DNA from: an uncultured bacterium
GTDB lineage: Bacteria; Acidobacteriota; Thermoanaerobaculia; Thermoanaerobaculales; Thermoanaerobaculaceae
DNA length: 64,000 nt
Direction of reading: 5' to 3'
Assembly (NCBI GenBank): GCA_937924755.1
Contig: CALEVZ010000028.1
Coordinates: 124,001 to 188,000, forward strand
Below, piece by piece: positions 1 through 64,000 of the stretch. The translations under genes and the position numbers were made by a program. Below the pieces are notes generated by a model. The model was not told the origin of the DNA. It worked only from the letters and a program-made list of their open reading frames with translations, and made no database searches. Position 1 is the stretch's first letter. Each line of letters begins with the position of its first letter.

Positions 1-938
1 GAACTCCAGTCGCCATCCCGGTGGCGCTCGAAACGGTTGATGACATCCCGCACCGCGCATGCCACCAAAAAGTACTCCTGCGTCAGGCGCAGCTCGCGCC
101 CGGCCTCGGTGTCGTCGGGGGGGTAGAGCACGCGAGTGATGGCGGCGGCGCGCTCGCGCTGCTCCACGGCGCGCAGGTAGTCGCCGCGGGAAAAGATCTC
201 GAAGTCGAACTCCTCCGGCGCCTCTGCCCGCCACAGCCGCAGCACGATCACCGTTTTGGTGCCGAACCCCGGGATCAGAACGTCGTAGGGCACGCCGAAG
301 AGGTGCCGCGCCGGCAACCAGCGGGGTTGGTGCTCGCCATTGGCGGCAACCCCCCAGTCCACGTGCCCACCCATGAACACCTGCACGGTCAGATCTGGTC
401 GGTGAATCTCCCACGGGTAGCCGTTCTTGAGCCAGGTGTCGGGCACCTCCTCCTGCCAGCCGTCGCGGATCTTCTGGCGGAAGATGCCGTAGTCGTAGCG
501 CAGCCCATAGCCGTAGACGGGCAGGTCCAGGGTGGCCATGGAGTCGAGGAAACACGCCGCCAGCCGGCCCAGACCGCCGTTGCCCAGTCCCGCATCGTCT
601 TCGGCATCCAGCAGCTCGTCCAGGGACAACCCCAGGCTGCCCAGCGCCTCCTGGACCGGCTCGAAAAGCTCGGTGGCGATCAGGTTGTTGCGCAGCAGCC
701 GCCCGATCATGTACTCCATGGAGAGGTAGTTGACGATCTTGGGTTGGGCCCGCCGCCAGGCGCGCTGGGTGTCCAGGCGACGGTTGACCAGGGTTTCTCG
801 CACCGCCAGGCACAACGAGGTGAGATGATCCAGGCGCGAGGAGCGCTCGAACTCAACCCCGCGCTGGAAGCGAAGGTAGTGCAGAAAACTGGCACGGACA
901 CTGTCGGGCGTGACGAGAAAGCTCGACGAAACAGCCAC
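1..938 (-). CDS. glgP: Glycogen/alpha-glucan phosphorylase, N-terminal part (runs off left edge)
   Basis: Reading the minus strand leftwards from a GTG at 938 gives an uninterrupted N-terminal region typical of glycogen phosphorylase (GT35), which releases glucose-1-phosphate from alpha-glucans in the cytoplasm. Visible family motifs are VNYLSMEYMIGR, DAGLGNGGLGRLAACFLDS, YGYGLRYDYGIF and, near the edge, LTQEYFLVACAVRDVI. About 312 residues are present; the catalytic C-terminal half with the PLP lysine lies outside the window. The start is uncertain: the frame stays open upstream of 938 for some distance, but GTG 938 begins the stretch that looks like the family N-terminus. It is the last gene of a minus-strand run and probably has its own promoter between 938 and 1047. 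Confidence 0.9.
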   Translation of the reverse strand, partial: MAVSSSFLVTPDSVRASFLHYLRFQRGVEFERSSRLDHLTSLCLAVRETLVNRRLDTQRAWRRAQPKIVNYLSMEYMIGRLLRNNLIATELFEPVQEALGSLGLSLDELLDAEDDAGLGNGGLGRLAACFLDSMATLDLPVYGYGLRYDYGIFRQKIRDGWQEEVPDTWLKNGYPWEIHRPDLTVQVFMGGHVDWGVAANGEHQPRWLPARHLFGVPYDVLIPGFGTKTVIVLRLWRAEAPEEFDFEIFSRGDYLRAVEQRERAAAITRVLYPPDDTEAGRELRLTQEYFLVACAVRDVINRFERHRDGDWS

Positions 939-1046
939 TATTCGCGATCCCGGAACGTCAAAAGCGGAAGGCCGAGCACGGCGACCGACTCCACAACAGG
1001 GGATTATACGCGAGACGAGGGGCGGCGAGTCCGCCTGTCCACCTGA

Positions 1047-2015
1047 TTACCTGACCGACGCGAACAGCTCCACAAACCGCGGGGAAAAGGCCACTCGGTC
1101 GGGGTCGAAGGTGGGGTCCACGGCGCGGCAGGCGCGCACCTCGGCCCTGGCCCGCTCCAGCAGCGAGGAGTCTTGCTCGCCGCTATCCACCCACAGGGAA
1201 AACAACGCCGCGCCCCGGAGCAGGTGCGCCACCTTGGCGCTTTGGGAGTCGGTGATGGGGGCGTTGTCCAGCAGCGCCGCAGTGGCGGCGTAGTCGCCGG
1301 CGAAGAACGCCTGCACCGCCTCCTTCAGCGCCGCCGGTGGCGCCGGCGCCTTGGCGACCGCGACTGGCGCCACGCCGCCACCGCCCATCACGGCCGGCGG
1401 CGGCCCCAGGGCCAGCTCGTCGCGCAGCGCCTGCTCGGCGACGACGAGGCGGTCGCGGACCTCCCGCAAACGCTCGAGGGGGACCGAAGCGTCCTGCTCG
1501 CGGGCCGCCCGCGCCGCCCGCACCAGCTCGGCACGCCGCTGCAACACCGCCGCCGAGGAGGGGTGCGGCCGCTCCAGCAGCTCGCTCACGTCACGGGCAA
1601 TGGCGCGCAGCTCGGCGCGCAGCGCCGCCCGCGCCGCCTCGTCGTCGGCCTGCCGCTGGTGCCGACGGGCGAGGCCCATGAGCTCCTTGGCCACCTCCCG
1701 GTAGGCGCTCTCGGCGGCAATGGCAAACTCCCGCGCCTCGCCGACCCGGTAGGGGGAGCGACCCTCGTTGAGGGCATCCCGCGCCAACGCCAGACGGGCA
1801 TCCGCCTGGTGCAACTTGCGAGTGAGCTGGGGGTTGGCGCGCAGCGCCGCGTCCACGTCGGCATCGGCGCGCAGCACCTCCACCTCCCGTGCCGCCGCCT
1901 CGGCGCGGCCGATGGCCTCGCCGGCGGAGTATGGCGCCCCTTGAGCGTCGACGGAGCGGGCCGTTGCCATCGCCAGGGCGAGGGCGAACACGATGGGCAG
2001 AGCCGTGGTTCTCAT
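1047..2015 (-). CDS. Secreted coiled-coil protein of unknown function, partner of the Ser/Thr kinase
   Basis: Not a family I can name. The protein is about 322 residues and opens with a signal peptide (MRTTALPIVFALALAMATA, cleavage near VDAQG). A long Ala/Arg/Glu-rich helical, probably coiled-coil region follows, then a Pro/Ala linker and a C-terminal helical repeat-like domain (residues about 225-322) ending in AFSPRFVELFASVR. The frame is open further upstream, but ATG 2015 gives the signal peptide and lies one base from the kinase stop (2017-2019), with a GGTGAG ribosome-binding-like stretch inside the end of the kinase gene. This spacing implies one transcript with the kinase and a periplasmic job linked to it. 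Confidence 0.75.
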   Translation of the reverse strand: MRTTALPIVFALALAMATARSVDAQGAPYSAGEAIGRAEAAAREVEVLRADADVDAALRANPQLTRKLHQADARLALARDALNEGRSPYRVGEAREFAIAAESAYREVAKELMGLARRHQRQADDEAARAALRAELRAIARDVSELLERPHPSSAAVLQRRAELVRAARAAREQDASVPLERLREVRDRLVVAEQALRDELALGPPPAVMGGGGVAPVAVAKAPAPPAALKEAVQAFFAGDYAATAALLDNAPITDSQSAKVAHLLRGAALFSLWVDSGEQDSSLLERARAEVRACRAVDPTFDPDRVAFSPRFVELFASVR

Positions 2016-2016
2016 C

Positions 2017-3639
<1,623 letters not shown>

Positions 3640-3868
3640 CGAGTCATCCTCCTCCAGGACGGTTCCCCACGGGCTTTCAGCTCTTCCCCATTATCCCCCT
3701 ACTTCCCCGGTACCTGGTATAGCCTTCTTTCCTTTTCTTCTTCCCCACTTCCTGTCTATCCCTTGTGCCGTCGCCGCAACCCTCACCCGAGGGGACGGTG
3801 AACCAGGTGGGCTCAACGCCCGGAACCCCAGGTGACGACCCCTCGTCACCAGCGCCGGCTCTCGGTTT

Positions 3869-5272
3869 CTAGGGCGCAGCTCGGTGGTGCGTCGCCGCCG
3901 AGGCGCCCAGCACGGCGAACTCGTCCTGAAAGTGGCTGACGATTCGCCCCGGGTCGCTGACCAGCCCGGCGTCGGTGGCGATGCCCAGGCGCACCTGGCC
4001 GGCGTAGGAGAGGATGCTCACCCCCAGCCCCAGGCGGCCCGACTGCGGCACCCAGAACATGATCTCCTTGATGGGCTTGCGCGCCAGATAGAGGGTCTTC
4101 TGCGGGCCGGGGACGTTGGTCATGACCGCCGTGGCCTTCTGGGCGAAGAGCTTCACTCCCAGCTTTTCCACCTCGGGACTGGCCATCCCCAGGGCGTTGA
4201 GCACCGTGAAGGCCACCAGCGCCTGGGGCGAGGCCTTGAGCTCGTCCATGTTGCGCTTGAGGGCAGCCAGACGAGCCAGAGGGTCGGCCAGGCCCACCGG
4301 CAGCTCGAGGAACACCAGGCCGAAGCGGTTGCCGAGCTGGAACGCCTCGTCTGGGGGCCGCAGGTTCACCGGCACCACTGCCCGGATGGACAGCCCATCG
4401 GGGGAGTCGCCGTGCCCCAGCATGTAGCGGCGCAGGGCACCGGTGACGGCAGTGAGGAGGAGGTCGTTAAGGGTCACCCCCAGGGTGCGGGAGAGCTGCT
4501 TCACCTCGGGCAAGGGAATCGGGCGCGACCAGGCGGCCCGCTTGGTCACCCCCAGCGGGCCCTTGAAGATGGTGTGGGGGTCGGCGGACATGATCACCAG
4601 CTTGCCCAGCTCGGAGGCCGCCGACGCCCCGGTGAGGGCCAGCTCCAGTGCTCTCGCAGGGCTGAGCAGCGCCTCCAGTCCCTGCGCCAGCGAAAGCCCG
4701 CCGGCCCGTTGGCTGGCGCGGGCAGCGCCGTTGGGGTCGCGCCGGCCCGGGGCGGTGTCGGGGGCCTCGTCCACCAGGGAAAACAGCAAGCGCACCAGAG
4801 CGATCCCGTCGCCGATGCAGTGGTGCACCCGAGCGATGAGCGCACACCCGGTCCCGTACCCCTCCACCAGGTGGAACTGCCACAGTGGCTTGGAATAATC
4901 CAAGGGAGTGCTCATCAACTCGCTGACCAGCTGCTGCAGGGTGCCCTGATCACCCGGGTGGGGCAGGGCGGAGCGGCGCAGGTGCGCCTGCAGCGCAAAG
5001 TGTTCGTCCTCCACCCAGTACGGCTTGCCCACCAGCGGCAGCCATGAGTACTTCACCCGCTGGCGAAAGCGATCGTGGATCAGCAGCCGGTCCTCGATGT
5101 CCTCCTTCAGCGCCGCGTAGTCCAGCGGCTCGTCAAAGGTCATCAAGGCGGTGATGGTCATCAGATTGGTGGGGTCTTCCATGCGCAGCCAGGCACTGTC
5201 CACGTTAGACAGCGGCTCGCTCAAACTCGTGCGGGTCACCGACGCCTCCTCGAACGTCCACGCCTTCGCCAC
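3869..5272 (-). CDS. Wax ester synthase/acyl-CoA:diacylglycerol acyltransferase (WS/DGAT)
   Basis: A 467-residue member of the bacterial WS/DGAT family, which transfers acyl groups from acyl-CoA to fatty alcohols or diacylglycerol to make storage lipids. The active-site signature HHxxxDG is present as HHCIGDG (His150-Gly156), and the N-terminus (LSNVDSAWLRMEDPTNLM) matches the usual start of the family. A conserved C-terminal stretch (TNVPGPQKTLYLARKPI, then FWVPQSGRLGLGVSILSYAG) is also typical. Length is normal. It stands alone on the minus strand between the kinase operon and uvrA. The 3640-3868 gap beyond its stop is pyrimidine-rich and holds no gene, and the 288 bp upstream (5273-5560) presumably carries its promoter. 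Confidence 0.92.
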   Translation of the reverse strand: MAKAWTFEEASVTRTSLSEPLSNVDSAWLRMEDPTNLMTITALMTFDEPLDYAALKEDIEDRLLIHDRFRQRVKYSWLPLVGKPYWVEDEHFALQAHLRRSALPHPGDQGTLQQLVSELMSTPLDYSKPLWQFHLVEGYGTGCALIARVHHCIGDGIALVRLLFSLVDEAPDTAPGRRDPNGAARASQRAGGLSLAQGLEALLSPARALELALTGASAASELGKLVIMSADPHTIFKGPLGVTKRAAWSRPIPLPEVKQLSRTLGVTLNDLLLTAVTGALRRYMLGHGDSPDGLSIRAVVPVNLRPPDEAFQLGNRFGLVFLELPVGLADPLARLAALKRNMDELKASPQALVAFTVLNALGMASPEVEKLGVKLFAQKATAVMTNVPGPQKTLYLARKPIKEIMFWVPQSGRLGLGVSILSYAGQVRLGIATDAGLVSDPGRIVSHFQDEFAVLGASAATHHRAAP

Positions 5273-5560
5273 GGCCTCAAGCCTTGCGGGTACAACCTGC
5301 CTGCCGTCGCGCGACCTCGGCGAAGTGCCTCAAGAGTACACGACTCCGCCGCCTCTCGCATCCACCTGGGCGACAGGTGAACCGGACCAGGAGCTGGCAA
5401 CCCCGTCACCGGATCAACGGGCGGGATCGGGTCGAGTTGACATCCCTGCCTGCATATCTTCTCAGATCACCTTTTTTCATGGGCGTTGCCGGGGGTCGAA
5501 GTGCCGGGCGGGCGCTGCTGTGCCGCCTGCGCGCCTGCGACCTCACCGCCGCGGGCCGGA

Positions 5561-8392
5561 TCAACTGGCCCTGGCGTCGGGCGGGGCGAGGATATGGGCC
5601 AGGTACTGCCCGGTGAAGCTTCCCCGCACCCCTGCCACCTGCTCGGGGGTGCCGCAGGCCACCAGGCGGCCCCCCTCGTCACCCCCCTCGGGGCCCAGGT
5701 CGATCACCCAGTCGGCGGTCTTGATGACGTCCAGGTGGTGCTCAATGACCACCACGGTGTTGCCCCGCTCCACCAGCGTGTGCAAGACGTGGAGGAGCTT
5801 TTTCACGTCGTCGAAGTGCAGCCCCGTGGTGGGCTCGTCGAGGATGTAGAGGGTCTGACCCGTGGCGCGGCGGGCCAGCTCGCGGGAGAGCTTGATGCGC
5901 TGGGCCTCGCCCCCCGACAGGGTGGTGGCGGGCTGGCCCAGGCGGATGTAGCCCAGCCCCACCGCCACCAGGGTGTCCAGGATGCGGGCGATCTTGGGGT
6001 GGGCGGCGAAGAGCTCCAGGGCCTGCTCGGCGGTGAGGTCGAGCACCTCGGCGATGCTCAAGCCCTTGTAGCGCACCTCGAGGGTCTCGCGGCCGTAGCG
6101 GGCCCCCTTGCAGACGTCGCAGGTGACGTAGACGTCGGGCAGGAAGTGCATTTCGATCTTGATTTGGCCGTCCCCGGCGCAAGCCTCGCAGCGCCCCCCC
6201 TTGACGTTGAAGGAGAAGCGCCCGGGCTGGTAGCCCCGGGCCCGCGCCTCGGGGGTCAAGGCGAACAGCTCCCGGATGGGGTCGAAGACCTTGGTGTAGG
6301 TGGCGGGGTTGGAGCGGGGGGTACGGCCGATGGGGGACTGGTCGATGTCGATGACCTTGTCGAGGTAGGCCACCCCCTCGATGGCGTCGTGGGCGCCGGG
6401 GCGCTCCAGGGCGCGGTAGAGGGCGCGGGCCACCCCCTTGTAGAGGACCTCGTTGACCAGGGTGGACTTGCCGGAGCCCGAAACGCCGGTGACGCAGGTG
6501 AAGGTGCCCAGGGGAAAGGCCACGGTGAGGTCTTTGAGGTTGTGCTCCCGCGCCCCCCGCACCACCAGGGCCTTGCCGTTGCCGCGGCGGCGGCTCCCCG
6601 GCACCGGGATGGCTAGCTCCCCGGCCAGATAGCGGCCGGTGAGGGAGCGGGGGAAGGTGGGGATCTGCCCCGGCGGGCCCTGGGCCACCACCTCGCCGCC
6701 GTGGACGCCGGCGCCCGGCCCCAGGTCGATGATCCAGTCGGCCTCCCGCATGGTCTCCTCATCGTGCTCCACCACCAGCACGGTGTTGCCCAGGTCGCGC
6801 ATCCCCTTCAGGGTGTCCAGCAGGCGCCGGTTGTCCCGCTGGTGCAGTCCGATGGAGGGTTCGTCCAGGACGTAGAGCACCCCCATGAGCTTGGAGCCGA
6901 TCTGGGTGGCCAGGCGGATGCGCTGCGCTTCGCCGCCCGACAGGGTGCCGGAGGTGCGGTCGAGGGTGAGGTAATCGAGCCCCACCGAAGCGAGGAAGCC
7001 CAGACGGTCGCGCACCTCTTTCAGGATTTTGGCGGCGATGTGCTCCTCCCGGGGGGTGAGGGCGAGGGCGTCGAACCAGGCCAGGGCCTCTTTCACCGCC
7101 AGGGCCACCACCTCGTCGATGGCCCGCCCGTGCACCAGCACGGCCAAGGCCTCGCGGCGCAGCCGCCGGCCGCCGCAGGCGGTGCAAGGGCGGGAGGACA
7201 TGTAGCGCTCGATCTCCCCCCGCGCCTCGGGGGAGGAGGACTCCCGGTAGCGCCGTTCCAGGTTGGGGATGAGCCCTTCCCAGCGGCCCCGGTACTCCCA
7301 GCGGGAGCGCTCCCCCACGAAGGCAAAGTTGAGCTCCCCGTCGGTGCCGAAAAGGACGGCGCGGCGCGCCGCCTCGGGCAGGCTGCGCCAGGGGCGGCGC
7401 AGCGAGAACCCCATGGCCTTGGCCAGCACCTCGAGCTGCCGGTAGCGGAAGGACGAACGGCCCTCCTGCACCCCGGCCAGGGCGCCGGCGGCGATGGAAC
7501 GCTCGGGATCGAGGACCACCTTGTCGGGGTCGATCTCCTGCACTTGGCCCAGGCCGGTGCACTGGGGGCAAGCCCCCTGGGGTGAGTTGAAGGAGAACAG
7601 GCGGGGCGAAAGCTCCGGCAGGGTGAAGCCGCAGGAAGGGCAGGCGTGGCGGGAGGAGAGAAGAAACTCCTCCCCCTCCCGGGGGGCGATGCGCACTAGC
7701 CCCTCCCCCACCTTGAGGGCGGTCTCCAGGGAGTCCACCAGGCGGTTGCCAAGATCCTCCCGCACCTCCAGGCGGTCCACCACCACCTCGATGGTGTGCT
7801 TCTTTTTCTTGTCCAGCTCCGGCGGCGTGGCAGCTTCCACCAGTTCGCCGTTCACCCGGGCACGCACGAATCCCTCCCGCGCCATCTGCTCGAAGAGCTT
7901 GCGGTGCTCCCCCTTCTTGCCGACGGTGAGGGGGGCCAGCACCATGAAGCGGGTGCCGGCGGGCAGGGCCAGGATGCGGTCGGCCATCTGCTGCACCGTC
8001 TGCCCCTGGATGGGCAGGCGGCAGTCGGGGCAGGTGGGGGTGCCGATGGAGGCGTAGAGAAGGCGCAGGTAGTCGTAGATCTCGGTGACGGTGGCGACGG
8101 TGGAGCGGGGGTTTTTGGAGGTGGTTTTCTGCTCGATGGAAATGGCCGGGGAGAGTCCCTCGATGAGATCCACGTCAGGCTTGTCCATCTGCTCGAGAAA
8201 CTGCCGAGCGTAGGCGGAGAGGGACTCCACGTAACGCCGCTGCCCCTCGGCGAAGAGGGTGTCGAAGGCCAGGGTGGACTTGCCGGAGCCCGACACCCCG
8301 GTGATTACCACCAGGCGGTTGCGCGGGATGTCCAGGTTGATATTCTTGAGGTTGTGCTCCCTGGCCCCGCGGATGGAAATGACGTCGCGCAT
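5561..8392 (-). CDS. uvrA: UvrABC excinuclease subunit A
   Basis: DNA-damage recognition ATPase of nucleotide excision repair, 943 residues, full length. It has two ABC modules, each with a Walker A ([19 protein letters not shown] and [18 protein letters not shown]) and a signature ([12 protein letters not shown] and [12 protein letters not shown]). Two CxxC-x(n)-CxxC zinc modules are visible (CPSC...CPQC and CEAC...CDVC). The frame is open about 170 bases further upstream, but ATG 8392 ([18 protein letters not shown]) gives the canonical UvrA N-terminus. No uvrB or uvrC is nearby. A small unknown gene lies 77 bases upstream on the same strand. Confidence 0.97.
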
Positions 8393-8469
8393 CTCGCTCC
8401 CCAGGCGGCCAACGCCACGGAACTGTCCATTATGCCCCGCGCCGGTCTTGACGGGAACGCCGCCCGGGG

Positions 8470-8721
8470 TCAGACCTCCAGCAGCACGATGGCGGTTTGC
8501 AGCGCCAAAAAGGGCGGCACGGCGCGGTCCTTGCCCTGCAAGGAGGCGCGCGCCAGCTGCAGCCAAGGTAGCACCCCGTCGGGCAGGGGCGGGCTTCCCG
8601 GCGGGGGGGCCGCGCAGGCGGCCAGGGCCACTTCCAGCACCTCGAGGGCCCGCTCGGTGTGTCCCGCCTGCACCAGCTCCAGGGTGCGCCGCAGCAGCCG
8701 CAGGGTGCCCTCGTCAGCCAT
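8470..8721 (-). CDS. Small hypothetical helical protein upstream of uvrA
   Basis: About 83 residues from ATG 8721 ([20 protein letters not shown]), or 88 from an alternative ATG at 8736. Helical repeats like [24 protein letters not shown] suggest a TPR-like helical hairpin; no catalytic motif is visible. It could be co-transcribed with uvrA. Its reality rests on codon-like composition and a plausible protein sequence, not on a recognised family. Confidence 0.5.
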
Positions 8722-8920
8722 GCGTCTTCCAAGCATATCAACTGTGGGTACCTGGTAACGTCGTTTTGGCGATTTTCCGAAAACGGACAAAAACGCCGGG
8801 GACTCTTCCGCGCGATCCCTCTCCCCGCCGGCTCGGGCGCGGGGGAGCAGGTGCGCGGCCGAGGCCCGGGGGCACGGGAGAGGAGAGCAACTACCATGGG
8901 CAGTGGGGAGAAGGACACGC

Positions 8921-10767
<1,847 letters not shown>

Positions 10768-10780
10768 GAGGAGGGGAAAG

Positions 10781-11893
10781 ATGAAACGCTACGGAGTTCT
10801 GACCGCAGTGTTGATGACCTGGACGGCCGCGGCGGCGGCCCAGGGGGGCAGTGGCCTCGACGAGGCCGCCGTCACCCGCCTGGCCAACTTGGCGCTGGCC
10901 TGCGTGCACCGGGAATACCCCAACAAGATCGCCCACGTCCTGGACGGCGATGAGGACGTGCTGCCCCCTCGCCAGCTCACCCCGGCCTTTTACGGCTGCT
11001 TCGACTGGCACTCGGCGGTGCACGGGCACTGGCTGCTGGCGCGCCTGGCGCGGCTGTACCCCTCCCTGCCGGTGGCTGTCCAGGCCCGGGCGGCCCTGGC
11101 CCGCAGCTTGACGGCAGAGAACATCGCCGGGGAGGTGCGGTACCTCGGCCGCAAGGGGCGGGAGACTTTCGAGCGCCCCTACGGCCTGGCGTGGCTGCTG
11201 CAGCTGACGGCGGAGCTGCGGGAGTGGCAGGACCCCCAGGCGCAGGGGTGGGCGGCGGCGCTCAAGCCCCTTGAGGAGCTGGTGGTGCAGCGGTTGAAGA
11301 GCTGGCTGCCCAACCTCTCCCACCCCATCCGCACCGGCGAGCACTCCCAGACCGCCTTTGCCTTTGGCCTTATCACCGACTACGCCCGGACAGCGGGGGA
11401 TGGTGAGCTGGAGCGCCTGGTGCGGGAGCGGGGGCACGCCTTTCATTTCGGGGATCGCGACTGCCCGCTGCTCACCTACGAGCCATCGGGGCAGGACTTT
11501 CTCTCCCCCTGCCTGGCGGTGGCCGACCTGGCGCGACGTTTTATGCCCCCGGCGCGCTTCGCCGCCTGGCTGGGGGGCTTCCTGCCCCACGTTCCGCTGG
11601 AAGGACGGGGGGACTGGCTGCCGGTGGCGGTGGTCACCGACCCCACCGACGGCAAGCTGGCCCACCTGGACGGGCTGAACCTTTCCCGCGCCTGGATGCT
11701 GGAGGGGATCGCCGCCGGGCTGCCCCCCGAGGATCCCCGGGTGGGGTCCCTGCGCGCCGCCGCGGCGGTCCACCGCCAATCGGGGCTGGCTGCGGTGACC
11801 GGCGAGCACTACGAGGGGGGGCACTGGCTGGGCAGCTTTGCCACCTACCTGGTGACCGGACGGGGCTTGCCGGCGACCGCACTGGCACGTTGA
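10781..11893 (+). CDS. DUF2891 family exported protein
   Basis: A 370-residue protein with an N-terminal signal peptide (MKRYGVLTAVLMTWTAAAAAQ). The mature part has motifs I associate with DUF2891: YPNKIAHVLDGDEDV, FYGCFDWHSAVHGHWLLARL, ERPYGLAWLLQL and, at the end, EHYEGGHWLGSFATYLVT. The fold is probably an alpha/alpha toroid like those of glycan-active enzymes, but no activity is assigned to the family. ATG 10781 follows GAGGAGGGGAAAG and lies 13 bases after the OYE stop, so it is probably in that operon. Confidence 0.85.
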   Translation: MKRYGVLTAVLMTWTAAAAAQGGSGLDEAAVTRLANLALACVHREYPNKIAHVLDGDEDVLPPRQLTPAFYGCFDWHSAVHGHWLLARLARLYPSLPVAVQARAALARSLTAENIAGEVRYLGRKGRETFERPYGLAWLLQLTAELREWQDPQAQGWAAALKPLEELVVQRLKSWLPNLSHPIRTGEHSQTAFAFGLITDYARTAGDGELERLVRERGHAFHFGDRDCPLLTYEPSGQDFLSPCLAVADLARRFMPPARFAAWLGGFLPHVPLEGRGDWLPVAVVTDPTDGKLAHLDGLNLSRAWMLEGIAAGLPPEDPRVGSLRAAAAVHRQSGLAAVTGEHYEGGHWLGSFATYLVTGRGLPATALAR

Positions 11894-11940
11894 CCAGCGG
11901 AGGGGGGAAGCCGTACCTTCGGAGGCAGGCTCGGCCGGCG

Positions 11941-12402
11941 ATGAACTTGGTGGACGAACTCGCGGGGTTGTTACGGGAGCTGGAGGCCGGGCAGGTGGCC
12001 TATGCCCTGTGCGGTGGTCTGGCCATGGCGGTGTACGGGCACCCCCGCGCCACGGCGGATGTGGACCTTCTGGTGGAGCCCGGCTCCCTCCCGGCCGCCC
12101 TGCAAGCCGCTGCCCGCTGCGGCTTCGTCCTCCCCGCGGCCCCCATGAGTTTTCGCCGTGGCCAGGTGGCCATTCATCGGGTGAGCAAGGTGGATACCGC
12201 CACAGGGGAGACGTTGCCGGTGGACTTTCTCCTCGCGACCGAGGCGCTGCAGGAGGTGTGGCGGCAGCGGCAACGGATGGTCTGGCGGCACGGGGAGCTG
12301 TGGGTGGTTTCACTGGAGGGCCTGATTTTCTTGAAGTCGCTCCGCGGCTCGCCTCTGGACGCCCACGATGTAGCACGTTTGCGGGGGAAAGATGTCGATT
12401 GA
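11941..12402 (+). CDS. Minimal nucleotidyltransferase-fold protein (AbiEii/DUF6036-like)
   Basis: 153 residues. The N-terminal half has the nucleotidyltransferase signature AYALCGGLAMAVYGHPRATADVDLLV (G-G/S then D-x-D); only the central part is quoted when searching, with the metal ligands being the two aspartates of DVD. Proteins of this size and motif order are usually paired with a small helical protein and are treated as toxin-antitoxin or nucleotide-transfer modules. ATG 11941 is chosen over upstream codons because it starts the conserved fold. It overlaps the next small gene by 11 bases, and that gene overlaps the histidine kinase, so it heads the regulatory operon of the nap-like cluster. 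Any role in that regulation is inference. Confidence 0.75.
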   Translation: MNLVDELAGLLRELEAGQVAYALCGGLAMAVYGHPRATADVDLLVEPGSLPAALQAAARCGFVLPAAPMSFRRGQVAIHRVSKVDTATGETLPVDFLLATEALQEVWRQRQRMVWRHGELWVVSLEGLIFLKSLRGSPLDAHDVARLRGKDVD

Positions 12403-12577
12403 TTTGAGCCCCGAGGCGATCACCCGCCGCCTGGAGCTGGTGGCCGAGCTGCGGCGTCTGTGCCTGGAGCTGGGAAAGGCGCGCCCCAGCGCAGGTCATG
12501 AGGGGCAGGTGGCGGCTGTCGGGGTGGGGGCGGCGGCTTTGGCGGCAGGGCCCGGTCGCAGTACAGTGAAGAGGTGA
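12392..12577 (+). CDS. Small helical partner of the nucleotidyltransferase
   Basis: 61 residues. The first 30 (MSIDLSPEAITRRLELVAEL and the following RRLCLELG) form an amphipathic helix pair that I recognise as a common downstream companion of such nucleotidyltransferases. The C-terminal half is Ala/Gly-rich and may be degenerate. It overlaps the preceding gene by 11 bases and its TGA stop overlaps the GTG start of the histidine kinase (GTGA), so translation is probably coupled through all three genes. Function unknown. Confidence 0.6.
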   Translation: MSIDLSPEAITRRLELVAELRRLCLELGKARPSAGHEGQVAAVGVGAAALAAGPGRSTVKR

Positions 12578-13632
12578 GCCCACCGCGCCCCCGGGCCCGG
12601 CGGCCCCTGCCGGTCGACCTGCTGGAAGACGTGGTGGAGTGCCTGCCCGCTGGCCTCATCGTGGTGGACGAGCACGGCCGTATCGTCTACTGCAACCCCC
12701 TGGGGGAGGCCATCCGGGACGTGGGCGACCACCTGGGGGAAGGCATTGAGAGCTGTCACCCTCCGCACACCCACGAAGCTCTGGAGCAGGTCTTCGCCAC
12801 CCTGCGGCAGCAGGACCCCTCCCATCCCCACCCCATCGTGGTGGAGCGCCGCAACCGCTGGGAGATCACCTACTCCCGCATCAGCGATCGGGAGGGGAGG
12901 TTTCGCGGCGTGGCCTGGATGGCGCACGACATCTCCCGCCAGAAGGAGCTGCAGCGCAGGGTATTACACCAGGAGCGGCTGTCCGGGCTGGGGCGCATGG
13001 CGGCGCGGCTGGCCCACGACGTGAAGAACCCTTTGAACGTCATCGCCGGGGCGGTGCACAACCTGCGCGCCGAGTGCGCCAATGCCGAGCAGGAGGAAAT
13101 GCTGGCCCTCATCGCCGACCAGACGCAGCGCCTGTCCGACCTGGTGGACCGCCTGCGGGAGCTGACCCGGCCGCTGACACCGCAACTACAGCGGGTGGAC
13201 CTCACGACTCTGATCCGAAGGACGATGGAAGCGGCGCGCCGTTGCTCACCGGCGCGGGTTCGCCTGCAGCTACAGGCGGAGGTTGGAGGAGACGTCTTGC
13301 TGGATCCCCAGCTGGTGGAGCGCCTGCTGGCCAACGCCCTGGACAACGCGGTGCGGGCTGCCGGTCCTCGCGGCACGGTGCGGCTGTCGGCCCAGCGAGA
13401 TACCCGGCCCGACGGGGAGTGGCTAGTGCTCCGGGTGGACGACGACGGACCGGGGTTCCCAGCGGCGGTTCTGGAACACCTTTTCGAGCCCTTCGTCACC
13501 ACTCGCCCGGACGGCACTGGACTAGGGCTTACCATCATGCGGGAGATCTGCCTGCTCCACGGAGGGGACCTGGCGGTCGAAAACCTCTCCCCGGGAGGGG
13601 CGCGGGTGACCGCGCGGTTGCTGTCACGATGA
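12574..13632 (+). CDS. PAS-domain sensor histidine kinase, cognate to the sigma-54 regulator
   Basis: 352 residues, with no obvious transmembrane segment, so it is probably a cytoplasmic sensor. Domain order: PAS domain (about 15-120) with an unusual CHPP motif (Cys61-Pro64); HisKA with the phospho-acceptor His148 in AHDVKNPLN; HATPase_c with N-box [13 protein letters not shown]1 DDDGPGFP and G2 [12 protein letters not shown]. The CHPP-H pattern resembles PAS domains of DUF438-type proteins, which may bind a redox cofactor; this is a resemblance only. It starts at GTG 12574 overlapping the previous stop and shares an ATGA overlap with the response regulator. It probably phosphorylates that regulator in response to redox state or nitrogen oxides. 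Confidence 0.9.
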
Positions 13633-15011
13633 GGGACGAACGCCCCCGGGTGTTGCTGGTGGAGGATGAGCTGGCGGCGGTGAAGGTGACGGCACGCTCC
13701 CTGGAGAGGAGTGGCTTTCTGGTGCGGGCGGTGGGGGACGGCGCCGCGGCGCTGGCCTGTCTGGAGGAGTTCCGACCCGCAGCGGTGGTGGCCGACCACT
13801 TGCTGCCCGGGGGACTGTCGGGTCTGGAGCTGCTGCGCTACGTCCAACGGCGCGCCCCGGACCTGCCGGTGATCATGGTGACGGGCCACGGAGACGAGCG
13901 CCTGGCGGTGGAGGCAATGCGGCTGGGGGCTTTTACCTACCTTCCCAAGCCTCTAAATTTCGAAGAGTTGGCGCTGGTGCTGCGGCGCGCGGTGGAGCTT
14001 CACGATCTTCGTCGGCAGACGCGCCAGGCCCTCCTGCAGAGGGCCAGCGCCGAGCTCATCGGTGAATCCCCGGCCATGGAGCGGGTGCGGGAGCTCATCG
14101 CCGAGGTGGCCCCCACCGAGGTGACGGTGCTCATCCAGGGTGAGACCGGCTGCGGCAAGGAGCTGGTGGCACGGGCCATCCACGCCGTCTCTCGGCGGGC
14201 GCGGGGGCGCTTCGTGGCGGTCAACTGCGCGGCGATCCCCGAGACCCTGCTGGAGGCGGAGCTGTTCGGCCACCGGCGGGGGGCCTTTACCGGGGCCGAG
14301 CATACTCGGGACGGCAAGTTCGTGGCGGCTCACGGCGGCACCCTGTTTCTGGACGAGATCGGCGACCTGCCCCTGGGTTTGCAGCCCAAGTTGCTGCGGG
14401 CGCTGGAGGAGCGAGCGGTCACTCCGCTGGGTGAAGACGCCCCGCGGTCGGTGGATGTGCGGGTCATTGCCGCGACTCACCACGACCTGAAAGCGGAGAT
14501 GGAGGCAGGAAAGTTTCGCGCCGATCTGTACTATCGCTTGCACGTGGTGCCCATTGCCATCCCCCCTTTGCGCCAGCGCCGGGAGGATATTCCCGCCCTG
14601 GTGCACCACCTCCTTCCCAGGCTGGCGGCCCGCCACGGGCGAACCATTCGCGACCTCGCCCCGGAGGTGATGGACTGGCTGGCCGCACAACCCTGGCCAG
14701 GGAACGTGCGAGAGCTGGAGAATACCCTGGAGCGGATGGTGGTCCTGGCCCGGGACGGCGTGGTCCACGTGCCGGCCGATGGGGTGGCCACCGGTGCCCT
14801 GGCACCCTTTTTTACCGAAAAGCGCCGCCTGCTGGAGGCCTTCGAACGGGACTACCTGGTCCGGGCACTGGCGCACGCCGGCGGCCACCTGGGGGTGGTC
14901 TCCCGCCTCACCGGCATCTCCCCCCGCCAGCTCTACAACCTCCTTCGCAAGCACGGTCTCGCCGGCGAGCCGGCGCCCTGTCGGTTCGGCGCTGATGTGC
15001 CGAGCGCGTAG
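13629..15011 (+). CDS. NtrC-type sigma-54-dependent response regulator
   Basis: 460 residues. Receiver domain with phospho-acceptor Asp56 (ADHLLPGG). AAA+ domain with Walker A GETGCGKE, the sigma-54 contact loop GAFTGA and Walker [15 protein letters not shown]-terminal Fis-type helix-turn-helix ends in [14 protein letters not shown]. It activates RNA polymerase carrying sigma-54. ATG 13629 overlaps the kinase stop by four bases. The first downstream gene, 184 bases away, has a near-perfect -24/-12 promoter (15157-15171), so the most likely target is the Rieske/cytochrome/nap operon immediately to the right. Confidence 0.95.
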
Positions 15012-15156
15012 CAAACGGAAACACAGACATTCGAGACAGTTGCGCCAACGCTTCCATGGCTTTCGGCACCTTATTGCCGAATTCCCGGGTCGACCAACCA
15101 CCAGAGCGCGTGAGCGAAACGTTGCAGTTGTCGTGACTTGACCATTTTTTCACAGA

Positions 15157-15171
15157 TGGCACAAGGCTTGC
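15157..15171 (+). promoter_or_regulatory. Sigma-54 (-24/-12) promoter of the respiratory operon
   Basis: The sequence TGGCACAAGGCTTGC matches the RpoN consensus TGGCAC-N5-TTGC exactly, with GG and GC at the required spacing. It lies 25 bases before the Rieske ATG (15196), which follows a GAGGAGGAGG ribosome-binding site. The adjacent upstream gene is a sigma-54 activator, which supports the call. Enhancer sites for that activator would be expected in 15012-15140; I cannot define them. Confidence 0.85.
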
Positions 15172-15195
15172 CTGCCCGAGGGCCGAGGAGGAGGC

Positions 15196-15648
15196 ATGGA
15201 GTTGAGGACACCCACTCGCCGGCGAGACTTCCTGGCCAACTTGGCCGTGGCGCTGACAGTGATCCCCGGGGTGGCGATCGCTGCGCGGTACGTCCTGGCA
15301 TATCTGGTTCCCCGCCGGGCGGCTGCCGTCCGCGAAGTGATGCTGGCGCGGTTGGACGCTCTGCCGGTGGGAACCAGCCGAGAGTTTCGCGGGGTGCTGG
15401 GGAACGATGTCCTCGTGGTGCGCCTGGGGGACGGGGATGTCCGTGCCTTTTCGGTGGTGTGTACCCACTTGGGTTGCCGCGTGGTGTGGGACCAGCAGGA
15501 GGGCAATTTTCTCTGCCCCTGTCACATGGGTCGCTTTGATCCGACCGGGAAAGTGATCGCTGGACCCCCGCCGGCTCCGCTTCCTTCCTTTTCGGTGCGC
15601 CTTGATCGGGACGCGGTGTATGTCACCGTGCCAGTTGAGGAGGTGTGA
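15196..15648 (+). CDS. Rieske [2Fe-2S] iron-sulfur protein
   Basis: 150 residues. A twin-arginine-like N-terminus (RRRDFLANLAVAL) and hydrophobic anchor are followed by the Rieske fold. Cluster ligands are Cys89 and His91 in CTHLGC, and Cys107 and His110 in CPCH; Cys94 and Cys109 would form the stabilising disulfide. It takes electrons from quinol at the Qo site of the adjacent cytochrome b. It is the first gene of the sigma-54-controlled operon, four bases before the cytochrome b ATG. No cytochrome c1 or f gene follows; a multiheme cytochrome takes that place. Confidence 0.95.
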   Translation: MELRTPTRRRDFLANLAVALTVIPGVAIAARYVLAYLVPRRAAAVREVMLARLDALPVGTSREFRGVLGNDVLVVRLGDGDVRAFSVVCTHLGCRVVWDQQEGNFLCPCHMGRFDPTGKVIAGPPPAPLPSFSVRLDRDAVYVTVPVEEV

Positions 15649-15652
15649 GGCC

Positions 15653-16765
15653 ATGGCGGTGGCTCAGCCCGCGATCCCCGGTTGGGTGCGCTTCCTGCGC
15701 GAGCGCATTCCCATCAATATCGAGGTCTTCGAGGAGCTCTCCAAGGAGCCCATCCCCCACCACATGAAGTCCTGGTGGTACTGCCTGGGGGGCACCCCCA
15801 TGCTGCTGTTCGCCATCCAGGTGGTCACCGGCATCCTGCTGACCTTCTACTACCGGCCGTCGCCGGAGGAAGCCCACGCTTCGGTGCGCATGATCAGCGA
15901 GGAGGTTCCCTTCGGCTGGTGGATCCGCTCCATGCACCACTGGGCCGCCAATCTCATGGTGGTGGCGGTGGGGTTGCACATGATCCGGGTCTTTTTCACC
16001 GGCGCCTACCGCAAGCCGCGGGAACTCAACTGGGTGGTGGGGGTGGGGTTGCTGCTGACCACCCTGGGGTTCGCCTTTACCGGTTACGCCCTGGTCTACG
16101 ACCAGCTCTCCTACTGGGCCGCCACCGTGGGGACCAACATCGCCGGCCAGACGCCCATCGTCGGTCCCTGGATCGCCAACCTGCTGCGCGGCGGCGCCGA
16201 GGTCAACCCCACCACGCTGACGCGGTTTTTCGTCTTCCACGTCGGGGCGATGCCCACCCTGTTCGTGATCCTGCTGGGGCTGCATATCTTCCTGCTGCGC
16301 ATCCACGGCGTGATGGAGCTGGATGCGCCGGAAGAGGTGCAGGCCACCCCCCTGACCGTGGAGGAGGACCGCGAGGGCAAGCGGCGTTTCGATCCCAACC
16401 GCTTTTTCGCCTTCTTTCCGGACCATGTCACCACCGAGTTGATCGTCGGTTTGTTCTTGATCACCGTGGTCACCATGCTGGCGATGGTGTTCCCGGCCCA
16501 CCTGGGGCCCCCCGCCAACCCCGACGAGACTCCCCTGCACATCAAACCTGAGTGGTACTTCTTCCCCCTCTTCCGCTGGCTCAAGCTGGCGCCCCTGTGG
16601 CTGGGGCTGGCAGGGACTTTGGTTGCCGGGCTTGCCTTGGTTTTCTGGCCGTTTCTGGAAGGGGCCTGGCGGACGCGGCGGCCCCGCTCGGAGGCGGCGA
16701 TGGCGGTGGGGGGGGTGTTCCTGTCGCTGGTGCTGGGGTTTTTGATCTGGGAAGCACTGTCGTGA
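15653..16765 (+). CDS. Cytochrome b, b6-type fused to subunit IV
   Basis: 370 residues. The N-terminal part is a four-helix b6 domain with heme-ligand histidines His95/His109 and His196/His211. The second pair is spaced 15 residues as in b6, not 14 as in bc1. Cys43 in YCLGG corresponds to the residue that binds the extra heme c_i in b6f complexes. The C-terminal part is subunit IV-like with the Qo-site motif PEWY (299-302). With the Rieske protein it should form a quinol-oxidising complex at the inner membrane. The frame is open upstream, but ATG 15653 gives the proper start, four bases after the Rieske stop. Confidence 0.94.
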   Translation: MAVAQPAIPGWVRFLRERIPINIEVFEELSKEPIPHHMKSWWYCLGGTPMLLFAIQVVTGILLTFYYRPSPEEAHASVRMISEEVPFGWWIRSMHHWAANLMVVAVGLHMIRVFFTGAYRKPRELNWVVGVGLLLTTLGFAFTGYALVYDQLSYWAATVGTNIAGQTPIVGPWIANLLRGGAEVNPTTLTRFFVFHVGAMPTLFVILLGLHIFLLRIHGVMELDAPEEVQATPLTVEEDREGKRRFDPNRFFAFFPDHVTTELIVGLFLITVVTMLAMVFPAHLGPPANPDETPLHIKPEWYFFPLFRWLKLAPLWLGLAGTLVAGLALVFWPFLEGAWRTRRPRSEAAMAVGGVFLSLVLGFLIWEALS

Positions 16766-16801
16766 GGCGACGGATCCGGCCGATCCCCGGAGGAGGCGTG
16801 C

Positions 16802-18157
16802 ATGTCTTTGCAATTTAAAAAGTTCATCGTGGCGCTCTTTTCCCTGGCCTTCATCGCCGCGGTCATCATCGTGGGCCTGATTCAGCGGGATCGGGCGAGG
16901 CCCGAGAAGGCTGCCCGCGCCTACGCCGACGAGGCCACCAAGGCGTGCATCAATTGCCATGACCAGAAGCACGCGGCGGTGGTGTGGAACCGCCAGTGGG
17001 AGCAATCCCGCCACGCCGAGAAGGGGATCGGCTGCATGGCCTGCCATCAGGCGGCCGAAGGGGACCCCGATCTGTGGCGGCACGAGGGGTATCTGGTGGC
17101 CACCGTGCCCTCCCCCAAAGACTGCGCTTCCTGCCACGAAAAGGAGTACAAGGAGTTCACCGCCTCCCACCACGCCAAGGCGGCGCAGTTCATCGGCTCG
17201 CTGGACAACATCCTGGGCGAGGTGGTTGAGGGCACGCAGGCGGCCAACCTGGGGTGTAAGCAGTGCCACGGCTCGGTGGTCAAGATCGACGCAAAGGGGT
17301 TACCCCTCCCCGGGGGCTGGCCCAACACCGGCATCGGCCGGGTGAACCCCGACGGCTCCCTGGGCACCTGCACCGCCTGCCACACCCGCCACATGTTCTC
17401 CAAGGCCCAGGCGCGCGAGCCGCGCACCTGCGGGCGCTGCCACATGGGGCCCGACCATCCGCAGGTCGAAATCTACGAGGAGTCCAAGCACGGCATCATG
17501 TTTGCCGCTCACCGAGCGGCCATGCGCCTGGACGCCGACCAATGGATCGTCGGCAAGACCTACACCGCCGCCCCCACCTGCGCCACCTGCCACATGGCAG
17601 CCACCCCCACCCAGGCCTCCACTCACGATGTGGGGGCGCGCATCTCCTGGACGCTGCGCCCGCTCTTCTCCAAGCGCCTCGAAAACTGGGAGGAGAAGCG
17701 CGCCGCCATGACCAAGGTGTGCCTGGAGTGCCACGGCCAGAACTGGGTGACCAACTACATGCAGATGTTCGATGACGCCGTGGAGCACTACAACACCAAG
17801 TTCGCCGGCCCGGCCAACGACGTGATGGAAAGGCTCAAGGCCGCCGGCAAGATCACCCCCACCCCCTTTGACGATGCCATCGAGTGGACCTTCTACGAGC
17901 TATGGCATCACGAGGGAAGACGGGCACGCCACGGCGCCTCCATGATGGGCCCCGACTTCACCCAGTGGCACGGTTTCTATGAGGTGGCCAAGCACTTCTA
18001 CACCAAGTTCCTGCCCGAGGCGGAAAAGCTCTTGCCCGGGGTGAGCGGGGTGGCACTGGCGCAGGAGGGGCACCAGTGGAAGAAGGGGATGTCCCCTGAG
18101 GACCTCAAGCGGATGATCGCCTTCTACGAAGATCGGTACGGGCAGAGGGTACAGTAG
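16802..18157 (+). CDS. Membrane-anchored octaheme cytochrome c, hydroxylamine oxidoreductase (HAO)-like
   Basis: 451 residues with an N-terminal membrane anchor (about 7-27) and eight CxxCH heme sites beginning at Cys49, 78, 108, 152, 190, 210, 260 and 307. The C-terminal helical part with LWHHEGRRARHGASMMGP is what I recall from HAO-family octaheme proteins. The P460-forming tyrosine of true HAO is expected in this C-terminal region; here the local sequence is GPDFTQWHG with Phe386. If that is the position, the enzyme would lack the cross-link and act as a nitrite/hydroxylamine reductase rather than an oxidase. It could also serve as electron acceptor of the Rieske/cytochrome b pair. A GGAGG ribosome-binding site precedes ATG 16802. 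Confidence 0.85.
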   Translation: MSLQFKKFIVALFSLAFIAAVIIVGLIQRDRARPEKAARAYADEATKACINCHDQKHAAVVWNRQWEQSRHAEKGIGCMACHQAAEGDPDLWRHEGYLVATVPSPKDCASCHEKEYKEFTASHHAKAAQFIGSLDNILGEVVEGTQAANLGCKQCHGSVVKIDAKGLPLPGGWPNTGIGRVNPDGSLGTCTACHTRHMFSKAQAREPRTCGRCHMGPDHPQVEIYEESKHGIMFAAHRAAMRLDADQWIVGKTYTAAPTCATCHMAATPTQASTHDVGARISWTLRPLFSKRLENWEEKRAAMTKVCLECHGQNWVTNYMQMFDDAVEHYNTKFAGPANDVMERLKAAGKITPTPFDDAIEWTFYELWHHEGRRARHGASMMGPDFTQWHGFYEVAKHFYTKFLPEAEKLLPGVSGVALAQEGHQWKKGMSPEDLKRMIAFYEDRYGQRVQ

Positions 18158-18170
18158 GAACGTGACTGCG

Positions 18171-18198
18171 GGGTTGCCGTGGGCAGCCCTGCTTTTTT
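18171..18198 (+). terminator. Hairpin plus T-tract after the octaheme gene (terminator or attenuator)
   Basis: An 8-bp stem (GGGTTGCC / GGCAGCCC, one G-U pair) with a 3-nt loop is followed two bases later by six T residues. It lies 13 bases after the octaheme stop and 49 bases before the barrel gene. As the downstream genes appear to belong to the same pathway, it may act as a partial terminator that sets higher expression of the three upstream genes. A separate promoter for the barrel gene cannot be excluded. Confidence 0.55.
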
Positions 18199-18246
18199 GG
18201 CGCGTAACGGGATTGCGCCCACAAGCGCAGAAGGAGGTGGATCACG

Positions 18247-19758
18247 ATGAAGACCCTCGCAGCACTTTCCACAGCGGCACTCCTGCTGACCGCCCTGCCG
18301 GCGGCAGCCCAGGAGGTTGCCAAGCCGGCGGAACCGAAACTGGAGCTGCAGCTGTCCGGCTTTTATGAGTTCAACGGCTACACCCAGAACAATTTCTTCC
18401 TGGGACGCAACCCCGCGGGGCCGGTGAGCGACAAGGACGACTATATGATCCAGGTCTTCCGCTTCACCCCGGTGCTCTCCTACGGGCCCAATCTCAAGGG
18501 GGTGCTGAGCATCGACGTGGCCCAGGGGATCTGGGGGGTGGACAACGAGTACCGGGACAACTTCCGCCCCGGCTTCTCCAACCTCTTCAACAACAAGGAC
18601 ACCAACTTCTTGATTCACGTGGACACCGCCTACGTGGAGTTCTCCGCCCCGCAACTGCGGGGCACTGCGGTGCGGCTGGGACGCATGCGCAACGATCTGG
18701 GCAACCGCCTGGTGCTGGATCAGGACGGCGACGGCATCCAGGTACAGAGGAGATTCGGCGACTGGACGGCGGTGTTCGACTGGACCAAGATGTTCGAGGG
18801 CACCGACGGGCTGACCGATCGCAACTTCAATGGCAACCCCGATGGTCGCGATGCCAATCTGTTGTATCTGGACCTCAAAGGGAAGTCAGGCGCTTTTGCC
18901 CTCAATCCGTTCCTGATTTACTACAAGGATTTAGGCATCGCCGACGGCCGCAGCTATATCCCCAACGAGTTGCAGTACTTCAACGCCCGCTTCCGGCCCA
19001 ATATTACCCAGGCCACGGTGCTGGGCTTCGCCTGGGACGGCAAGCTGGGCAAGGTGGCCTTCAAGGGCGAAGTGGACCTGCTCACCGGCAAGGACCGCAT
19101 CGCCAACGTCAACTCCGGTCCGAACCAGCTACTGGACGTCAACAACGGCGACCTCAGGGGGCACAACCTCTACCTAGATTTCAAGCTCCCGGCCGGGAAG
19201 TCCACCTTGGGGGTGGTGCTCGGCCTGGGTTCCGGGGATGATGATCCCATGTCCGGCAAGGGCAACATCAATAAGATCCGCACCAACGGATTCTTCTACA
19301 TCACCGAGATCTGGGAAGACTCCATCATGCCCGACGAGCAAGGGATCACCCCCCAGGGGCTGGGCTCCCCCGCTTCCCGGGGCTACCGCGAGTTCGAGAA
19401 CACCACCCTGCTCCAGCTCAACGCCGCTTTCCCCTTAAGCCCGGAGTGGAAGCTGTTCGTCTCGGGCACCTTGGTGCGGGCCACCGAGGCGCTGCGCCCG
19501 TGGGCCGACCGCAACGGTAACGGCGCCATCGACCCTGGTGAATTCGGTCCCGAGAGCTCCCGGGATCTGGGCCGGGAGATCGACCTGAAGCTGGACTGGA
19601 CCATCATGAAGAACCTCATCTGGACGCTGCGGGGCGGCATCTTCTTCCCCGGTGATGCGGCCGGCTACCTGATCAACGGCACCAGCGCCTACTCCAAGAA
19701 CGCCTGGGAAGTCCGCACCACCCTGCGCTTCAATTTCGGCGGCCTCAAGCTAATGTAG
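18247..19758 (+). CDS. Outer-membrane beta-barrel (porin-like) protein
   Basis: 503 residues with a clear signal peptide (MKTLAALSTAALLLTALPAAAQ) and an alternating amphipathic pattern over the whole length, ending in a barrel-type terminal strand (RTTLRFNFGGLKLM). A short Ca-binding-like segment (DRNGNGAIDPGEF) occurs near residue 420. It resembles single-component porins found beside respiratory cytochromes. It may pass nitrate/nitrite or other solutes, or it may house a cytochrome; nothing in the sequence decides this. The ribosome-binding site is AAGGAGGTGGATCACG before the ATG. It lies between the octaheme and tetraheme cytochrome genes. Confidence 0.8.
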   Translation: MKTLAALSTAALLLTALPAAAQEVAKPAEPKLELQLSGFYEFNGYTQNNFFLGRNPAGPVSDKDDYMIQVFRFTPVLSYGPNLKGVLSIDVAQGIWGVDNEYRDNFRPGFSNLFNNKDTNFLIHVDTAYVEFSAPQLRGTAVRLGRMRNDLGNRLVLDQDGDGIQVQRRFGDWTAVFDWTKMFEGTDGLTDRNFNGNPDGRDANLLYLDLKGKSGAFALNPFLIYYKDLGIADGRSYIPNELQYFNARFRPNITQATVLGFAWDGKLGKVAFKGEVDLLTGKDRIANVNSGPNQLLDVNNGDLRGHNLYLDFKLPAGKSTLGVVLGLGSGDDDPMSGKGNINKIRTNGFFYITEIWEDSIMPDEQGITPQGLGSPASRGYREFENTTLLQLNAAFPLSPEWKLFVSGTLVRATEALRPWADRNGNGAIDPGEFGPESSRDLGREIDLKLDWTIMKNLIWTLRGGIFFPGDAAGYLINGTSAYSKNAWEVRTTLRFNFGGLKLM

Positions 19759-19809
19759 GAACGCCGAGGCAGCCCCTGTGGGGAAACGCCGAGAGTAAGG
19801 AGGTAAAAA

Positions 19810-20247
19810 ATGACGCGAAACTTTTTCATCGCTAGCCTGACGGTGGTCCTGGGAATGGCCGCCTTGGCGGCGGCAGCGCCCCAGCGCCCGGCCGCCAAGG
19901 GGAGAGGGAAGACCGCCGCCCCGGCGGTGGTCAAGCCGGCCCACCCCGAGGTGGACCCGGCCGAGGCCTGCGACGCCTGTCACGCCGAGGTCACCCCCCA
20001 GGTGCACCAGGAGTGGTTTGCCGGCCGGCACGGCATGAACAACGTCAAATGTTTCGTCTGCCACGGCTCGGTGGGGGCGGACTTCGTGCGGCGGGCGCCG
20101 GTGGAGCGGTGTATCGGCTGCCATGGTGAGCAGGTGGCCTCCATGGCCCACCCTGTCATGGCGGGAAAGGACTGCTTCTCCTGCCACCCGCCCCACTTGC
20201 TCTCCCCCCACCGCCTGGCGCGTGGCGTCACGGGAGGTGCGCAATGA
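19810..20247 (+). CDS. napM: Periplasmic tetraheme cytochrome c, NapM-like
   Basis: 145 residues with a signal peptide and four CxxCH sites (Cys54, 81, 101, 122). Its position directly before napA and the order M-A-D-G-H copy the nap operon described for Desulfovibrio desulfuricans, where NapM is a small tetraheme cytochrome. It probably delivers electrons to NapA, since no napB is present. The ribosome-binding site is an ideal AGGAGG six bases before the ATG. Its TGA overlaps the napA ATG (ATGA at 20244-20247). The gene symbol rests on context and heme count. Confidence 0.8.
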   Translation: MTRNFFIASLTVVLGMAALAAAAPQRPAAKGRGKTAAPAVVKPAHPEVDPAEACDACHAEVTPQVHQEWFAGRHGMNNVKCFVCHGSVGADFVRRAPVERCIGCHGEQVASMAHPVMAGKDCFSCHPPHLLSPHRLARGVTGGAQ

Positions 20248-22511
20248 CCACTTTGTCTCGTCGAAGCTTCTTGGAGGCCTCCGCCGCCGCCTCGGCTCTG
20301 GCTGCTCTGGGGGGAGTTCATGGCGTGAAGCAAGCCATGGCCGCCACCGCCGCCGGGGGTGAGAGCTGGGTGAAGAGCGTGTGCCGTTACTGCGGCACCG
20401 GCTGCGGGCTGTTCATCGGCGTCAAGGACGGCAAGGTGTTCGCCGTCAAGGGCGACAAGGACAACCACAACGCCGGCTTTTTGTGTCTGAAGGGTTTCCT
20501 GCTGCCCCAGATCCTCACCGCTCCCGACCGCTGCCTCCATCCCTTGGTGCGCAAGGAGGGCAAGCTGGTGCGCGCCTCCTGGGAGGAGGCGATGTCACTG
20601 GTGGCCAGCAAGTTCAAGGAGAGTATCGAGAAGTACGGCCCCGACAGCGTCGCCTTTTACGGTTCGGGGCAAGGACTCACCGAGGAGACCTACTGCGCCA
20701 ACAAACTCTTCAAGGCCGGTATCCGCACCAACAACGTGGAGGGCAACCCCCGTCTGTGCATGGCCTCGGCGGTCGCCGGCTACGTCACCACCTACGGTAA
20801 GGACGAGCCCATGGGCCTGTACGAGGACATCGACCATGCCGATGTCATCCTCCTCGTCGGCAGCAACACCGCCGAGGCCCACCCCATCATCTTCCAGCGG
20901 GTGGTGCGCCGCAAGGAGACGGGCCGCGGGGTAAAAGTGATCGTCATGGACCCCCGCTTCACCCCCACCTCCCGCATCGCCGACCTGCACATCTCCTTCA
21001 CCCCCGGCAACGACCTGGCCATCCTCAACGCCATGGCCCACGTCCTGGTCAAGGAGGGGATGGTGGACGAGGGCTTCATCGCCAAGCACGTGGCCTTCGG
21101 GGAGGGGACGGAGGTCAACAAGAGCTTCGACGATTACAAGGCCTTCCTGGCCGAGTACACACCGGAAAAGGCCGCCGCCATCGCCGGCTGTAGGCCCGAG
21201 GACATCGTCACCGCGGCGCGCTGGTTCGGGGAGCGGGGTAAGGCAGCGACGTCCATGTGGACCATGGGCCTCAATCAGCGCACCAAGGGGGTGTGGGCCA
21301 ACAACCTGGTGCACAACCTGCACCTCCTCACCGGCAAGATCGGCACCCCGGGCAACACTCCCTTCTCTCTCACGGGTCAGCCCAACGCCTGCGGCGGAGT
21401 GAGGGACGGCGGGGCCCTCTCCCACCTGCTGCCCTACGGTCGACTGGTGGCCAACGACGCCCATCGGGCGGAAATGGAGAAGCTCTGGGGGGTGCCCGAA
21501 GGGACGCTGAAGCCCAAGCCGGGCCTGTCCACGGTGGACATGTTCCGCGCCCTGGAGGCGGGCGAGATCAAGTGCCTGTACATCATGTGCACCAACCCGG
21601 GGCAGTCGCTGCCCAACGTGAACCGCTACCGCAAGGCCATGGAGCGGGCCGACGCCTTCGTGGTGGTGGCGGAGGCCTTCCACCCCACCCGCACCTCGGA
21701 GCTAGCGGACGTGGTGCTGCCGGCGGCGCTGTGGGCGGAAAAGGAAGGGGTGTACGGCTGCGCCGAGCGGCGCTACCAGCTGCTGGAGCAGGCCATCCCG
21801 CCGGCCGGGGAAGCGCGGCCGGACTTTGCCATCCTCTGCGACCTGGCAGCCCGGCTGGGACACGGCAAGCTTCTGCCCTTTAAGACTCCCGCCGATGTCT
21901 GGGCGGAAATCCTCACCATCTGCAAGGGGACGGTGTATGACTTCTCCGGCATGACCCGGGAACGGCTCAAGCAGGCCCATGGGTTGCTGTGGCCCCTGCC
22001 CACCCCCGGCCACCCCGGGACCAAACGGCGCTACGTCAAGGGGGACGATCCCCTGGTGCCCGCCGACCATCCGGAGCGCATCCTCTTCTACGGACGTCCG
22101 GACAAGAAAGCCGTGGTGTGGCTGCGCCCGCAGCGGCCGCCGGAAGAGGTGCCGGACGCCGAATTCCCCTTCTTCCTCACCACCGGCCGCGAGATCGAGC
22201 ACTGGCATACCGCCACCATGACCCGCAACTGCAAGGAGCTGGCCAACACCAACCTGGAGTCCATGGCCCAGCTGCACCCCAACGACGCCAGGAAACTCGG
22301 GGTGCGGGCGGGGCAATCGGTGCGCCTCACCTCTCGGCGAGGTTCCCAGGTCTTCCGCGTCAAGGTGACGGACAACGCCAAGGAAGGGGTTATCTTCATC
22401 CACATGCACGACCCCGACCGGATGTGTAACGTGCTGACCATCGATGCGGTGGACCCCGTCTCCCGGCAGCCAGAGTTCAAGGTGTGCGGGGTACGGGTGG
22501 AGAAGGCGTAA
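20244..22511 (+). CDS. napA: Periplasmic nitrate reductase catalytic subunit NapA (monomeric type)
   Basis: 755 residues. A twin-arginine signal (SRRSFLEASAAASALAALGG) exports the folded enzyme. The [4Fe-4S] ligands are Cys47, Cys50, Cys54 and Cys81. The molybdenum ligand is predicted as Cys172 in NPRLCMASAVAGYVTTYG, followed by DEPMG, the pattern of NapA. The length equals the monomeric Desulfovibrio enzyme and is shorter than the proteobacterial NapAB type of about 830 residues. It binds bis-MGD and reduces nitrate to nitrite in the periplasm. A related molybdenum oxidoreductase such as a formate dehydrogenase is less likely because napD, napG and napH follow. Confidence 0.9.
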   Translation: MTTLSRRSFLEASAAASALAALGGVHGVKQAMAATAAGGESWVKSVCRYCGTGCGLFIGVKDGKVFAVKGDKDNHNAGFLCLKGFLLPQILTAPDRCLHPLVRKEGKLVRASWEEAMSLVASKFKESIEKYGPDSVAFYGSGQGLTEETYCANKLFKAGIRTNNVEGNPRLCMASAVAGYVTTYGKDEPMGLYEDIDHADVILLVGSNTAEAHPIIFQRVVRRKETGRGVKVIVMDPRFTPTSRIADLHISFTPGNDLAILNAMAHVLVKEGMVDEGFIAKHVAFGEGTEVNKSFDDYKAFLAEYTPEKAAAIAGCRPEDIVTAARWFGERGKAATSMWTMGLNQRTKGVWANNLVHNLHLLTGKIGTPGNTPFSLTGQPNACGGVRDGGALSHLLPYGRLVANDAHRAEMEKLWGVPEGTLKPKPGLSTVDMFRALEAGEIKCLYIMCTNPGQSLPNVNRYRKAMERADAFVVVAEAFHPTRTSELADVVLPAALWAEKEGVYGCAERRYQLLEQAIPPAGEARPDFAILCDLAARLGHGKLLPFKTPADVWAEILTICKGTVYDFSGMTRERLKQAHGLLWPLPTPGHPGTKRRYVKGDDPLVPADHPERILFYGRPDKKAVVWLRPQRPPEEVPDAEFPFFLTTGREIEHWHTATMTRNCKELANTNLESMAQLHPNDARKLGVRAGQSVRLTSRRGSQVFRVKVTDNAKEGVIFIHMHDPDRMCNVLTIDAVDPVSRQPEFKVCGVRVEKA

Positions 22512-22520
22512 GCGCGGTGC

Positions 22521-22549
22521 TGGCCCGCCCTCCCCGGGAGGGCGGGCCA
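22521..22549 (+). terminator. Perfect GC-rich hairpin between napA and napD
   Basis: A 29-base perfect inverted repeat with 14-bp arms around a single central base (arms begin TGGCCCGCCCTCCC) lies 9 bases after the napA stop and 20 bases before the napD ATG. No T-tract follows, so it is not a standard intrinsic terminator. It probably protects the upstream message from exonucleases or reduces readthrough, lowering the level of the chaperone and NapGH relative to NapA. Confidence 0.5.
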
Positions 22550-22569
22550 GCTGGAGTTTCTGGGGGGAG

Positions 22570-22809
22570 ATGCTCATCGCAGGGGTAGTGATCGAGACCT
22601 TGCCGGGCCGGGCGCCGGAGGTGGCCCTCCGCCTCGCGTCTCGCGGCGGGGTGCAGGTGAAGGGGGGGGATGGGGACCGCCGCCTGGCGGTGGTCGTGAG
22701 CGCCGCCAGCGGGGCCGAGCTGGAGCGCTGGGCCGAGGAGCTGGTGCGCGACGACGAGGCTGTCCTGGGGGTCTTCCCCACCTACGTGGGTGAGGATGAA
22801 AGGGCATAG
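22570..22809 (+). CDS. napD: NapD, nitrate reductase maturation chaperone
   Basis: 79 residues with the NapD pattern: MLIAGVVIETLPGRAPEVA at the start, an RRLAVVV strand and VLGVFPTYVGED at the end (ferredoxin-like fold). NapD binds the Tat signal of NapA and holds it back until the cofactor is inserted, in the cytoplasm. ATG 22570 follows TGGGGGG; a longer frame upstream overlaps napA and the hairpin and is not family-like. It overlaps the start of napG by 14 bases. Confidence 0.88.
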   Translation: MLIAGVVIETLPGRAPEVALRLASRGGVQVKGGDGDRRLAVVVSAASGAELERWAEELVRDDEAVLGVFPTYVGEDERA

Positions 22810-23314
22810 TCGTTTCGCCTGGCTGCGGGCGCTACTCGCCCCGGCGCCGCTGCGCCCGCCGGGGGCGCGGCCGGAACGGGAGTTTGCCGCCCTGTGCATC
22901 CGCTGCGGTCGCTGCGTGGCGGTGTGCCCCTACCGGAGCCTGGTGCCGGCCGGGTGGGCGTACGGGCCCGAGGCGGGGACCCCCATGGTGGTAGCCCGCT
23001 CGGTGCCCTGCTACCTGTGCATGGAGTGCCCGCCGGTGTGCCCCTCCGGCGCCCTCGATCCCATCACCGACAAGCAGGCGGTGCGCATGGGCATCGCCGA
23101 GGTCAACCCCCAGACCTGCTACGCCTACCTCGGCATCCTCTGCCGCACCTGTGTGGACGACTGTCCCATCGGGGCGGCGGCGCTGGTGCAGGACGGACAG
23201 CTGCGTCCGCTGGTGCGGGAGGGGTGCGTGGGTTGCGGGGTATGCGAGAAGGTATGCCCCACCCTGGAGCCGGCGATCGTGGTGCGGCCGGCAACCGGCG
23301 GGGTGCGGCCGTGA
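22796..23314 (+). CDS. napG: NapG-like four-cluster ferredoxin
   Basis: 172 residues with four cysteine sets for [4Fe-4S] clusters: CIRCGRCVAVCP, CYLCMECPPVCP, CRTCVDDCP with an upstream Cys, and CVGCGVCEKVCP. LRPPGA and GTP-VARSVPC are NapG hallmarks. NapG works with membrane NapH as a quinol dehydrogenase feeding periplasmic Nap. The usual twin-arginine leader is missing: the protein starts MKGHSRFAWLRALLAPAPLR. Either this protein acts on the cytoplasmic face, or it is exported with a partner. A GTG at 22790 would add only two residues. It shares a GTGA overlap with napH. Confidence 0.85.
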   Translation: MKGHSRFAWLRALLAPAPLRPPGARPEREFAALCIRCGRCVAVCPYRSLVPAGWAYGPEAGTPMVVARSVPCYLCMECPPVCPSGALDPITDKQAVRMGIAEVNPQTCYAYLGILCRTCVDDCPIGAAALVQDGQLRPLVREGCVGCGVCEKVCPTLEPAIVVRPATGGVRP

Positions 23315-24147
23315 GTCACGGGCCCACCCGGCGTTGGACCCGCTGGCGGCGCCCCACTCAGGCCGCGGTGGCCCTCTTTTACCTGGCCCTCCCTTGGCTC
23401 AACGCGGGGGGTTTTCGGGAGGTGGCGGGCACCCTCGCCTCCCTCAAGGTGGGCCCCCTCGACCTCACCGAGCCGGCCGCCGCCCTGGCCGCCGCCCTGG
23501 CCGGCCTCACCGCGAGCTGGGAGCTGGTACTGGGTGTGCTGCCGGTGGCGGCCCTGGCGCTGCTAGCCGGACCGGTGTTCTGCTCCTGGGTGTGCCCCTG
23601 GGGGCTGATCTCGGAAGGGATGGACCGGCTGCGCCAGCAGCTGCGGCCGCGGCCCTGGACGGACTCGCCGTGGGTGCGGGTGCGGCGGCTGCGCTGGGCG
23701 GCCCTGACCGGGGTGCTGCTCGCGGGGGCGCTGCTGGGCGCACCCCTAGCGGCGCTGCTGTCGGCCCCCCGCCTGATCACCGCCCTGCCCCTCGAAGTCG
23801 TCTGGCTGCGTCTGCTCTCGCCGGTCACCGGGGGGTTGCTCGGAGCGCTGCTGCTGCTGGAGCTCGTGGGCCCGCGCCGGCTGTGGTGCCGCGCCCTCTG
23901 CCCGGTGGGGGCGCTGGCCAACTTCCTCCGCACCCGCCGCACCCTGCGCGTGGGGTGGGATGCGACCCGGTGCACCTGCGCCCGCCACCCCCACTGTTTC
24001 TTGCGCTGCCCCTGGGGGGTGGACCCCCGCCAGGCGGGGCGCTACGATGGCTGCAGCAATTGCCTGGTGTGCGTAAAGGGGTGCCCCTCCGGCGCCCTGC
24101 ACCTGACGACATCCCCCCGGAAAGGATCGCCGTCGAAGGTCGAGTAG
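23311..24147 (+). CDS. napH: NapH membrane quinol dehydrogenase
   Basis: 278 residues with four hydrophobic transmembrane helices, the paired cysteine motifs FCSWVCPWG and WCRALCPVG characteristic of NapH/NosR-type proteins, and two C-terminal ferredoxin-like cysteine sets (CARHPHCFLRCPWG and CSNCLVCVKGCP). NapH takes electrons from menaquinol and passes them to NapG. The start is GTG 23311 overlapping the napG stop; the frame is open far upstream but that part is antisense-like GC-rich noise. This is the last clear nap gene. The TonB receptor starts 15 bases later. Confidence 0.88.
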   Translation: MSHGPTRRWTRWRRPTQAAVALFYLALPWLNAGGFREVAGTLASLKVGPLDLTEPAAALAAALAGLTASWELVLGVLPVAALALLAGPVFCSWVCPWGLISEGMDRLRQQLRPRPWTDSPWVRVRRLRWAALTGVLLAGALLGAPLAALLSAPRLITALPLEVVWLRLLSPVTGGLLGALLLLELVGPRRLWCRALCPVGALANFLRTRRTLRVGWDATRCTCARHPHCFLRCPWGVDPRQAGRYDGCSNCLVCVKGCPSGALHLTTSPRKGSPSKVE

Positions 24148-24162
24148 GGAGGCACTACGATC

Positions 24163-26097
24163 ATGAACGGTACCGAACTGGCGTGGATTCTGTGGATGCT
24201 GGGGGCACTGATGCCCGCCGCGGACCCGGCTGACCGGCCGACGACCCCAGCCCGGGCGGGCTTTCGCGACACCATCGAAGTGGTCGGCTCCCTGGACCTG
24301 GCGGAGTACCCCACCGCCCGGGCAGTTGCCGCCGAAGAGTTCACCGCCGCCGGGGCGTCCACCCTGGCGGAGGCGTTACCCCTGGTACCGGGCCTCGCCC
24401 TGGCCCCGGTGGGGGACCGGGGGGAGACGGGGCTTTACCTGCGGGGGCTGGAGCTGCGCCGGGTACCGGTGTACCTGGACGGCATCCCGGTGTACGTCCC
24501 CTACGACGGCACCCTGGACCTGGGACGCTTCCTGCTGGCCGGCTCGCACGCCGTGGTGGTCAACCGGGGCCCGAGCTCCCTGACCTACGGCCCCAACGCG
24601 TTGGGGGGCACGGTGAACCTGCTGGCCCGCCGCCCGCAGTCTCCTCTCGAAGGACAGGTCACGGGGGGGGTGGGGGACGGCGGCTTGGTGCGGGGAGCCA
24701 TCAACGTGGGCAGCCGCCGGGGACGCTGGGGCGTCCAGGCCACCGCCGCCCGCCAGGAGGTGGACGATGCCCTGCGGGCCGGCACCCCTTTGCAGCGCCG
24801 GAACTCCTTCAGTGAGGACACTCTGCTCACTCTCTCGCTGCTCTTTCTTGGCGAGGACGAAACCGACGCCGCCCTCACCTTCATTCGCCAGCAGGGGGAA
24901 AAGGGCCAGCCCCCTTACGCGGGGGACGACCCGGCCGCCCGCATCCGCTACTGGCGCTGGCCCCGCTGGGACAAGGACAGCGTCTATCTGCGGGCGCGCC
25001 GGCCGCTGGGGCGGGGGTGGGAGGTCCGCCTGCGCGCCTTCCACGACCGCTTCGCCAACACCCTCGACAGCTACGACGACGACACGTACACCACCCAGCG
25101 GCGGCGCGGCTCCTTCCGCAGCGAATACGACGACTTCACCACCGGCGCCGGGGTGGAGCTGCGCCGCATGCGCGGCGCGGGGCGGAGCACGGTGGCCTTC
25201 AACGGCAAGCGGGACGTGCACCGCGACCGTACCCTCCCCGCTCCCTGGACTCATTACGATGACGAGACCCTGTCGGTGGCGTGGGAAGAGGAGTTCTTCG
25301 CGGGCGCGGCGAGCCGGTTGGTGGCCGGCGTGTCCGCCGACCGTCAGCGCACCGTCCAGGCGGCGGGGCTGCAGCCGGGACGTGCCGAGGCCGTCAACGG
25401 GGTGGTGGCCCTGTTCCATCAGCTGGGGAAGGGCCTGCAGGTGCACGCCTCGGCTTCCCGGCGCACCCGCATGCCCACCTTGAAAGACCGCTACTCCTAC
25501 CGCCTGGGGGTGTTCCTGCCCAACCCGGAGCTGGGCCCCGAGACCGCCGACTCCTTCGATACGGGGGTGCGCCGGCGCTGGGAGGGGGGCCAGTGGGAGC
25601 TCACCGCCTTTGCCCTGCAGCTCGAGGACGCCATCGAGTCGGTTCCCCTGGGCGGGGGGTTGAGCCAGCTTCGAAACGTGGGGCGGGTGCGGCACACCGG
25701 CCTCGAAGCCGCCCTGGAGGCCAGCCTCACCCACCACCTGCGCCTGGGGGGTCACGTGGCCGCCGTGCACCGCTCCCGGCGGGCGGGGCCGCAGCTACCC
25801 CTCACCGGGGTGCCGCCCTACCGGGCTGTTGCCTTCTTGCGCCTCCAGGCCGCGCCGCGGCTGGCTCTGCGGCTGGCCGGCGAGGCGGAGGGGGAGCGCA
25901 CCAGCCGCACTCCCTCGGGGGCCACCCGGGAGCTGGGCGGCTTTGCCCTCTGGCATTTGGCCGCCTTCGTCACCTTGGCACCCGACTGGGAGGTGGAGCT
26001 GCGGGCCGACAACCTCTTCGACCGCCGCCACCAGCGGGAGGAGGGCTACCCCGGCCGCGGCCGCCAGCTTACCGCTGCCCTCACCTGGCGGCTGTGA
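24163..26097 (+). CDS. TonB-dependent outer-membrane receptor
   Basis: 644 residues. An N-terminal hydrophobic leader is followed by a plug domain (about 45-160: TLAEALPLVPGLAL, YLRGLELRRVPVYLDGIPV, YGPNALGGTVNLL) and a 22-strand-type barrel ending in RQLTAALTWRL. It imports a scarce ligand at the cost of TonB energy. Being 15 bases behind napH, it may be co-transcribed and could serve iron, heme or another metal needed by the cytochromes; the ligand cannot be read from the sequence. It is somewhat short for the family, with no carboxypeptidase-like N-terminal domain. Confidence 0.9.
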   Translation: MNGTELAWILWMLGALMPAADPADRPTTPARAGFRDTIEVVGSLDLAEYPTARAVAAEEFTAAGASTLAEALPLVPGLALAPVGDRGETGLYLRGLELRRVPVYLDGIPVYVPYDGTLDLGRFLLAGSHAVVVNRGPSSLTYGPNALGGTVNLLARRPQSPLEGQVTGGVGDGGLVRGAINVGSRRGRWGVQATAARQEVDDALRAGTPLQRRNSFSEDTLLTLSLLFLGEDETDAALTFIRQQGEKGQPPYAGDDPAARIRYWRWPRWDKDSVYLRARRPLGRGWEVRLRAFHDRFANTLDSYDDDTYTTQRRRGSFRSEYDDFTTGAGVELRRMRGAGRSTVAFNGKRDVHRDRTLPAPWTHYDDETLSVAWEEEFFAGAASRLVAGVSADRQRTVQAAGLQPGRAEAVNGVVALFHQLGKGLQVHASASRRTRMPTLKDRYSYRLGVFLPNPELGPETADSFDTGVRRRWEGGQWELTAFALQLEDAIESVPLGGGLSQLRNVGRVRHTGLEAALEASLTHHLRLGGHVAAVHRSRRAGPQLPLTGVPPYRAVAFLRLQAAPRLALRLAGEAEGERTSRTPSGATRELGGFALWHLAAFVTLAPDWEVELRADNLFDRRHQREEGYPGRGRQLTAALTWRL

Positions 26098-26218
26098 TTC
26101 AGGGTGGGTGCGAGTGAGGGCGTTGCCGGGGGCAGATATTGCCGGCTGCCTGGAAGGGCGACGTTACCGATTGATTGCAAATGCGACTCGGGCGTGGTAG
26201 CATTATCGAGGAGGAGTC

Positions 26219-26640
26219 GTGGCGAATCTTACCGAGCTGACCGATGACCTGCTCACCGGGGTGGCAGCCATAGACTAGCAGCACCGAATCCTGGTGGGCC
26301 TGCTCAACAAGACCCACGGGCTGCTGCGCGCCCACGATCGAGCGGGGGGCGACCCCCCAAATTCTGGAAAGGCTGGTGGGCTACGTGGACGCGCACTTTG
26401 CCGCCGAAGAAGCGTTCTCTCAAGAGGCCGGGTTTCCCGAGCAGGAGGGCCACCGGCAGATTCACGAGGCTTCCGAGAGGCAGGCCCTGCAGGGGGTGGA
26501 GGAGGCACGGTCCGGCGATGAGGCGGCGCTGCGGGAGATCATCGCCATGATCTGGGCGTGGCTGGCTGGCCACATCGGAGTCCGGGACGAGGCCCAGGGG
26601 GAGTTCTGCCGCGCCCTGGAGACGCCGTCCAACCTGTGGG
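26219..26640 (+). pseudogene. Bacteriohemerythrin-like gene, broken
   Basis: Reading from GTG 26219 gives LTDDLLTGVAAID, then a TAG (26276-26278), then QHRILVGLLNKTHGLL. This is the first helix of a bacteriohemerythrin, where ID-x-QH is the conserved iron-ligand motif, so the stop falls exactly on the variable x. A frameshift in a run of G/C near 26345-26360 moves the frame. The rest is then readable: LERLVGYVDAHFAAEEAF, HRQIHE and WLAGHIGVRD, which supply the remaining His/Glu/Asp iron ligands. The ribosome-binding site GAGGAG is still intact. Two lesions argue for decay of an oxygen/iron-binding protein. The right end is approximate. Confidence 0.75.
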
Positions 26641-26961
26641 GGCGGCCCGTGGCAAACTCCATGACCTGCTCCCGGAGGTGGGGAAGGACGGGTGGGCCGC
26701 GCAAGGCTGTTCGGTGGGGTGGGTATGTCCTCCCGGTGACGTCGCTATCCCCGACTCTGTGGCCCCACGCCTTCATCGCGGCAGGACGCAGCCTTCACGA
26801 GGCGTCAAGGGAAAACGGCCCCGGAAACGTAGCGAACGCTCGGCTTTGTTTGTCCAACGTGTCCCGCACTGGGCAGGTCCAGTGGTCGAGTGCCCCGGCC
26901 CAACCGATGATGGGCCGTCCGGCAGCTTGTCGGTCAGGGGGGGGTAGTTGGAGGTAGTATT
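26641..26961 (+). other. Gene-free stretch between two pseudogenes
   Basis: No supported gene. One open frame continues from the hemerythrin remnant, but it lacks family character after about 26640. Near its end (26941-26957) is a G-run and a GGAGG ribosome-binding site that belongs to the DUF4388 gene beginning at TTG 26962. Confidence 0.5.
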
Positions 26962-27716
26962 TTGGAGATCAAGGGTTCGCCACGCGATGATCACATTCCC
27001 GACCTGCTGCGGGCGCTGGTGTCGCTGGGCAAAAGCGGCACCTTGGTGCTGGGGGAGGGGTTGGGGTCCATGGCCTCGGTGACCTTCGATAAGGGGCGCA
27101 TCCGCGCTGCCCATTGCCGGCATCTCCTCGGCGAGGAAGCGTTGCTGGGGTGCCTGTTCTAAAATCTTAAGCGAATTATTACCTTCAAAATGATTTGGGG
27201 GCGATGTTTGCTACCGAGGAAGCGGCGCGGCTATCGACCGCCTTCGATGTGTCGAGTTTTCTGATTCGGGCATTGTTTTTCGCCGATGAGCTGGAGCCTC
27301 GGCGACGCCAGGTTCCTGCCGAAGGTGTAAGACTGGCTCTCGACGGCGGCCCACCCGCAGAGGACGCCTTTCACTGTGCACTCAAGACGATTGTGGCTGC
27401 CATCCAGCACCGTCCCGGGGTGACCCGTGCCGAGTTGGAGAAGTCCTTTGCCCCGGCGCCGGTGAAGATTCGCCTTGCCCTGGCCATGCTGAGCGAGACA
27501 GAGGCCATCGCGGGTCGAGCGCTGCTCGGGCACGAGAGCGAGGGTGAAAACGCTGCCTCCAGGTGGTGGAGCACGCGCATTGGTGAAATCGGCGGCACCG
27601 TGCGAATTCTCATCACAGGCGAGGAGGGGCAGTTCTCGGCGGCGAGCTTTTCCAGGCTGGCGGAGCGCCTGACCTCTCTGCCACCGCCCATCAGTGTCCA
27701 GGGGGAGGATCGGTGA
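26962..27716 (+). pseudogene. DUF4388 (PATAN-like) protein, broken by stop and frameshift
   Basis: From TTG 26962 the protein begins MEIKGSPRDDHIPDLLRALV and continues through KSGTLVLGEG and LLGEEALLGCLF, the standard DUF4388 N-terminus. A TAA at 27160-27162 then interrupts it. The following codons in the same frame (NLKRIITFKM) still look like the domain, and a shift in the G-run near 27195 moves the remainder into another frame (FDVSSFLIRALFFADELEPR to the stop at 27716). The region 27160-27200 is unusually AT-rich. In other bacteria such proteins are encoded beside a small GTPase and a Roadblock protein; remnants of both follow here. Confidence 0.7.
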
Positions 27717-27954
27717 GGGCGGTAAAGTTGTGGTGGTGGGGCCCGGGGAGGCGGGGAAGAGCACCCTCATCGCCCGCCTCTGCCCCGGTGCCATCAACCT
27801 GCATGCGGGCGGTCGAACCGTCGCCCTGGACCACGGCACCTTGCGGGCGGGCGGGGACGCGGTGCTCTAGGTCATCACCAGCGCCCTGGCGGGCCTTGGG
27901 CTGGTGCTGCTGGAGGCCAACCGGTACGCCCAGGAAGTGGCCCGCCTGGTATAA
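27713..27954 (+). pseudogene. Remnant of a small GTPase (DUF4388-associated type)
   Basis: The frame starting near 27718 reads KVVVVGPGEAGKSTLIARL, an intact P-loop, then GRTVALDHGTLRAGGDAVL. A TAG follows (27868-27870), then a short piece LVLLEANRYAQEVARLV before TAA at 27954. The start GTG 27713 overlaps the DUF4388 stop but is out of frame with the P-loop by one base. The G3 (DxxG/PGQ) region and the G4 region are missing, so the gene has also lost internal sequence. It cannot make a working GTPase. Confidence 0.65.
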
Positions 27955-28019
27955 GCAGCGAGGCGGGGTGGCGCTGGCTGGAGGAGGAGCCCGCCGCGGA
28001 GAGACCCGGGGATTTTCAC

Positions 28020-28349
28020 GTGGCGGGTCTGGTGGTTATCGACCATCACGTCCTACCGGTGGCCTCCACCCTGCACGCCCCGGAGCTGGAGGCGCGCCTG
28101 GGTGGGCTGGCTGCCGCCCTCCTGGACGCGGCCCAGAGAGCCGCCACCGACGGCCTGATCAGTGAGGCCTGCTTGCTAGGGCTTTCAGGTGTCGAGCGCC
28201 AGGCGGTGCTGCCCCCCCACCGCGCGGGCTTGTGGCTGCTGGGCGTTGGGGAGGCCCGCGGCGGGGGTGAAGCGGACCTGCCTTCCCCGCTGCCAGCGCT
28301 GGCGCGCCGCATCCTGGCCCGCTGGCCGGCGGAGCATACCAGCAGCTGA
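28020..28349 (+). pseudogene. Roadblock/LC7-like remnant
   Basis: About 109 residues: AGLVVIDHHVLPVASTL, then an Ala-rich helix (LAAALLDAAQRAATDGL) and a strand/helix end (LPALARRILARW). The order of strand, helix and strands fits a Roadblock/LC7 domain, the usual partner and GTPase-activating protein of MglA-like GTPases. The frame is open upstream to about 27954 (WLEEEPAAERPGDFHV) but no convincing start or ribosome-binding site is seen. Given the dead GTPase and DUF4388 genes before it, I class it as a remnant, although a short functional protein from GTG 28020 is possible. Confidence 0.45.
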
Positions 28350-28351
28350 CC

Positions 28352-29338
28352 TCACATCCGGGCCAGCTGGTGCTCCACCCAGGCCAGGCGAGTGACGCTG
28401 GCGACGGCCAGCTCGGCCAGCAAGCCGGGCTGGAACACCATGCGGGGCAGGAAGGTGCTATAGGTGAGGCAGCGGCTGGGGTCGCGTCGCCAGGCCCCCA
28501 GGTGGTGGAAGCCGGTCAACTCGCTCTCTTCCACCAGGTTCAAGCGGTTGGCCTTGGCCATCAGGTGATCGCCGCCGGCGCCGGGCGGGAGCTTGAGTCG
28601 CACCAGGCCCCCCTTGCCCAGGGCCAGGTGCTCGGCCTCGCCGGCGAGCAGCAGGGTGGCGCCGCCGGCCGAGCCGGCAGGGGCGCCGGCGAAGGGCAGC
28701 GACACGGTCACCTGCAGATCTTCCACCCACTCGACCACGGCAGCGCGCGGCAGGGCGCGCACGGCGTGTGCCAGCTCGGCGCGGGTGTAGGGCGTCGGGC
28801 CGGTGCTCCCCAGGCCCAGGCGCCACACCGTGGCTAGGGCGTCGGCCTCCCGCTCCCGCGGCCCGCTGGTGGGGTGTTCACTGGCATCGATGACGGCTTC
28901 GAAGATTTCCGCCAGGTCCCGCGCCCGCACGTGGGCGGCCGAGACTTGCAGGGTGGCCGCCCAGCCCAGCAGCGGCTTCACCCAGGCCAGCACCCCGGCG
29001 CTGGCCTCCGCCGAGCAGCGCAGGGATACCCGCTTCTGCTCCCGGTCCCACACCACTGATGAGAGCGAGGCGAAGCGGTTGGCGGTGTTGAGCGCCTCCA
29101 GGGTGGCGGGTGTATCCGGCACCTCGCGCAGCACGTCCGACGCCACGTGGACGTGACAGCGGGGGGTGCCCTCCCGCCGGGGCGGCTCCGCCCACACCCG
29201 CTGCGCCAGACGGTGCCCCCACCAGGTGAAGCCGCGGGGCTGGGTAACGCACCACTCCGGTCCGGGGTGCAAGGTGGCGTACAGGTGAGCGAGAAGTTCG
29301 AGGCCGGGGTCGGTGGCGGGGAACGGCTCGGCGCTCAT
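28352..29338 (-). CDS. Hypothetical protein with two similar domains
   Basis: 328 residues, soluble, no signal peptide. The two halves look related: LEALNTANRFASLSSVVWDR in the first and MAKANRLNLVEESELTGFHH in the second, each followed by an RCSAEA/RCLTYSTF-type strand and an amphipathic helix. The arrangement (helix, NxANR-like motif, strands, long helix) recalls YbjN or type III chaperone-like folds; I make no firm assignment. It converges with the Roadblock remnant with a gap of two bases. It is probably transcribed alone or with the TPR gene upstream (46-base gap). Confidence 0.7.
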   Translation of the reverse strand: MSAEPFPATDPGLELLAHLYATLHPGPEWCVTQPRGFTWWGHRLAQRVWAEPPRREGTPRCHVHVASDVLREVPDTPATLEALNTANRFASLSSVVWDREQKRVSLRCSAEASAGVLAWVKPLLGWAATLQVSAAHVRARDLAEIFEAVIDASEHPTSGPREREADALATVWRLGLGSTGPTPYTRAELAHAVRALPRAAVVEWVEDLQVTVSLPFAGAPAGSAGGATLLLAGEAEHLALGKGGLVRLKLPPGAGGDHLMAKANRLNLVEESELTGFHHLGAWRRDPSRCLTYSTFLPRMVFQPGLLAELAVASVTRLAWVEHQLARM

Positions 29339-29384
29339 GGATCCTCCGCGTCATCCCCTACCCTACGCCAGCTTGCGCTTCTTG

Positions 29385-30734
29385 TCACGAGGTGGGCGAC
29401 GGGACGGGCAGGTCGGTGGCCTTGGCCAGCATTTCGTGGGCGCGGGGATTGACCGCTCGCATCGCTGCCAAAGCGCCCGCCGCCTCACCAAGTCGGCCGA
29501 GTTTTTCCAGCGCCCTGGCCTCGGAAGACCAGGCGCACAGCCTCGCGAAACCACGGGAGAACCCCCACAGGCTCCCCGCTGCGGCGGCGGAGCGGAACAG
29601 CTCGGCAGCCCGGTCCAGCTCGCCTGCCCCGGCGGCGCGAATCCCTTCGAGATAGGGGGCAATCGCCTCCAGTTCCAGGCGACTGGCAGGCAAGCCGCCG
29701 CTGTCCTCCTTGTGGGAGGCAAGGCGCTGCATAACTTGCGCTTCCATCTCGCGTCGGGCGGTGAACAGGGCGGCCCGCAGGACGAGATCAAGGGGCAGAT
29801 TCGCACCACAGGCGTCCTCCGCTAAATCCGCCACCGCTTTCCAGTCGCCCTCCCGGGCGGCGAGCCACCCCCGCGCCCAGCACTCCAGGCGAGCGAGGGC
29901 ATCCGCGGGAACGGCACCGCTCTCGCGGGCCCTGAACAGCGCCGCCTCCACCCCGCCCTCATCGCCACGCAAAGTCTCCACGCGCACCAGGTTCTCGTAG
30001 GAGAAGCGAAAATCCAACCGGGCGGCAATGGCCTGCTCGAACTCCCGCTCGGCCTCGTCCAGGCGACCGGTGAGAAGGTACAGCTCTCCCAGCGAGTCAT
30101 GGGGGTTGGCCTGGTCGGGGGCGATGAAGCGGTAGGTGGTGAACATCCGCTCGGCATCGTCCAGCTTGCCCTCGGCCATGGCGATGTAGCCCAAGTGGTT
30201 GTAGGCCATGACCCAGTTGGGGTCGATCTCCAGCAAGCGTTCGAACGCCCGCTGGGCGCGACGGAGATCACCGCCCAACACGGCGTCCTGCCCGGCGTAG
30301 AAGAGGCCGAAGGGGTCGTCGGGGTAACGGGCGGTGAACGCCTCCGTGAGCGCGCTGGCCTTGCTCAGGTCCCGTCGGGCGGTGGCCACGGCGCGTTCGA
30401 CGAGGAAACGCTCCCGAGGCGTCAGGGGACCCAAATCGGCGCCGTCTAGCTCAGCGGTGAGGGCTGCCATTCCATCGGCATCGCTGCGGGGATCCAGATG
30501 ATTAAGCAGGAATGCCTTGGCCACCGTGAAGGAGGGGTCCGCCTCGACCGCCTTAGCGAAGCAGCGGCGGGCATCGTTGCGGTAGTACTTCATGCTGGCC
30601 GCAAGCCCGTCGCGGAAGAGGGCGAGGGCCTCGGGGTTGGCGGTGCTCCACTGGACCTGCCGACGCTGCAAAACCATAACCACCGCTGCGGTCACCAAAA
30701 CCGCCGCCACGACTGCAGGCCAGAACTTGCGCAT
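29385..30734 (-). CDS. TPR-repeat protein with N-terminal membrane anchor
   Basis: 449 residues. One N-terminal transmembrane helix (AVVAAVLVTAAVVMVL) is followed by about eight tetratricopeptide-like helical repeats. The clearest are AFERLLEIDPNWVMAYNHLG and AEREFEQAIAARLDFRFSYE. It has no enzymatic motif; such proteins act as periplasmic scaffolds. It lies 100 bases downstream of the MacB-type permease on the same strand, so it may be the last gene of that exporter operon. Confidence 0.85.
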   Translation of the reverse strand: MRKFWPAVVAAVLVTAAVVMVLQRRQVQWSTANPEALALFRDGLAASMKYYRNDARRCFAKAVEADPSFTVAKAFLLNHLDPRSDADGMAALTAELDGADLGPLTPRERFLVERAVATARRDLSKASALTEAFTARYPDDPFGLFYAGQDAVLGGDLRRAQRAFERLLEIDPNWVMAYNHLGYIAMAEGKLDDAERMFTTYRFIAPDQANPHDSLGELYLLTGRLDEAEREFEQAIAARLDFRFSYENLVRVETLRGDEGGVEAALFRARESGAVPADALARLECWARGWLAAREGDWKAVADLAEDACGANLPLDLVLRAALFTARREMEAQVMQRLASHKEDSGGLPASRLELEAIAPYLEGIRAAGAGELDRAAELFRSAAAAGSLWGFSRGFARLCAWSSEARALEKLGRLGEAAGALAAMRAVNPRAHEMLAKATDLPVPSPTS

Positions 30735-30833
30735 TCCTCTTCACTCCGCCGGCTGGACATGGTCCGGCCCCGCCCCATTCTACGAATTCAGCGGGGCGAG
30801 GTTGCCGCCCGCCCAGCGGGCCGCTGGCGCCGG

Positions 30834-32075
30834 CTACTCGTAGCGGAGCGCGGCGATGGGGTCGAGGTAGGCCGCCCGGGAAGCCGGGTAATAGCCCGAA
30901 GCCAGGCCCACCCCCACCGCCACCGCGGTGGACAGGACAATCGAAACGGCAGTCACGACGGTGGGCCAGCCCGCCGAGAGGGCGATCAGCTTGGCTACCA
31001 GCATCCCGACCACCACCCCGGCCACCCCGCCGGAGCCGGAGATGAGAAACGCCTCCAGCAGGAACTGCAGCCGGATATCCCGCGCCCGGGCGCCCACCGC
31101 GCGCCGGATGCCGATCTCGCGGGTGCGCTCCAGGACCGTCGCCAGCATGATATTCATGATGCCGATCCCGCCCACCAGCAGCGAGATGCCGGCAATGCAC
31201 CCCATCACCAGGGTAAACAGGCGCTGGGTGCGCTGGCTGGCCTCGAGGAGCGCTTCGGGCACCACCAGTTCCCAGTCGTTGGCGCCGCCGTGCAGGCGGC
31301 CGACGAGCGCGGCGATGGCCGGCGCCGCACGACCCGGGGCGATGCTGGGGTCCAGGTGCACGACGATCTCGTCGAGAATCGAGGCCGTGGGATCGCGGTC
31401 GAGCTTGCGCTGCGCCGTGGACAGGGGCATGAGAATGGCCCGCGACGGCGTGCCCAGCGACACGCCCTGGAAGCTCTCGGCGGCGCCTTCGGGCACATCG
31501 AGCACTCCCACCACTTCCAGCCACAGATCGTTGACCTTGAGATCGCGGCCGAGGGCCTGCTCCCAGCCGAACAGGTCGCGCCGCACGCCGGGACCGATCA
31601 CGCAGACCTGGGCGTGCCGGCGCTCGTCGAAAAGGTCGAAAAACCGCCCCTCGCGGACCCTGAGGTCGGTGATCTGGGCGATTTCCGGGGAAACCCCGTG
31701 CGCGGTGGCGGTGGTGGTGGTGCCGGCGGCCGAGACCTGGTAGGGGCGCACGTCGATGCGGGCGGCCATCGCCCGCACCCCCGGCACCGCGTCACGGATC
31801 GCCTCGGCGTCGCGGGGGGCGACCCCCGGGGATCTCTTGCGCGCCTCGGCCAGCTCGTTGCCGGTGAGGGAGCGAGCGCGCACGAGGACGTTGTGCGCCC
31901 CCAGGCGGGCAATGGTTTCCACCGCCTGGCGCTGGGCGCCGGCGCCAATGGACAGCATGGCGATCACCGCCGCCACGCCGAAGATCATCCCGAGCATGGT
32001 CAGCGTCGATCGGAGAGGATGGCCCCTGAGGCTGCGCAGAGCGGCGAGAAGGGCTTCCTGGAGGGTGACCTTCAT
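30834..32075 (-). CDS. MacB/FtsX-type ABC transporter permease
   Basis: 413 residues. First transmembrane segment at about 23-45 ([20 protein letters not shown]), a large periplasmic MacB_PCD domain (about 50-270), then an FtsX-like domain with three helices. The family motif [20 protein letters not shown] is followed by RRAVGA. It is a mechanotransmission-type permease that needs a separate ATPase (MacB or LolD-like), none of which is in the window. ATG 32075 overlaps the adaptor stop by four bases; the longer upstream frame would run into that gene and is rejected. Confidence 0.92.
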
Positions 32076-33352
32076 GGTCGACCTCCCTTCTCCGGCAAGG
32101 GCGCCCCGCTGGCCTGAATCGGTGTGGCGACTGCCGGCCGGCGCGAGGCTTCCGGGTCGACCAGCGCCACTTTCTCCCCCTCGGCCAGCCCGCTGGTCAC
32201 CACCGCCAGGGCTGCCGACCGCGGCCCCAGGACGACGGGACGCCGTTGCCACCGCCGGCCTTGCTTGACCCACACGAAGTGTTCAGTCTCCTCACCAAAC
32301 ACCGCCGGCCGGGGAATCACCAGCGCCCCCTCTTCCCGGTCGAGGGTGATGGTGGCGGTGACCCTTTGTCCCGGTCGCCAGGTCGAGGGCGACTCCCCCT
32401 CCAGCTCGAGCACCGCTGCAAAGTACTGCACCGGCGAACCCCGCTGACGCGGCTTGGCCACCGCCTCCAGCCGCGCCACGCGGGCCGCCACCTCCTGCTC
32501 CGGGTGGCCATCCAGGCGCACCCTGGCCGCTTGCCCCACCGCCAGCCCCCCGGCGTCCGCCTCCAGCACCCACACCTGCACCTGCAGGCGCGCCAGGTCG
32601 GGAATCTCCGCGAGCTTCTCCCCCGGCCAGGCGGTCTGCCCCGCCTGCGTCATCTCGCCCCGCCAGTCCCGTTCCAGAACCAGGATGCCGTCGTGGGGGG
32701 CCGTCACGGTGACGGCGGCAAGGCCAGCCCGTGCCTGAGTGATCTTGAGCTCTGCCTTGCGCACCTCGATCTCGGCGAGGGCCAGGCTGGAGGCCAGTTG
32801 CCGCTCACGGGTGTCGGCCTGGGCAAGCGCGCTTTCGAGCCGGGCCTCGGCGAGGTCGGCGTCAATGGCCGACTCGGCAATGGAAAAACGCGAGAAGAGC
32901 GTTTCGTCGCGAGACTGAAAGCGCCGCGCATAGTCGAGGTCGGCATGAGCCAGCTCCACCTCGCTGCGGAGGGCATTGAGGGCAGCGGCGCGCTGCCTTT
33001 CGGCCTTGCGGTGCCGAGCCTGGGCGATCCGGTAATCGTCCTGGCTGTCCTCCAGGGCGCGGACGAACTCGCCGGGGTCGAAGCGCACCACGACGTCGCC
33101 GGCCTTGACCAACGATCCTTCCGCGGCCACCCAGGCCACCTTGAGCCCCTGCCCGGCTGTCAGGGGCGCCACGATGGGGGTGGTCACCGCCGCCTCGACG
33201 ACGCCGTCGGCGGTGACCTCTCGCACAAAGACCTGCCGGCGCGCCGCCGCCGCCGGCACTGGCGAGATCGAGAAAGCGGCCAGCACCATCGCCAGCACCA
33301 CGATCGTGCCGGCGACCGCCACCGCCCAGCGACTCCCGAGCCGCCGCCTCAC
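32072..33352 (-). CDS. HlyD/MacA-family periplasmic adaptor (third of three)
   Basis: 426 residues. N-terminal transmembrane anchor ([19 protein letters not shown]), barrel-sandwich hybrid halves around [13 protein letters not shown] and [17 protein letters not shown], a long alpha-hairpin between them (about 95-200), and a C-terminal beta-barrel with [17 protein letters not shown]. It bridges an inner-membrane permease to an outer-membrane exit. It shares four-base ATGA overlaps with the permease gene downstream and the second adaptor upstream. Confidence 0.9.
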
Positions 33353-34569
33353 GGTGCCCCTTCGCCCCCCGGAAACTCCTTGAGAACCTTGTCCCCCGCC
33401 GCCAGACCGGTGAGGATCTGCACCCGGGTGCGGCTGTGCGCCCCCAGGGTGACCGGCACGGTGCGGACCCCCGTCCAGCCCGGCCGCAGGACCACCGGCC
33501 CCCCTGGCCCGAAGCCGATGGCTTCGAGGGGGACGGTGAGCGCGTCGGGTATTCGCTGCACCTCGATGGTGCCGGTAAAGCGCATACCCGGTCGCATGCG
33601 ACGAGGATCGAGATGGGGGAACGCGATGTGGAGTCGCATGACTTTCACCGGGTCGCGCCAGGAGCGCCGCTGGATGATTCGCTGGACCTCCTCAACCACG
33701 CCGGTCAGCTCCACCTCCGGCAAGGCATCCAGGCGGACCCGCACTCGCTGCCCCGGGGCCACTCGCCCGGCCTGGGCCTCCTGCACTTCCCCCAGGCCGC
33801 GCAGGGAGGCGAGATCGGGAATCTCCAGGACCGTGTCGGAAAACCAGCAGGTGTCTCCCACCTTCTTCTTTTCGTCGCGCCAGTCACGGGTATGCACCAC
33901 GACGCCGGCGGCGGGAGCCCGCACGCTCATGGCGGCGATGGCCTCCTCCAGCTCCCTGACCCGCCGGTCGGCAACCTGCTGGCGCTGGCGCAGAGCCTGC
34001 ACCGCCAGCCCGCCCGCCCGCTGGCGGGCCACCAGCTCGGCCTCGAGGAAGAGCAGCTCCTTCTCGGCCTGGGCCAGCTCCAGCTCGGCGAGCGCCACCT
34101 CGATCCCGGGCACCAGCTCGCCGGGCCGCTGCTGCTTGAGGCGGGCCTTGCGGTGGCGCGCCCGTGCCTCCGCCAGCTTCAGGCGCGCCTCGCCGAGCGC
34201 CTGGGCCAGCTCGGCCTGGCGCTGGTGGACCTGCTCCGCCGCCTCGTCCCGCTCGGCCTTCTTGAGCTCCAGCTGGCGCTCCAGCTCGACGGTGTCAAAG
34301 GCCAGGACCTCCTGGCCGGCGGCGACCTCGCCCCCTTCCGCAGCCATACGGGCGATCTTGAACTCCCACACGTCGGGCACTGCGGGGGGGCCGAGACGGT
34401 GGGTGCGATCTGCCTGCAGGGTGCCGGTGACCTCCACCTCCAGGGGCAGATCACCGGCGGAAACACGAACGGCCTCGCCGCCCCCCTCGCGAGTGGCGAG
34501 CAATCCCGCGGCAAGGAGGGCCGCGCAGGCGAGGGCGACGACCGCCGGGCGCCGCAGGCGGTGACTCAC
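33349..34569 (-). CDS. HlyD/MacA-family periplasmic adaptor (second of three)
   Basis: 406 residues. N-terminal hydrophobic leader (VALACAALLAAGLLA), half-lipoyl parts at EGGEVAAGQEVLAFD and APAAGVVVHTRDWRDEK, a long coiled-coil hairpin, and a C-terminal beta domain ending in GLAAGDKVLKEFPGGE. GTG 34569 is taken as start because it overlaps the upstream stop (GTGA) and gives the proper leader. It differs enough from its two neighbours that recent duplication is unlikely. Confidence 0.88.
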   Translation of the reverse strand: MSHRLRRPAVVALACAALLAAGLLATREGGGEAVRVSAGDLPLEVEVTGTLQADRTHRLGPPAVPDVWEFKIARMAAEGGEVAAGQEVLAFDTVELERQLELKKAERDEAAEQVHQRQAELAQALGEARLKLAEARARHRKARLKQQRPGELVPGIEVALAELELAQAEKELLFLEAELVARQRAGGLAVQALRQRQQVADRRVRELEEAIAAMSVRAPAAGVVVHTRDWRDEKKKVGDTCWFSDTVLEIPDLASLRGLGEVQEAQAGRVAPGQRVRVRLDALPEVELTGVVEEVQRIIQRRSWRDPVKVMRLHIAFPHLDPRRMRPGMRFTGTIEVQRIPDALTVPLEAIGFGPGGPVVLRPGWTGVRTVPVTLGAHSRTRVQILTGLAAGDKVLKEFPGGEGAP

Positions 34570-35750
34570 CGGCGGCTCCTCTGTCGGGCGACGAGGACCG
34601 CGCCCTCGGCCAGTCCTCCGCTGATCTCGCACTCCTGCGTCGAGCAGGCCTCCACCTTCACCTCCACCTCACCCCCGTCCTCGAGGAGCGCGAAGGCCGC
34701 GCCGTTGGAAAAACGCAACCCCGCCCGCGGGGCGAGGAGAACGCCAATCCTGGGGGGCGGGTCGATTTCCACCTTCACCGACATGCCCGGGCGCATCACC
34801 TCGGGGTCGGGGGAGTCGAGCGCCACGGTGACGTCGAAGGCGCGCCGGGTGGTGGTGCGGGTGAGCTGCCGGGCCACCCGGGTGATCTCCTGAACCACAC
34901 CGGTGAAAACCCGGCCGGGGTAGGCGTCGAGGGTGCAGCGGGCGGGCATGCCCACCGCCACCGCCCCGTCGTCCACGTCGGGCAGCTGCGCCGACACCTG
35001 GAGGGAGGCCAGATCCGGCAGGCGGGCGACCACCACGTCCGTCCACACCATGTCACCCACCATGATCTTGCGGCCCTCGCGGGGGTGCTCGGCGATGATC
35101 AGCAGGCCGTCCCGGGGGGCACGGAGGGTCAGCGCCGCCAGCGCCTGCTCGGTGGCGGTGAGGGCGCGCTCCGCCTTGGCCAGGGCGCGACGTTGGATTT
35201 CCTCGTCCGATTCCGCTGCCGCCCGGCTGGTGGCCAGCTGTTCCTCGGCGGTGGCCAGGGAGGCAAACGCACGCTTGAGGGCCAGCTGCCGCTCCTCCCA
35301 CTCGGCCAGCGGCAGCACCTCGCGGGGCAGCGCTGCCCGCAGGCGGGCGCGCTCCACCGCGATGCGCGCGGTCTCGACGGCCGCCGACTTCCCCTTGTCC
35401 TCGATGGCCGCCTCGGCGCGCGTCCTCTCGAGGGCCGTGCGGGCCTCGGCCACCGCCTGCCGGCGCTCCTCCAGGGTGGCGGCCAGCCGGGAGCCGTCCA
35501 GCTCCAGCACTCGCTCACCGGCGCGTACCCACTGGCCATCGGCGGCCAGCCAGCGCACCGTCAGCTGCCAGGTCGGGGTGGCGGGCACGATGATCTGCTC
35601 GCCCCGGGCTTCCACCAACTCGCCGGTGAGGAGAACGCGCTGCTGCAACGTTCCCCGGCGTACGGTCAGAACCGGCTCCGGCTGGCCCTCTTCCGAGGCG
35701 AGGGTCAGCAGCGCCAGGAAAAGCCAGCCTGCAGTGAGGCGCGTCGCCAT
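34566..35750 (-). CDS. HlyD/MacA-family periplasmic adaptor (first of three)
   Basis: 394 residues. Signal peptide-like start (LTAGWLFLALLTLASEEG), half-lipoyl parts around GQWVRAGERVLELD and APRDGLLIIAEHPREG, coiled-coil hairpin about 95-190, then a beta-barrel (MPARCTLDAYPGRVF) and a membrane-proximal end with two cysteines in CSTQEC. It is the first gene of the exporter operon. The tight overlaps imply that the three adaptors and the permease form one machine or act with the same permease. Confidence 0.88.
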   Translation of the reverse strand: MATRLTAGWLFLALLTLASEEGQPEPVLTVRRGTLQQRVLLTGELVEARGEQIIVPATPTWQLTVRWLAADGQWVRAGERVLELDGSRLAATLEERRQAVAEARTALERTRAEAAIEDKGKSAAVETARIAVERARLRAALPREVLPLAEWEERQLALKRAFASLATAEEQLATSRAAAESDEEIQRRALAKAERALTATEQALAALTLRAPRDGLLIIAEHPREGRKIMVGDMVWTDVVVARLPDLASLQVSAQLPDVDDGAVAVGMPARCTLDAYPGRVFTGVVQEITRVARQLTRTTTRRAFDVTVALDSPDPEVMRPGMSVKVEIDPPPRIGVLLAPRAGLRFSNGAAFALLEDGGEVEVKVEACSTQECEISGGLAEGAVLVARQRSRR

Positions 35751-35792
35751 GTTACGGATCAGTACGAATGCGCCGCCGCCTGCGTTGCCTTC

Positions 35793-36215
<423 letters not shown>

Positions 36216-36301
36216 CGCAGACCTCCCGTCGTGCTGTCGGTGGGAGGATAGCCAAGCTCTCGCGCCACCGCGCTGCCGGAAGGGGAGGGGGGAACGCGCT
36301 G

Positions 36302-37303
36302 GTGAATGATGGGCCGGGCTACACTTGGCCGGTGCAGGAGCTACCTGGTCCCGAACTCATCGCCGGAGCGGCCGCGCGCCTGCGCGGCCGGGTGCACCGC
36401 ACCCCGGTGATGCGCAGCCGCACCCTCGACGCCCTCGCTGGTGCTCGGCTGCAGTTCAAGTGCGAGAACTTCCAGCGCGTGGGGGCCTTCAAGTACCGGG
36501 GTGCCTGCAACGCCGTGCTGTCCTTGTCAGCGGCAGCGGTGCAGCGGGGGGTTGCCACCCACTCCTCCGGCAACCACGCCGCCGCCCTCGCCTGCGTAGC
36601 CAGGGAGTTCGGCGTGCCAGCGTACGTGGTCATGCCGTCCACCGCCCCGCCGGCTAAGCGGCGAGCCGTGGCCGGCTACGGCGCCCAGATCTTCACCTGC
36701 GAGCCCACCCTGGAGGCCCGGGAAGCCGGGCTCGCCGAGGTGGTGGCGCGCACCGGCGCGACCTTCGTACACCCGTTCAACGACTCGGCGGTGATCCTGG
36801 GCCAGGGCACGGCGGCGCTGGAGCTGCTCGAGGAGGCTGGTGGCCTCGAGTGTCTGGTCGTGCCGGTGGGGGGCGGGGGTCTGGCGGCGGGGACGGCGCT
36901 GGCGGTGGCGGCGCGATCGCCGTCCACCCGGGTGGTGGCCGCCGAGCCGGCCGGGGCCGACGATGCCTTCCGGTCACTGCGCGATGGGGTGATCTACCCC
37001 TCCCTCAACCCCAAGACCATTGCCGACGGGCTGCTCACCTCCCTGGGGGAGCTGACCTTCGCCCTGCTTCGCCGCTACCGGGTGGAGGTGGTGACGGTGG
37101 CGGAAGAGGCCATCGTCCGGGCCATGCGCCTGGTATGGGAGAGGATGAAGTTGGTGATCGAGGCGTCGGCCGCGGTCCCGGTGGCCGCGGTCCTCGAGGG
37201 AGGGGTGGCGGAAGCGGGGGAAAGGGTAGGCATCATCCTGTCGGGAGGCAACGCGAACCTCGACTCACTGCCGTGGAAGGCGGGAGGGGGGGAGGGCGGG
37301 TGA
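36302..37303 (+). CDS. PLP-dependent threonine dehydratase/serine racemase-like enzyme
   Basis: 333 residues, fold type II PLP enzyme. The cofactor lysine is Lys64 in VGAFKYRGA. The substrate loop is [10 protein letters not shown] and the phosphate-binding glycine loop is GGGGLAAG (about 191-198). Without a C-terminal ACT domain it resembles catabolic threonine dehydratase or serine racemase rather than biosynthetic IlvA. It starts at GTG 36302 after a GGGGAGGGGGGAA stretch. It is divergent from yjbQ and convergent with the amidohydrolase gene. Confidence 0.87.
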
Positions 37304-37370
37304 GGGCCGGCCTGGCCGTGGGCCTGTGTCCGGGTCCGGCCGCGAATCCAGCGCGAGCTCGGGGGGAGTA

Positions 37371-38837
37371 TCAGGAGAACGACGAAGGAGTCGAGGAAAG
37401 CCACTCCACCGCCCCGCGCCACACCCGCCCCACCAGCCGCTGGCCCTCCCAGAGCGCCAAATCGGCCCGCGCTCCCGGGCGCAGCGCACCGCAGTCGCTC
37501 CAGCCGGCGGCCCGGGCAGCGCCGTGGGTGAAGGCGGCCACCGCCTCGGCCCACGTCAGCGAGTGGGCGGGGCACAGGGGATGGCGGGTGGCGGCGCGCA
37601 GGCCCTCGGCCACATCCGGCACGGCCACCGGGGCATCGGATCCAAAGGCCAGGGTCATACGGCGGGAGAGGAGATCGCGGAAGCGAAAGGCCTCCTCCTC
37701 ACGGCCCGGCTGGAGGCATCGAACCAGGGCGGCGTCCTCCAGCAGGTGAATCGGTTGCATGGACAAGACTGCCGGCGTGGCCGCCAGTGTCTGCAAGTCG
37801 GCGGTCGCCACGTGCTGCACGTGCTCGATGCGCAGGGGTCGGCTGGCCAGGGGCGCCAGCTGGCGCAGCATGGATGCCACCTCCTGCACCGCCCGGGTGC
37901 CGATGGCGTGCACCGCCAGGGTGAAGCCGGCCTGCAGGGCGGCCTCCCCTTCACTCCGCAGCTCGGCGATGGGGGTCAGGGGCATGCCGCAGCTGCCGTC
38001 CGGGTAGGGTTCCTCCATCCACGCCGTGCGGCTACCCAGCGCCCCGTCGGCAAACAGCTTGACGGCGGCCACCTCGAGCTCCCCGCCGCGCCAACCCGGC
38101 TCGACGTGCCTCCACTCTCCCCTGCCCAGGGCCCACCACACCCGCAGGGGGAGCCGATTGCGGGCCGCCAGCCCTTCGACCCACGGCAGCGCATCCACGC
38201 CCTCATAGGCCATGGCGTGCACGGCGGTGTAGCCACGGCTAGCCAGGTCGTCTAGTCCCCGCTCGAGATCGGCGGCGGTGGGCGGTGGCACGGCCTGGGC
38301 CAGGAGTGCCACGGCGGTTTCCAGGAGATACCCGGTGGGAGTGCCGTCGCCGTAGCGCTCGATGCGGCCGCCGGGGGGGTCCGGGGTCGTCGAGGTGATT
38401 CCGGCGACCGTCAGGGCGGCCCGATTGGCCCAGGCGGCGTGCAGGTCACGGCTGCGCAGGAACACGGGGTGGGAGGGAGCCACCTCATCCAGCAGCTGGG
38501 AGCTGGGGTAGTGATCGAAAAGGTAACCGGTGCCGGTGATCCAGGCTCCCAGCGGCATCGCGGCAGCACGAGCGGCGACCCGCGCCGCCACCTTCCGGGG
38601 ATCGCTGAAACCGGTGAAAGATAACTCGGCGAGGCTGCGCCCCCAGGCCACCGGGTGGAGGTGGGCGTCGTGTACGCCCGGCGAGATGTGCTCTACCCGC
38701 AGCCGCCGCGCCCCCGGATAACGGGCGGTCAGGTCCGCGGCCTCTCCCACGTCAGCCAGGTGAGGCCCCTTCACCGCCACCGCCGTGGCGCCGGGCGGCG
38801 CGACTGCCGGCAGGCAGGTGCCGATCAGGATGAGCAT
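37371..38837 (-). CDS. Metal-dependent amidohydrolase (YtcJ-like)
   Basis: 488 residues. The metal-binding motif HDAHLHP follows an N-terminal beta-sandwich piece. Further family markers are DLHAAWANRAALTVAGI, KLFADGALGSRTAWM, HAIGTRAV, IEHVQH and FGSDAPVAVPD. These enzymes hydrolyse amide or imide-like C-N bonds; the substrate is not evident. ATG 38837 is preferred to an upstream TTG because GGAG lies seven bases before it. The next minus-strand gene upstream is smpB, 31 bases away. Confidence 0.88.
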   Translation of the reverse strand: MLILIGTCLPAVAPPGATAVAVKGPHLADVGEAADLTARYPGARRLRVEHISPGVHDAHLHPVAWGRSLAELSFTGFSDPRKVAARVAARAAAMPLGAWITGTGYLFDHYPSSQLLDEVAPSHPVFLRSRDLHAAWANRAALTVAGITSTTPDPPGGRIERYGDGTPTGYLLETAVALLAQAVPPPTAADLERGLDDLASRGYTAVHAMAYEGVDALPWVEGLAARNRLPLRVWWALGRGEWRHVEPGWRGGELEVAAVKLFADGALGSRTAWMEEPYPDGSCGMPLTPIAELRSEGEAALQAGFTLAVHAIGTRAVQEVASMLRQLAPLASRPLRIEHVQHVATADLQTLAATPAVLSMQPIHLLEDAALVRCLQPGREEEAFRFRDLLSRRMTLAFGSDAPVAVPDVAEGLRAATRHPLCPAHSLTWAEAVAAFTHGAARAAGWSDCGALRPGARADLALWEGQRLVGRVWRGAVEWLSSTPSSFS

Positions 38838-38868
38838 CCCTGACTCCAAGCGGGTGGCTGGGGAGGTC

Positions 38869-39315
38869 TCACCGGCGCTCCTTGACCGCCGCCTCCGCCT
38901 CGCGGTCGAGGGTGCGTCGCTTGAGCGTTTCGCGTTTGTCGTGCAGCTTCTTGCCCCGCCCCAAGGCGAGCTCCACCTTGATCCAATTGCCCGCTACACC
39001 AATGGCGAGGGGCAAGACGGTCAAACCCTTCTCGGCCACCTTGCCGGCGAGGCGGTGGGCCTCGCGGCGATGCAGGAGCAGTTTGCGGCGGCGCAACGGC
39101 TCATGGTTGGCATAGCCGGCGTGGTGGTAGGGAGCGATGTGAACGTTGACGAGAAAGGCCTCGCCACCCTCGAAGAGGACGAAGCCGTCCTGCAGGTTGA
39201 CGCGCCCCTCCCGCACCGACTTCACTTCGCTGCCAGTGAGGGCGATGCCGGCCACGAGCCGTTCCAGGATCTCGTACTCGAAGCGGGCGCGGCGGTTGGC
39301 GATGAGCACCTTCAC
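38869..39315 (-). CDS. smpB: SsrA-binding protein SmpB
   Basis: 148 residues starting at GTG. Signatures are NRRARFEYEILERLVAGIAL, GSEVKSVREGRVNLQDGFV and HHAGYANHEPLRRRKLLLH, and the C-terminal basic tail (GKKLHDKRETLKRRTLDRE) that enters the ribosome. With tmRNA it rescues stalled ribosomes. I see no ssrA RNA gene adjacent. It is located between an HD-GYP gene (upstream, 38 bases) and the amidohydrolase. Confidence 0.96.
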   Translation of the reverse strand: MKVLIANRRARFEYEILERLVAGIALTGSEVKSVREGRVNLQDGFVLFEGGEAFLVNVHIAPYHHAGYANHEPLRRRKLLLHRREAHRLAGKVAEKGLTVLPLAIGVAGNWIKVELALGRGKKLHDKRETLKRRTLDREAEAAVKERR

Positions 39316-39353
39316 GCGTCACCTGGTTTTGGGGAAAAACCGGGATTCACCGC

Positions 39354-40871
39354 TCACGATTGGCTGGCCTCCTCCAGGACCGGGATGAGGTCGGGGTCGA
39401 ACTGGCGTCCCGCCTCGGCGCGGATCAAAGTCAGTGCCGCCTCGCGGCCCACGGGCCGGCGGTAGGAGCTCTGGGAAGTGAGGGTGTCGTACACCTCGGC
39501 CAGGTGAATGACTCGAGCGGCAAACGGAATGCCGCGCCCACTCAGGCGGTCGGGATAGCCGCTGCCGTCCCAGCGCTCGTGGTGATGGCGGATGGCGCCG
39601 GCGAGGTCGTGGGGGAACTCCGCCGAGGCCACGATGCGCGCACCCACCACCGGGTGGCGCCGGAAAGTTCGGCGATCGACCTCGCTGGGGTTTTCCAGAC
39701 GATGCAGGCGCGCGTAGTCCAGCTCCCGCAGCCCGACGTCGTGCAGGTAGGCTGCCACCGTGACCAGTTCCTCGTCGGCGGTGCTCATGCCGATGATGGT
39801 CGCCATGCGCTGCGCCAGCTCCGAGGTGGCCTGACTGTGGGCGCGCAGGCGCGGATAGCTCATCTCGCCCGGCTCCAGCAGGGTACGGGCGAGGTTGCGG
39901 GTGGCGCGGCGGAAGCGCACCAGCTCGAAGGCCAGGCTGGCCTCGTTGCGGAGCAAATCAAGCACCACATCGGGCGCCGTGGAGGAAGCTGGACCGAGCG
40001 CCGAGCACAGGATCCACATGGGAGGACCGGCCAGCAGCACGGCAGAACGGATGGCCTCCGCGCGCTTTTCGTCGCCTTCGCTGGTCTCCTCTGACCACCC
40101 CCACGCCGAGGCCGGAGGGAGGCTGGGCCTTTGCGGCTCCAGCAACGCCGCCTGATGCGCAGCGATGGCCTGGCGCTGGGGTGCCTCCAGCCGCAGGCCC
40201 GTGCGCAGCAGCACGCGCACCGTCCGCCCGTCGGTGACGGTGAATGCCAGCCCGGCGATGCCGGGAAGGGACGAAGCACGCCGCACGCTCCCCGCCAGCG
40301 TCGCGATCAGGGGGGCGTCGAGGGCCTCGCCCTCCGCCAGCGCAGTCGGCGCGGGCGGTGGATCACTCGGCGTCGTGGTGAGGCCAGGGGGAACAGGGGC
40401 TTCCGTGGGACGCTGGGGGTGCCCGTACACGCCACTGTCGGCGATGAGGTTTTGCAGGGCCGCGGCAATGGCGCGGGCGCGATCCACGTCCCCCGGCTCG
40501 TAGGGAGCGCGGCGAGCCTTGTCGCGAGCGTCCACGAAACCCACCAGGCGATCGCCCAGGGTGAGGGGAACGACCATGAGGCGGGCGCTGGTGGCGGCCT
40601 CCATGAGCTGGACCAGGGAGCGCTCCTCGTAGCGGTCGTTGACGTAGGAAGGGGCCGTACGATGCCGCCGTACCCAGTCGAAGAGAGCGTCCCCGGCCCG
40701 CACCTGCGTCTGCAGAGCGTCGTGCTTGCCGAAGCCGTACTGGTCCGCAAGCTCGAAATGGCCCTCTTCGTTCAGCAGATAAAGGGCGGCCTTCACCACT
40801 CCCAGTTCCTCCATGAACCGGTACAGCAGCTCCCTGGCCCGTCGTTCGATTTCGCCATCCCAGCCCCGCAC
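39354..40871 (-). CDS. GAF-type sensor with HD-GYP phosphohydrolase domain
   Basis: 505 residues. The N-terminal region (about 10-150) looks like a GAF domain (VVKAALYLLNEEG, LVGFVDARDKARR). A variable middle follows, then a C-terminal HD-GYP domain (about 335-500) with the metal pair in HDVG, HHERWDGSGYPDRL and IHLAEVYDTLTSQ. HD-GYP enzymes break down cyclic di-GMP to pGpG or GMP. The conserved HHE and GYP motifs are intact, so activity is expected. It starts at GTG 40871, divergent from the DUF4390/NtrY operon with about 106 bases between. Confidence 0.9.
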   Translation of the reverse strand: MRGWDGEIERRARELLYRFMEELGVVKAALYLLNEEGHFELADQYGFGKHDALQTQVRAGDALFDWVRRHRTAPSYVNDRYEERSLVQLMEAATSARLMVVPLTLGDRLVGFVDARDKARRAPYEPGDVDRARAIAAALQNLIADSGVYGHPQRPTEAPVPPGLTTTPSDPPPAPTALAEGEALDAPLIATLAGSVRRASSLPGIAGLAFTVTDGRTVRVLLRTGLRLEAPQRQAIAAHQAALLEPQRPSLPPASAWGWSEETSEGDEKRAEAIRSAVLLAGPPMWILCSALGPASSTAPDVVLDLLRNEASLAFELVRFRRATRNLARTLLEPGEMSYPRLRAHSQATSELAQRMATIIGMSTADEELVTVAAYLHDVGLRELDYARLHRLENPSEVDRRTFRRHPVVGARIVASAEFPHDLAGAIRHHHERWDGSGYPDRLSGRGIPFAARVIHLAEVYDTLTSQSSYRRPVGREAALTLIRAEAGRQFDPDLIPVLEEASQS

Positions 40872-40977
40872 GGCCGCACGCCTCCCGCTGGCAGTCTAGC
40901 ATCGCGCGGAAGCGGCGGCTGGTCAACAGATAGAGTGGCTCTGGGAGCCTGGCGCCATCGTGCTAGAGTGAAGCCGC

Positions 40978-41490
40978 ATGATGGTGTGGGCTCTCCTTCT
41001 GGCCGCAGCGCTACCCGGCGCGAAGCCATCCGGCCTCGAGGTCTCCCTCGCCCCCTCCCCCGGTCGCCTCACCGTGCAGCTGGCGGCCAACCGCGAGGTG
41101 CCCGGAGAGTGGTCGCGCGCCCTGGCGGGGGGCGCCCAGGTGACCATCACCTACCGCTTGCGGCTTTTTCGCAACCGGCGCTGGCTGTGGGACCAGCGCC
41201 TGGCTGGACACGAGCTGGTGGTCGAGGCACAGCGCGACCCCCTGACCGGCATCTTTACTCTGATCGCCCGGCAGGACGGCGAGGTGCTGGCTTCCGGGCA
41301 TGCCGCCACGCTGGAGGAAGCGATTCATTGGGTGACCCATCCCCCGCCGGCGGTGATCCCAGTGCCGCTGCGGCACGAGCCGCTGTGGCTGGTGGTGCGG
41401 GCGGAGTATTTGACCAGGTACAAGTTACTGGTTATCCCCAGCACCGTCGGGACGGAATGGGTCACCCGCGCCGTGCCGGAGTCTCCGTGA
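40978..41490 (+). CDS. DUF4390 family exported protein
   Basis: 170 residues with a short N-terminal leader (MMVWALLLAAALPGA). The mature part has the DUF4390 pattern ITYRLRLFRNRRWLWDQ, the D-x-L-TGIF segment and RHEPLWLVVRAEYL. Members sit directly before NtrY-type kinases; here the stop overlaps the kinase start (GTGA at 41487-41490). It is probably a periplasmic accessory of the sensor; the activity is not known. Confidence 0.85.
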   Translation: MMVWALLLAAALPGAKPSGLEVSLAPSPGRLTVQLAANREVPGEWSRALAGGAQVTITYRLRLFRNRRWLWDQRLAGHELVVEAQRDPLTGIFTLIARQDGEVLASGHAATLEEAIHWVTHPPPAVIPVPLRHEPLWLVVRAEYLTRYKLLVIPSTVGTEWVTRAVPESP

Positions 41491-43595
41491 GGCCCTGGCG
41501 GCGAGCCTGGGAGCGGTACCGCCGCCAGAGCCGCTTTCTCGTCGTCGTCTACATGCTGCTCATGGTCCTGGCGGGAGGGGCGTTCTGGCTCTTCGCCCGG
41601 TTGCGCAACCTTCCCCCCGAGGAGCTGACCAACCGGTTGCTGGTGTTCCTCCTGTGGTGGTTCGATCTCACCCTGATCGCCATCCTCCTCTTCCTGCTGC
41701 TCCGCAATCTCACCAAGCTGGGCCTGGAGCGCTACCACGGTGTATTCGGCTCGCGTTTTCGGGCGAAGCTGGTGATTTCGTACCTGGTGTTGATTTTCGG
41801 CCCTACGCTGCTGGTCTTCCTCCTCTCCGCATCCCTGCTCTCCCACGCCGCCGCCAGCTGGTTTTCCGAGCCGGTGGAGGAGATGGCAACGCAGAGCACG
41901 GCGCTGGCCACCGGTCTGCGCCTGGAAGCGGAAGCCCGCGCACGGCGGGCCGCTGCCCTGCTGGCCTGGGAGGTGGCGCGCGCCGGCGAGGGGCGGGGGG
42001 CCCGCGTCGCGGCCTTGGAGCGATTGCACCGGCTGACGGGCCATCAGCTGACCGGCCTGTGGCGCGACGGGACCGTCATCATCGAGCTCCAGGATCCGCG
42101 CTCGCCAGAGCTTCGCCGCCTGACGCCGCTCGACCGCGCTGCCCTGGCCAGCAGCGGGCAGCGCAGCGAGCGAGCCGGGGGTACGCTCGTGGTACGCGCC
42201 TGGGAGGTGCTGCCCGATGGCACCGCGGTGGTGGTCGGCCAGGCGTTGTCCCCGGAGCTATTCGCAGCGCAGTCCCGCCTGGCGGCGGCGGGCGCGGCCT
42301 GGGAACAGTTGAAGCTCCAGCGCACCGCCATGACCGCGACCATGGTGCTGGGATTCGGCGGCTTCGCCCTAGTCGTGGTGTTCGCCGCGGTGTGGCTGGG
42401 TTTGCATCTGTCACGCCGGTTCACCGCTCCGCTGCTGGCGCTGGTGGCCTCCACCGAGCGCGCGGCGAGAGGGGAGACTCTCGAGGAGGTTCCGCTTCCC
42501 GCCGACGATGAGGTCGGTCTCCTGGTGGAGTCGTTCAACGCCATGGTCAGGCGCTTGAAAGACAAGGAGGCAGCCCTGCGCAATGCCGTGCACCGTTTGG
42601 ACACGGTGCTGCACGCCGTGCGCACCGGGGTGTTGACGGTGGATGCGCAGCGCACCGCGGCGGAGGGGAACCCGGCGGCCGCCGCTCTACTGGGCATGCC
42701 CGAGCTGGCATCGCGAGCAGTGGCCCTGGACGAGCTCGCAGCGGCGGGGAATGCTCGCTTGGTGGAGGCCCTGCGCACCGCCTCCGGCCCGGTGCGGGGT
42801 TCGATCACGGTAGAAGCAGGGGGGGTGGCGCGGGCGTTGGAGCTGGCCATTCTCCCGCTGGGCGACGCCGGCGAGCCGCAGGGGTGGGTAGTGGCGCTGG
42901 AGGACCTCACCCAGCTGCTGCGTGCCCAGCGACAGGCCGCCTGGAGTGAAGTCGCCCGCCGGATCGCGCACCAGATCAAGAATCCTCTCACCCCCATCCG
43001 GCTTGCCGCCGAGCGCATCGCCCGTCACGCCGAGAAAGGGGGCAAAGATTTTCCCTCGGTGGCATCCCAGGGGTGTGCGGCGATCGTGCAGCATGTCCAG
43101 GCAATGCAGGAAATGGTGGATTCCTTCGCGCTCTACGCACGACTCCCACCGGTTTCACTGCGCCCCACCAACCTGGGGCAGCTGGTCGCGCAGCTCGTGG
43201 CTCTGTACGACGGGCTGCGCCCCAACCTCCACTTTCGCCTGGACGACGCCCTCGGCGACGAGCAGGTGTTGGTGGATCCGGAGCAGCTCAGGCAGGCGCT
43301 CGCCAACCTCCTCGACAACGCCGCCGAGGCCTCGCCGGCGGGTGGAGAGGTGCTGGTCTCGCTGCAGCGCAGCGGGGGAGAGGTCAAGCTGGTAGTGGCA
43401 GATCGTGGAACCGGCATCGGTTCGGACGATCCCGACCTCCTTTTCCAGCCCTTCTACTCCACCAAGGGCCGCGGCTCTGGCATTGGCCTGGCGGTGGTCC
43501 AGCGGATTGTGACCGATCACGGCGGCACCGTCCGCCTTCTTCCCCGGGAGGGTGGAGGCGTAGAGGCGGTGGTGACCCTCCCCGCCCAGGGGTAA
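41487..43595 (+). CDS. NtrY-type membrane sensor histidine kinase
   Basis: 702 residues from GTG 41487. Three transmembrane helices occur in the first 110 residues (VVVYMLLMVLAGGAFWLFA; LLVFLLWWFDLTLIAILLFLLL; LVISYLVLIFGPTLLVFLLS). An extracytoplasmic segment, a fourth helix near 290 and a HAMP domain follow, then PAS, HisKA with His in RRIAHQIKNPLTP, and HATPase with DNAAEAS, DRGTGIG and GSGIGLAVVQRI. This is the NtrY architecture. The partner sigma-54 regulator (NtrX) normally follows but is absent. The frame is open far upstream, but that portion overlaps other genes. Confidence 0.9.
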   Translation: MRPWRRAWERYRRQSRFLVVVYMLLMVLAGGAFWLFARLRNLPPEELTNRLLVFLLWWFDLTLIAILLFLLLRNLTKLGLERYHGVFGSRFRAKLVISYLVLIFGPTLLVFLLSASLLSHAAASWFSEPVEEMATQSTALATGLRLEAEARARRAAALLAWEVARAGEGRGARVAALERLHRLTGHQLTGLWRDGTVIIELQDPRSPELRRLTPLDRAALASSGQRSERAGGTLVVRAWEVLPDGTAVVVGQALSPELFAAQSRLAAAGAAWEQLKLQRTAMTATMVLGFGGFALVVVFAAVWLGLHLSRRFTAPLLALVASTERAARGETLEEVPLPADDEVGLLVESFNAMVRRLKDKEAALRNAVHRLDTVLHAVRTGVLTVDAQRTAAEGNPAAAALLGMPELASRAVALDELAAAGNARLVEALRTASGPVRGSITVEAGGVARALELAILPLGDAGEPQGWVVALEDLTQLLRAQRQAAWSEVARRIAHQIKNPLTPIRLAAERIARHAEKGGKDFPSVASQGCAAIVQHVQAMQEMVDSFALYARLPPVSLRPTNLGQLVAQLVALYDGLRPNLHFRLDDALGDEQVLVDPEQLRQALANLLDNAAEASPAGGEVLVSLQRSGGEVKLVVADRGTGIGSDDPDLLFQPFYSTKGRGSGIGLAVVQRIVTDHGGTVRLLPREGGGVEAVVTLPAQG

Positions 43596-44156
43596 GCGAG
43601 CAAAGAAGGCGGAGGCGAGTCGGCGACGCGCCCCCGGGGGGATGAGGAGCCCCCGAGGGCGAGTCGCCAGCGGGCCCAGGGTTGGTCGTCGTACGGGGGC
43701 TGGGGCGGTGTGCGGCTGCAATCTCGGCCGCGCCCATTCCCATGTCCCAAGCGGGGCGGCCGGCCCCGGCTGATTCCCAGTTGCGCGCGAGCGTTCCGCC
43801 GGCAACGAGGGTGGACGCGGTCTTGGCCGGCCGAAACGGTGACCGTGCCTGTGCCTGTGCCCGCGGCTGTGTCGGTGACCGTGACCTGAAAGCGCGAACC
43901 TCGGGCCCGCCAGGACGTTCGGCACGCTCTGCCACGGCCGAAGCGGCGACCTTGACCGTGGCAGCGACCGTGTCGAGGAGAGCCGGGCCGTCATCGGGAG
44001 AGGACATGGTTGACCTCGGTGAGGCGGAGGGTGCGGCACCCCCTGTGCGCAAAGCCGCCATTTCGTTGTCGGAATGATTGGTGCGGTTCTTGCATTTCCG
44101 AGGGCGCCCCGGACGCAGTCGGTGACGGCAAGCCCGGGGAAGTGAGGAGCATTCCC
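43596..44156 (+). other. 561-base intergenic region with short GTGACCGTG-type repeats
   Basis: No supported gene on either strand. An imperfect repeat block runs from about 43838 to 43887: GGTGACCGTG occurs at 43838-43847 and again at 43874-43883, with GTGCCT units between. Related ACCGTG words recur to about 43990. It resembles the expandable hexamer tracts of some high-GC soil bacteria. The right end holds a possible sigma-54 promoter (44079-44093). Confidence 0.55.
44079..44093 (+). promoter_or_regulatory. Possible sigma-54 promoter
   Basis: TGGTGCGGTTCTTGC has the -24 GG and -12 GC at the correct spacing and a TTGCA core, with two mismatches to TGGCAC. It is 64 bases before the ATG of a secreted-protein gene and follows an NtrY-type kinase gene, a context where sigma-54 control is plausible. 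Weaker than the site at 15157. Confidence 0.45.
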
Positions 44157-44738
44157 ATGCCTCAGACCGCGACGGTTCTCGCATTGGTGACGGCGATGTG
44201 CGGTTTGCCGGCGGCGACCGCGCAACCGCAAGAGTCGCTCAAGCAGCTGGGCAAGACGTTGGTGCGCTACAGTGGGCCCGAGGTGGAGGCGGTGCTGTCG
44301 TACCGCTTCGCCGCTGCCAACCCCGGCGAGCCCTGGATGCTACTCATGCTGGCGGTCACCGGGCGGAGCGCCAAGGCCATCGAAATCAGGCGCGAAAGGA
44401 TCTTCTTGGCTACCCCCGAGGGCAGCAGGGTCCCCCTTGCCACCCAGGCGGAGTTCGCCGAGGCGGCCGGGGGGTTGCGCAGCCTCCTGGCCAGGGCCAG
44501 CATCAACCAGGAACCGGTGGACTACTGGGCGGGGCGGACAGCGCAGGCTTTGCAACTCTTCGCCATGCCCGGCGAAGGCCTGGCCTTTGATTCGGTGATC
44601 GTCAATGATCGGGTGGTTGCTATCGGGCCAGTTCTTTTTCACTTCCCTTCCGGCCTTCCGCCCGGCACCTACCGGTTGGGGATCGACGTCCGAGAAAGCC
44701 AGGTGCGCATTCCCTTCGAGCTGGGGCGAGGTCGGTGA
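44157..44738 (+). CDS. Exported protein of unknown function
   Basis: 193 residues with a signal peptide (MPQTATVLALVTAMCGLPAATAQ). The mature part has alternating strands and motifs FLATPEGSRVPLATQAEF and FHFPSGLPPGTYRLGIDV. I do not recognise the family; the pattern suggests an immunoglobulin-like or beta-sandwich domain. GAGGAG lies seven bases before the ATG. It may be under sigma-54 control. It converges with dprA. Confidence 0.7.
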   Translation: MPQTATVLALVTAMCGLPAATAQPQESLKQLGKTLVRYSGPEVEAVLSYRFAAANPGEPWMLLMLAVTGRSAKAIEIRRERIFLATPEGSRVPLATQAEFAEAAGGLRSLLARASINQEPVDYWAGRTAQALQLFAMPGEGLAFDSVIVNDRVVAIGPVLFHFPSGLPPGTYRLGIDVRESQVRIPFELGRGR

Positions 44739-44764
44739 GGAGGGCTCGGCGCCGGGCAAGCACG

Positions 44765-45796
44765 CTAGGCGCGACTGCGCCGGTAGCGCCCGTCGGGCTC
44801 CCGCACCACGCTGCCGCGCAGCTCGGCGACGACCAGCGCTTCCAGTACCCGGGCCACCGGCCAGCCGGTGAGCGCCGCCAGGTGGTCCACGGTGACCGCC
44901 TCGCCGCCGGGGATGAGGGCGGTGAGTTGGTCCTCGCCATCGTCGGGGGGGGGAGGAGCCGAGACCCCCAACACCTCCAGGATGTCGGTCGGCCCCAGCA
45001 CCGGCGCCGCGCCGGCCCGCAACAGCCCGTTGGGACCCGCCGACAGGCGAGAGAAGACCGAACCCGGCACCGCCATGACCTCGCGCCCTTCGTCCAACGC
45101 CAGCCGCGCCGTGATCAGGGCGCCGGAGCGCTCATTGGCCTCCACCACCACCACGACTCGCGCCAGACCGGCCACCAGCCGGTTTCGCTCGGGGAAATGG
45201 TGGGCCAGCGGAGGGGATCCCGGCGGGTACTCGGTGAGCAGGCACCCCCGCCGGGCGATGTCCGCTGCCAGGGCGGCGTGCTCGGCCGGGTAGATGCGAT
45301 CGGGACCACAACCCCACACGGCCACGGTGCGGCCGGAGGAAGCCAGGGCGCCCCGGTGCGCCGCCGCATCCACGCCGCGCGCCATGCCGGAGATGACCCA
45401 CGCCCCCGCGCGGGCCAGCTCCTTGCCCAGGTACTCGGCCACCTCGCGGCCGTAGGCGGTGGCCCTTCGCGACCCCACCAGCGCCACCGCCTGGGTGTCG
45501 GGAAGCTGGCCGCGCACGAACACGCCCAGGGGAGGATCGGAAAGAGCGTTCAAGGCGGAGGGAAAGTCGGGATCGGTCCAGGCGATCCAGCGCCAACCGC
45601 CAGCAGTGATGGCCTTCTCCACCGCGGGCACCTTGTCGGCGAGAGCGGTGGCTACTGCCCGCTGGAAACCGCGATCCTCCGCGACACCGGTCAGCACGGC
45701 GCGGGCCATGGCCCGGCGCGGCGCACCGCCTTCGGGAAAGGCGATCACCGCCGCCAGCGCGGCCCGCGCCGCCTCTCCGCTCCCCCCTTTTTCCAT
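44765..45796 (-). CDS. dprA: DNA processing protein DprA
   Basis: 343 residues. The Rossmann-like domain has VALVGSRRATAYGREVA, ISGMARGVDAAAHRGAL, FPERNRLVAGLARVVVVVEA and EVMAVPGSVFS, the classic DprA/Smf motifs. A winged-helix-type C-terminal domain (VTVDHLAALTGWPVARVLEAL) is present. DprA loads RecA on incoming single-stranded DNA during transformation. ATG 45796. No other competence genes are seen nearby. Confidence 0.95.
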   Translation of the reverse strand: MEKGGSGEAARAALAAVIAFPEGGAPRRAMARAVLTGVAEDRGFQRAVATALADKVPAVEKAITAGGWRWIAWTDPDFPSALNALSDPPLGVFVRGQLPDTQAVALVGSRRATAYGREVAEYLGKELARAGAWVISGMARGVDAAAHRGALASSGRTVAVWGCGPDRIYPAEHAALAADIARRGCLLTEYPPGSPPLAHHFPERNRLVAGLARVVVVVEANERSGALITARLALDEGREVMAVPGSVFSRLSAGPNGLLRAGAAPVLGPTDILEVLGVSAPPPPDDGEDQLTALIPGGEAVTVDHLAALTGWPVARVLEALVVAELRGSVVREPDGRYRRSRA

Positions 45797-45843
45797 GGCG
45801 ACGAATATACTACGGTGAAGTTCGGCTCGTCCGAGGAGGCGGA

Positions 45844-46224
45844 ATGAAACGGCATTTCATCGTTCTGGTGGCCACGGTAATCGCCGCCACCGGCTGCGCC
45901 GGCTCCAGTGGGGGTCGTCCGGCCGCCGCCGAGGTCAGGGAGGGGCTACAAGCGGCCAGGCGGAGTTACTGGCAGGAGGCTCACTTTCGCTTTTCCGCCG
46001 CGCACCGGCTAGAGCCCGAAAATCCCGCCGTCCTCAACAACCTGGCGGTGACCCTGGAGGCGCTAGGGCGCTACGATGAGGCGCTTCAAACCTACAAAAA
46101 AGCCCTGGAACTGGCTCCCGGCAATCGCTCGATACGGCGCAACTACGCCCGCTTCGCGGAGTTCTACACCAGTTTCGCACGTGGCGCCAAACCCAAGGAA
46201 GGAGTCGGAGATGCGACGCGCTAG
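45844..46224 (+). CDS. TPR lipoprotein
   Basis: 126 residues. The signal peptide has a lipobox (VIAATGC) followed by a Ser/Gly linker and about three TPR helices (PAVLNNLAVTLEALGRYDEA, then LQTYKKALELAPGNRSIRRN). It is probably lipid-anchored and periplasmic. A TATACT box at 45806-45811 may be the -10 element. GAGGAGG precedes the ATG. It overlaps the following lipoprotein gene by 14 bases and forms a three-gene operon ending with the large barrel protein. Confidence 0.82.
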   Translation: MKRHFIVLVATVIAATGCAGSSGGRPAAAEVREGLQAARRSYWQEAHFRFSAAHRLEPENPAVLNNLAVTLEALGRYDEALQTYKKALELAPGNRSIRRNYARFAEFYTSFARGAKPKEGVGDATR

Positions 46225-46897
46225 CGGATGGCTGCTGGTGCCCGTGCTGGCCCTGGGGGCGTGCGGCACCCCCCATGAGGTGGAACTGGCGCTGCCGGTG
46301 CGGCCCAAGCTGGCTCTCACCGGTAAGGAGCGCCTGTACGTGGGGCCGTTCCTGCGCGAAAGTCGCGATGACGCTGGGGCGCAGCGGGTGACCTTCGACG
46401 TGGCGCAGGAGTTCGAGCGCTACTTGCGCCGCCTGCTGCGCAAGGAGACCAAGTTGGTCCTCCACCCCACCATCGAGGGGCTTCGCCCCCCCTTGAGCGA
46501 CCCCCTGCAGCTATCCGCCCAGCGGGAGTTCTGGCGCGAGCTGGGGGCGCGTACCAACGCCGACTTCATTGTCGCCGGCTCCATCGACTTCCAGGTGCAG
46601 GACCGCACCGGGTACAAGACCGAGGAGTACGTCTCACCCCTTGATGGCCGCACCTACTACCGGCAGGTTCTCGTGGAGCAGACCGGGTTTTCCTACGACA
46701 TCATGCTGCAGGTTTACGACGCGCGCTCCGGCGAGGTGATTCTCGAAGAGCCGCTGAAGGACTTCCAGGAGCGGCCCGAGCGCAAGTTCGACGAGTTCAC
46801 CGGCATGTTCGCCAATCTCTATGCGCTGGAGAATCGCCTCATCGGCATCTTCGTGCCGCGCACGGTACGCTCCAAGCGCATCCTGCTGGCGCCGTGA
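46211..46897 (+). CDS. Lipoprotein of unknown function (CsgG/penicillin-binding LpoB-like fold possible)
   Basis: 228 residues with a lipobox (LALGAC). The mature part contains LYVGPFLRESRDD, VAQEFERYLRRLLRKETKL, ARTNADFIVAGSIDF and a strand YDIMLQVYDARSGEVILEE. This order (strand, helix, strand with NADFIVAGSI, then long strands) is like proteins that build periplasmic assemblies, for example the CsgG/LpoB group, but I am not certain. It sits between the TPR lipoprotein and the peptidase-barrel gene and probably helps the latter. Confidence 0.75.
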   Translation: MRRASGWLLVPVLALGACGTPHEVELALPVRPKLALTGKERLYVGPFLRESRDDAGAQRVTFDVAQEFERYLRRLLRKETKLVLHPTIEGLRPPLSDPLQLSAQREFWRELGARTNADFIVAGSIDFQVQDRTGYKTEEYVSPLDGRTYYRQVLVEQTGFSYDIMLQVYDARSGEVILEEPLKDFQERPERKFDEFTGMFANLYALENRLIGIFVPRTVRSKRILLAP

Positions 46898-46911
46898 TGG
46901 GGAGATCGACC

Positions 46912-49752
46912 ATGAAGCGCGTTCCCGCGATTGCCGCTGTTCTGCTTCTGGCCGCCGCGCCAGTCCTCGCCCAGGGGTTCGGCAAGAACAAGGTCCGTTA
47001 CGACTCCTTCCAGTGGATGGAGTACCCCACGCCTCACTTCCGCATCTCCTACTACGACCGGGTGGAACCCTCCCTGCCCAAGATCGCCTCCTTCGCCGAA
47101 AGCGCCTACGACGAGCTGGCGCGCAAGCTCAACTTCCAAATCCCCGAGCCCATCCCCTTGATCGCCTACGCCACCCACGCCGACTTCGAGCAGACCAACG
47201 TCATCGTCGAGTTCATCCCGGAAGGAGTGGGAGCCTTCGCCGAGCCGGCCCGCAACCGCATGGTGCTTCCCGTCGACTTGCCGGACCTTGAGCTGCAGCG
47301 CCTCATCCAGCACGAGCTGGTGCACATCTTCCAATACGAGATTCTCTACCAGGGCAAGCTGGGCAAGGCGCTGGCGGCCCGGCCGCCGCTGTGGTTCATG
47401 GAGGGGATGGCCTCCTACCTGGCCGACGACGAGGATGCCCGCGCCCGAGCGGTGATGCGGGACGCGTCTTCCTCCGACCAGGTGCCCTCGGTGGACGCCA
47501 ACCCCCAGGGCTACTTCGCCTACCGCTACGGCCACATGGTGTTCAAGTTCGTGGAGGCGGAGTGGGGCATCGAGGGGCTGCGAGACTTCGTCTTCGAGTT
47601 CCGCAACACCTTGGGTTCGGGGGTGGGTCGCGCCATCAAGCGCGCTTTTGACTTGGACGTCGACGAGTTCGACTCGCGCTTCCGCTCCTGGCTGCGCCGG
47701 CACTACCAGGATCAGATCATCGGCCGCGGCGATCCACGCGAGTTCGGGCCGGCCTTTCGCGCCCAAGAGGGGGTCACCTCCTTCGAGGTCTCCCCCGCCG
47801 CCTCCCCTTCGGGGGACCTCATCGCCGCCTTCACCACCGTCAAAGAGCGCGTCGACCTGGCCCTCTTTGGCGTGCCCGACCGCCGCCTTTACCGCAGTCT
47901 GTCGCGCGGCTTCACCACCCGCTACCAGTACCTCATCGCCCAGATGCTCACCGTTGGACCCACCCGCGGTCGCGACCTGGCCTTCGCCCCGGACGGGAAC
48001 TCGGTAGCGGTTTTTGCGCGCCGGGAGCGCGGGCGGGTGCTGCTGCTGGTGGACACCCGCCGTGGCCGCATCAGCAGGGAGTACCCCATCCCGGTGGACC
48101 AGGCGGGGCAACCGGCGTTTTCCCCCGACGGCGCAACGATTGCGTTTCACGCCTTCGACCGCGGCCAGGGGGACATCTTCCTCCTCGACATCGCCGGCGG
48201 AGAGGTTCGCAACCTCACCGACAGCGCCTCCTTCGACGCCGCCCCCACCTTCTCCCCCGACGGGCGCTGGCTCGTCTACTCCTCTACCACCGGTGAAACC
48301 ACCAAGCTGTTCCGCCTCTCCCTGGACGACCCCGGTCAGCGGGAGCAGCTCACCTTCGGCCCCGGCGACGACGAGGGAGCCTCCTTCTCCCGCGACGGCA
48401 AGACCCTCTACTTCGCCTCCGATCGCGACCAGGGGATCTTCGACCTGTACGCCCTCGATCTTTCCTCAGGAGGCCTCTCCCGCCTCACCCGGGTGATCGG
48501 CGCCGCCCTGAATCCGGTGGCGGTGTCGACGCGGGATGGAGAGCGGGTGGTGTACCAGGGGTACCACCGCAGTCGCTGGCGCCTGTTCGTTGTCGATCCG
48601 GCGCAGGCCACGGCGGTGGAGGCGGAGGGGGACACGCAGCCGCAGCAACCCCAGGAGGAGTTCGTCCCCGCCGTCACCGTCACCATCGATCCGGCCAAGG
48701 CTCAGGAGGTGCGCCGGTTCAAGCTCTTCCCGGACAACGTGCAGGTGCTCGTGGGTATCAACCAGGACCAGACCCTCATCTCCCAGACCTACCTGTCCTT
48801 CGCCGACCACTACGGCGACCGTCGCCTGGAGCTGCTGCTGGAGTCGGTGTCCAGTTTCTCCAACCTCCTGGTGCAGTACGCCAACCTCTCCAAGCGCCTG
48901 CAGTGGGGAGTGGCGGCGCTGGACAACCGCGCCTACTTCGTGCTGGTCGACCCGGGCAGCTTCCGCACCCTGGACCGCGAGCAGATCTGGCGCGAAACCG
49001 GGGCGTACATGTTCGCCTGGTATCCGCTGTCGGTGTACCACCGTTTCGAGGCGGCGGGGGGGTACCTGGACCGCAGCGCGGGCTTTATCACCCTGCTGCC
49101 CGACGGCCGCCCCGCCTGGGTGCAGCAGAGCGACCGCATGCTCTTCACTCAGGCGGGGATGGTGGGTGACACCACGGCGTGGCGGGAGTACGGCCCCCAC
49201 GCCGGGAGGCGCTGGAAGCTCACCCTCGACACAGCCTTCGGCGTGGGGGGCGACGGGGGGCTCTTGTCCAAGGGTGTGACGCTGGATGCGCGCCAGTACA
49301 TCCCCCTCTCCCGCCGCAACGAGTTCGCCATCCGCCTGTTCGGCTCCTTCCACGATGGTGATCGCCCCAGTTACTCGTGGTTCGGCGGCCTCGATACCCT
49401 GCGGGGTTTCGATTACCGGTCCTTCGTAGGCAATCACGCCTTTTACACCAACATCGAGTGGCGCTTCCCCCTCGTCGACCACCTGGTGTTGCCCTGGTTG
49501 TACATCAACAATATCCGCGGGCGTTTCTTCGTGGACGTGGGCGGCGCCTGGTGGGACGTGCCGGGGTACAAGGAAAAGTTCACCTTCATGGAGGGCGGGC
49601 GGCTGAAGGACGCGGCGTCGTCTTACGGGTTCGGTTTCTCCGTGTGGCTGTTCGGCATCCCCGTCCACTGGGACTTTTCCAAGCGCTGGGACTTCAAGGA
49701 CAGCTTCGATGCCAAGTGGGAGTCCAGCTTCTGGATCGGTTTCCGCTACTGA
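46912..49752 (+). CDS. Peptidase-MA / TolB-like propeller / outer-membrane barrel fusion
   Basis: 946 residues. A signal peptide (MKRVPAIAAVLLLAAAPVLAQ) is followed by a gluzincin metallopeptidase domain with HELVH (His134, Glu135, His138) and the third ligand Glu164 in WFMEGMASYL. A PD40/TolB-type beta-propeller (about 290-560) has repeats such as QPAFSPDGATIAFH, APTFSPDGRWLVYS and GASFSRDGKTLYFASD. The C-terminal part (about 600-946) is a BamA/surface-antigen-like barrel with GGLDTLRGFDYRSF and a terminal aromatic strand (FWIGFRY). It is probably an outer-membrane protein with a periplasmic peptidase-like module. ATG 46912 follows GGGGAG; an upstream ATG at 46894 overlaps the previous stop and gives a poorer leader. 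Confidence 0.88.
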   Translation: MKRVPAIAAVLLLAAAPVLAQGFGKNKVRYDSFQWMEYPTPHFRISYYDRVEPSLPKIASFAESAYDELARKLNFQIPEPIPLIAYATHADFEQTNVIVEFIPEGVGAFAEPARNRMVLPVDLPDLELQRLIQHELVHIFQYEILYQGKLGKALAARPPLWFMEGMASYLADDEDARARAVMRDASSSDQVPSVDANPQGYFAYRYGHMVFKFVEAEWGIEGLRDFVFEFRNTLGSGVGRAIKRAFDLDVDEFDSRFRSWLRRHYQDQIIGRGDPREFGPAFRAQEGVTSFEVSPAASPSGDLIAAFTTVKERVDLALFGVPDRRLYRSLSRGFTTRYQYLIAQMLTVGPTRGRDLAFAPDGNSVAVFARRERGRVLLLVDTRRGRISREYPIPVDQAGQPAFSPDGATIAFHAFDRGQGDIFLLDIAGGEVRNLTDSASFDAAPTFSPDGRWLVYSSTTGETTKLFRLSLDDPGQREQLTFGPGDDEGASFSRDGKTLYFASDRDQGIFDLYALDLSSGGLSRLTRVIGAALNPVAVSTRDGERVVYQGYHRSRWRLFVVDPAQATAVEAEGDTQPQQPQEEFVPAVTVTIDPAKAQEVRRFKLFPDNVQVLVGINQDQTLISQTYLSFADHYGDRRLELLLESVSSFSNLLVQYANLSKRLQWGVAALDNRAYFVLVDPGSFRTLDREQIWRETGAYMFAWYPLSVYHRFEAAGGYLDRSAGFITLLPDGRPAWVQQSDRMLFTQAGMVGDTTAWREYGPHAGRRWKLTLDTAFGVGGDGGLLSKGVTLDARQYIPLSRRNEFAIRLFGSFHDGDRPSYSWFGGLDTLRGFDYRSFVGNHAFYTNIEWRFPLVDHLVLPWLYINNIRGRFFVDVGGAWWDVPGYKEKFTFMEGGRLKDAASSYGFGFSVWLFGIPVHWDFSKRWDFKDSFDAKWESSFWIGFRY

Positions 49753-49763
49753 ACGCCGCGCCG

Positions 49764-50165
49764 TCACAGGCGCGCGTCGTGGCGGGCGATGGCTCCCGGC
49801 CACCCGAGAATGCGCTGGTCGGCGGTGAGGAGCGCGGCGCGGTGCAGGCAGGCGGTGGCGAGGATGAGCCGGTCCGCCGGGTCAGCGTGGAAACTCTCCA
49901 GACTCGTCGCCGCGATGGCTTCCTCACCGGTCACAGGAATCTCGTTCAATCCCAGCTGCAACAGCCGCCAACGCCAGGCCTCCACGGGCAGTCGCAGGTG
50001 GATCCTGCCACGGACGTGCAGCATGGCCACCTCCCAGAAGGTGATGGCACTCGCCGCCAGTTTTCCTCCCGCCAGCGCCGCATCCGCTCGTCGCCGAGCC
50101 TCCGCGCCGAGCTCGGGACGACCCTCGGCGAGCCAGATGAGCACGTGGGTGTCCAGGAGAATCAC
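49764..50165 (-). CDS. PIN-domain ribonuclease toxin (VapC-like)
   Basis: 133 residues from GTG 50165. PIN acidic residues are Asp5 in LLDTHVLIW, the glutamate in ITFWEVAML, and the aspartate pair in FHADPADRLILATA. TADQRILG completes the family pattern. It is expected to cleave RNA when freed from its antitoxin. It overlaps the antitoxin stop (GTGA). The longer open frame upstream overlaps the antitoxin gene and is rejected. Confidence 0.92.
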   Translation of the reverse strand: MILLDTHVLIWLAEGRPELGAEARRRADAALAGGKLAASAITFWEVAMLHVRGRIHLRLPVEAWRWRLLQLGLNEIPVTGEEAIAATSLESFHADPADRLILATACLHRAALLTADQRILGWPGAIARHDARL

Positions 50166-50389
50166 AGCCCCTCCTCCCACACCTCGTCCAGGGGCGCCAG
50201 GATATCCCCGCACACCTCCACACTTCCCGCCAGGGCGCCGAACAGGGTGTCGGCCGAGGTGCGGTACGGGATGACCCGGCACACGGGCCGACCGTTGCGG
50301 GTGATCACCAGCTCCGTGCCGTCGGCCTCCAGATGCTTGAGCACGTCCAGGCATCTGGCCTTGAATTCGGAAACTTTCATCGTTTTCAT
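50162..50389 (-). CDS. Phd/YefM-family antitoxin
   Basis: 75 residues: MKTMKVSEFKARCLDVL and GTELVITRNGRPVCRVIPY form the N-terminal DNA-binding Phd fold, and the C-terminal acidic tail (ILAPLDEVWEEGL) would block the toxin. ATG 50389 is chosen; an adjacent GTG and a later ATG at 50380 are alternatives, and AGAGGTG lies just upstream. The tandem palindromes 13 bases before the gene are its probable operator. Confidence 0.9.
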   Translation of the reverse strand: MKTMKVSEFKARCLDVLKHLEADGTELVITRNGRPVCRVIPYRTSADTLFGALAGSVEVCGDILAPLDEVWEEGL

Positions 50390-50402
50390 CACTCACCTCT
50401 GA

Positions 50403-50430
50403 CATGACCATGGTCATGACCATGGTCATG
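50403..50430. promoter_or_regulatory. Tandem palindromic operator of the toxin-antitoxin operon
   Basis: Two copies of the 16-base perfect palindrome CATGACCATGGTCATG (50403-50418 and 50415-50430) overlap by CATG, so the centres are 12 bases apart. They lie immediately before the antitoxin start, where Phd/YefM proteins bind as paired dimers. ATG codons occur inside the repeats, but no gene starts there. Confidence 0.75.
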
Positions 50431-50476
50431 ATAAAGCACCCGCCTGGTGGATGGCAACCCAGGCGAGTTTTTGTGG

Positions 50477-51259
50477 TTACGCTTCCACCCCTGGAGCTGG
50501 CTGGCCGGTGAGGCGGAGGTGGACGAGTTCCTCGACGTTCCCGGCGGGACCGGGGAGGGGCGAGGGGAGGCGACGGCAGCAGGTGAGGCCCAGTTGCTGC
50601 GCCGCTTCCAGCACCCCCGCAATGGCCGCCTCCCGGGCGGCCGGATCGCGGACCACCCCCCCCTTGCCCACCTGGCGGCGGCCGGCCTCGAACTGGGGCT
50701 TGACCAACGCCACCAGGTCGCCCGAGGGCGCCAGCAGGGGGAGGAGGGCCGGCAGCACCAGCTTCAGCGAAATAAAGGAAACGTCCACCACGATGAGGTC
50801 AAAGGGGCCTCCCACCTGGGCGGCGGTGAGGTGGCGGGCGTTCACCCCCTCCCACACCACCACCCGGGGGTCCCGGCGCAGCCGCCAGTCCAGCTGACCG
50901 CGCCCCACGTCCACGGCGGTGACCTCGACCGCTCCCCCCTCCAACAGCACGTGGGTGAAGCCACCCGTCGAGGCGCCCACGTCCAGGCACACCTTGCCGC
51001 GCGGATCCACCCCGAACGCCGCGAGCCCGGCGGCCAGCTTGACGCCGCCCCGCGACACCCAGGGGTGATCGGCCCCGGTCACCTCCAGGCAAGCCTCCGG
51101 GGCCACCGCTGCCCCGGGCTTGTCCGCCCGGCGGCCATCCACCCGCACCAGACCGGCCAGGATGAGCGCCTGGGCCCGCGTCCGGGTGGGCGCCAGGCCA
51201 CGCTCCACGAGCATCTGATCCAGGCGCAGGCGCGGGCGGGACACGTAGGATGCTAGCAT
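50477..51259 (-). CDS. tlyA: TlyA-type rRNA 2'-O-methyltransferase/hemolysin
   Basis: 260 residues. An N-terminal S4 RNA-binding domain (RLRLDQMLVERGLAPTRTRA) is followed by an FtsJ-like methyltransferase with the SAM motif CLDVGASTGGFTHVLL, DVGRGQLDWRL and IVVDVSFISLKLVLP, and KPQFEAGRRQVGKGG. TlyA methylates ribosomal RNA. GTG 51244 is an alternative start. In many bacteria tlyA directly follows dxs; here it is separated from dxs by about 6 kb of other genes. Its start is nine bases from the divergent ubiA start. Confidence 0.94.
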   Translation of the reverse strand: MLASYVSRPRLRLDQMLVERGLAPTRTRAQALILAGLVRVDGRRADKPGAAVAPEACLEVTGADHPWVSRGGVKLAAGLAAFGVDPRGKVCLDVGASTGGFTHVLLEGGAVEVTAVDVGRGQLDWRLRRDPRVVVWEGVNARHLTAAQVGGPFDLIVVDVSFISLKLVLPALLPLLAPSGDLVALVKPQFEAGRRQVGKGGVVRDPAAREAAIAGVLEAAQQLGLTCCRRLPSPLPGPAGNVEELVHLRLTGQPAPGVEA

Positions 51260-51267
51260 TTTGCCGG

Positions 51268-52127
51268 ATGACACACGCTGAGGCGGTGTGGCGGACGGCG
51301 CGGCCGGTGCACTGGGTGAAGAACGGTTTCGTGCTGGCTCCCGCAGTGTTTGCCGGCCACGCCACCGACCCCGAAGCGCTGGGCCTGGCGGTGGGCACGA
51401 CGGTGGTCTTTTGCCTGGCCTCTTCGGCCGGGTACTTCGTCAACGACGTGCTGGACCGGGAAGCCGACCGCGCCGATCCGGTCAAGCGGCTGCGGCCGGT
51501 GGCCAGCGGCGCGTTGAAGGTTTCGGCTGCCCTCCTGTGGGGGACCGGGTTGCTGCTGGGGGCCCTGGCCGGAGCGGCGGCGTTGGGGGGTGGGGTGCTG
51601 CTCTGTGTCGGGACCTACCTCGCCCTGACCACCCTCTACTCCCTCTCCCTCAAGCGCGTACCGGTGCTGGAGGCAATGGTGCTGGGGGCCATGTTTTTAG
51701 TGCGGCTGGCGGCGGGGGCCTTCGCCATTGAGGTGCCCATCTCCCACTGGCTGTTGATCTGCGGCTTTCTGCTGGCGCTGCTTTTGGCCTTCGGCAAGCG
51801 CGTGCCGGAGGTGGACCACCCGGGAGCCCGGAGACCCCTCTACCCCGCCAGTTTCCTCCACGAGGTGGTGACCCTGCTGGCGGGGGTCACCGTGGTGGCC
51901 TACACCCTCTACACGGTGGCCCCAGACACCGTGGCCAAGGTGGGCTCCCACGCCCTGCTGCTCACCGTGCCCATGGTGCTGTTCGGGGTTCTGCGCTACC
52001 TCCTGCTGCTGCACCGGGAGGGGGCCCAGGACCCCACCGCCACCCTGGTGCGGGACCGTCCCCTGGCGGCCACGGTGCTCCTGTGGGGGCTCGTGGCCGG
52101 GGCCATCGTTTACAAGGGAGGACCGTG

Positions 52128-52128
<1 letters not shown>
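51268..52128 (+). CDS. UbiA-family prenyltransferase (decaprenyl-phosphate phosphoribosyltransferase-like)
   Basis: 286 residues and about eight transmembrane helices. The first aspartate motif is NDVLDREADRADPVKRLRP, and the N-terminal RPVHWVKNGFVLAP resembles the branch that makes decaprenyl-phosphoribose (DPPR). The second acidic loop is GKRVPEVDHPGARRP. It transfers a phosphoribosyl or aryl group to polyprenyl phosphate at the membrane. Its TGA stop overlaps the next ATG by one base, indicating coupling with the DUF362 gene. Confidence 0.87.
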
Positions 52129-53261
<1,133 letters not shown>

Positions 53262-53497
53262 ACGCCGCGGCCCGTGCGCCGGCAAGAGCGGCGACGCTCG
53301 CCGTTGCAAGGGTATTGTGGCGACTTCGACTGCTCCTCGCACGTGGACTGCCAGAAACCCAACGGGAGCAGCGCAGGCCACCATCGGCCCTGGTGAAGCC
53401 CTGCTGTTGACCAATATCCCACTTTTGAGGGATTGACACATGAGAGAGAGAATCCGCCCAAGGTCGCGACGATGCGACACGAAGGGAGGAAGAGATA

Positions 53498-53848
53498 ATG
53501 AGGTCTGCCCTGGTCTTGGCAAGATGGCTGTTGGTCGCCGCAGTTCTCGGGATCGCGCCGATACTTGTCGGCGCTGCCGGGAAACCCGCGGCGTTCACGG
53601 TTGGGGCAATGACACCGCACGGTCGTGCCTGCGCCCCTTCACCGAATGCCACAGGGATTCCGGTCGTTCAACTCCGGATTGCGGAAGGCGGAAGCGTTCC
53701 CCTTGGTGCTAACCGGTGGATCCAAAATGCGATCTGCTCTGGCGGCGGGCCGGGGGTAACCTGTTTCGCTTCGGAGGGCGATAGGTGTTATTTGTCAGTT
53801 TACCGCAATCCCACCACCGGCGAATGGGAAATGGGATGCACGGGCTGA
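53498..53848 (+). CDS. Small exported cysteine-containing protein
   Basis: 116 residues. Signal peptide (LARWLLVAAVLGIAPILVGAAG) and a short mature domain with cysteines in RACAPSP, NAICSGGGPGVTCF, RCYLSV and a final MGCTG, likely paired as disulfides. An excellent GGAGGAAGAG ribosome-binding site precedes ATG 53498. The family is unknown. It lies in the segment bounded by the 29-bp repeats, six bases before another secreted-protein gene. The gap 53262-53497 shows no gene. Confidence 0.65.
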   Translation: MRSALVLARWLLVAAVLGIAPILVGAAGKPAAFTVGAMTPHGRACAPSPNATGIPVVQLRIAEGGSVPLGANRWIQNAICSGGGPGVTCFASEGDRCYLSVYRNPTTGEWEMGCTG

Positions 53849-53854
53849 GACGCC

Positions 53855-55280
53855 ATGAACGACGCGCCGACCGGTCGGTTTGCGCTGTTCGCGACGGCAG
53901 GGGCAGGGTTGACGCTCCTCATGACGGGCGCCGGCTTGGCGGCAGCTGAGGAGCTGCCGCTCCAGGGTCGCCGGGGGGTGTGCATCGACCGCCCCGCTTC
54001 CACCTCGCCGGCCACCAAAGTCCAGACGAGAAACGAGTTGGACCAACTTCTTCGTCTCAGCGAAACGCGCTTTTTGGTTCTTTTCCGCGAAAGGAGGATG
54101 CGCGTGGACCGCTGGGCCGATGCGAAACGTATAGAAGAAGACCGCCGATCTGCCGGCGTGACCTCGGCCAAGATGGAGTTTCTGGAGGAACGGTGGGCGC
54201 TCGCCATTGTTGACCCCGCTGGCAAGGTGCGTCACCGGTCCCCTGAGCAGCGACGCGCCAGTGTCAGCAACCCTATGGCGGCTGTGGACGGCGGCGAGAC
54301 GCGCTGGGCGAGGCCCATTCTCCTCGCCATGGAGGACTCCCACACCTGTCCCTACGCCGTACTGAGCAGAAGGCCGGCCAGCCTCCTCTGTCACGACTTT
54401 GAGCTCATGCCCCAGAGCACCACGGAGCTCCCCCTGGAGTTCGTCTCGGGAGCCAGCGTACAGCGGGAGGGGGATGCCACCAGGGTGTGGGTCTTCGGCA
54501 GGCCGCCAGGTCGTCCCGGGAGAGAGCAGCCCGCCACCGGGACGGTGACCGCCTTGGCGATCCATCCCGGAGCCCGCGAGCGAAGCATCGAACCTCTCCC
54601 GGTCAATGAATCAGACCTCCGCGCGGCGGTCCAGGGGAAAGCAAGGGACCACGAGGGGCGACAGCTCACCATAGCCGAGGGCACCCTCGATGTGGTCCCC
54701 TTCTCCGACGCCCAGGCTTTGCCGCCCATACCCTTGCTGGTACGCGCTGAGGCGAATCACGTCACCCCTTCGAGCCGCCGGCGGATGTGGGTATTCTTCC
54801 GGACGCACCTGGGGCCAGAGGGATTGAGCGCGCCCGAGCCGCTCCCGCTGTGGGTCGAGCAGGGGGGAAGCGAGGCTACGGTCGATCAGCGCCGCGCCAC
54901 GGTCAGTGTGCCAACCGGCAGCCAACTCTTCGATGTGGAGCCCTTCTCTGAACGAGCGCCGGCTCGGGCTGTACTTTCATTTTCTCCTGCCGGAGACTGC
55001 CTCCGCCGGTGGCGGTGGGGACAACAAATCATGGATCGCTTTCCAGTTCGTCGCCCTTCTGGCGGGGAACAGTCTCGACCGTGTGCTGCTTTTGGAGGAG
55101 CATCTGTTGCACGATCCCACGCTGACGCGATCCCTGGCAACCAGGACGCACCAGCTACTGCCCATTCTCTACATGGGCCGGCCCGGGGGTGCGCGAGAGC
55201 TGGCCTTCCGCGCCTTCAGCTTCGCCAAGGACAGACGCGGCCCCGCGTTGCCGTGCGCGGCGATCCTGCCGCTGCCTTGA
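53855..55280 (+). pseudogene. Secreted protein gene with a frameshift
   Basis: Frame 1 from ATG 53855 gives a signal peptide (FALFATAGAGLTLLMTGAGL) and a plausible protein up to about residue 365 (VSVPTGSQLFDVEPFS). Near 54940-54955 the coding character moves to the next frame, where NERRLGLYFHFLLPE, WIAFQFVALLAGNSLDRVLL and ARELAFRAFSFAKDRRGP lead to a stop at 55280. Staying in the first frame gives Arg/Pro-rich nonsense for over 1.5 kb. So one base was gained or lost, or the sequence has an error there. The combined product would be about 475 residues; I do not recognise the family. Confidence 0.65.
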
Positions 55281-55342
55281 GAGACGATGGCGCCGGGTGG
55301 CGAGCCTGGGCAATGGTCACCCCAACCGCCTGCCCGGCCCCG

Positions 55343-56224
55343 TCAGGAGGCCGGGTCGGCGGCGAGGGTCGACGCGCAGGGGGAGAGCAGCGCCGCCAGG
55401 TGAACGCCGCGGCCGGAGGGCCGGCGCGCCTCCCGCCGCCTGCCCCGTACGTCGGCCCAACGCAGCAGACGAACGGCTGCGCCCACCGGGTGCCAGGGCG
55501 GCGGCAGCGGGCCGGCCGCCGCGGTGCGGCCCACCGCCGCGGCCGCCCGGCGCCCCACCGCTCCCGCCTGCAGCAGGCGCTTGCCCACGCCGTAGAGGAG
55601 AACGTGGGCGAAGGGGAAGGCGCCGGGCACCAGCACCGCCATCTCGCCCAACGTCCACCCCGCGGCGTTCGCGGCGGCGGCGAGCTGCTCACGGGTGTAG
55701 AGCCTCCGGTGGCCGTACCAGATCCCCACGTAAACGCCGCGGCGCAGCGGCGGCAGCCCCAGGCGTTCCAGCACCCACGCCAGCGGATCCCACGCCGTCG
55801 GGTAGCGGGCGTGGGGAACCGTCACACCCAGCAGCCCCGCCGGCGGAACGAGGCGGCGCAGCTCCGCGAGCGCCGCCACGTCGTCGGCGAGGTGCTCGAG
55901 CACTTCGCTGGCCAGCACGCGGGGGAAGCTGCCGTCGCGAAAAGGAAGGCGGGCGACGTCGGCCGCCACCAGGGGGTGCGCCACGCCGCTGCGGCGCGCC
56001 CACAGCAGGCGCGCCAGATCGTGATCGACCCCCACGCACCATCCGGCGCCCAAGGCGCCCGCCAGGTGCAGCAGGGCGCCGTTGCCGGTGCCCACCTCCA
56101 GCAGCCGCACCCCTTCCTCCACCAGCCGCGCCAGCACCCAGGACGCGCGCGTCCGGAAGGCGGGGTCCGCCTCGCCGGCCAGCAGCTCCAGCACCCGTCG
56201 CTCGCGGGCTGGAATCGCGGTCAT
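55343..56224 (-). CDS. SAM-dependent class I methyltransferase
   Basis: 293 residues with the SAM motif LLEVGTGNGALLHLAG, acidic residue in VGVDHDLARLL, ADVARLPFRDGSFPRVLASEVLEHL and a post-motif VPPAGLLGVTVPHARYP. It is typical of Methyltransf_11 enzymes in polysaccharide or lipid loci. The C-terminal tail (after about 255) is Arg/Pro-rich and contains the direct-repeat copy; it may be an altered end. The ATG overlaps the stop of the glycosyltransferase gene by four bases. Confidence 0.85.
   Translation of the reverse strand: MTAIPARERRVLELLAGEADPAFRTRASWVLARLVEEGVRLLEVGTGNGALLHLAGALGAGWCVGVDHDLARLLWARRSGVAHPLVAADVARLPFRDGSFPRVLASEVLEHLADDVAALAELRRLVPPAGLLGVTVPHARYPTAWDPLAWVLERLGLPPLRRGVYVGIWYGHRRLYTREQLAAAANAAGWTLGEMAVLVPGAFPFAHVLLYGVGKRLLQAGAVGRRAAAAVGRTAAAGPLPPPWHPVGAAVRLLRWADVRGRRREARRPSGRGVHLAALLSPCASTLAADPAS
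55386..55414 (+). repeat. 29-bp direct repeat, right copy
   Basis: Exact copy of 53244-53272, same orientation. It lies within the C-terminal codons of the methyltransferase gene (minus strand), where it encodes part of the tail VHLAALLS. See the left copy for the segment between. Confidence 0.85.
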
Positions 56225-57381
56225 CGGCCGGCCACCGTGCGCAGCAGCACCTCGATGCGGTCAACGGTGCCGACGAGCGAAAAGTGCCGCTCAATCTCGG
56301 CGCGCGGGCGCACGAAGCGCGGCCGGTCGGCGAGCACCGCGGCGATCCCGCGGGCCAGCGCCGCCGGGTCGCGGGGCGGCACCAGCACCCCCATGCCGGT
56401 GGTCCGCACCGGCACCCGCGCCCCCGGGATGTCGGTGGCCACCACCGGGGTGCCGCACAGCATGGCCTCCACCTGGACGAGGCCGAAGCACTCCGTCTCG
56501 GAGGGCAGCACCAGCACGTCCGCCAGGGCGTAAAAGGCGGCGAGCTCGGCGGGCTCCTCCAGCAGGCCGACGAAGCGCACGTGCTCGCGCTGCTCCTCGA
56601 TGAGGGCGTGGCAGCGCTCCATGAAGCGCTCGTAGGGGAGCACCTGCTGACCGGCGAAGGCGGCCACCGCCGCGGGCCAGCGCCGGCGCACTTCGGGCAT
56701 GGCGCCCAGCAGCAGGTCGGGCCTTTTCTCCTCCACGAAGCGGCCGGCGTAGGCCACCACCGGGGCGTCCCCCACCCCCAGGCGCCGGCGCAGTTGCTCC
56801 ACGTCCTCTCCCCGGGGCGCCGGGATGGCCACCGGCGGAGGGATGGCCACCGTCCGCGCGGCCAGCACCCCCCCCAGGTACCGGGAGGCGACGGCGTAGT
56901 CCTCGCTGTAAGCCACCAGCCGCGCCGCTCCTAGCGCTCCCAGCCGGAAGGATGCCAAGGAAACCGCTTCCACGAGCCGGTTGAAGGCGCCGGCGGGCAG
57001 CACCAGATCGCCGTGGTGCGTCACCAGGAGGGGGCGGCGGGCCAGACGACATGCAAGTGCCACCAGGGGCAGTTCCAGCAGCGGAGTGTGGGCGTGCACG
57101 GCGTCGCACCGGCGCACCCGCCGCCACAGCGCCAGGGGGTAGCCGGGCATGAGCATGCCCCGGCTGACTCGCAGTGGTGCCGTCAGACGCCGCACGGTGA
57201 CGCCGTTGATCCCCTCGGTCGCCGGGAGGTCGGGGTGGAAACGGGCCGAGATCACCGTGACCCGATGCCCGCGGCGGGCTTGCTCCTCGGCCAGTCGCTG
57301 CACGTGCAAGGTAAGCCCGGTGCGGTGGGGGAGATAGTAGGTAAGGAGGTGGAGGAGCCGCAGGGTGGGCAGGTTGCTCAT
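56221..57381 (-). CDS. Family 4 glycosyltransferase
   Basis: 386 residues, GT-B fold. The N-terminal acceptor domain has LLTYYLPHRTGLTLHVQRLA and VHAHTPLLELP. The C-terminal donor domain has VVAYAGRFVEEKRPDLLLGA, FVGLLEEPAELAAFYALADV and the nucleotide-sugar site SETECFGLVQVEAMLCGTPV. It adds a sugar to a glycan or lipid in the cytoplasm. It is three bases after dxs and overlaps the methyltransferase; the context suggests a surface-glycan or polyprenyl-linked sugar. Confidence 0.92.
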   Translation of the reverse strand: MSNLPTLRLLHLLTYYLPHRTGLTLHVQRLAEEQARRGHRVTVISARFHPDLPATEGINGVTVRRLTAPLRVSRGMLMPGYPLALWRRVRRCDAVHAHTPLLELPLVALACRLARRPLLVTHHGDLVLPAGAFNRLVEAVSLASFRLGALGAARLVAYSEDYAVASRYLGGVLAARTVAIPPPVAIPAPRGEDVEQLRRRLGVGDAPVVAYAGRFVEEKRPDLLLGAMPEVRRRWPAAVAAFAGQQVLPYERFMERCHALIEEQREHVRFVGLLEEPAELAAFYALADVLVLPSETECFGLVQVEAMLCGTPVVATDIPGARVPVRTTGMGVLVPPRDPAALARGIAAVLADRPRFVRPRAEIERHFSLVGTVDRIEVLLRTVAGR

Positions 57382-57384
57382 GCC

Positions 57385-59301
57385 TCAGGCGGGCCGGGAT
57401 CGCGAGGCGACGCGGGGCGCCAGGGCTTTCGGGAAGAATGATCGCGCCCGCCGGCAGATCCCCTCCACGTCCAGATCCAGGCGGGCGCGCAGGATTTCCT
57501 GGCTGCCGTGGGGTTGAAACTCGTCCGGGACAGCGAGGCACTGTAACCGCACGCCGGTCACCCCCAGGGAGGTGATCGCCTCGCCCACCGCCGAACCGAA
57601 ACCGCCGGCCAGGGCGTTTTCCTCCACCGTCATGAGGCTCGCCCCGGGCAGGGCGTGCCGGGCCAGCAGCTCCACGTCTAGGGGCTTGACGAAGCGGGCG
57701 TTGACCACGGTGAGATCCGGCCCCCCTTCGGCGGCGAGGCGCACCGCCGCCCGCAGAGCTTCGCTCGCCATGGTGCCGATGGCCCAGACGGCGCCGTCCC
57801 CGCCCTGCCGCAGCACCTCCGCCCGGCCCACCGGCAGGGGTCGAGGGGAAGCGTCCAGGGCCAACCCGTAACCCGTACCGCGGGGGTAACGGAGGGCGAC
57901 CGGGCCCGGGTGGGTGAGCGCCGTGGCCAGCATGTCCCGCAACTCCCCCTCGTCCTTGGGGGCCATCACTGTCATCTCGGGGAAGATGCGCAGGTAGGAG
58001 AGATCGAACACCCCGTGGTGGGTGGGACCGTCGGCCCCCACCAGGCCGCCGCGATCCAGCACGAACACCACCGGCAGGTGCATCAGGCAGACGTCGTGAA
58101 ATATCTGATCGAAGGCACGCTGGAGAAAGGTGGAATAGATGGCCACCACCGGCTTGAGGCCCTTCACCGCCAACCCGGCGGCAAAGGTGACGGCGTGCTG
58201 CTCGCAGATCCCCACGTCGAAGAAGCGGTCGGGGAACTCCCTGGCGAAGAAGTGGAGTCCAGTTCCTTCGGGCATGGCGGCGGTTACGGCCACCACCCGG
58301 GGGTCCTGCCTGGCCAGCTCCACCAGCGTCTGGCCGAACACCGCGGTGAACGACGGCGCCCTGGCAGCTCCCCGCGCCACCTCGCCGGTTTCCACGGAAA
58401 AGGGGGTGGCTCCGTGCCAGAAGACCGGATCCTTTTCGGCCGGCTGCCAGCCCTTGCCCTTGCGGGTGGTGACGTGCACCAGCACCGGGTGGGCGTCGTC
58501 GCGGTGGGCGCGCAGGGTGGCGAGCAGCTGCGGCAGAGAGTGGCCGTTGATGGGCCCCACGTAGGTGAAGCCCAGCTCCTCGAAAAGCAAACCGGGCACC
58601 AGCAGCTGCTTGGCCATGCGCTCGGCCTCGCGGGCGAACTTGAGCATGTTCTCGCCCAGACGCGGGATGGCCAGCAGGACGTGTTCGATCTCGTCCTTGA
58701 AGCGGCGGTAAGGCTGCCCCTGGATGATGCGGTTGAGGTAGCCGTGCAGCGCCCCGACGTTGGGGCTGATGGACATCTCGTTGTCGTTGAGAATGATCAT
58801 CAGGCGACGTCCGAGAAAACCGGCCTGGTTCAAACCCTCCATGGCCATGCCGCCGGTCAAGCCCCCGTCGCCGATGATGGCCACCACCCGGTGGTCCTCC
58901 CCCCGCAGATCGCGGGCCACCGCCATGCCGAGCGCCGCCGAAATCGAGGTGGAGGCGTGCCCGGCGTTGAAGACGTCGTACTCGCTCTCCTCCCGCTTCA
59001 AAAACCCCGAGAGGCCGCCGTAGGTTCGCAGGGTGGCGAACTGTTCCCGCCGTCCGGTAAGCACCTTGTGGGGGTAGCACTGATGACCCACATCCCACAC
59101 CAGGAGGTCTCGGGGGGTGTCGAAGACGTAGTGCAGGGCCAGGGTGAGCTCCACGGCACCCAGCCCCGAAGCCAGGTGGCCCCCAGTCTGGGAGAGGTGC
59201 TTGAGGAGAAACCGCCGCAGCTCTTCAGCGACGTGGGGGAGAGCCTCCTCCGGCAAGCGTCGCAGGTCCGACGGGTCGTGAATGCTCTCCAGGATGGCCA
59301 T
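57385..59301 (-). CDS. dxs: 1-deoxy-D-xylulose-5-phosphate synthase
   Basis: 638 residues, normal length. Thiamine-diphosphate site GDGGLTGGMAMEGLNQAG...NDNEMSIS, N-terminal LSQTGGHLASGLGAVELTLAL, WDVGHQCYPHKVLTGR, and the C-terminal transketolase parts EGTGLHFFAREFPDRFFDVG and DRGGLVGADGPTHHG. It condenses pyruvate and glyceraldehyde-3-phosphate, the first step of the MEP isoprenoid pathway. ATG 59301 is the family start; upstream in-frame residues overlap ispA. It lies one base after the ispA stop. Confidence 0.97.
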   Translation of the reverse strand: MAILESIHDPSDLRRLPEEALPHVAEELRRFLLKHLSQTGGHLASGLGAVELTLALHYVFDTPRDLLVWDVGHQCYPHKVLTGRREQFATLRTYGGLSGFLKREESEYDVFNAGHASTSISAALGMAVARDLRGEDHRVVAIIGDGGLTGGMAMEGLNQAGFLGRRLMIILNDNEMSISPNVGALHGYLNRIIQGQPYRRFKDEIEHVLLAIPRLGENMLKFAREAERMAKQLLVPGLLFEELGFTYVGPINGHSLPQLLATLRAHRDDAHPVLVHVTTRKGKGWQPAEKDPVFWHGATPFSVETGEVARGAARAPSFTAVFGQTLVELARQDPRVVAVTAAMPEGTGLHFFAREFPDRFFDVGICEQHAVTFAAGLAVKGLKPVVAIYSTFLQRAFDQIFHDVCLMHLPVVFVLDRGGLVGADGPTHHGVFDLSYLRIFPEMTVMAPKDEGELRDMLATALTHPGPVALRYPRGTGYGLALDASPRPLPVGRAEVLRQGGDGAVWAIGTMASEALRAAVRLAAEGGPDLTVVNARFVKPLDVELLARHALPGASLMTVEENALAGGFGSAVGEAITSLGVTGVRLQCLAVPDEFQPHGSQEILRARLDLDVEGICRRARSFFPKALAPRVASRSRPA

Positions 59302-59302
59302 G

Positions 59303-60190
<888 letters not shown>

Positions 60191-60194
60191 CGCC

Positions 60195-60431
60195 TCATCC
60201 CTCCTGGGGCGTGAAGGGGGCGGTCTCCGGCTCCTCTCCCTCGCCCGCTTGGGCCAGCAGCTGCTCCACCCGCCGCTCCACGGCGGCCAGCTGAGTGCGG
60301 CACCGGCGCGCCAACTTGACCCCCTTTTCGAACAGCTTGATGGCTTCCTCCAGGCCCACCGTCTCGTCCTCCAACCGCGCTACCACCTCCTCCAGCTGAG
60401 CCAGCGCTTCCTCGAAGGTCTCCTTGCTCAT
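60195..60431 (-). CDS. xseB: Exodeoxyribonuclease VII small subunit
   Basis: 78 residues: [20 protein letters not shown] and [18 protein letters not shown] form the XseB coiled helix pair. It stabilises XseA in degrading single-stranded DNA. ATG 60431 overlaps the xseA stop; a GTG at 60434 is an alternative. The short acidic tail ([15 protein letters not shown]) is variable. Confidence 0.94.
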
Positions 60432-61831
60432 CACTCCTCCGTTCCCGTGCCGGGGACCCGTCCCGTGCCGTTGTCGCCCTCGCTGTCAAACAGCCCTGTC
60501 TGCACTCCTTCCCGGGCCAGCACCAGCGAGCGCAGCTGCCCCTCGGCCAGGGTGGTGATCACCCGCTCCCCGGCCTTCACCTCCCGGGGCGCGCGCAGGG
60601 GGGTGCGATGGCCCTCCCGCGTGGTGATGGAGTACCCTCGGCGCAGCACCGCCCGGGGGGAGAGGGCGGTCAAGGTCCGTTCCTTCTGGTCGAGATCGGC
60701 GGCACGGCGGCGCAAAAGCCCCTTGAGGCGCTCCCCCGCCACCGCCAGGCGGACCGTCACCAGCTCCCGCCGGCGCGGTGCCCCCAGCCGCGTGGGCCAG
60801 TGCAGCAGCCGCACGGTTGCCCCGTCCAGGCGGCGGTGCCGACGCACCAGCGCCGCCCGCAGGCGGCGTGGGAGCTCCGCCAGGTGCTCCACCCGCTGGC
60901 GCAGGGCGGTGACCCGCTGAGGCAGCCGGGCCAGGCCCCGGGCCCCCTCCAGAGCCCGCAGGCGCAGGGCGAGGCGGTCCAGGCGCCGCTCCATGGCGCG
61001 CACCAGCCGCTGCGCCCCCAACTCCACCCGTCTGGCTTGCTCCTCCAACCGGGCCACCACCAGCTCCGCCGCCTGGGTAGGGGTGGCGGCGCGGATATCG
61101 GCGACGAAGTCGGCGATGGTGAAGTCCACCTCGTGGCCGACGCCAGAGATCACCGGCACCGGGCAGGCGGCAATGGCGCGCGCCACCACCTCCTCGTTGA
61201 ACGCCCACAGATCCTCTAGCGAGCCGCCGCCCCGCACAACCAGGACCACGTCCACACGGCCAGAGCCGCCCAGATAGCGCACCGCCCGGGCGATTTCCCC
61301 GGCCGCGCCGCGCCCCTGCACGCGCACCGGGTATAGCAACACCGACAGATGCTCCCAGCGCGCCAGCACCTTGAGCACATCGCGGACGGCAGCACCGCTG
61401 GACGACGTCACCAGGCCGAGGCGCAGCGGCAGCGCGGGCATCTCCCGCTTCCGCTCGGCGGCAAACAGTCCTTCTGCGGCCAGCTTGGCCTTCAGCTGCT
61501 CGAAGGCCAGCTGCAACTCGCCAATGCCTTCGGGAATGACCTCCAGGGCGATGAGCTGCAGGGAACCCCGCTGGGCGTAGATTTCCAGGCTCCCCCGCAC
61601 CAGCACCGCCAGGCCGTCGGTCAACTTAAACTTGAGGCGGTCGGCGCGACTGCCCCAGAGGGCGCAGGACAACGTCCCCTCGGCATCCTTGAGCTGGAAG
61701 TAGCAGTGTCCCGAGCCGGCCACCTTGACGCCAGAAAGCTCACCCCGCACCACCACCTCGCCCACGGCGCCGGCCAGCACGGCGTTGACCTGGCGAATCA
61801 GCTCGCCCACCGCCCACACCTTCCCACTCAC
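60431..61831 (-). CDS. xseA: Exodeoxyribonuclease VII large subunit
   Basis: 466 residues from GTG 61831. OB-fold N-terminus (GEVVVRGELSGVKVAGSGHC, FQLKDAEGTLSCALW), catalytic core with LGLVTSSSGAAVRDVLKVLA, VVRGGGSLEDLWAFNEEVVA and ISGVGHEVDFTIADFVADIR (the GHE-D motif), then a long coiled coil. The GTG overlaps the stop of the O-antigen ligase gene. The frame is open further upstream, but that is antisense-like noise. Confidence 0.95.
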   Translation of the reverse strand: MSGKVWAVGELIRQVNAVLAGAVGEVVVRGELSGVKVAGSGHCYFQLKDAEGTLSCALWGSRADRLKFKLTDGLAVLVRGSLEIYAQRGSLQLIALEVIPEGIGELQLAFEQLKAKLAAEGLFAAERKREMPALPLRLGLVTSSSGAAVRDVLKVLARWEHLSVLLYPVRVQGRGAAGEIARAVRYLGGSGRVDVVLVVRGGGSLEDLWAFNEEVVARAIAACPVPVISGVGHEVDFTIADFVADIRAATPTQAAELVVARLEEQARRVELGAQRLVRAMERRLDRLALRLRALEGARGLARLPQRVTALRQRVEHLAELPRRLRAALVRRHRRLDGATVRLLHWPTRLGAPRRRELVTVRLAVAGERLKGLLRRRAADLDQKERTLTALSPRAVLRRGYSITTREGHRTPLRAPREVKAGERVITTLAEGQLRSLVLAREGVQTGLFDSEGDNGTGRVPGTGTEE

Positions 61832-62994
61832 CGCGCCAGCTCCTCCATTCGACCCGTCGCTGCCCCCAGCAGCGGCAGAGTGAGGTACGAGATCTCGGCG
61901 TCCCAGAAGTTGTACTCGAACAGGCCGGCGGCGGTGATGCCTGCAAAGCCCACCAGCACCGCCGCGACCATGGTGCGGCGGTGGCCGGTGAGGGCGGGCA
62001 GGGCCCTCCAGGCGCCGCTGGTGAACGACGCCACCAGCCACAGGTAGGCGGCGAGCGCCGGTACCCCCCGCTCGGCGGCGATCTGCAGCGGATTGTTGTG
62101 GAGGTGACCCACGCTCCAGGTGGGGGCGTCGTCCACCCGGTAGAGCGGGTAGGTGCGCTTCACCTGCGCCGGACCCACCCCGGTCCAGGGATGGTCTTGG
62201 ATCATCTTGCCCGCCGCCACCGCCATGCACAGGCGATCGTAGTTGGCGTGCTGATTGAGGTCGAAGGTGGACAGCGCCCGGTCCACCACCGCCCGGGGAA
62301 ACAGAAGCCACACTGCCAGCGCCAGCACCGGGTAGGCCAGCAACAGCCGCCGGCGCCACACCGCCGCCAGCAGCAGTATCCCCACCGCCAGGCCCACCCA
62401 GGCGTTGCGGGTGTAGGAGAGGATGAGCGCCACCACCCCCAGGCCCACCGGCACGAACAGCAGAGGTTTGCGCTCCAGCAAGGCGTGGGTCATGACCACC
62501 AGCACCGCCAGCAACAACCAACCAGAGTACGTCATGTAGTGGGCGACCGGCCCGTGGATACGGTTGTCCAGGTGATTGGCGCCGAAGGCAAACTGCAGCA
62601 CCCCCCACACCCCCAGGATTGCCACCGACAGCGCAAGGCCACCCACCACCCACGGCCAGCGCCGTTCATCCAGCAGCGCCGCCGCCAGCGGAACGGTCAG
62701 AAACACCAGCAGACGGGGTAACTCGGTGAAGCTGGCGAGGGGGTCCACTGAGGCCGCCGCTGAAATCACCGTCAGCCCGGCGAAGGCGACCAGGGGACGG
62801 GTGACGCTGGGGGCCCGCGGACGATTTCGCAACTCCCCCCGCCGCCAGGCCACCCAGGCTGCCCCGCCGGCCCCTACCAGCAGCAGGTTCGCCAGGCCGA
62901 TGCGGTAGGAGAGCACCGCCGCCGCGCCGAGCAGCACGGCGGCCACGGCCTCGGCACGGCACCGCCGGAGCCGGTCGAGGACAGCTGCCCTCAC
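61828..62994 (-). CDS. O-antigen ligase/polymerase family membrane protein
   Basis: 388 residues and about ten hydrophobic segments. The Wzy_C-type region is seen in the long loop MIQDHPWTGVGPAQVKRTYP, YTRNAWVGLAVGILLLAA and VGHLHNNPLQIAAERG (the H-NN-L pattern). Such proteins attach or polymerise O-antigen or other glycans on the periplasmic side. It starts at GTG 62994, overlapping the Trm112 stop; a longer frame would overlap Trm112 and is rejected. Confidence 0.88.
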   Translation of the reverse strand: MRAAVLDRLRRCRAEAVAAVLLGAAAVLSYRIGLANLLLVGAGGAAWVAWRRGELRNRPRAPSVTRPLVAFAGLTVISAAASVDPLASFTELPRLLVFLTVPLAAALLDERRWPWVVGGLALSVAILGVWGVLQFAFGANHLDNRIHGPVAHYMTYSGWLLLAVLVVMTHALLERKPLLFVPVGLGVVALILSYTRNAWVGLAVGILLLAAVWRRRLLLAYPVLALAVWLLFPRAVVDRALSTFDLNQHANYDRLCMAVAAGKMIQDHPWTGVGPAQVKRTYPLYRVDDAPTWSVGHLHNNPLQIAAERGVPALAAYLWLVASFTSGAWRALPALTGHRRTMVAAVLVGFAGITAAGLFEYNFWDAEISYLTLPLLGAATGRMEELAR

Positions 62995-63233
62995 TGCTGG
63001 GGGGGGAGTGCCTCGTCCAGCAGCATCACCGGGATGTCGCTGACGATGGGGAAGGTGCGGGCGCACCGCGAGCACTGCAGGCCCTCGCTGACCTCCGGGG
63101 TTTCATCTCGGAACTTGTCGCGAAAACGCGCCACGAGCATCGCGCTGGTGGCTTCGGGCAGCGGCACCAGGGTCAGGTCAGCCTTGCAGGCGGGGCACAC
63201 CAAGATCTCCAGCAGCTGCGCATCCAGCGGCAT
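62991..63233 (-). CDS. Trm112-like zinc-ribbon protein
   Basis: 80 residues with two cysteine pairs in LVCPACKADLTL and CSRCARTFPIVSDIPVMLL, the Trm112/UPF0434 pattern. ATG 63233 gives MPLDAQLLEILVCPACK. Such proteins bind zinc and support methyltransferases. It is the first gene of the long minus-strand operon running to 55343 and overlaps the next gene by four bases. It is divergent from the glycosyltransferase at 63304. Confidence 0.9.
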   Translation of the reverse strand: MPLDAQLLEILVCPACKADLTLVPLPEATSAMLVARFRDKFRDETPEVSEGLQCSRCARTFPIVSDIPVMLLDEALPPQQ

Positions 63234-63303
63234 CTCGTCCTCCACCGCAATGCTAGCACTGCTGGCAGGTTGCAACGCAGTGCGCGGGGGGTACCATGGA
63301 AAG

Positions 63304-64000
63304 GTGCGGGTTCTCCATCTGGTCGCCGCTGACCGTTTCACCGGGGCCGCTGCTCCCGCGTTGCTGCTCGTGGAGGCATTGCGCGCGGCGGGGTGCAAAG
63401 CGGAGCTGGCCATTCGCGGCGGGCACAATCTGCAGACTCGTCTGGCCGGTCGTCCCTGGGTTCACCCCATTCTTGCCAAGGAACGCTCCCTGGGGGACCT
63501 GCGCCGGGCGGTGGAGCGGGTGCGGCACCTGGCCGGGAGGTTTGACCTCCTACACTGTCATCTCCCCCACGATCACGCCCTGGCGCGGCTGGCACTGCGC
63601 GAGCTGCCCGGCAAGCGGGTGTTGGTGCGCAGCGTCCGTCACCCTCGCCATCTGCGGCGCGACCCCTTTCACCGCTTCCTGTTCGCCCGCACTCACGGCA
63701 TTGCCTTTGCCACCGCGGCACTGGCGAGCCAGGGGCAGCGCTGGCCGTCGTTTGCCCACTGTGCCACCGTCACCCTGCCGCCGGCGGTGGAGAGGAGATT
63801 TCGGCGCTCCACTGATCGCCACGGGGTGCGCGCCCGCCTGGCGATCCCACACGACGCGGTCGTCGCCGGCACCGTGGGCAAGCTCCATCGATCCCGCGGC
63901 CAGGACCTCTTCCTCCGTGCCCTGGTGGCGACCCCTGGGGTGTGGGGGCTGATCGTGGGCCAGGGGGAACACGAGGGTGAGTTGCGCCGGCTGGCGGTCT
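63304..64000 (+). CDS. Glycosyltransferase (GT4-like), N-terminal part, runs off right edge
   Basis: About 232 residues visible from GTG 63304: VRVLHLVAADRFTGAAAPAL, LRRAVERVRHLAGRFDLLHC, ELPGKRVLVRSVRHPRHL and, near the edge, AVVAGTVGKLHRSRGQDLFL with LIVGQGEHEGELRRL. These are the acceptor domain and the start of the donor domain of a GT4 enzyme. It may act with the surface-glycan genes on the other strand. The true start is not certain because the upstream ribosome-binding site is weak. Confidence 0.8.
   Translation, partial: MRVLHLVAADRFTGAAAPALLLVEALRAAGCKAELAIRGGHNLQTRLAGRPWVHPILAKERSLGDLRRAVERVRHLAGRFDLLHCHLPHDHALARLALRELPGKRVLVRSVRHPRHLRRDPFHRFLFARTHGIAFATAALASQGQRWPSFAHCATVTLPPAVERRFRRSTDRHGVRARLAIPHDAVVAGTVGKLHRSRGQDLFLRALVATPGVWGLIVGQGEHEGELRRLAV

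Follow-up and report, generated by a model that had tools for sequence, protein, structure and literature searches.

A predicted membrane-anchored, reductive-type octaheme cytochrome c of the HAO family in a Rieske, cytochrome b and periplasmic nitrate reductase gene cluster

The octaheme cytochrome c encoded at 16802..18157 on the forward strand of the window (the whole 64,000-nucleotide stretch of Thermoanaerobaculaceae DNA that was analysed) raises the question of whether a protein with the features of HAO, the hydroxylamine dehydrogenase of EC 1.7.2.6, oxidises hydroxylamine or works in the direction of reduction. The open frame starts with ATG and codes for 451 amino acids; the gene is judged to be real and is present as a single copy in the assembly. 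The eight CxxCH motifs claimed in a preliminary description were located at residues 49, 78, 108, 152, 190, 210, 260 and 307, and the LWHHEGRRARHG and GPDFTQWHG stretches are present as it gave them, with a phenylalanine at residue 386. All eight motifs end in histidine and none is of the CxxCK type, which is found at the catalytic heme of the Thioalkalivibrio ONR (TvNiR) (PMC8840924). By its position in the HAO order heme 4, with the motif CKQCH at residues 152-156 (17255..17269, +), would be the active-site heme.

The proposed membership of the HAO family is borne out by sequence and by fold. In a single-sequence search of solved structures the protein matched IhOCC of Ignicoccus hospitalis (4qo5) with an E-value of 2.4e-45 and the HAO group with values from 1e-16 to 2e-20, the last being that of the Nitrosomonas europaea HAO (NeHAO); with a profile built from 30 relatives the values for 4qo5 and NeHAO were 1.6e-67 and 1.5e-32. 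An AlphaFold2 model of moderate quality (mean pLDDT 78, built without hemes) gave the same picture in Foldseek: 4qo5 ranked first and was followed by 6h5l, the reducing HAO-like complex of Kuenenia. The other HAO-family structures HOX, HDH and NeHAO came lower, and no match outside the family was significant. The protein thus combines eight CxxCH motifs with the HAO fold. Public genomes were scanned and yielded at least 575 relatives; the 80 that scored best are spread over many phyla. In the tree the query falls inside a large clade of relatives together with the long-branched L135, whose C-terminal residues are similar to those of IhOCC, and stands apart from both HAO proper and the octahemes of NPDY type; the Nitrosomonas and comammox HAO sequences form a separate clade (100/100), while the deeper branching order is unsure because of the long branches.

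The residue on which the assignment of direction turns is Tyr467 of NeHAO, the P460 cross-link tyrosine, which lies in GGWTYTEGW of the NeHAO chain and sits beside heme 4 of the adjoining subunit. Comammox HAO sequences from Nitrospira genomes were aligned to this chain over their full length, and intermediate octahemes from relatives of the source genome (NPDYTTWYGY, NADYAHWYGN and others) were included. In all three MAFFT modes Tyr467 aligns with Gln388 (17963..17965, +) and Trp465 with Phe386 (17957..17959, +). Phe386, the residue first proposed to replace the tyrosine, is therefore two residues away from the correct column, and the alignment through intermediates rules it out as the cross-link site. 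It had been stated that an alignment placing the tyrosine elsewhere and showing it conserved would count against the proposal; the column does lie elsewhere, but position 388 is glutamine in 67 and histidine in 14 of the 81 family sequences and tyrosine in none, so the claim that the tyrosine has been lost stands. Residue 386 is tyrosine in 51 of the same sequences, phenylalanine in 29 and tryptophan in one, and since the Tyr467 column is 388, a tyrosine at 386, frequent as it is among the relatives, is no sign of an oxidase. From these alignments the P460 tyrosine is missing from the window protein, and an HAO fold lacking it is what characterises the reductive HAO-like proteins (epsilonHao/HAOr in the broad sense). 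The octaheme family commonly lacks this residue (PMC12758564), so its absence is no peculiarity of this protein.

Other placements of the column were considered. Reductive members have been reported to carry a histidine at the key site where oxidative ones have tyrosine (PMC12758564), and residues 369/370 in WHHEG were considered for this reason; they were ruled out by the three-mode MAFFT alignment. MAFFT without the intermediates misplaced the HAO C-terminus owing to the longer HAO loop, and local hhalign ended short of the tyrosine site; both were superseded by the intermediate-based alignment. When the C-terminal part was aligned directly to NeHAO with HMMER, no match resulted. A second, different octaheme with PDYxxWYG, found in some relatives of the same family or order (L123-L128, L131-L133 and L138), has leucine or threonine at the tyrosine column.

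Asp218 and His219 (17453..17458, +) align with Asp267 and His268 of NeHAO, the pair that lines the distal pocket of HAO, and are invariant in the family (81/81). Residues 388 and 390 (17963-17965 and 17969-17971, +) vary together: Gln388 is accompanied by His390 in all 67 sequences that have it and His388 by Gln390 in all 14, without exception among the 81. The two side chains may act together in a single role. All of the His388 sequences (L017, L019, L023, L030, L045-L052, L054 and L062) come from Nitrospira, Nitrospiraceae or Nitrospirae records and may represent one lineage, in which case the swap may have been a single event. The histidine reported at the key site of reductive enzymes is in line with His388 of this set. 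More distant relatives (L082-L090) have Trp388 or His388 together with His390.

The octaheme gene lies in a Nap-linked nitrate-respiration cluster; the genes given in this paragraph are all on the forward strand. The cluster begins with a PAS sensor histidine kinase (12574..13632) and an NtrC-type sigma-54 response regulator (13629..15011, the start assigned by inspection inside ORF 13074). These are followed by a Rieske protein (15196..15648) and a cytochrome b that joins the b6 and subunit IV parts in a single chain (15653..16765, the start assigned by inspection inside ORF 15602), which is separated from the octaheme gene by 36 bases. Downstream are a tetraheme cytochrome c with four CxxCH motifs (19810..20247), NapM-like by position and heme count, and a NapA-type periplasmic nitrate reductase with a Tat signal (20244..22511), closest to the monomeric Desulfovibrio NapA (2jio/2nap; E=1.3e-274 against 2jio). 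A NapD-like chaperone (22444..22809; 27.8 bits in Pfam against a cut-off of 28), a NapG-like ferredoxin protein (22790..23314) and a NapH-like membrane Fe-S protein (22894..24147) complete the set; the matching part of the last starts from about residue 145, and its true start probably lies further downstream than that of the ORF. The cluster contains no gene for cytochrome c1 or f. The order is kept from Rieske through NapH, with NapG included, in an Acidobacteria MAG (L003), and in another genome from this family (L139) as Rieske, cytochrome b, octaheme, porin, NapM, NapA and NapD, where the fetched stretch stops.

Between the octaheme gene and that of the tetraheme cytochrome lies the gene for an outer-membrane porin-like protein (18247..19758, +), which is conserved in the cluster. 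NapH is directly followed by a TonB-dependent receptor (24163-26097). L038 has a second, divergent Rieske, cytochrome b and octaheme-like set (L038:17290-19959). It lies on the other strand, a few kilobases away from the first set, and its octaheme protein is 23% identical.

A serine and a tyrosine at the Rieske cluster raise its potential (PMC12954380). This pair is absent from the Rieske protein here (CTHLGC...CPCHMGRFD) and from the motif of all 23 relatives read, each of which has CPCHxxxF, nearly always as CPCHxGxF where the Rieske protein of the window has CPCHMGRF. Its absence would fit a low-potential chain of the menaquinol type.

The preliminary description had also noted that the protein has its own transmembrane anchor. 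Residues 8-27 (16823..16882, +) are hydrophobic, with a mean Kyte-Doolittle value of 3.06 over 19 residues, and residues 3-32 form one helix in the AlphaFold2 model. No small-x-small cleavage site is evident behind this segment, as judged by eye and from hydropathy, and the N-terminal helix is apparently uncleaved. The anchor was said to set the protein apart from HAO, described there as soluble. HAO is indeed purified as a soluble protein, but the NeHAO sequence in the PDB has a hydrophobic segment at its C-terminus, so that an anchor as such is no distinguishing mark. Among the 78 relatives examined 39 have cytochrome b directly upstream, and every one of these shows the anchor segment in the same place, whereas in most of those with no adjacent cytochrome b the segment is followed by a cleavage site of AxA type, as in an ordinary signal peptide; L006, L007 and L014 are exceptions or ambiguous, and the cleavage calls were made by eye and from hydropathy.

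The octaheme protein shares its N-terminal anchor and upstream Rieske and cytochrome b genes with a group that includes the Nitrospira 'ONR' and the Caldithrix protein. The Nitrospira moscoviensis ONR (L023, NZ_CP011801) is 56% identical over 444 residues and is likewise anchored with Rieske and cytochrome b directly upstream; in contrast to the window locus there is no adjacent NapA, and it has His388/Gln390 rather than Gln388/His390. It is co-expressed with these upstream genes on nitrite, and it has been proposed to link the assimilatory reduction of nitrite with the quinone pool (PMC6606698). Caldithrix abyssi, which makes ammonium from nitrate, encodes the same set of NapM, NapA, NapG/H, Rieske, cytochrome b and a tyrosine-less octaheme at Cabys_2564-2556, and this Nap-Rieske-cytochrome b-epsilonHao cluster has been read in the same way, the missing tyrosine being an argument for reduction (PMC5317091). 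The likeness is drawn from the published description rather than from sequence; the gene order differs, and the window adds the porin and the two-component system.

The closest solved structure by both sequence and fold, IhOCC, also belongs to an octaheme protein found at the membrane and has threonine at the tyrosine column by alignment, although it is archaeal and carries long insertions. To our knowledge it has no Rieske/b or Nap link. The title of reference 125 in PMC8840924 describes it as membrane-associated, as Kuste4574 of Kuenenia is described in PMC12485887. Kuste4574 and HAOr (6h5l) are, like the window protein, HAO-like octahemes of reductive type. Kuste4574 is a close homologue of HAOr and part of the Rieske/b complex R/b-3 (PMC12954380, PMC12485887), which, unlike the cluster here, includes one more multiheme cytochrome as well as a subunit that is an NAD(P) oxidoreductase. 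The Nitrosomonas (1fgj/4fas) and comammox HAO proteins share the fold, the eight CxxCH motifs and the Asp267/His268 pair, but have Tyr467 and P460, and their hydrophobic segment is C-terminal, not N-terminal.

Family and sequence mark the protein as an octaheme cytochrome c of the reductive HAO type with its own membrane anchor, and it probably reduces nitrite. The earlier suggestion of a reductase is upheld by the tyrosine missing from the alignment, the conservation of this state in the family and the Nap context, though with the residue corrected by two positions. We consider it likely that electrons from quinol pass through Rieske and cytochrome b to heme 4, where nitrite would be reduced, most likely to ammonium. 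The NapA-type enzyme of the cluster would supply the nitrite. Menaquinol, the quinone suggested by the Rieske motif, would be oxidised by cytochrome b and the low-potential Rieske protein, and the electrons would pass into the wire of eight hemes, with the anchored octaheme protein presumably docking on the Rieske/b complex in the role of cytochrome c1 or f. Nitrite would then bind at the open heme 4 beside Asp218 and His219, and reduction there would most likely end in ammonium, though we are less sure of the product. This reading is backed directly by the family, the missing tyrosine, the pocket residues and the gene order with its conservation, and by sequence and model as regards the anchor. 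No measured enzyme activity for the clade was found in the literature. Ammonium fits the gene context, yet HAOr makes NO.

The protein might instead resemble the Kuenenia HAOr and carry out the one-electron reduction of nitrite to NO, or stop at hydroxylamine. The complex containing HAOr is the second-best fold match, HAOr likewise has no tyrosine cross-link and its product is NO (PMC12485887), and its Rieske/b-linked homologue Kuste4574 is thought to form NO (PMC12954380). We regard this as unlikely given the setting of nitrate ammonification, with Nap here and assimilation to ammonium in Nitrospira (PMC6606698). No hybrid cluster protein (Hcp), which might take up hydroxylamine, is present in the genome assembly; this is 97% complete, so that the absence is fairly but not fully secure, and NrfA could serve in its place.

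This pentaheme NrfA (L143) is encoded elsewhere in the source genome (G000 contig C78:15098-16300) and has CLNCH as its heme 1 motif, of CxxCH rather than CxxCK type. The octaheme protein is therefore not the only candidate nitrite reductase, and the idea that it is the sole one in the genome was ruled out. Two adjacent genes resembling siroheme sulfite/nitrite reductases (L145 and L146, G000 contig C17:81107-82878) are also present and are possibly a DsrAB-type pair.

With NrfA carrying out the nitrite step, the octaheme protein might replace cytochrome c1 or f merely as a conduit from Rieske to NapM and NapA, as its gene lies between those for cytochrome b and NapM/NapA in a cluster that has no c1 or f gene. 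The invariant Asp-His pair in the pocket makes this rather improbable, as does the finding that many relatives with no nearby cytochrome b retain the same core; the Nitrospira homologues, moreover, mostly have no nearby NapA, and nitrite assimilation is the role for which they are expressed (PMC6606698). That the protein is a hydroxylamine oxidase of HAO type, with another residue such as Tyr365 or Tyr393 tuning heme 4, is very improbable despite the shared fold and pocket pair, given the lack of tyrosine at the Tyr467 column throughout the family, the nitrate-reduction context and a cluster in which no ammonia oxidation genes were seen.

Returning to nitrite reduction fed by quinol, we tentatively suggest that the octaheme protein is built into the Rieske/cytochrome b complex as a permanent subunit in place of cytochrome c1 or f, so that the whole would form a single proton-translocating assembly acting as a menaquinol:nitrite reductase. 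In that case the anchor would have co-evolved with the complex, the relatives lacking the complex having a cleaved signal peptide. It is perhaps somewhat short of an even chance that this is so, but the tight association of the anchor with cytochrome b offers a case, open to testing, for an energy-conserving quinol:nitrite reductase.

The protein adds one member to a known, widespread and mostly uncharacterised group, ordinary in itself but well placed. With the correct column, 388, databases could sort oxidative from reductive members and avoid the trap set by Tyr386. Such octaheme enzymes occur across many uncultured phyla, and the reduction of nitrate to ammonium, in which this one would take part, retains nitrogen in ecosystems.
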